20,397 nt of DNA from a virus, in the IMG/VR virus record IMGVR_UViG_3300048018_000240, positions 1-20,397 of that record, one strand, 5' to 3'. This document shows, piece by piece, positions 1-20,397 of this stretch. Numbering within the stretch: position 1 is the stretch's first letter; the number at the start of each line of letters is the position of its first letter. Under the pieces are notes generated by a model. It saw only the letters and a program-made list of their open reading frames with translations, did not search any database and had not been told where the DNA came from. The position numbers and the translations under genes are program-made.

Positions 1-1
1 A

Positions 2-28
2 GAATTCTTAAAAGAATACTACTCATAA
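2..28 (+). CDS. C-terminal end of an upstream gene (partial)
   Basis: Frame 2 of the window start is open for eight codons reading EFLKEYYS and then stops at TAA. The charged and aromatic composition looks like an ordinary protein C-terminus, and the end falls about 45 bases before the next start, as expected in this tightly packed strand. Frame 1 is also open to position 33 (ending ILLII), so the choice of frame is uncertain. Nothing can be said about function. Confidence 0.3.
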   Translation, partial: EFLKEYYS

Positions 29-37
29 TATAAAAAG

Positions 38-45
38 TATAAATA
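38..45 (+). promoter_or_regulatory. T4-late-like TATAAATA box, possible promoter
   Basis: The octamer TATAAATA lies 29 bases before the start of the 130-residue gene, in one of the few non-coding gaps. The same octamer is the -10 element of T4 late promoters. In DNA this AT-rich it can occur by chance and no -35 element is evident, so this is only a candidate start point for the gene run that begins at 74. Confidence 0.25.
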
Positions 46-73
46 TACTATAATCAATTAAACATTTATAAAA

Positions 74-466
74 ATGGCAAAAGGATCATCATACGCTAGA
101 AAGCAAAAAAGACAACAATTTAGACAAGCAGGTTTTTTAAAAATAAAAAACATGTTCGGTAGATTTTCAGAGCAAGGAATAGCATGGTATACTAAAATGG
201 CTGAAGACGGAAAAGAATCAGAACGTATAAACGAAAAGAGAAGATTAGACTCAATTGAAGAGCAACTAATGTCTAAATTAAATATATTAAAAGAAACTTG
301 GGAATCTTTCGGATATAACTCTGATGAAATTTCTAAATTAGAAGAAGCATGGACAATAACTGCAATTAAAGATAAAGATACTTATAGAGCTGATAAAAAA
401 CAGGCAAATGTATTAAGAAGAGAAGCTCAACAATCTTTAGCAGCTAGAAAAAATGCAGGAAATTAA
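74..466 (+). CDS. Small basic, helical protein of unknown function
   Basis: A 130-residue protein with a very basic N-terminus (KGSSYARKQKRQQF) and long charged stretches predicted to be helical, including a likely coiled coil around residues 45-80. No signal peptide or membrane segment is visible. It is the first complete gene of a run of four small overlapping genes; the next gene starts inside its last codons (14-base overlap), so the two are probably translationally coupled. The start has an A-rich leader (TTTATAAAAATG) and no Shine-Dalgarno site. I do not recognise the family. A tail or head assembly factor is possible from its position only. Confidence 0.75.
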   Translation: MAKGSSYARKQKRQQFRQAGFLKIKNMFGRFSEQGIAWYTKMAEDGKESERINEKRRLDSIEEQLMSKLNILKETWESFGYNSDEISKLEEAWTITAIKDKDTYRADKKQANVLRREAQQSLAARKNAGN

Positions 467-767
467 ATTACAACTAGCAGATAATGGCGTAATTAGATCA
501 GTGGTTGATGACAATATTAACGGTGCTGGAGAAACTTACGAATCTACTACAGTATATGAGTTTGATAGTATATCGAACAAAATTAAATTTATTGAAGAAC
601 TTTGTATAGACGTTGGTCTAGAATTAGGAAACTCTAAATCTAAAATACAGATACAAATTGATTCAGATTGGGGAGAACATTATAAAGCTTCTCCCTCTGA
701 AATTGATTTTAAAATAAAGAATTTGGAACTCAAAATAAAAGAGTTGCAAGAAAAGAAAAATGGATAG
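453..767 (+). CDS. Hypothetical protein, 104 residues
   Basis: The N-terminal 60 residues look like an alternating beta-rich domain (NGVIRSVVDDNINGAGETYE, then VYEFDS). The last 25 residues (FKIKNLELKIKELQEKKNG) form a clear heptad-like, charged helix, probably a coiled coil. It overlaps the previous gene by 14 bases and the next by 8 (ATGGATAG), so all three should be co-translated. No catalytic motif, signal or membrane segment is seen. I do not recognise the family; location suggests a virion or assembly component. Confidence 0.75.
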   Translation: MQEIKLQLADNGVIRSVVDDNINGAGETYESTTVYEFDSISNKIKFIEELCIDVGLELGNSKSKIQIQIDSDWGEHYKASPSEIDFKIKNLELKIKELQEKKNG

Positions 768-1170
768 TAATCTAAATATAGAATGTGTTTGGTATAAATC
801 AAAGAGAGATTTCAATAAGTTCGTAAGATCAATTGAAGATCCTCAATTAAGTATCATAGATTATTCTATAATTAAAAATAAACTTATAAAGGCAGATCCT
901 TATAATGAGGAGCCAATAGACTCTATCATAGGTTTAAATATTATCCAATCTTTAAAAAACGCAGTTAATCCTGAAAAGAAACCTATCACAACAGTAGTAT
1001 ACTCGTTTAAAAACTTAAATATAGATACAGTTTCTAATACAAAGGATTTAATAAATTCAATAACTGAAAGAGAAATTAGCTTCGTTTTAAATGTTTTAAA
1101 CATGGATCAAATACCTTCTAAAGCAATTTTAAGCAAGTTTGATTTTGTAAAGTTTGTAGATAATGGTTAA
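760..1170 (+). CDS. Hypothetical protein, 136 residues
   Basis: A soluble protein of mixed alpha/beta character, rich in Ile, Asn and Lys, with no motif I can name. The segment TTVVYSFKNLNID followed by NTKDLINSITEREISFVLN reads as a beta strand followed by two helices. It is locked to both neighbours by 8-base overlaps (ATGGATAG upstream, ATGGTTAA downstream), so it belongs to the same translation unit. The hydrophobic reading frame on the opposite strand across 900-1103 is a shadow of this gene. Function unknown; a tail assembly chaperone would fit the position but nothing in the sequence proves it. Confidence 0.75.
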   Translation: MDSNLNIECVWYKSKRDFNKFVRSIEDPQLSIIDYSIIKNKLIKADPYNEEPIDSIIGLNIIQSLKNAVNPEKKPITTVVYSFKNLNIDTVSNTKDLINSITEREISFVLNVLNMDQIPSKAILSKFDFVKFVDNG

Positions 1171-1753
1171 TCATAGACTTTTTAGTAAAGGTGAATATAT
1201 TCACGCTTTAATTTCAAACACAAGATATTCAAATATAGTTTTTCCGGTAAGGGCAATTATATATGACGTTAAGTTCGATGAGACAATGCCTAAATATCAG
1301 ATTAGAATAGTTAAGTTCTATGATGACATTAATTTTTTAAAAAGGTATTTCTTCGATATGAACTTTGATAAAAATTTCGATGGAGGTTCAACTAAATTTA
1401 GATTTAATAGAGATAAATTTAAAACTAAAGATGAACTTACTAAATATCTAGATGCGAACGCTGAAACCTATTCAATTGTAGTCGATTCAGTTATGTGTAC
1501 CAAATCATATAACCAGATTTCAGAGTTATATAATAATATTCAAGATTTTTTAATTGAAAAAGAATTAAGAGATTTATATGAAAAAGCCACAAGATCCTCT
1601 TATTCTAAAGGCCAATATTATTATGAATCCAAAGGAGTATTTGAAGCTCATCTTAAAAAGTTTTTAGGAGATAGAGCACCTTCCAATAAAAAATACTACG
1701 ATAAATTACTTTTTAGACCAACAGGACCAGATTACGATAACTTAAAAGCATAG
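1163..1753 (+). CDS. Hypothetical protein with N-terminal beta domain, 196 residues
   Basis: Residues 8-60 look like a small beta-barrel (FSKGEYIHALISNTRYSN, then VFPVRAIIYDVKFDE and PKYQIRIVKFYDD), reminiscent of SH3/KOW-like barrels but without a diagnostic motif. The C-terminal half is helical and strongly charged, with several Tyr pairs (SKGQYYYESKG). It overlaps the preceding gene by 8 bases and is followed by a 51-base gap, so it ends the first small-gene run. No enzymatic residues stand out. I do not recognise it; a structural or assembly role is inferred from position alone. Confidence 0.75.
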   Translation: MVNHRLFSKGEYIHALISNTRYSNIVFPVRAIIYDVKFDETMPKYQIRIVKFYDDINFLKRYFFDMNFDKNFDGGSTKFRFNRDKFKTKDELTKYLDANAETYSIVVDSVMCTKSYNQISELYNNIQDFLIEKELRDLYEKATRSSYSKGQYYYESKGVFEAHLKKFLGDRAPSNKKYYDKLLFRPTGPDYDNLKA

Positions 1754-1768
1754 GAATAAATCTGAATA

Positions 1769-1799
1769 TATATAATACTAGTTTAAATAATATTATATA
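1769..1799 (+). promoter_or_regulatory. AT-only inverted repeat before the tube-initiator-like gene
   Basis: TATATAATA (1769-1777) is repeated in inverted form as TATTATATA (1791-1799), a 9-base-pair arm with a 13-base loop, ending 5 bases before the ATG at 1805. No T-run follows, so it is not a classical terminator. It sits in one of the few real gaps and also carries the string GAATATATA seen again at 11448-11456, so it could be part of a promoter or a leader hairpin. AT-only palindromes arise easily in such DNA. Confidence 0.3.
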
Positions 1800-1804
1800 A
1801 TTAC

Positions 1805-3577
1805 ATGCCAGGACTTAATATAAAAGGTGCGACTAATTCGGTTGGAAAGGGAATCAGTAAAGGAATTCAAGGTGGGATAAACTCTATTAAAAGGGCAGCC
1901 GGCTTTGACGTTGATTTAGAAAATCCTGACGGGGTTCAATCTCAACTTACTTCTAGAAATACAAATAACTCTTTAAAATCTAATCAAGAATTAGATAATA
2001 ACTTAAATATCGCAGGAGTATCTGGGGATATTACAGTTGAAAATGTAGGTACTGATGGCTCTAAATTTTATACAAATTTAGAAGAGTCAGTCACTCATAC
2101 AATTCCTGACGGTTTAGACGGAAAAACGACCGGAGGAGACATTACAATAGGTCCAAGACCATTTTCTTTATTTAGTAAATATTCTTTAGTTGATTTTAGA
2201 GGAAGTGTTTTAAACCCAGAAGGTGGTAAAGCCGGTGGTGCAAGTAAGCATTTTAATAAAATTGACCCGAGTGTATTAGCAAATCCAACTGCATCTAAAA
2301 TTATACAAATGACCGAAGGAATTGCCGATAATTATGGATATGCATATAGTTATTCTGATTTTGCATTAACACGTTATTTTGGTAAAATACCAAATAACAT
2401 GATGATTACTTTAAGAAGATTTTCATTTCCATGTCCTGATGATATTATATCTCCAAAAAGTATGGGCGGTGAGAGTGTACCTCAACCGGATATTGCTCGA
2501 GCTATTACTTGGATGGGAGAATCTACTGGTAATAATCTATCAGATATTATGAAATTTTCACATGGTTTCAATTGGAAAGAAGCTGAGGCTAAAGTCCAAA
2601 CACTACAATCTCAAACAAAATCGAGATCGGGTACATTTGGAGCTAGAATCGCGGGAGACAGGTTATTATCAGCTGCAGCATCTGCAGCACAGGGTAAAGA
2701 CGCTTATGAAACGGCATCAGCAGACGCAAATGCAGGGTATGATTCATTTACTAATACATATCCTAATCACGTGTTTGGCCCTATCAATGTAATTAATAAA
2801 GTTTTAATGAGAGAACAGGGTATGACATTTAATCAAGAATTTAGTCTTAAGTTTGAATATGAGCTAAGAGATCTTGGAGGATCAAATCCTAAAATTTTAA
2901 TGATGGATCAACTTGCAAACATATTGGCTCTTACATATAATAATGCTCCTTTTTGGGGTGGGGCCGTTAGATATATTGGAGATGGATCAATTACTAAACC
3001 GCTAGGTGATATTGAAAAAATAAGAAATGGAGATTTTGGAGGTTTTATGCAGACTGTTCTTCAAGATATTACAAAGAGTGGGAGAGGAGCTAGTCTGACT
3101 CAAATGTTTGACAATGTAAAAGATGGTTTAAAAAAGAATGGAATTGGTAAAGTTTTTGGAAATTTATTAGGAGGTGGTTTAATGAAAATGTTTAATACTC
3201 CACAGGGAGGACAAGCAGTTCAGTCTCTTTTAACTGGTGATTCAACTGGACAATGGCATGTTACTATTGGTAATCCATTAAATCCTATTGCGGTTATGGG
3301 TAATATGGCATGTACTGATACTGAAGTGAATTTCGAAGGAGCTATGGGACCTAATGATTTCCCGGAAAGAATGGTAGTAATTGTTAAATTAAAACCAGCA
3401 AGACCAAGAGATAAAGCTGAAATTGAATCAATGTTTAACCTGGGTCGTGGTAGATTCTACATACAACCATCAGACTCAGTAGATATTAATGCAGTAACAG
3501 ATGTAGATGCTTATGGTAAAACCAAAGGCAAAAACTCGAATATTGTTAAAGAATTGAGAAAATTAGCAAACGGATAA
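1805..3577 (+). CDS. Baseplate tail-tube initiator/cap-like protein (T4 gp54/gp48-like)
   Basis: A 590-residue virion protein. Residues about 482-554 read like the tube-type domain of baseplate tube-cap and initiator proteins: a WHVTIGNPLNPIAVMGN strand-turn, then VNFEGAMGPNDFPERMVV and LKPARPRDKAEIESMFN, the pattern in which these proteins state an N-x-P loop, a DFP turn and an RPRD helix. The N-terminus (residues 1-35) is Gly/Ser/Lys-rich and probably flexible or helical. A low-complexity Ala/Gly/Ser stretch lies near residues 275-315. It is the first of a hub block and is followed 1 base later by a LysM-type gene. Known role of the family: it seeds polymerisation of the inner tail tube on the hub. 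The family call rests on motif recall and position, so it is moderately secure. Confidence 0.6.
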   Translation: MPGLNIKGATNSVGKGISKGIQGGINSIKRAAGFDVDLENPDGVQSQLTSRNTNNSLKSNQELDNNLNIAGVSGDITVENVGTDGSKFYTNLEESVTHTIPDGLDGKTTGGDITIGPRPFSLFSKYSLVDFRGSVLNPEGGKAGGASKHFNKIDPSVLANPTASKIIQMTEGIADNYGYAYSYSDFALTRYFGKIPNNMMITLRRFSFPCPDDIISPKSMGGESVPQPDIARAITWMGESTGNNLSDIMKFSHGFNWKEAEAKVQTLQSQTKSRSGTFGARIAGDRLLSAAASAAQGKDAYETASADANAGYDSFTNTYPNHVFGPINVINKVLMREQGMTFNQEFSLKFEYELRDLGGSNPKILMMDQLANILALTYNNAPFWGGAVRYIGDGSITKPLGDIEKIRNGDFGGFMQTVLQDITKSGRGASLTQMFDNVKDGLKKNGIGKVFGNLLGGGLMKMFNTPQGGQAVQSLLTGDSTGQWHVTIGNPLNPIAVMGNMACTDTEVNFEGAMGPNDFPERMVVIVKLKPARPRDKAEIESMFNLGRGRFYIQPSDSVDINAVTDVDAYGKTKGKNSNIVKELRKLANG

Positions 3578-3578
3578 T

Positions 3579-4067
3579 ATGAAATCAATAGATAATAAAA
3601 AAGTAAAAAATAATAAACTCAGATTAACTGAGCCTTGCGTTCTATTTAATGAAAATGTTAAAACCATGACAGTATACACTGTACATGCTGATGAAGTTGG
3701 TAGAATTGATTTAATTGCCGATAGAGTATATAACAATACAACATACTCTGAACAAATATTAAAATTCAATAACATTTCTAATCCATTTTCAATTAATGAA
3801 GGAGATGTTCTTAATATACCATATACTGATCTTCCATTTAAGAATTGGAAAACTATTAAACCACAAGATAAATCAGATAGCTCACATCCTATTAAAGATC
3901 AATTTATGGATAGTAAGAGATTAACTGTTAAAGATCAGAACAGAATTGAATATTTAAAACAAAAGGCATCACAAAAATTAAACGGATCTAAAGAAATACT
4001 TCCACCTAATATCCTTAAAGATGGAGAAAAGAATATGGATATAGAAGGAGGCACAATTACTATTTAA
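3579..4067 (+). CDS. LysM-type baseplate wedge protein (T4 gp53-like)
   Basis: A 162-residue protein whose residues 30-82 form a LysM-like domain: TVYTVHADEVGRIDLIADRV, a Tyr-Asn turn, SEQILKFNNISNPF and NEGDVLNIP, i.e. the usual 'IA-x-x-x-Y ... I-x-x-x-N-x-I-x-N-P ... G-x-x-L-x-I-P' order. T4 gp53 and P2 gpX carry this domain; in gp53 it clamps neighbouring wedges together rather than binding cell wall. The C-terminal 80 residues are charged and look extended or helical. The N-terminus is Lys/Asn-rich. It starts one base after the tube-initiator-like gene and stops one base before the hub gene, consistent with coupled expression of hub-proximal parts. A peptidoglycan-binding role is the alternative but no hydrolase domain is attached. 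Confidence 0.65.
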   Translation: MKSIDNKKVKNNKLRLTEPCVLFNENVKTMTVYTVHADEVGRIDLIADRVYNNTTYSEQILKFNNISNPFSINEGDVLNIPYTDLPFKNWKTIKPQDKSDSSHPIKDQFMDSKRLTVKDQNRIEYLKQKASQKLNGSKEILPPNILKDGEKNMDIEGGTITI

Positions 4068-4068
4068 T

Positions 4069-5910
4069 ATGGCAGTACAGGGTAAAATTTTAACTAAATT
4101 AGAACCAACCATAGAACTTGATAAGCTTAAATTTAAATCTTATAAAGAGTCTGAGGGAGATAATCCTGGAGATAACAATACATCTCAAGAATTAGGTGTT
4201 GAGTTTCCTTTAATATTTGTTAATGGTTATAGGTTTAATAAACCAGACATTAAGCATTTTGACATATCTTTAGCGGAGTTTTCTCCGACAATAAACATAA
4301 CTATAATAGATTCAGAATCCTTATTTTCAGCTGATTCATACCCAAGAGATGGTGATGTAATTAACGTAAGAATAGCTTCTAGAGCAAAAGACATATATAA
4401 GGATATTAGAATGGATTTTGATATTGTTGATGTGATATCACCTCCTAAATCTGCAGAAGCAAATAATATGGGAGGAGCTATTTATACGTTAAGTGGTAGG
4501 ATGAAAATACCAGGATTATATGCAGAACAATGTAAATCATACGGAGTAGGAACTACATTAGATCATTTAGAAAAAATAACCACTGAACTTAAATTAGGTT
4601 TAGCTTCAAATGTAGATTTAACCGACGATTCAATGAATTTAATAACGCCGTATGAGCCAATTAAAGACACTATCGAGGATTTAGTAAAACACTCTTACGT
4701 CAATGAAGATTCATTTGTGACATGTTGTGTAGATCCTTATTATTATTTTAATTTCGTAGATTTAAATTCTATATTAAATGCAGATGAAGACTTTGAAGAT
4801 GCTATTTCTTCTTTTGACGAAAATATAAATGACACATTAGGACCTGAAGCTACTAATGAAACTAATTTAATAGATAAATCCCCATTAGCAATAACATCTT
4901 TTTCAGGAGCAGCCGGCACTAATGTACATATTTCAAAATATGCAATACAAAACAATTCTGGGGAAATAGTAAAAAAGAACGGATATAAAAGAGTTCTTCA
5001 ATTTTTTGAGAATGATTCTGAGGAAACTGGATTAGTAAACTTTGATGTTGAGCCTTTATCTTCTAATAATCTTAAAGACATACATGAGCCTCTTAAAGGA
5101 CGTAGGGACGAGGAGAGATACAAACAAGAAATAAAATATAAGTATGTTGGCAGAAGACATAGTGATGCAGAAACATCGAATACACACTTAAATTACAACT
5201 TTGCAGGATTACATAATGTTCAAAATCTTCAAGAGCTTGATAAGGTTTTTTTAGAAGTTGAATTATCAACATGGAATCCTGCTATATATAGATATCAAAA
5301 ATTGCCAGTTGCAATATACTCAGAAACTCCTGATAAAACTGCGGCCGATGCTGCTTTAAAGACCAAGAAAGAAGAATTAGGATTTGAGGCTAAAGAAAAA
5401 GAGGAAATAGCCGACGGTAGTAGAAATGAAAACGATGGTGTTGGGGTAATTGATGAATTCTTAAGTGGGTTTTATATTGTTGGAGAAATAAGTTATGTAT
5501 ATACAAGGAAAACAGGCAAAACTGTACAAAAGATGAAACTTCTCAGAAGAGAATGGCCAAGTCGCATAAATAATATACCTGAAAATATTTCAGAACCTGC
5601 ACCTGAGCCAGCGCCTCAACCAGCGCCTCAACCGGCTCCTGAACCAACCCCAGAACCGGCACCAGAGCCTACACCGGAACCTACACCGGAACCTACGCCA
5701 GAGCCAACGCCACACTTATATGAAATCTTAATAACTGGTAATACGTTGCAAATAGTTGTATTTGACGCAAGTGGAGCTGAAGTATATAGAGGTGAACCTA
5801 GAATTAGTGTAAACCCAATACTAGATGAGGGTGGAGTTGTAAATGAAGCTAAAGCAGCTTTAGATCCATCGAAACAAGATCCTAACGTCCAAAACATGCG
5901 AAAAAAATAA
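4069..5910 (+). CDS. Baseplate hub protein (gp27/gpD-like) with Pro-Glu linker
   Basis: A 613-residue protein. The N-terminal 200 residues have the hub pattern: FPLIFVNGYRFNKPDIKHFD, then FSPTINITIIDSESLF and a GDVINVRI segment, followed by a helical YAEQCKSYGVGTTLDHLEKI region and a VKHSYVNEDSF segment like the second hub barrel. Residues about 460-505 (FLSGFYIVGEISYVYTRK, then KMKLLRREWP) close the core. Residues 509-548 are ten tetrapeptides of the type E/Q-P-A/T-P, a stiff linker, followed by a 65-residue C-terminal beta-rich domain unlike the core. Hub proteins form the trimeric platform between tail tube and spike; the neighbours fit (LysM wedge protein before, spike two genes later). 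The fold assignment is inference from pattern; the linker and extra domain are directly seen. Confidence 0.65.
   Translation: MAVQGKILTKLEPTIELDKLKFKSYKESEGDNPGDNNTSQELGVEFPLIFVNGYRFNKPDIKHFDISLAEFSPTINITIIDSESLFSADSYPRDGDVINVRIASRAKDIYKDIRMDFDIVDVISPPKSAEANNMGGAIYTLSGRMKIPGLYAEQCKSYGVGTTLDHLEKITTELKLGLASNVDLTDDSMNLITPYEPIKDTIEDLVKHSYVNEDSFVTCCVDPYYYFNFVDLNSILNADEDFEDAISSFDENINDTLGPEATNETNLIDKSPLAITSFSGAAGTNVHISKYAIQNNSGEIVKKNGYKRVLQFFENDSEETGLVNFDVEPLSSNNLKDIHEPLKGRRDEERYKQEIKYKYVGRRHSDAETSNTHLNYNFAGLHNVQNLQELDKVFLEVELSTWNPAIYRYQKLPVAIYSETPDKTAADAALKTKKEELGFEAKEKEEIADGSRNENDGVGVIDEFLSGFYIVGEISYVYTRKTGKTVQKMKLLRREWPSRINNIPENISEPAPEPAPQPAPQPAPEPTPEPAPEPTPEPTPEPTPEPTPHLYEILITGNTLQIVVFDASGAEVYRGEPRISVNPILDEGGVVNEAKAALDPSKQDPNVQNMRKK
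5593..5712 (+). repeat. Ten tandem 12-base units coding a Pro-Glu/Gln linker
   Basis: The stretch encodes ten consecutive tetrapeptides (EPAP, EPAP, QPAP, QPAP, EPTP, EPAP, then four EPTP) inside the hub gene. The units differ at third positions (CCT, CCA, CCG, GCA, GCG, ACA, ACC, ACG), so the peptide is kept while the DNA has drifted. Its antisense frame reads as a Gly-Ser-Val repeat, a shadow. Slippage could change the copy number between related phages. Confidence 0.9.
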
Positions 5911-5923
5911 GATAAATAGTTAT

Positions 5924-7114
5924 ATGTCAGACTTTAAGAGAATATCAGATTTTAAGAAAAGTAAGTTATCTAGATACCCGTATCAAGATCCAACATACTT
6001 GTCTTTTGTTATGCTTTTTGATTTTACAGATCAAATAAATTCACCACTATTATCTTTAAGTGCTGAAAATTATCTAGCTAAATTGGCTAATGCCGATTCA
6101 ACTGAATCTGAGTTTTATAAAGAAAGATTAGAAAATTTACAAAATTTTAAAAAGGCTTTAAAAACTATCAATAATGAAATGCCATGGTACTGGCAAAGTC
6201 TTTCTGGTTTAGAAAGAACTCAACAGTATAATCCTGAAAATGCGTATATGGGAGGAGACGATGCAAGAATTGAAATTACAACATTAGAATCTTTAAATCT
6301 ACCTGTAGCTGGATTAATGCATCTTTATAGAAAAGCTGTATTTGATGAAAGAAAATGGAGTTATATTCTTCCTAGCAATTTACGTAAATTTAGAATTTAT
6401 ATTTATGTAAGTGAAGTTAGAAAAATTAAAGATAATGCAAAGCCTAAAATCGGTGGTTTAAACAAAGATGCTCTTAGAGGGTTTCCAGATAATTTTAAAC
6501 CAACTTTAAGTATAGAAGATAAAAATAAAGAAATATCTGGAGTTTCGGGTAGACCTTATTTTATGATATCATTAAAGGATTGTGAATTTGATATAAAAGA
6601 AGGTGTTGAGATATTTACAGATTTACAAAAATCTCCAGAAGCACCTGCAACTGGTAAAATTGCATTTAATTATGAAGTGTTATACAATGTAGAATCTAGA
6701 GTTTTAAATGGTATAATAACAAGTGAATTTGGTTCTGATAATTTAGCACCATCTCCTGATGGAGAAGGAGTTTCACCAAATACTGTTGGTGATTGGTTAT
6801 TAGATAAAGCGAAAGAAAAAGGACAGGCGTTTGTCGATAGAGCAGTTGGTGATTTGAAAAACCAAGGTTTAGAAAAAATGCAAGAATTAAAAGCGGCTGC
6901 AAAGGACGCGACTATTGGTAGATTAGATAGAAGTATTAATAATATTTATAAAGAATTTATAACTGGTGTAGATAATGCAACTGGCGATATAACTAACAAT
7001 ATTAAAGAATCTATAGGCGAAAATATTCATGGATCTGCCGCAGGTGCAGATACTGTATTAGATGCTCTTACTACTGCGTCTAGAAACTCTTTAGGAAGCG
7101 TATACGATGAATAG
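5924..7114 (+). CDS. Tube- or hub-associated virion protein, 396 residues
   Basis: The first 285 residues look structural: SYPYQD-like start (LSRYPYQDPTYLSFVMLFDF), an aromatic MPWYWQSLSGLER turn, WSYILPSNLRKFRIYIYVSE strands, and a beta segment RPYFMISLKDCEFDI with KIAFNYEVLYNVESRVLNG that resembles tail-tube-fold proteins. Residues 286-396 are different: a long amphipathic, Ala/Asp/Asn-rich helical tail (LDKAKEKGQAFVDRAVGDL and onward). It lies between the hub and the spike gene and overlaps the spike gene by 8 bases (ATGAATAG). Position and fold hints suggest a second tube-cap or hub ring protein, perhaps pairing with the 590-residue protein as gp48 pairs with gp54 in T4. I am not certain of the family. 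Confidence 0.5.
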   Translation: MSDFKRISDFKKSKLSRYPYQDPTYLSFVMLFDFTDQINSPLLSLSAENYLAKLANADSTESEFYKERLENLQNFKKALKTINNEMPWYWQSLSGLERTQQYNPENAYMGGDDARIEITTLESLNLPVAGLMHLYRKAVFDERKWSYILPSNLRKFRIYIYVSEVRKIKDNAKPKIGGLNKDALRGFPDNFKPTLSIEDKNKEISGVSGRPYFMISLKDCEFDIKEGVEIFTDLQKSPEAPATGKIAFNYEVLYNVESRVLNGIITSEFGSDNLAPSPDGEGVSPNTVGDWLLDKAKEKGQAFVDRAVGDLKNQGLEKMQELKAAAKDATIGRLDRSINNIYKEFITGVDNATGDITNNIKESIGENIHGSAAGADTVLDALTTASRNSLGSVYDE

Positions 7115-7823
7115 CGAAGAACTTGAAAAAGATAATATTAGAGAAACTCACTGGTTAGGTGCAGTTGTCGATAACACAGATCCTAAAAATTTAGGTAGGT
7201 GTAGAATCAAGGTGTATGGTAAATTTGATAACTTGCCAGACGATGCTATTCCATGGGCAACTCCTATGAATAGGGATTTACCAGGTTCACATGCAACCCC
7301 TAGAGTTGGCGATATAGTTGCAGTTAGATTTGATAACGGAAACATATATCATCCAGAATATTGGTTTCACATTAATCAAAACAAAGAATTAAAAGAAGAT
7401 ATTTTAGAATCTTCATCAGCACCACAGGACGTTATCAGTTTAGTGTATGACGCTGAAAGAAACTTAAGAATATATCATTCACAAGACGACGGGTTAGTAA
7501 TCACAAGAGGAAGTGGAGCTAAAGAAAGACCACTTATTCAAATAGACGAAGATGGTATGATAAAGATTTCAACAGATGAAAAGATATTCTTAGATTCTGG
7601 AAATATATTTTTATCAAATGAAGGAGAAGCTGGGGCTGACGAAAGCGAACCAGCTGTTAGAGGAGTATCTTTAGAAACTTGGTTAAATACTTTTTTAGAT
7701 GATTATAAGGCACATACTCATCCAACTGGTGTAGGACCTTCTGGGCCTCCATTAGCGCCGACGCCTATTTTTATAAATCAAGCAAAGAACAATCATATTA
7801 ACTATCAACAAAAAAATAAATAA
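7107..7823 (+). CDS. Baseplate central spike protein (gp5/gpV/VgrG-like OB fold, no lysozyme)
   Basis: A 238-residue spike. Residues 16-100 show the gp5-type OB fold: WLGAVVDNTDPKNLGRCRIK, then DDAIPWATPMNRDLPGSHATP, RVGDIVAVRFDNGN and PEYWFH, a run well known from phage spike N-domains. Residues about 135-180 are short strand-turn repeats (IQIDEDGMIKISTDEKIFLD) typical of the triple beta-helix of the needle. The C-terminus has an HTH triad at 203-205 followed by PTGVGPSGPPLAP. In P2 gpV, apical histidines of the three chains bind iron; the HTH here could do the same, though about 33 residues follow it. The T4 gp5 lysozyme domain is absent, so local cell-wall cutting must come from another protein or is not needed. 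It overlaps the preceding gene by 8 bases. Confidence 0.8.
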   Translation: MNSEELEKDNIRETHWLGAVVDNTDPKNLGRCRIKVYGKFDNLPDDAIPWATPMNRDLPGSHATPRVGDIVAVRFDNGNIYHPEYWFHINQNKELKEDILESSSAPQDVISLVYDAERNLRIYHSQDDGLVITRGSGAKERPLIQIDEDGMIKISTDEKIFLDSGNIFLSNEGEAGADESEPAVRGVSLETWLNTFLDDYKAHTHPTGVGPSGPPLAPTPIFINQAKNNHINYQQKNK

Positions 7824-7825
7824 TT

Positions 7826-9637
7826 ATGCCTGCACAGTGGCCTAAATTTATTAAAAACGTATCTGACAAAATGTCAGGTCAAGGGTATGATTCAGTTGAA
7901 GAGTGGGCTCTATTTTTATCTAATGAATATTTTAACGCTGTTAAAACTTCACAATCTCCCTATGGACAAACACATGTATCTGGTCAAAAACCTATTTTAG
8001 ACACAGGGTTTGTAGCAGCCTTCAATAAAATATTTAACGAAGAAACTGTATCTTTTGAAGATAAATTTGAATTACCTAAATTTGCAGATTTTAACGAACC
8101 TACGGTAGTGCCTGATTATACTAATAATACAACTTGTGAAATAGAAGATTGTATTAATCAAAATAGAGATTTAGAAATAACATTTATTGATTATAGAGAA
8201 AATAGCAAACCTGAAAAAACACATACGTATGATAAATTTCAATTTTTCTCTTTGTTTGAATCTTTATGCCCTGATCCTTTTGTTGATGAAAAAGATTTTA
8301 CTGGCGGAATTAATATTGAAGAATTAATAAGTGATCAATTAGAAAAAGATCAAGAGTTAATCGATGCAGGATCTCCTGATTTATTCGCGGTTTTAACTAT
8401 ATATGGTTTTAACGAATCTGGTAAATATAAATTTTTATATTCTATAAACGAAGAAGATCAACCTATAGAACGAGCAAATGACGGCGTATTTACGACTCGT
8501 ATATCTTCTACGCCTGGAGATTATAAATATATTTTTAAAGAAGTATACGATGAAGATCTTAATTTAATTAAAGTAATTAATAAAGAAGTGACAATTACTA
8601 TTTCAGAAAAAGGAGAACCTGTTATTGTAAACACACTAGAAGACGAGTCGGACCAGCAAGATACAACTCCAAAGATATTAGATATATTAAACACGGATTC
8701 TCTAGACCTTAGTAATAAGGATGTTAAGGATTATTTATTAAACTCTTTAACTGAGCGTGTTTTATTACAAAATGACGAAACTGAAAACTTTTATAAATGG
8801 GTTAAGCGCTTTAACAGCTTCAGTGGCGTTCATTATCCAGGGTGGGTACGAACTATATTAAAAGATTTAGAAGATAAAATAAAAGATTTAGCAGATGTTG
8901 TTAAAGATAAAGTTATAGCAGAAGCTCGCGCAAATGGAGATCTAAGAGTAGCAAGCCAATTCAGCAATATAATATACAATAGGTTTGATATACAAGAAAT
9001 TATTGAAAACTCTAAAATAAATCAATACACATGGCAGGTTAGTGAGAAATTAGATATTGATTTACCTAAATGGCTTGATCCTACCGCAATCATCGCATTT
9101 ACTTATGATAAAGTATACGATATGCCTTTTGCTGGAGGACAAACCACGGTTGTTGAAGGACTAAGAAAATCAGCTAAATTAGATAAATATGATGAAGAAC
9201 AAGATAAATGGTTTGATAGAGTAACTGCTTGTGTAAGTAATAAAGATATAGATTTAGCAGAAGATCCTGCTGAAGAAGACGGATATGATGATTTAGCTAA
9301 ATCTATTATAGACTATTGGAAAAGCACAACAATTCAGCCTTTGAAAGCAAGCCCACCTGTGCCGCCATGTAATACGCCGGCACCTCTAGGAGGAAAATAT
9401 GTTCCTATTTATTATGGTAACCAAGCTGGATTAGCAAATAAATTAAGGAGAGCGTTTAACACTGGTAAAAAGTTTAAACTAAAAGGGATGCACAGACCTC
9501 CTTCAGTAGCAGTTGCAACTGCAGTCGCTGCTGCGTGTAGTATGCACTTATTAGAATTAAAATTCATATATTTAGGAGGAATTATAACACCAACTTCTCC
9601 TATACCTATGATCGGGTTTGTTCCCGTAGTGTTCTAG
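7826..9637 (+). CDS. Large virion-associated protein, 603 residues, function unknown
   Basis: The gene starts two bases after the spike gene. The N-terminus (PAQWPKFIKNVSDKM, VEEWALFLSNEYFNAV, then a Gly-rich loop) is of a type I associate with phage tail proteins encoded beside the spike. Residues about 184-262 look like an inserted Ig/PKD-like beta sandwich (LFAVLTIYGFNESGKYKFLY, TRISSTPGDYKYIFKEVYD, VTITISEKGE). The middle is helical and acidic. The last 90 residues change character: SIIDYWKSTTIQP, a Pro/Cys turn (PPVPPCNTPAPLGGKYVPIY), then an Ala-rich and hydrophobic end (VAVATAVAAACSMHL and PTSPIPMIGFVPVVF) that could insert in a membrane or pack in a trimer. No catalytic residues are evident. 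A baseplate or ejected role is inference. Confidence 0.5.
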   Translation: MPAQWPKFIKNVSDKMSGQGYDSVEEWALFLSNEYFNAVKTSQSPYGQTHVSGQKPILDTGFVAAFNKIFNEETVSFEDKFELPKFADFNEPTVVPDYTNNTTCEIEDCINQNRDLEITFIDYRENSKPEKTHTYDKFQFFSLFESLCPDPFVDEKDFTGGINIEELISDQLEKDQELIDAGSPDLFAVLTIYGFNESGKYKFLYSINEEDQPIERANDGVFTTRISSTPGDYKYIFKEVYDEDLNLIKVINKEVTITISEKGEPVIVNTLEDESDQQDTTPKILDILNTDSLDLSNKDVKDYLLNSLTERVLLQNDETENFYKWVKRFNSFSGVHYPGWVRTILKDLEDKIKDLADVVKDKVIAEARANGDLRVASQFSNIIYNRFDIQEIIENSKINQYTWQVSEKLDIDLPKWLDPTAIIAFTYDKVYDMPFAGGQTTVVEGLRKSAKLDKYDEEQDKWFDRVTACVSNKDIDLAEDPAEEDGYDDLAKSIIDYWKSTTIQPLKASPPVPPCNTPAPLGGKYVPIYYGNQAGLANKLRRAFNTGKKFKLKGMHRPPSVAVATAVAAACSMHLLELKFIYLGGIITPTSPIPMIGFVPVVF

Positions 9638-9688
9638 AAAAAACAAATATATAAAAAGAATTATTATTAACCACTTAAATTAAAAAAA

Positions 9689-10957
9689 ATGTCACAAGAC
9701 GTTAAACAAAAAAGAAAAAGACTTTCAGGAACAATGCAACCAGAAGTTGCTACTGAAAAAAAAGAAGATCGCGTTTTAGCTAATGCTAACGTACCGCCAG
9801 AAGAGTTTAATTGGGCTGAGCATGAAGCTGGATGTCCATCACAAACTAGAAAGGCAAACACGAATTTAAAAAACATTCCACATGGCTGGAAAGTTTTATG
9901 TAAGGATCCTTACGCACAAGATTTCTTAAACATTTTAATGGGCCACGAGGCAGAAACACCTAATCAACAAATGAGTATTGAGGCTGGTGAGATCTACACT
10001 GGTACTATTTATAGTGTAAATACTGAATGGGTATCTGTTGATATTGGGTATAGAGAAATGGTGTACGTAAATTACTTAAAAGAAGAAGCAAGTATTAGAG
10101 AATCTTTTATCGTAGGAAATGAAGTTAAGATTCAGGTTTTACAAATGGGAGGAGCTAGAGGATTTGTTTTAGGATCTATTTCAGCCGGAGTTAAGACTGC
10201 TGTTGCTGCTGAGATAATGGAATCTATTAAAGACGGAAACACTGCATATATTGGTAAAGTAGCTAATATGATACCAGGCGGAGGTTATATTGTAAATGTG
10301 CAAGGTATAGATTGTTTTATGCCAGGTTCTTTGGCTGGAATTAATAAACTTCCAGATTTTGAATCTATAGTAGGAACTGAGATGTATGTAGTACCTGTTA
10401 GTTTTTCAGAAAAGAGAGGAACTATTGTAGTATCTCATAGAGAATATTTAAAAGCCATGATTCCTTCTAAGATTTCAGACCTTAAAGAAAATCTTACACA
10501 AGATTTATCAGGTAATGTTACAGGATCTGCGAAATATGGAGTATTTGTTGAATTTAACGAGTGTTTAACTGGTATGATTCATGTTAATGATTTAACACCT
10601 GAATTATTAAAGGCCCACAAAGCTAGAGAGATACAACCTGGTGATGCAATCAATTTCAAAATAAAAGAAATTGTAAGTGAAACTAAAATCATTCTAACTC
10701 AATTAGATGCTAAACCTGTTGTTGATTTATGGGAAGGTATTGAAGATCGAATTAAAGCGCCTACCCAAGTTATTGGTAAAGTTAAAGCTGTTAAAGATTA
10801 TGGAATCTTTGTAGACATTGAAAAAGGAGTTGCAGGTTTATTACATATTTCAGAACTTGAAGGTATTGATGTAGAAGATATCAAACCAGGTAACGATATT
10901 AATGTTAAGGTTACAAGAATAGATGCTTCGACAAGAAAAATCTTTTTAAAACTATAA
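9689..10957 (+). CDS. Ribosomal protein S1-like protein with four S1 domains
   Basis: A 422-residue protein made of a 96-residue N-terminal extension and four S1 (OB) domains at roughly 97-163, 182-253, 272-341 and 357-422. Domain 2 has the signature of the second, ribosome-docking domain of bacterial S1: GGGYIVNVQGIDCFMPGSL (PGS at 212-214) and KRGTIVVSHREYL (242-253). Domains 3 and 4 are RNA-binding type (GSAKYGVFVEF ... GMIHVNDL; AVKDYGIFVDIEKGVAGLLH ... ISEL). Bacterial S1 usually has four to six domains and binds the 30S subunit to feed mRNA into it. This copy seems to keep the docking part and two RNA-binding domains. It lies among virion genes with an A-rich leader and is closed by a strong terminator, so it is probably a late gene. 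Cellular contamination is unlikely given the contiguous phage genes. Confidence 0.9.
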   Translation: MSQDVKQKRKRLSGTMQPEVATEKKEDRVLANANVPPEEFNWAEHEAGCPSQTRKANTNLKNIPHGWKVLCKDPYAQDFLNILMGHEAETPNQQMSIEAGEIYTGTIYSVNTEWVSVDIGYREMVYVNYLKEEASIRESFIVGNEVKIQVLQMGGARGFVLGSISAGVKTAVAAEIMESIKDGNTAYIGKVANMIPGGGYIVNVQGIDCFMPGSLAGINKLPDFESIVGTEMYVVPVSFSEKRGTIVVSHREYLKAMIPSKISDLKENLTQDLSGNVTGSAKYGVFVEFNECLTGMIHVNDLTPELLKAHKAREIQPGDAINFKIKEIVSETKIILTQLDAKPVVDLWEGIEDRIKAPTQVIGKVKAVKDYGIFVDIEKGVAGLLHISELEGIDVEDIKPGNDINVKVTRIDASTRKIFLKL

Positions 10958-10982
10958 AAAATTAATATTTTTTAAAAAAAAG

Positions 10983-11013
10983 CGGCATAAAATTTTTTTA
11001 TGTCGTTTTTTTT
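10983..11013 (+). terminator. Intrinsic terminator after the S1-like gene
   Basis: CGGCATAAAA (10983-10992) pairs with TTTTATGTCG (10996-11005), a 10-base-pair stem with one G-U pair and a 3-base loop, followed by eight T (11006-11013). A run of A precedes the stem, so it could also work on the other strand, although no gene lies there. It separates the hub/S1 transcript from the genes that follow. Confidence 0.85.
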
Positions 11014-11049
11014 GCTTATATTAGTATAGTAATTAAAAAACAAATAAAG
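11014..11049 (+). promoter_or_regulatory. Likely promoter region of the LPD29-like gene
   Basis: Because the terminator ends at 11013, the next gene needs its own start of transcription in the 36 bases before its ATG. The stretch contains TTATATTAGTATAGTAA and an A-rich leader. It matches neither sigma-70 boxes nor the Bacteroidota TAnnTTTG element well, so the call rests on context; read-through is an alternative. Confidence 0.35.
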
Positions 11050-11421
11050 ATGCCTTACATCACAAAAGAACAAGTAAAATCAAAAAGAAAAGCACTTAAA
11101 GAAGCTCTTCCACAGTACAAATTATCTATTACAACTGAACATTATTCAGGTATTAAAGTTGCAATTATGTCAGGTCCTACTGATTTTGGAACTGAATATA
11201 CCCAGCTAAACCAATATCATGACTATCGTGCTGAAACTTGGAATAGAAATACTGAAGAGTATGAAAGTAATCCATCAATTGCAGATGTTATGGATGTTAT
11301 TATGCCAATTTTAAACGAAGGAAAGGGAGCATCAACTGAAGATGGTGATTATGGAATGATACCTGATTACTACACTTGGGTCCATATTGGTAAATGGGAT
11401 AAACCTTACGTTATTAGTTAA
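11050..11421 (+). CDS. Small LPD29-like protein
   Basis: A 123-residue protein. Its N-terminal half (KSKRKALKEALPQYKLSITT, then HYSGIKVAIMSGPTDFG) has the order seen in LPD29, a 'large polyvalent protein'-associated domain: Arg/Lys-Ala-Leu-Lys helix, a strand, Tyr-Ser-Gly turn, strand, then GPT. Such domains are found in proteins of phages and conjugative elements and are often grouped with anti-defence or DNA-modifying activities, but no reaction is established. The C-terminal part has NQYHDYRAETW and a GKWDKPY end, with many Tyr/Trp. It stands alone behind a terminator, followed by a hairpin-filled gap and the amidoligase-like gene. Family recall is from pattern only. Confidence 0.55.
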   Translation: MPYITKEQVKSKRKALKEALPQYKLSITTEHYSGIKVAIMSGPTDFGTEYTQLNQYHDYRAETWNRNTEEYESNPSIADVMDVIMPILNEGKGASTEDGDYGMIPDYYTWVHIGKWDKPYVIS

Positions 11422-11427
11422 ATCCGG

Positions 11428-11447
11428 GTATTATGATAATATAATAC
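11428..11447 (+). promoter_or_regulatory. Hairpin 1 between LPD29-like and amidoligase-like genes
   Basis: GTATTAT (11428-11434) and ATAATAC (11441-11447) form a perfect 7-base-pair inverted repeat with a 6-base loop, starting 7 bases after the upstream stop codon. No T-run follows. It directly abuts the second, longer inverted repeat and shares its last base with it. Confidence 0.45.
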
Positions 11448-11483
11448 GAATATATAAACTAACTTAAGTTTAGAATATATTCG
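11447..11483 (+). promoter_or_regulatory. Hairpin 2 at the start of the amidoligase-like gene
   Basis: CGAATATAT (11447-11455) pairs perfectly with ATATATTCG (11475-11483), and inside it AAACT (11456-11460) pairs with AGTTT (11467-11471), leaving a 6-base loop and a 3-base bulge (AGA). The structure ends three bases before the ATG at 11487, so as RNA it could hide the ribosome landing site; as DNA it could be an operator. It is not followed by T residues, which argues against a terminator. Confidence 0.5.
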
Positions 11484-11486
11484 CGG

Positions 11487-12782
11487 ATGAAAACATTTAA
11501 TGATTCAGAAATACTGAAAAACGCCTTAGTTGGTGTAGAATTTGAATTTTATTCAAATATTTCAATAGAGGAAACTGCTAAAGAACTTGCTGGGATTTTA
11601 AATAAAAAAATCAGAGTAGAGGAACAAGCACATAGTGACTTTGTTGTAACTTCTGATGAGTTTAAAATAGAACCAGACATGAGTGGTGGCGCCAAGTTAA
11701 TGGAATTAGTAACCGGTGCAGTACCTTATTATTCTGCGAGGTTAATGATTATTAATGTGTGTTCGTGGATAGAAAAGAATGGATATACTAATGATAGATC
11801 TTCAATACATTTGAATATTTCTTTTGATAAAAATAAGATTGAAGATAAAAATAGAATATCTAAAATGAACGTTCTTAAGTTTATTTTAGATTTTAAAGAA
11901 AATCAAGTTTTTAAATTCTTTCCAGAAAGAAAAGATTCAGCATACGCAAAATCTATTAAATTTATTTTACCTAACAAAGATACTTATTTCTTTGACGGTA
12001 AAACAATTAATCAACAAAATTTTATTTACCCCGATTCTAAATACTATGGAATTAACTTTGAAAAAAGACATAGTAATTATTTAGAATTTAGATATATTGG
12101 TGGAGCCGATTGGGAAAAAAAGACATCAACTATATTACACATGTTAGATAGTTTTTTAGTTCAATTATGGAATTCAACAGAGTCTAAAAGATTTACAGAT
12201 CTAAATGCACTAGAACTTAAAAAAATATTAGCAGATAATAAGAGAATTATAGATTCTAGAAGAAATTGGAGAGAAATTGAAAAAAATTGGAAACATATTC
12301 AATTCAGTGTTGATTTAAATAAAGAAGATAAAATAGTAGATATTTACTGGGCAAATATAAAAGAACAAGTTATGCGATTATTTACGCATGGTGCGATTTC
12401 AAAAGGCCATATAAATTATGATACTGATACCGGTAGGGTTCAAGTAAAAGATGGAAAGCTATCGTATTGCGTTGAATTAGATAATTATGATTTTATAAAT
12501 TGCCATATTAGAGGAGAAGTTTCTCACTCTGATTTATTTCAATGTCAATTAGAAGGATCTGATGTTGATGAGTGTAATTTTTATGATAATTGTCAGATAA
12601 ACTCTTCCAAAGTTAAAAATTCATATATACATAAAAGCTGTCATGCAAATGATGCGTATATATATGGAACAAATGGAATATTTAAAGGAAGTATGAAAGG
12701 CGGAATATTTAGAGAAGGTAAATACGATAAAAAAACAGCTAAATTCGATAACACTGAAAAGGTGTTGTATCAAGAAGTATAA
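11487..12782 (+). CDS. Amidoligase-like protein with C-terminal pentapeptide-repeat-like region
   Basis: A 431-residue protein with two parts. Residues 14-115 follow the amidoligase (glutamine-synthetase-like COOH-NH2 ligase) order: LVGVEFEF (E18 and E20), then EPDMSGGAKLMELVTG (D64, E73), a helix, and SSIHLNISFD (H108, N110), matching 'GxExE ... D-x-S ... G-x-E-L-V ... G-x-H-x-H' with the second His replaced by Asn. Residues about 120-320 contain FDFKENQVFKF-like helices and NYLEFRYIGGADWEKK, which could complete the active site (E and R on one strand). Residues about 335-408 run in five-residue steps (SDLFQ, CQLEG, SDVDE, CNFYD, ...), like a pentapeptide-repeat beta-helix. Family members join amine and carboxyl groups using ATP, e.g. 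on peptides or proteins; the substrate here is unknown. The gene sits among virion genes behind a hairpin leader. Confidence 0.6.
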   Translation: MKTFNDSEILKNALVGVEFEFYSNISIEETAKELAGILNKKIRVEEQAHSDFVVTSDEFKIEPDMSGGAKLMELVTGAVPYYSARLMIINVCSWIEKNGYTNDRSSIHLNISFDKNKIEDKNRISKMNVLKFILDFKENQVFKFFPERKDSAYAKSIKFILPNKDTYFFDGKTINQQNFIYPDSKYYGINFEKRHSNYLEFRYIGGADWEKKTSTILHMLDSFLVQLWNSTESKRFTDLNALELKKILADNKRIIDSRRNWREIEKNWKHIQFSVDLNKEDKIVDIYWANIKEQVMRLFTHGAISKGHINYDTDTGRVQVKDGKLSYCVELDNYDFINCHIRGEVSHSDLFQCQLEGSDVDECNFYDNCQINSSKVKNSYIHKSCHANDAYIYGTNGIFKGSMKGGIFREGKYDKKTAKFDNTEKVLYQEV

Positions 12783-12800
12783 AATAAAGTACATATAAAA

Positions 12801-13631
12801 ATGAGTAATATATTTGTAGGAGACGATTCATGGTTAGCAGACCCTCAATTAGGGAGTGACTGTTTTAATGAATTTGTTAATGAACTAGCAGAAGAAGTTA
12901 CAGGGTCTTGTATGATCCCTATGAATCTTCCAAAGAAAGAAGTTCAGAACATTGTAAAAAGAGCTAAAAAATGGTTTTATAAAAATTATGAGTATTCTGT
13001 AAAAGAATCTTTTGTAGTTTTACCAGTTGCTCTTTTTGATTCAGAATATTTTAAACAAAATAGAGCTATCACACTACCTGGAATGGATGACACTAGCAAA
13101 GGAAACGAAGTTTATTCAGTTTACGGTGTATTTGAAACAGGATCAAGATCGGGAATGACAAACGATATTAATTTCACGACCGGTGATTTTGCAATGGAAA
13201 GAATGATGGCTCAAGGATTATATGGTGGAGCTGGAACTGCAGCAGCAGCTGAAAATTTGCAAGCCTATGTTATTAATGAAAGTTTTTACGACTTAGCAAG
13301 ACAAGTTTTAGAGAATCCAATTAGTTTTCAATATAACCAATTAACACATCAGTTAAAATTTATGGGAGATACTCCTAAAAAAGATGTTATATTAGAAGTA
13401 TATGAAACTATTCCAGAGTGTAATCTTTTTAGTGATGAAGCATTCTTTAGATATTGCGCAGCAAAAATAAAGGTTTCGCTAGGACAAAAGCTTTCTATAT
13501 TCGGATTTACATTACCTGGAAATATTCAAGTAAATGCTGATGTTATTCAAGGTTTAGGAGAAACTGAATTAGAAAATGTAATTGAAGAAATAAAAACAGA
13601 TGAAGGTGCTGATTGGATGATGCATTCTTAG
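12801..13631 (+). CDS. Neck protein, T4 gp13-like
   Basis: A 276-residue protein with the layout I associate with the gp13 group of neck proteins: an N-terminal helix of connector type (VQNIVKRAKKWFYKNYEYSV), a strand with VLPVALFDSEYF and a LPGMDD turn, YSVYGVFETG, a middle helical insert, then SFQYNQLTHQLKFMGDTPKK, a YETIPECNLFSDEAFFRYCA helix and AAKIKVSLGQKLSIFGFTLPG near the end, closing with a QGLGETELENVIEEI helix. gp13 seals the head portal and joins the tail in T4. The gene lies 19 bases after the amidoligase-like gene and is followed closely by gp25. The identification is by pattern; a wedge-associated protein is the alternative. Confidence 0.55.
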   Translation: MSNIFVGDDSWLADPQLGSDCFNEFVNELAEEVTGSCMIPMNLPKKEVQNIVKRAKKWFYKNYEYSVKESFVVLPVALFDSEYFKQNRAITLPGMDDTSKGNEVYSVYGVFETGSRSGMTNDINFTTGDFAMERMMAQGLYGGAGTAAAAENLQAYVINESFYDLARQVLENPISFQYNQLTHQLKFMGDTPKKDVILEVYETIPECNLFSDEAFFRYCAAKIKVSLGQKLSIFGFTLPGNIQVNADVIQGLGETELENVIEEIKTDEGADWMMHS

Positions 13632-13647
13632 TGGTATATATAGATAT

Positions 13648-14001
13648 ATGGAGTTTTACGTAAAAGAAATAGGAGAACCAAATTTTAGCCCAGATAAGCT
13701 GCAGCAAGACGCTGAGCTTTCTATGTTAATGACTCAAATAGAAACAATACTTTTCACGAGAAAAGGAGATGTTCTAGGTGATTTAGAGTTTGGTGCAAGT
13801 TTAGAAGATTACGTATATGAATTAAGATATAATGATTTCCAGCTAAAGAAAGTAATTAATGAGCAAATAGCTCAATACGCACCTTTAGCTCAAAAATATA
13901 GTGTAGATATTCAAGTTGATTACGCAAAAGAAGTAGACAGACACGCAGTGTTTTTAGATATTACTATTGATTCGCGACTTCAATTAGGAGTATACATATA
14001 A
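13648..14001 (+). CDS. Baseplate wedge protein gp25 (GPW/gp25 family)
   Basis: A 117-residue protein of the typical length for the gp25/gpW lysozyme-like wedge family. The core reads MLMTQIETILFTRKGDVLGD and LEFGASLEDYVYEL (residues about 26-58), i.e. the helix, the T-x-K-G-D/E turn and the F-G-x-x-L-x-D helix of the family, followed by VINEQIAQYAPLAQKYSVDI. gp25 joins the wedge to the first sheath ring and is one of the most conserved contractile-tail parts. It is 16 bases after the neck-like gene and 17 bases before the gp6-like gene, the usual gp25-gp6 order. Confidence 0.9.
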   Translation: MEFYVKEIGEPNFSPDKLQQDAELSMLMTQIETILFTRKGDVLGDLEFGASLEDYVYELRYNDFQLKKVINEQIAQYAPLAQKYSVDIQVDYAKEVDRHAVFLDITIDSRLQLGVYI

Positions 14002-14018
14002 AATTATAAAAAAAACAA

Positions 14019-15839
14019 ATGGCTGAATTTAAATTTTTAAATACATCTAGAATTAAAGCTAATGAAATGATCTCAGATACGAGAACATACATTGCTCGTT
14101 TATATGGAAGAACGAGTGAGTTGTTTACGACTGCGTCTCCTTTCTCTCAAATTCTTGATGTTTTATCTGAAATAACTAAACTAATTTTCTTCTATATTGA
14201 AGACTCTACGGTTGAGCAAAATATTTTAACTGCACAAAATCCAGAATCAATTTATGGATTATCAAGGCTAGCAGGTCATGACGCTTTTAGAGGTGCAAGT
14301 GCGTATGGCGAAATAAAAATAAGACTAAACACATCAGCATCTACAGATATTGCAGGTGACGCATTAAATATTTCTAAAAACTCTACAATTAAATGTTCTT
14401 CAAATGGATTAGAATACATTTTAAAGACAAACGCTGATAAATTTAGAATTGAAAAAAGTAACTCAAACTATATATACATACCAGTTATTCAAGGTAAAGT
14501 TGAAAACCAAACAGTAACAGCTACTGGAGAAAAACTTCAATCTTTTAACATTATAATAAAAGGCATAACAGATCATCACTCAGTTAGAGTAAGCGTTAAT
14601 AGTGAATTATGGACTAAATATGATTCTTTATATGACATGAAGGTTGGTACTAAAGGGTATTTAGTTAAAACTGGAATCAACGGAGGGTTAGATGTTTATT
14701 TTGGTAATGGTTCTTTTGGTTCAATTCCGCAAGAAGGAGCAAGTATTGATATAGAATACATTGTAACAGATGGTTCTGGAGGAAATCTCACAGGTTCTAA
14801 AGATTTAACTTTTAAATTTGTAACTGAAGGATTTGATTCTTTAGGAGAAGAACATGATTTAAACCAATTATTAGAATCTTCATTTACAGTAACTCCTAAA
14901 ATGGGAGCAGACCCTGAGGATATCGCATTAACAAAGTTAATTGCACCTCTACAGTCTCATTCATTTATTTTAGCTACTCCAAATTCTTATGAGCATTTTC
15001 TTTCAAGATACGGAATGTTCTCTTATTTAGATGCATATAACACAACTGAAGACGGATATTTAGATGACGACAATGTGATTTATTTATTTATGTTACCAGA
15101 TACAAAGAAAAAACTAACAAAGAATAAAGATTATTTTAATCTAGGGTTAGATGAGTTCTTTTTCTCAAGTGATGAAAAGAATGGAATATTAAATCTATTA
15201 GAAAAAAGCGGACAACAGATGGTTACTACTGAAGTTAAAATAGTAGAACCTAAAGTACAAAAATTTAGAATGGATGTTAAAGTAAGATATTTTGAAGGTT
15301 ATAACAAAAAAACGTTATACTCTGAAATAAGATCTAAAATTAGCGAATATTTAATTAGCATAACAAGAAGAGACCGTTTACCTAAATCAGATATCATTGC
15401 AATTTTAGAATCAATTGAAGGTATTGATTCAGTTAACGTTAAATTTACTTCTCAAGTTGAAGAAGACGCAAGAAGAAATGGATTCTATACTTTAGAAAAA
15501 GTAACAGTAACTCCATCAACGCCGGTATTAGAAGATATTGGAAATGGTAAATCTAAATACGTTTTCTTTAAAAGAACTGTAACAACTCAGAGAGTTGATT
15601 TTGAACCTAATGCTGCATTACCAGAAGAAGTTATTAACTTAGATTCATTTGGTGATATTATTTTAGAATCTCAAGAAGTTGCATTGTTTAGAGGAGGTTG
15701 GCAAGATAGAGACGGTGTTGAAGTATTAGATGACGCTAAGCTTGGCGAAATGGCAGCACTATCTATTTACTTTGATGAACCTGCTGTAAAGAATACAATA
15801 TTCGCACAGATACAGGCTAAAAATAGAAAAGCACTATAA
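14019..15839 (+). CDS. Baseplate wedge protein gp6 (baseplate J-like)
   Basis: A 606-residue protein, close to T4 gp6 (about 660). The baseplate J signature lies at residues 225-257: DVYFGNGSFGSIPQEGASID followed by IEYIVTDGSGGNL. The N-terminus has a long helix pair (SPFSQILDVLSEITKLIFFY, and EQNILTAQNPESIYGLSRLA) and the C-terminal half has the J-domain repeat (FRMDVKVRYFEGYNKKTLYS, with ISEYLISITRRDRLPKSDII). gp6 dimers form the iris ring that opens on contraction. It follows gp25 directly, and its stop codon overlaps the start of the next gene by one base (TAATG), showing coupled translation. Confidence 0.9.
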   Translation: MAEFKFLNTSRIKANEMISDTRTYIARLYGRTSELFTTASPFSQILDVLSEITKLIFFYIEDSTVEQNILTAQNPESIYGLSRLAGHDAFRGASAYGEIKIRLNTSASTDIAGDALNISKNSTIKCSSNGLEYILKTNADKFRIEKSNSNYIYIPVIQGKVENQTVTATGEKLQSFNIIIKGITDHHSVRVSVNSELWTKYDSLYDMKVGTKGYLVKTGINGGLDVYFGNGSFGSIPQEGASIDIEYIVTDGSGGNLTGSKDLTFKFVTEGFDSLGEEHDLNQLLESSFTVTPKMGADPEDIALTKLIAPLQSHSFILATPNSYEHFLSRYGMFSYLDAYNTTEDGYLDDDNVIYLFMLPDTKKKLTKNKDYFNLGLDEFFFSSDEKNGILNLLEKSGQQMVTTEVKIVEPKVQKFRMDVKVRYFEGYNKKTLYSEIRSKISEYLISITRRDRLPKSDIIAILESIEGIDSVNVKFTSQVEEDARRNGFYTLEKVTVTPSTPVLEDIGNGKSKYVFFKRTVTTQRVDFEPNAALPEEVINLDSFGDIILESQEVALFRGGWQDRDGVEVLDDAKLGEMAALSIYFDEPAVKNTIFAQIQAKNRKAL

Positions 15840-16114
15840 TGGCAAATTCACCTATTCAAAATTTATTTAAAAGTAGACAAAAGAGAAATTACGAAGTACG
15901 TAAATCTGCAGTAGATTCTAGAAAAAATTTAGGAAATGACTTCAGTGAAAATATTTTAAGAGGTTCTTTATCTGCATATATTATTAGAAATAATACGATG
16001 AATGATTTTATAGTATTAATTCAAAAGGCATTAACTGATTTAGTAAACGCAGTAACGTATTTAAAAGGATTTAAATCGTTTACAACAAAAAAAGATTACA
16101 AAAAATTTAGATAA
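15839..16114 (+). CDS. Small basic protein between gp6 and gp7/gpI-like genes
   Basis: A 91-residue, strongly basic protein (NLFKSRQKRNYEVRKSAVDS at the start, KKDYKKFR at the end), with a hydrophobic helix in the middle (MNDFIVLIQKALTDLVNAVT). It is linked to both neighbours by one-base TAATG overlaps, so it is almost certainly made in fixed proportion with gp6 and the next protein. I do not recognise it. Its position suggests a small wedge component or an assembly chaperone. Confidence 0.75.
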   Translation: MANSPIQNLFKSRQKRNYEVRKSAVDSRKNLGNDFSENILRGSLSAYIIRNNTMNDFIVLIQKALTDLVNAVTYLKGFKSFTTKKDYKKFR

Positions 16115-18864
16115 TGACATATAAAAATCTAAGATTTTACGATAACGATTCTAATGACCTTAATTTAATTTACAATGATGAATTAGATATATGGCAGGGT
16201 GTTGTATATTTACCATTAGTTTCTGCAGGGCTATATGAAACTCTAACGTTACACGTTTTAGAAAATGTAGAAGGACCTTTATTTGAAGATCTTTATGTAA
16301 CTCCAATTGCAGAATCAATAGGAGATGTTGCATTTAAATTTAAATTTGAAAAAGACTATAATTCTAGCGAAGACGTTTTTCTATATAGCGCACAATCAGA
16401 TAATGGAGAGCTTATAGTTAAAAAAGACTTATTTCAATCAGAACCTATTTTATCTTCAACAACATCTACTTCAACATCAGGAGATAAAAAAGTAGTCACT
16501 GCAAATTTACAAGCAAAGCCAATTACATGTCGAGTTGCTTTAAATTCAGAAGAAGAAGGATTTCATATAAAACCTTTAAGTATTGTTGAGGTTGTTGATG
16601 GAGTTGAAACTAGAGAAATAGCAAACATTAAAATATACGGTGAAGTTGAGGCTGAAGACGAAAGACTTAAGACTTTATTAACTAACATCGGAATGAATTT
16701 AGGTGATTTAGATTATTTTATATTTAGAGACTCAAACATTAGCGAGCAATCACCTGACCACATTCTACTAAACCAAAAGAGAAAAGAACTATTATTACAG
16801 GCTTCTTCTATTAAACCCTTTATAGGGACTTATAAAGCTCTTTTACGTGCTATTGATTTCTTCGGATATGATAAAATTACGTTAAAAGAATATTGGTTAA
16901 ATATAAACGAACAGAGCGAGAATTTTGGAAAATTAAAAGCAGTAGCAGTTCCTAATCAGGAAGTTACAGGGTTTTTAGCTGACAAAAATAAAACAACGGA
17001 TCTTCCTAACTCTAATCAGAAGAAAACATCTAGATTTTCTTTAGTATACAGATTAAACAACGCAACTGGAGAATTAGATCAATGGGATATTCCTAAGGTT
17101 AAAGAAGCTTTAGATTATTCTCCAGATGAAGTTTTAGTAAAATTATATGGTTTAAAAAATAAACTTCAAAAAGATTATTTACCATTACAGGCTAAGATAG
17201 TCGATATCACAGGAGAAGGAGATTACTTTTCTCAATTTAATCAAAACGTTTGGAATAACCAACATAATATTAAAGATCAAAACGCTGGAATTGAGTTTGT
17301 GCCTGAAAAAGTACCAGCTCTTAGAAATGTTTACATTGAAGATTTACGTAAAGTAGATTATAGACTTACAGGATTTAATCAAGACTTTAATAGTATACCG
17401 GCTTCAGATAAATTAGAAATATGCGAATCTATAGAAACTTTTTATAGAAATTATTATGATTTAAGCAAGGACACTTTTAATACTTTAGATGGAATCCCAA
17501 TTGGAGCTCCAGTATCTTTTCATGTTGAAAGAGGATTAGAAGATTCATGGGATTTTGCTGAATTTACATGGGAAGACGCAACGGATACTGGTAATCATCT
17601 TTTAACTTGGGAAAACTGGTGGCATAGAGGAGTTTATGAAATTGAATGGCATTTACTAGGACCTAGAGGATATGATAAATCTTTTAGAGGACCTGTTTAC
17701 GAATGGAATCATTTTCCAATGACTTTACCATACGCTGGTAAATATACTGTTGAAGCACATTTACATGATTTATACAATGTACGTTCTACTAGAATTCATA
17801 AAGAATGGATTGAAGTATTGAATAAAAATGTTGAAGTATATGGATTAACTCAAAGAGCTACTAAGAAATTAAATTGGAATGAGTATACATATCAATGGAA
17901 TAAAACTGGAAGTAGTTGGGATTGGTCTAGAGAAAACCTAATGCCAGTATCAGATACTATAAGTACTCTTTATTTAACAATGGATAGAGCCAATTATATG
18001 TCAGACGATAAAGACAATGGAACTCCACATTCTACTGTTAGGAGATACATAGATCCTAATCAAGCAACTGGTTTTAACGAAACACCAGGACCATATCAAT
18101 GGGGAGATTTGGAAACTCAAACATGGGAAGACGGTCCTGAAACTACTTGGAAAATGACAAGAATAGGATCAGATATAAATTCTTCATTTCAGATTAAGAT
18201 AGCAAATTCAGATGGATATTCTCAAGGAACTGATTTAGTAATTGAGCAAACTGCTGGGTTTGGGACAATAAATACAGATTCATACGCAATTCAATCAACG
18301 TATCCATCTGACGCAGCTGATGTACTAGCATGGGAAGCAGTCGCTGACGAGTTAAACAATGTAGATCCTTTAATATATCCTATAATTTCTAAATTTAATT
18401 ATAATGCTATCCTAGTAGACACTGATGGTAATTTAGTAACTGGGAATGGATCTTTAGGACAGGACGTTTGTCCTTATATATTAGCAGTTGGTAAAGAACC
18501 GGCACGAACTCATGATTTTAAAACAGTATCTTTTAGTAATCCAATCGGAGGACTTATAGATCAAAAAATTAACTTTACAAGTTACAACCCAGGGTTTGAT
18601 GATACATATATAATCAACAACTTAGCTGAGCTAAATTTATTAAATCATGTCACATTTTCATATGATTTAACCAACATGCCAGGGGTCGTAAAATCAGAAT
18701 GGAAATTGGTTAATAATACATTAAATATCGAGGATATATATTATAGTAATCAGAGATTAACTTATTTGTTAAAACATAAAGGATATTATACAATTAATTT
18801 AGATTTAACTGATTCAAATGGCAATAAAAATTCAATAACAAAAAATATTTTAAAAATAATTTAA
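16114..18864 (+). CDS. Baseplate wedge protein, gp7/gpI-like, with PKD-like domains
   Basis: A 916-residue protein. Residues about 185-262 look like the tail protein I core: LLTNIGMNLGDLDYFIF, then HILLNQKRKELLLQASSIKP and IGTYKALLRAIDFFGYDKI, the 'GT-x-x-A-L-x-x-A-I-x-x-F-G-Y' pattern of gpI and of the matching part of gp7. An acidic N-terminal domain (1-180) precedes it. Residues about 467-570 are aromatic-rich and end in AGKYTVEAHLHDLYNVRS, and the last 90 residues end in KGYYTINLDLTDSNGNKNSI, both PKD/Ig-like. Between them lies a Trp-rich segment (WNEYTYQWNKTGSSWDWSRE). gp6 and gp7 form the heterotrimeric wedge core, which fits its place after gp6 and a small gene. The gp7 label is by position; the PKD-like parts may reach outward to fibres. 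Confidence 0.65.
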   Translation: MTYKNLRFYDNDSNDLNLIYNDELDIWQGVVYLPLVSAGLYETLTLHVLENVEGPLFEDLYVTPIAESIGDVAFKFKFEKDYNSSEDVFLYSAQSDNGELIVKKDLFQSEPILSSTTSTSTSGDKKVVTANLQAKPITCRVALNSEEEGFHIKPLSIVEVVDGVETREIANIKIYGEVEAEDERLKTLLTNIGMNLGDLDYFIFRDSNISEQSPDHILLNQKRKELLLQASSIKPFIGTYKALLRAIDFFGYDKITLKEYWLNINEQSENFGKLKAVAVPNQEVTGFLADKNKTTDLPNSNQKKTSRFSLVYRLNNATGELDQWDIPKVKEALDYSPDEVLVKLYGLKNKLQKDYLPLQAKIVDITGEGDYFSQFNQNVWNNQHNIKDQNAGIEFVPEKVPALRNVYIEDLRKVDYRLTGFNQDFNSIPASDKLEICESIETFYRNYYDLSKDTFNTLDGIPIGAPVSFHVERGLEDSWDFAEFTWEDATDTGNHLLTWENWWHRGVYEIEWHLLGPRGYDKSFRGPVYEWNHFPMTLPYAGKYTVEAHLHDLYNVRSTRIHKEWIEVLNKNVEVYGLTQRATKKLNWNEYTYQWNKTGSSWDWSRENLMPVSDTISTLYLTMDRANYMSDDKDNGTPHSTVRRYIDPNQATGFNETPGPYQWGDLETQTWEDGPETTWKMTRIGSDINSSFQIKIANSDGYSQGTDLVIEQTAGFGTINTDSYAIQSTYPSDAADVLAWEAVADELNNVDPLIYPIISKFNYNAILVDTDGNLVTGNGSLGQDVCPYILAVGKEPARTHDFKTVSFSNPIGGLIDQKINFTSYNPGFDDTYIINNLAELNLLNHVTFSYDLTNMPGVVKSEWKLVNNTLNIEDIYYSNQRLTYLLKHKGYYTINLDLTDSNGNKNSITKNILKII

Positions 18865-18865
18865 A

Positions 18866-19423
18866 ATGGCAAGTATCACAACAATTTTAGGAACAGACAG
18901 TTTAGCGTCTTCAAGAATCTTAATCAACGACAACTTTTCGTCTCTAGACGATAACTTAGATCAGGTTACAGGTTTATTGAACGTTCAAACTCAATCTTTA
19001 GCATTAACAGGATCTGTTAGCGCTTCAGAACTTAACTTAACTAACGGAGGATCTAACTTATTTGTAGTTAACACATCAAATATAACAGCGTCTTTACCAG
19101 TTACTTTAGAAAACACATTAATATTAGAAGGAGGATTAAGACACTCTGTTGCTGCAGTTTCTGCAGTACCAACAGCAGGTAACTATGAAAAATCTACGTA
19201 TCTTTTAGATGCATCTGGATTAGCACAGCCTTTAGTATTTCCAGCAGGAGATGATGGACAAGAGGTTACTATTATAGCAGACGGATCAAATGTTCAATTA
19301 GATGTTAATAACATCGCTGGACCAACGGCTGCAACAATATTACCTAACGGTACTTTAACAATGAGATACTATAACGGATTATGGTATTTAATCTCTGATG
19401 TTAACTGTACTCTTACATTCTAA
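18866..19423 (+). CDS. Short tail fibre-like protein
   Basis: A 185-residue protein rich in Ser, Thr, Asn, Leu and Ala with almost no Lys. The N-terminus (TILGTDSLASSRILINDNFS, then SLDDNLDQVTGLL) is the 'D-S-x-x-x-S-R-x-x-I-N-x-N-F' segment common at the start of phage fibre and structural proteins, followed by repeated short strands (LALTGSVSASELNLTNGGS, then LPVTLENTLILEGGL) of a fibrous beta shaft. The C-terminus (GTLTMRYYNGLWYLISDVNC) resembles a small globular tip. It starts one base after the gp7/gpI-like gene. Role: likely a trimeric fibre or fibre-connecting protein; a receptor-binding function is inferred. Confidence 0.65.
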   Translation: MASITTILGTDSLASSRILINDNFSSLDDNLDQVTGLLNVQTQSLALTGSVSASELNLTNGGSNLFVVNTSNITASLPVTLENTLILEGGLRHSVAAVSAVPTAGNYEKSTYLLDASGLAQPLVFPAGDDGQEVTIIADGSNVQLDVNNIAGPTAATILPNGTLTMRYYNGLWYLISDVNCTLTF

Positions 19424-19443
19424 TAAAAAATAATAAAAATTAA

Positions 19444-20397
19444 ATGGCTACACCATTAATAAGAATACCGCAAGAACAGGGTGGTACTATGTATGCTTTT
19501 TCTAGCGCTGCTAGAGATCTTACTCGTGCTTATTATAACCCTGATGTTGTTTTTGAGTATTCAAAATTTGCGCTTTTAGATATTCCAGTTGTTGCTGAGC
19601 CATCACCTGGTAGTACTAATAATTATATTCAATTTAGTAATCTATTTGAAGGTGGACCTGTTGGTGGAAACTCATCAGCGCCAAACTATAGTGATACACT
19701 ACCCGACGATAATGCCAATCGTCACTTTGCACAAACTTTTCAAAATTACGCGCTTAATTTAGAAAACTTTATATTAAATGATGATGATTTTGATAACACG
19801 TTATACTCTTCTGATTCTGAAAAAATATTTTTTAAATGGTTAAATCATTTAGGAGCTTTTAGAACAAGGCCAGCAACTTCACAAGAAGCATCTACAGGAT
19901 ATTCTAGAGTAGTTGAAGAAGATGATTCAGTTCAAAATGGATCTGAATATAGCCAAGTAGTTAAATATTTAGGAAATGTAGACGTAACAAATGATAAAAA
20001 CTATCAAGGAGATACGTATAATGAAGTATTTGTAAACGTACCTTCTTACGTAGGATATACACCTAAAGTTTTATTTAAATCTAGTGATTACAACACTACA
20101 GCAACTTCTTACGAGATTTTAACTAACTCTATTAACGGTAGAAGCGGTCAAGCACATCCGGACGCAAATATTAATTTAGATCCTTTAGCAGATAGCTCAA
20201 ACGGTTCTATTAATATAGACTCGAATTCAACATACAATTACGGGATTGAATGGAATTCTTCAGCATATTCTAAAATTGTAAGTGATAAAAAATTAAACAA
20301 CCTTTTAGATTATTCTAAAAGAGGTGGAGATTTTAGATTTAATGCAATTCTAGTATATTATGATGTTTATTCTAAATCTAATTCTGGAAATAGATCA
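19444..20397 (+). CDS. Large virion structural protein, 3' end beyond the window
   Basis: An open frame of 318 codons from ATG at 19444 to the last base, without a stop, so the protein is longer than 318 residues. It begins MATPLIRIPQEQGGTMYAFS and continues with SKFALLDIPV, a Gly/Ser/Asn-rich loop, an aromatic helix pair (FAQTFQNYALNLENFILNDD, then KIFFKWLNHLGAFRTRPA) and Ser/Tyr/Asn-rich strands. Composition, lack of Cys and position after the fibre-like gene fit a baseplate or fibre-attachment protein. The start follows a 20-base A/T gap with no Shine-Dalgarno site. I do not recognise the family. Confidence 0.7.
   Translation, partial: MATPLIRIPQEQGGTMYAFSSAARDLTRAYYNPDVVFEYSKFALLDIPVVAEPSPGSTNNYIQFSNLFEGGPVGGNSSAPNYSDTLPDDNANRHFAQTFQNYALNLENFILNDDDFDNTLYSSDSEKIFFKWLNHLGAFRTRPATSQEASTGYSRVVEEDDSVQNGSEYSQVVKYLGNVDVTNDKNYQGDTYNEVFVNVPSYVGYTPKVLFKSSDYNTTATSYEILTNSINGRSGQAHPDANINLDPLADSSNGSINIDSNSTYNYGIEWNSSAYSKIVSDKKLNNLLDYSKRGGDFRFNAILVYYDVYSKSNSGNRS

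Follow-up and report, generated by a model that had tools for sequence, protein, structure and literature searches.

A shortened, virus-specific S1 protein encoded in a phage baseplate gene block and its putative docking on the host 30S subunit

The S1 gene and its surroundings

The window, i.e. the whole stretch of 20,397 nucleotides analysed here (IMG/VR virus record IMGVR_UViG_3300048018_000240, positions 1 to 20,397), carries an S1 gene whose ORF begins with ATG and has its bounds exactly at 9689-10957 (+), which confirms the observation of the first-pass annotation. That annotation had also placed the gene inside a virion gene block and had taken it as phage property. The gp5-, neck-, gp25- and gp6-like genes identified around S1 (Table 1) bear out the former statement and the synteny conserved in 28 cluster loci the latter. 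For the gene directly upstream of S1 no match was found in annotated phages. The profile match of the Amidoligase_2-like gene is limited to its N-terminal part, and this gene is a constant neighbour of S1 (28/28 cluster loci). An ORF with an LPD29 domain (11050-11421) lies between S1 and the amidoligase-like gene and is matched in one of the 28 loci, that of the window's own cluster. A proline-glutamate repeat (PEPTPEPAPE, 5575-5712) is present near the C-terminus of a tail-like protein (ORF 4069-5910).

Table 1. Features at and around the S1 gene (positions are those of the window)
Feature	Position	Strand	Remarks
Baseplate hub gp5 / Phage_base_V-like gene	7107..7823	+	
Gene of no assigned family	7826..9637	+	directly upstream of S1; in 22/28 cluster loci
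Phage S1 protein, 422 aa, four OB (S1) domains	9689..10957	+	
Anchor motif FNWAEH	9806..9823	+	residues 40-45; matches Bacteroidota S1 N-terminal segment
Virus-specific conserved element, CPS..RK.N..K....V.S.EPYAQ	9833..9928	+	residues 49-80, between anchor and OB1
OB1, putative docking domain	9977..10186	+	residues 97-166; R122 at E. coli Lys43 place
OB2, putative docking domain	10232..10453	+	residues 182-255; Y200, F210, PGS 212-214, VVSHR 247-251
OB3, RNA-binding-type OB	10490..10714	+	residues 268-342; Y283, F286, H298; Pfam S1
OB4, RNA-binding-type OB	10757..10951	+	residues 357-421; Y371, F374, H386, R416; Pfam S1 5.4e-14
Intrinsic-terminator-like hairpin	10975..11013	+	directly 3' of S1
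Amidoligase_2-like gene	11487..12782	+	downstream of S1; conserved neighbour
Neck / head-tail adaptor-like (Ad2/neck-like) gene	12801..13631	+	
gp25-like gene	13648-14001		
Baseplate wedge gp6-like gene	14019..15839	+	host clue

A first scan of IMG/VR yielded 19 S1 loci, and a broad scan at least 499 confirmed relatives among at least 598 stretches. The best 80 of these at least 499 loci (at least 49% identity) comprise 51 distinct proteins, which form 28 clusters at 90%; since only these 80 loci were used, all tallies out of 28 concern the close part of the family. For residues, domains and conservation the 28 rows are the 27 cluster representatives longer than 300 aa and the window itself, so that the window's own cluster is counted twice. 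The fragment L066 stands outside these rows and is included in the motif, synteny and terminator tallies. The dN/dS values of S1 range from 0.08 to 0.13 in 7 of 15 ortholog pairs, those more than 85% identical, and the gene is under purifying selection.

Among the 28 cluster representatives the amidoligase-like gene accompanies S1 in all 28, the gp5-like gene in 27, the neck-, gp25- and gp6-like genes in 27 each and the gene at 7826 in 22. The misses of the gp5-, neck-, gp25- and gp6-like genes are confined to two contigs which end there. S1 is located between the gp5-like and neck-like genes in 26/28 loci, the other two contigs ending on one side. Part of this gene order is present in LR756500 (462 kb); around the S1 genes of four other huge phages and two Lak phages no virion gene of the window was found within 6-8 kb.

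Three terminator-like sites are present in the stretch against 1.0 expected. The hairpin behind S1 has a counterpart in at least 19 of the 28 cluster representatives as compared to 0 of 560 shuffles, in which only the base content was kept; 19 is a lower bound, several of the nine loci scored as having none containing hairpins that fail the T-run rule. The position of the hairpin points to S1 as the last gene of a transcription unit that enters from the virion/tail genes. Promoter-like sites around S1 are at chance level (10 against 9.8). The word TATATTA, considered as a late promoter behind S1, was rejected because it is present there in only 3/28 loci; in a 175-kb relative 11 of its 133 occurrences are located immediately before ORF starts, as compared to 3.7 expected.

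Domains, N-terminal anchor and descent

The Pfam S1 model (PF00575) matches the ORF at 7.2e-26 through three stretches only, namely OB4, OB3 and a borderline OB1, which reaches 21.9 bits against a cut-off of 22 and passes only with its neighbouring stretches. OB2 is missed by Pfam; an S1-specific domain-2 model assigns it 39.6 bits, as compared to at most 4.2 bits for models of other cellular S1 domains. An AlphaFold2 model (9-sequence alignment; mean pLDDT 74.3, pTM 0.47) contains four five-stranded barrels, in agreement with the four S1 domains claimed from the sequence at first pass. Helices are modelled with modest confidence at residues 42-48, over the anchor, and 76-89, and residues 1-30 are without confident modelling.

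The NCBIfam ribosomal S1 models match the phage protein at 1e-48 and 9e-43. Among the 25 of 29 families listed, the best non-S1 family is CvfD (3e-20), and PNPase gives 3e-15; families with generic S1 domains (PNPase, RNase R, GSP13/CvfD) reach 72.5 bits at best, with CvfD, against 166 bits for S1. As judged from these profiles, the resemblance to ribosomal S1 is far beyond chance, and the earlier view that the protein belongs with cellular S1 rather than with generic S1-domain binders stands among the families listed. The curated NCBI cut-offs for S1 are not reached, NF004952 (580 positions) giving 166 of 524 bits and TIGR00717 (516 positions) 146.5 of 577 bits for a phage protein of 422 aa and four OBs. 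The closest sequence match in the PDB is E. coli bS1, across D1-D4. The top Foldseek matches of the model are bS1 in 30S/70S complexes (9gut, 8.8e-26), with low TM-scores (0.35) because the domains are flexibly linked. Structural matches among viral models include an S1-motif protein of 'Virus NIOZ-UU157' and two proteins named '30S ribosomal protein S1'.

Domain-by-domain models were built from seven cellular S1 rows. OB1 matches D1 best and OB2 matches D2 best, each in 28/28 close-family rows, so that domains 1-2 do group with bacterial S1 domains 1-2, one of the two points on which the first-pass reading was to stand or fall. At the OB1 and OB2 places of the huge-phage and Lak rows (n=7), five match D1 and five match D2. 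By this profile comparison OB1-OB2 corresponds to the docking half of S1. For OB3 the best match is cellular D5 in 28/28 close-family rows, and OB4 matches D5 in 23, D3 in 3 and D4 in 2; the second half need not be D3-D4, because OB3 matches D5 best. The PGS and VVSHR hallmarks described at first pass are both present in OB2. The histidine at position 250 (the 'SH' form) is found in 28/28 close-family rows and in 4/4 Bacteroidota S1, while 3/3 Proteobacteria have R; among distant viral S1 it is present in 1/5 huge phages and 0/2 Lak phages. Of the four OBs of the family, OB1 shows the lowest conservation (mean 0.59, the others 0.72-0.81).

The aromatic and histidine residues for RNA binding are kept in the later OBs of phage S1. 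F286 of OB3 is present in 28/28 rows and H298 in 27/28, and Y371, F374, H386 and R416 of OB4 are invariant in 28/28 rows. This residue set of OB3-OB4 is the one described in the S1-domain literature. Four OBs are compatible with function, since E. coli S1 lacking domains 5 and 6 supports initiation and viable, slower growth, and its RNA binding is reported to be only slightly affected (PMC3858243).

An N-terminal segment of the form F-x-W-x-x-[YFH] is present in 28/28 clusters, 4/4 Bacteroidota S1 and 2/2 Lak S1, and is absent from 5/5 other huge-phage S1 and 3/3 Proteobacterial S1. The chance of the motif in a shuffled N-terminus is about 0.003 per protein. The first-pass annotation had overlooked this segment. 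The S1 of PDB entry 9zcd opens alike (NFNWHNF). The main anchor of E. coli S1 is a short N-terminal segment in which Phe5 and Phe9 stack on Phe32 of uS2, aided by Lys43, which enters the uS2 zinc pocket (PMC4288201, PMC10123108). This segment is described as the primary anchor; it competes with S1 for the 30S subunit and inhibits ompA translation (PMC4288201). The motif of the phage protein appears to correspond to the N-terminal uS2 anchor segment of Bacteroidota type, and from its position and aromatic character the Bacteroidota segment may act like the E. coli Phe pair. The S1 proteins of two phages of 635-642 kb (L051, L052) start with FDLLFEDD and LAYLFDEY, which by eye are nearer to the E. 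coli anchor than to F-x-W.

The Lys43 place is occupied by R in 23/28 and by K in 5/28 close-family rows; in distant viral S1 it is K in 5/5 huge phages and S in 2/2 Lak phages. Y200 and F210 of OB2, at the places of E. coli Phe120 and Phe130, are invariant in 28/28 rows, the Bacteroidota rows having M and F. The roles of the Lys43-type residue and of the OB2 aromatic residues in docking are taken from the E. coli work (PMC10123108). E. coli Lys117 of OB2 is not kept in phage S1 (G197), while Bacteroidota rows have K, and R or K takes the Phe79 place in 27/28 rows. On alignment, the majority of the docking residues are retained. The conserved element at residues 49-80 partly recurs in Lak S1 and has no counterpart in the aligned cellular rows.

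In a tree of OB1-OB3, 13 viral and 7 cellular S1 rows are split with support of 100/100 (unrooted; two cellular phyla only). In sequence terms, phage S1 appears to be a divergent, virus-only lineage. When 84,980 cellular genomes were scanned with the phage alignment and two specific patterns, one weak Gammaproteobacterial match was obtained among 33 stretches; close cellular or prophage copies were thus not evident within the reach of this non-exhaustive scan. The S1 of an Acinetobacter 'phage' was discarded as mislabelled host DNA. By best-stretch scores, obtained with small models (three sequences each), the OB domains score higher with the Proteobacterial than with the Bacteroidota S1 model in 28/28 rows; of the four rows listed singly, that of LR756501 shows the opposite, the Bacteroidota model scoring higher. 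A simple origin from a present-day Bacteroidota host is unsupported, since the OB domains fit Proteobacterial S1 better. With an OB body nearer to Proteobacterial S1, the host-type anchor could be convergent or could have been recruited apart. The description of the protein as 'host-like' in the first-pass annotation thus holds for the anchor and the SH motif and fails for the lineage, which is virus-only, and for the OB domains.

Host, Shine-Dalgarno use and the linked bS21

The gp6-like protein matches 145 phage records. Among the 30 best matches 6 are uncultured and 24 have a named host, which is Prevotella (Lak), Tenacibaculum, Flavobacterium or Chryseobacterium in 22 and Sphingomonas (phage PAU) in two. 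The 145 records include 101 Klebsiella phages, which are more distant. The neck-like gene matches eight records (four uncultured, two PAU and two Chryseobacterium). These matches suggest that the phage, with its T4-like baseplate genes, probably infects Bacteroidota. The baseplate-related phages of Tenacibaculum, Flavobacterium and Chryseobacterium are not among the 34 records matching phage S1, so such phages can do without S1. Chryseobacterium phage MA9V-1 was considered as a cultured S1 carrier and dropped; it is not among the S1 matches and the word 'ribosomal' is absent from the main text of its paper.

The genes of the family are without Shine-Dalgarno (SD) sequences. In the 28 family loci SD sequences precede 14 of 409 genes against 10.4 expected, while the T4 control gives 17 of 27 against 2.3; in the 175-kb relative the count is 5 of 149 against 3.7. 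SD words of five bases exceed expectation in the 175-kb relative (3/149 against 0.6), LR756501 (2/20 against 0.2) and Lak (2/22 against 0.2); these counts, small as they are, speak against a lack of SD sequences there. All these counts refer to mechanically called ORFs of at least 100 aa, taken from the first ATG. In Flavobacterium johnsoniae, bS1 is reported to double the initiation yield (reaction amplitude) on one SD-less mRNA and to have little effect on rpsU mRNA (PMC9976891).

A second ribosomal protein gene, that of bS21, is encoded in 19 of 27 longer IMG/VR relatives (7/7 and 12/20 contigs), several of which are near-copies, so that these are not 27 independent cases. It lies 14,953-22,636 bp upstream of S1 on the same strand in 19/19. 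The sample consisted of contigs of 7 of the 19 first-scan loci and 20 of the 80 broad-scan loci as well as seven named records, longer ones being favoured. As the window starts 9.7 kb upstream of S1, a bS21 gene at this distance would lie beyond the reach of the 20-kb fragment and of the first-pass annotation. A 91-kb contig (that of L008), whose S1 is the same as the window S1 in 421 of 422 residues, does encode bS21. Among the named huge phages with S1, bS21 is present in 4/7. It was not detected in 8 of the 20 contigs (L103, L105, L107, L108, L110, L114, L118 and L128; up to 236 kb); the pairing of S1 with bS21 is thus not obligatory and S1 is the more constant partner. A tblastn search with bS21 over 50,697 phage records (E at most 0.01) returned six records, five of them S1 carriers, more distant bS21 being missed because of the short query. 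In a plasmid collection the four best bS21 matches are the rpsU genes of Bacteroides, Phocaeicola and Parabacteroides (39-43%) and the fifth is from Rhizobium.

A DnaJ-like gene adjoins the phage bS21 in 19/19 IMG/VR bS21 loci (L023-L029, L139-L150; L034 9683-10471), and in the 175-kb relative a PhoH-like gene is present on the other side. In the 735-kb phage LR756501 (L136), which belongs to a phage group that hardly uses SD sequences, the bS21 gene has a strong AGGAGG just before its start, recalling the extended SD of Flavobacteriales rpsU. In the 175-kb relative an ATP-grasp gene between S1 and bS21 (L034 2784-3812) carries the PHROGs label 'S6 glutaminyl transferase'; it was rejected as a bS6 modifier, RimK scoring 0.001 and D-Ala ligase 1.6e-7 in NCBIfam, and libraries other than PHROGs describe it only as a generic ligase. 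The 175-kb relative also has two tRNA genes, Arg(tct) and Glu(ttc), found by piecewise ARAGORN runs (L038 10502-10766).

Proposed role and comparison with known systems

Taken together, phage S1 appears to be a virus-specific, shortened bS1, whose gene is constantly present in the baseplate block of the close family. We consider it fairly probable that it docks on the host 30S subunit via uS2 and, often together with phage bS21, favours phage mRNA. The anchor would hook onto uS2 of the host 30S subunit, replacing or competing with host S1, and the basic residue R122 would sit where Lys43 of E. coli enters the zinc pocket. OB1-OB2 would lie at the mRNA exit beside bS21, by analogy with their known contacts in E. 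coli (PMC10123108), while OB3 and OB4 would catch the SD-less phage mRNA and the neighbouring phage bS21 would complete a phage-tuned mRNA platform. Its place in the virion block suggests that phage S1 is probably made late. The interpretation offered at first pass, that a host-like S1 could replace or compete with host S1 on 30S subunits and shift translation toward phage mRNA late in infection, is partly supported.

A protein with OB3 and OB4 of the typical RNA-binding kind could instead work off the ribosome, either chaperoning mRNA or pairing with a phage protein of RNA processing or transcription. Host S1 itself is described off the ribosome in Qbeta replicase and with T4 RegB and lambda beta (PMC13157829), Al-Shayeb et al. 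did not decide between action 'on or off the ribosome' for their phage proteins (PMC7162821), and of the four OBs it is the main docking one, OB1, that is conserved least. However, it is not evident why such a binder should keep the anchor, the Lys43 equivalent and the D1/D2 domains, all of which are retained, or be linked with bS21, and we regard this explanation as unlikely. The retained anchor would also suit a decoy which fills the S1 site and shuts off host translation, the RNA-binding half being secondary; on its own, the N-terminal segment of E. coli S1 competes with S1 and inhibits translation of ompA, and bulk translation is inhibited when the N-terminal part is produced in vivo (PMC4288201). 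For a decoy OB3-OB4 would be superfluous, yet their RNA-binding residues are invariant or nearly so, and the place in the virion block suggests production when the phage itself needs translation, which makes a decoy quite improbable.

The position of S1 between the gp5-like and neck-like genes in 26/28 loci could further be taken to mean that the protein is packaged in the particle (baseplate/neck) and perhaps injected. Against this, those phages of Tenacibaculum, Flavobacterium and Chryseobacterium whose baseplate proteins are related are missing from the S1 matches, the S1 genes of the four huge and two Lak phages have none of the window's virion genes within 6-8 kb, and the fold is without structural features. 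A virion role therefore seems very improbable to us. Returning to docking on the 30S subunit, we tentatively propose, as a rather doubtful extension, that Bacteroidota phages of a large lineage exchange, as a unit, the platform at which mRNA enters the 30S subunit, with an old virus-only S1 whose anchor tracks host uS2 while its OB body evolves separately. If such a unit swap of bS1 and bS21 is true, host ribosomes would become phage-specialised for SD-less mRNA.

In Bacteroidota, start-site choice without SD pairing is believed to centre on host S1 and bS21. A phage S1 with an anchor, often with bS21 in relatives, would be a natural probe of this process, and the four-domain S1 could be added to F. 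johnsoniae ribosomes in vitro. The combination of anchor and D1/D2 may also serve as a sequence test by which a 'true' phage S1 can be told from proteins with generic S1 domains. In Mizuno et al. (2019) the S1 domain was left out of account because of its ambiguous function (PMC6375957), and confirming a 'true' rpS1 proved difficult in Al-Shayeb et al. (2020; PMC7162821). As compared to the prediction of phage S1 in huge phages in 2020, the anchor, the linkage with bS21 and the extent of the family are new; the listed open-access titles and starts of abstracts contained no mention of a phage S1 anchor or of an S1-bS21 linkage.

The bS1 (rpsA) of Bacteroidota shares with phage S1 the D1/D2 docking domains, the initial F-x-W segment, the VVSH motif and OBs of the RNA-binding type. 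In contrast, phage S1 is shorter by two OBs (four against six; Parabacteroides S1 gives six Pfam stretches), contains the virus-specific element before OB1 and is only 25-27% identical to three Bacteroidota S1 over about 91% of the query. Closer are the possible rpS1 proteins predicted by Al-Shayeb et al. (2020) in huge phages with few SD sequences, among which Lak and five genomes larger than 634 kb are predicted to replicate in Bacteroidetes (PMC7162821); we took the huge-phage records compared here to be those genomes. These proteins, including those of Lak, belong to the same virus-only clade and likewise have several S1 domains and few SD sequences. The window S1 is unlike them in its place in a baseplate block, and its F-x-W anchor is shared with Lak and not with the other five huge-phage S1 compared. 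IF3 is encoded in LR756500 and LR756501 and L12, above cut-off, in LR756501, whereas neither was found in 13/13 IMG/VR contigs.

A phage-encoded bS1 was also reported in 2026 for the cyanophage PhiMa05, likened here by its description and not by sequence; it is accompanied there by five further ribosomal proteins, perhaps from a Vampirovibrio-like host (PMC13157829). The bS21 of Bacteroidetes phages is likewise a protein of the 30S platform, encoded in a phage structural region and with a proposed late role (PMC9723584). According to the account given there, those phages carry bS21 without other ribosomal proteins, whereas in the relatives of the window bS21 occurs together with S1.
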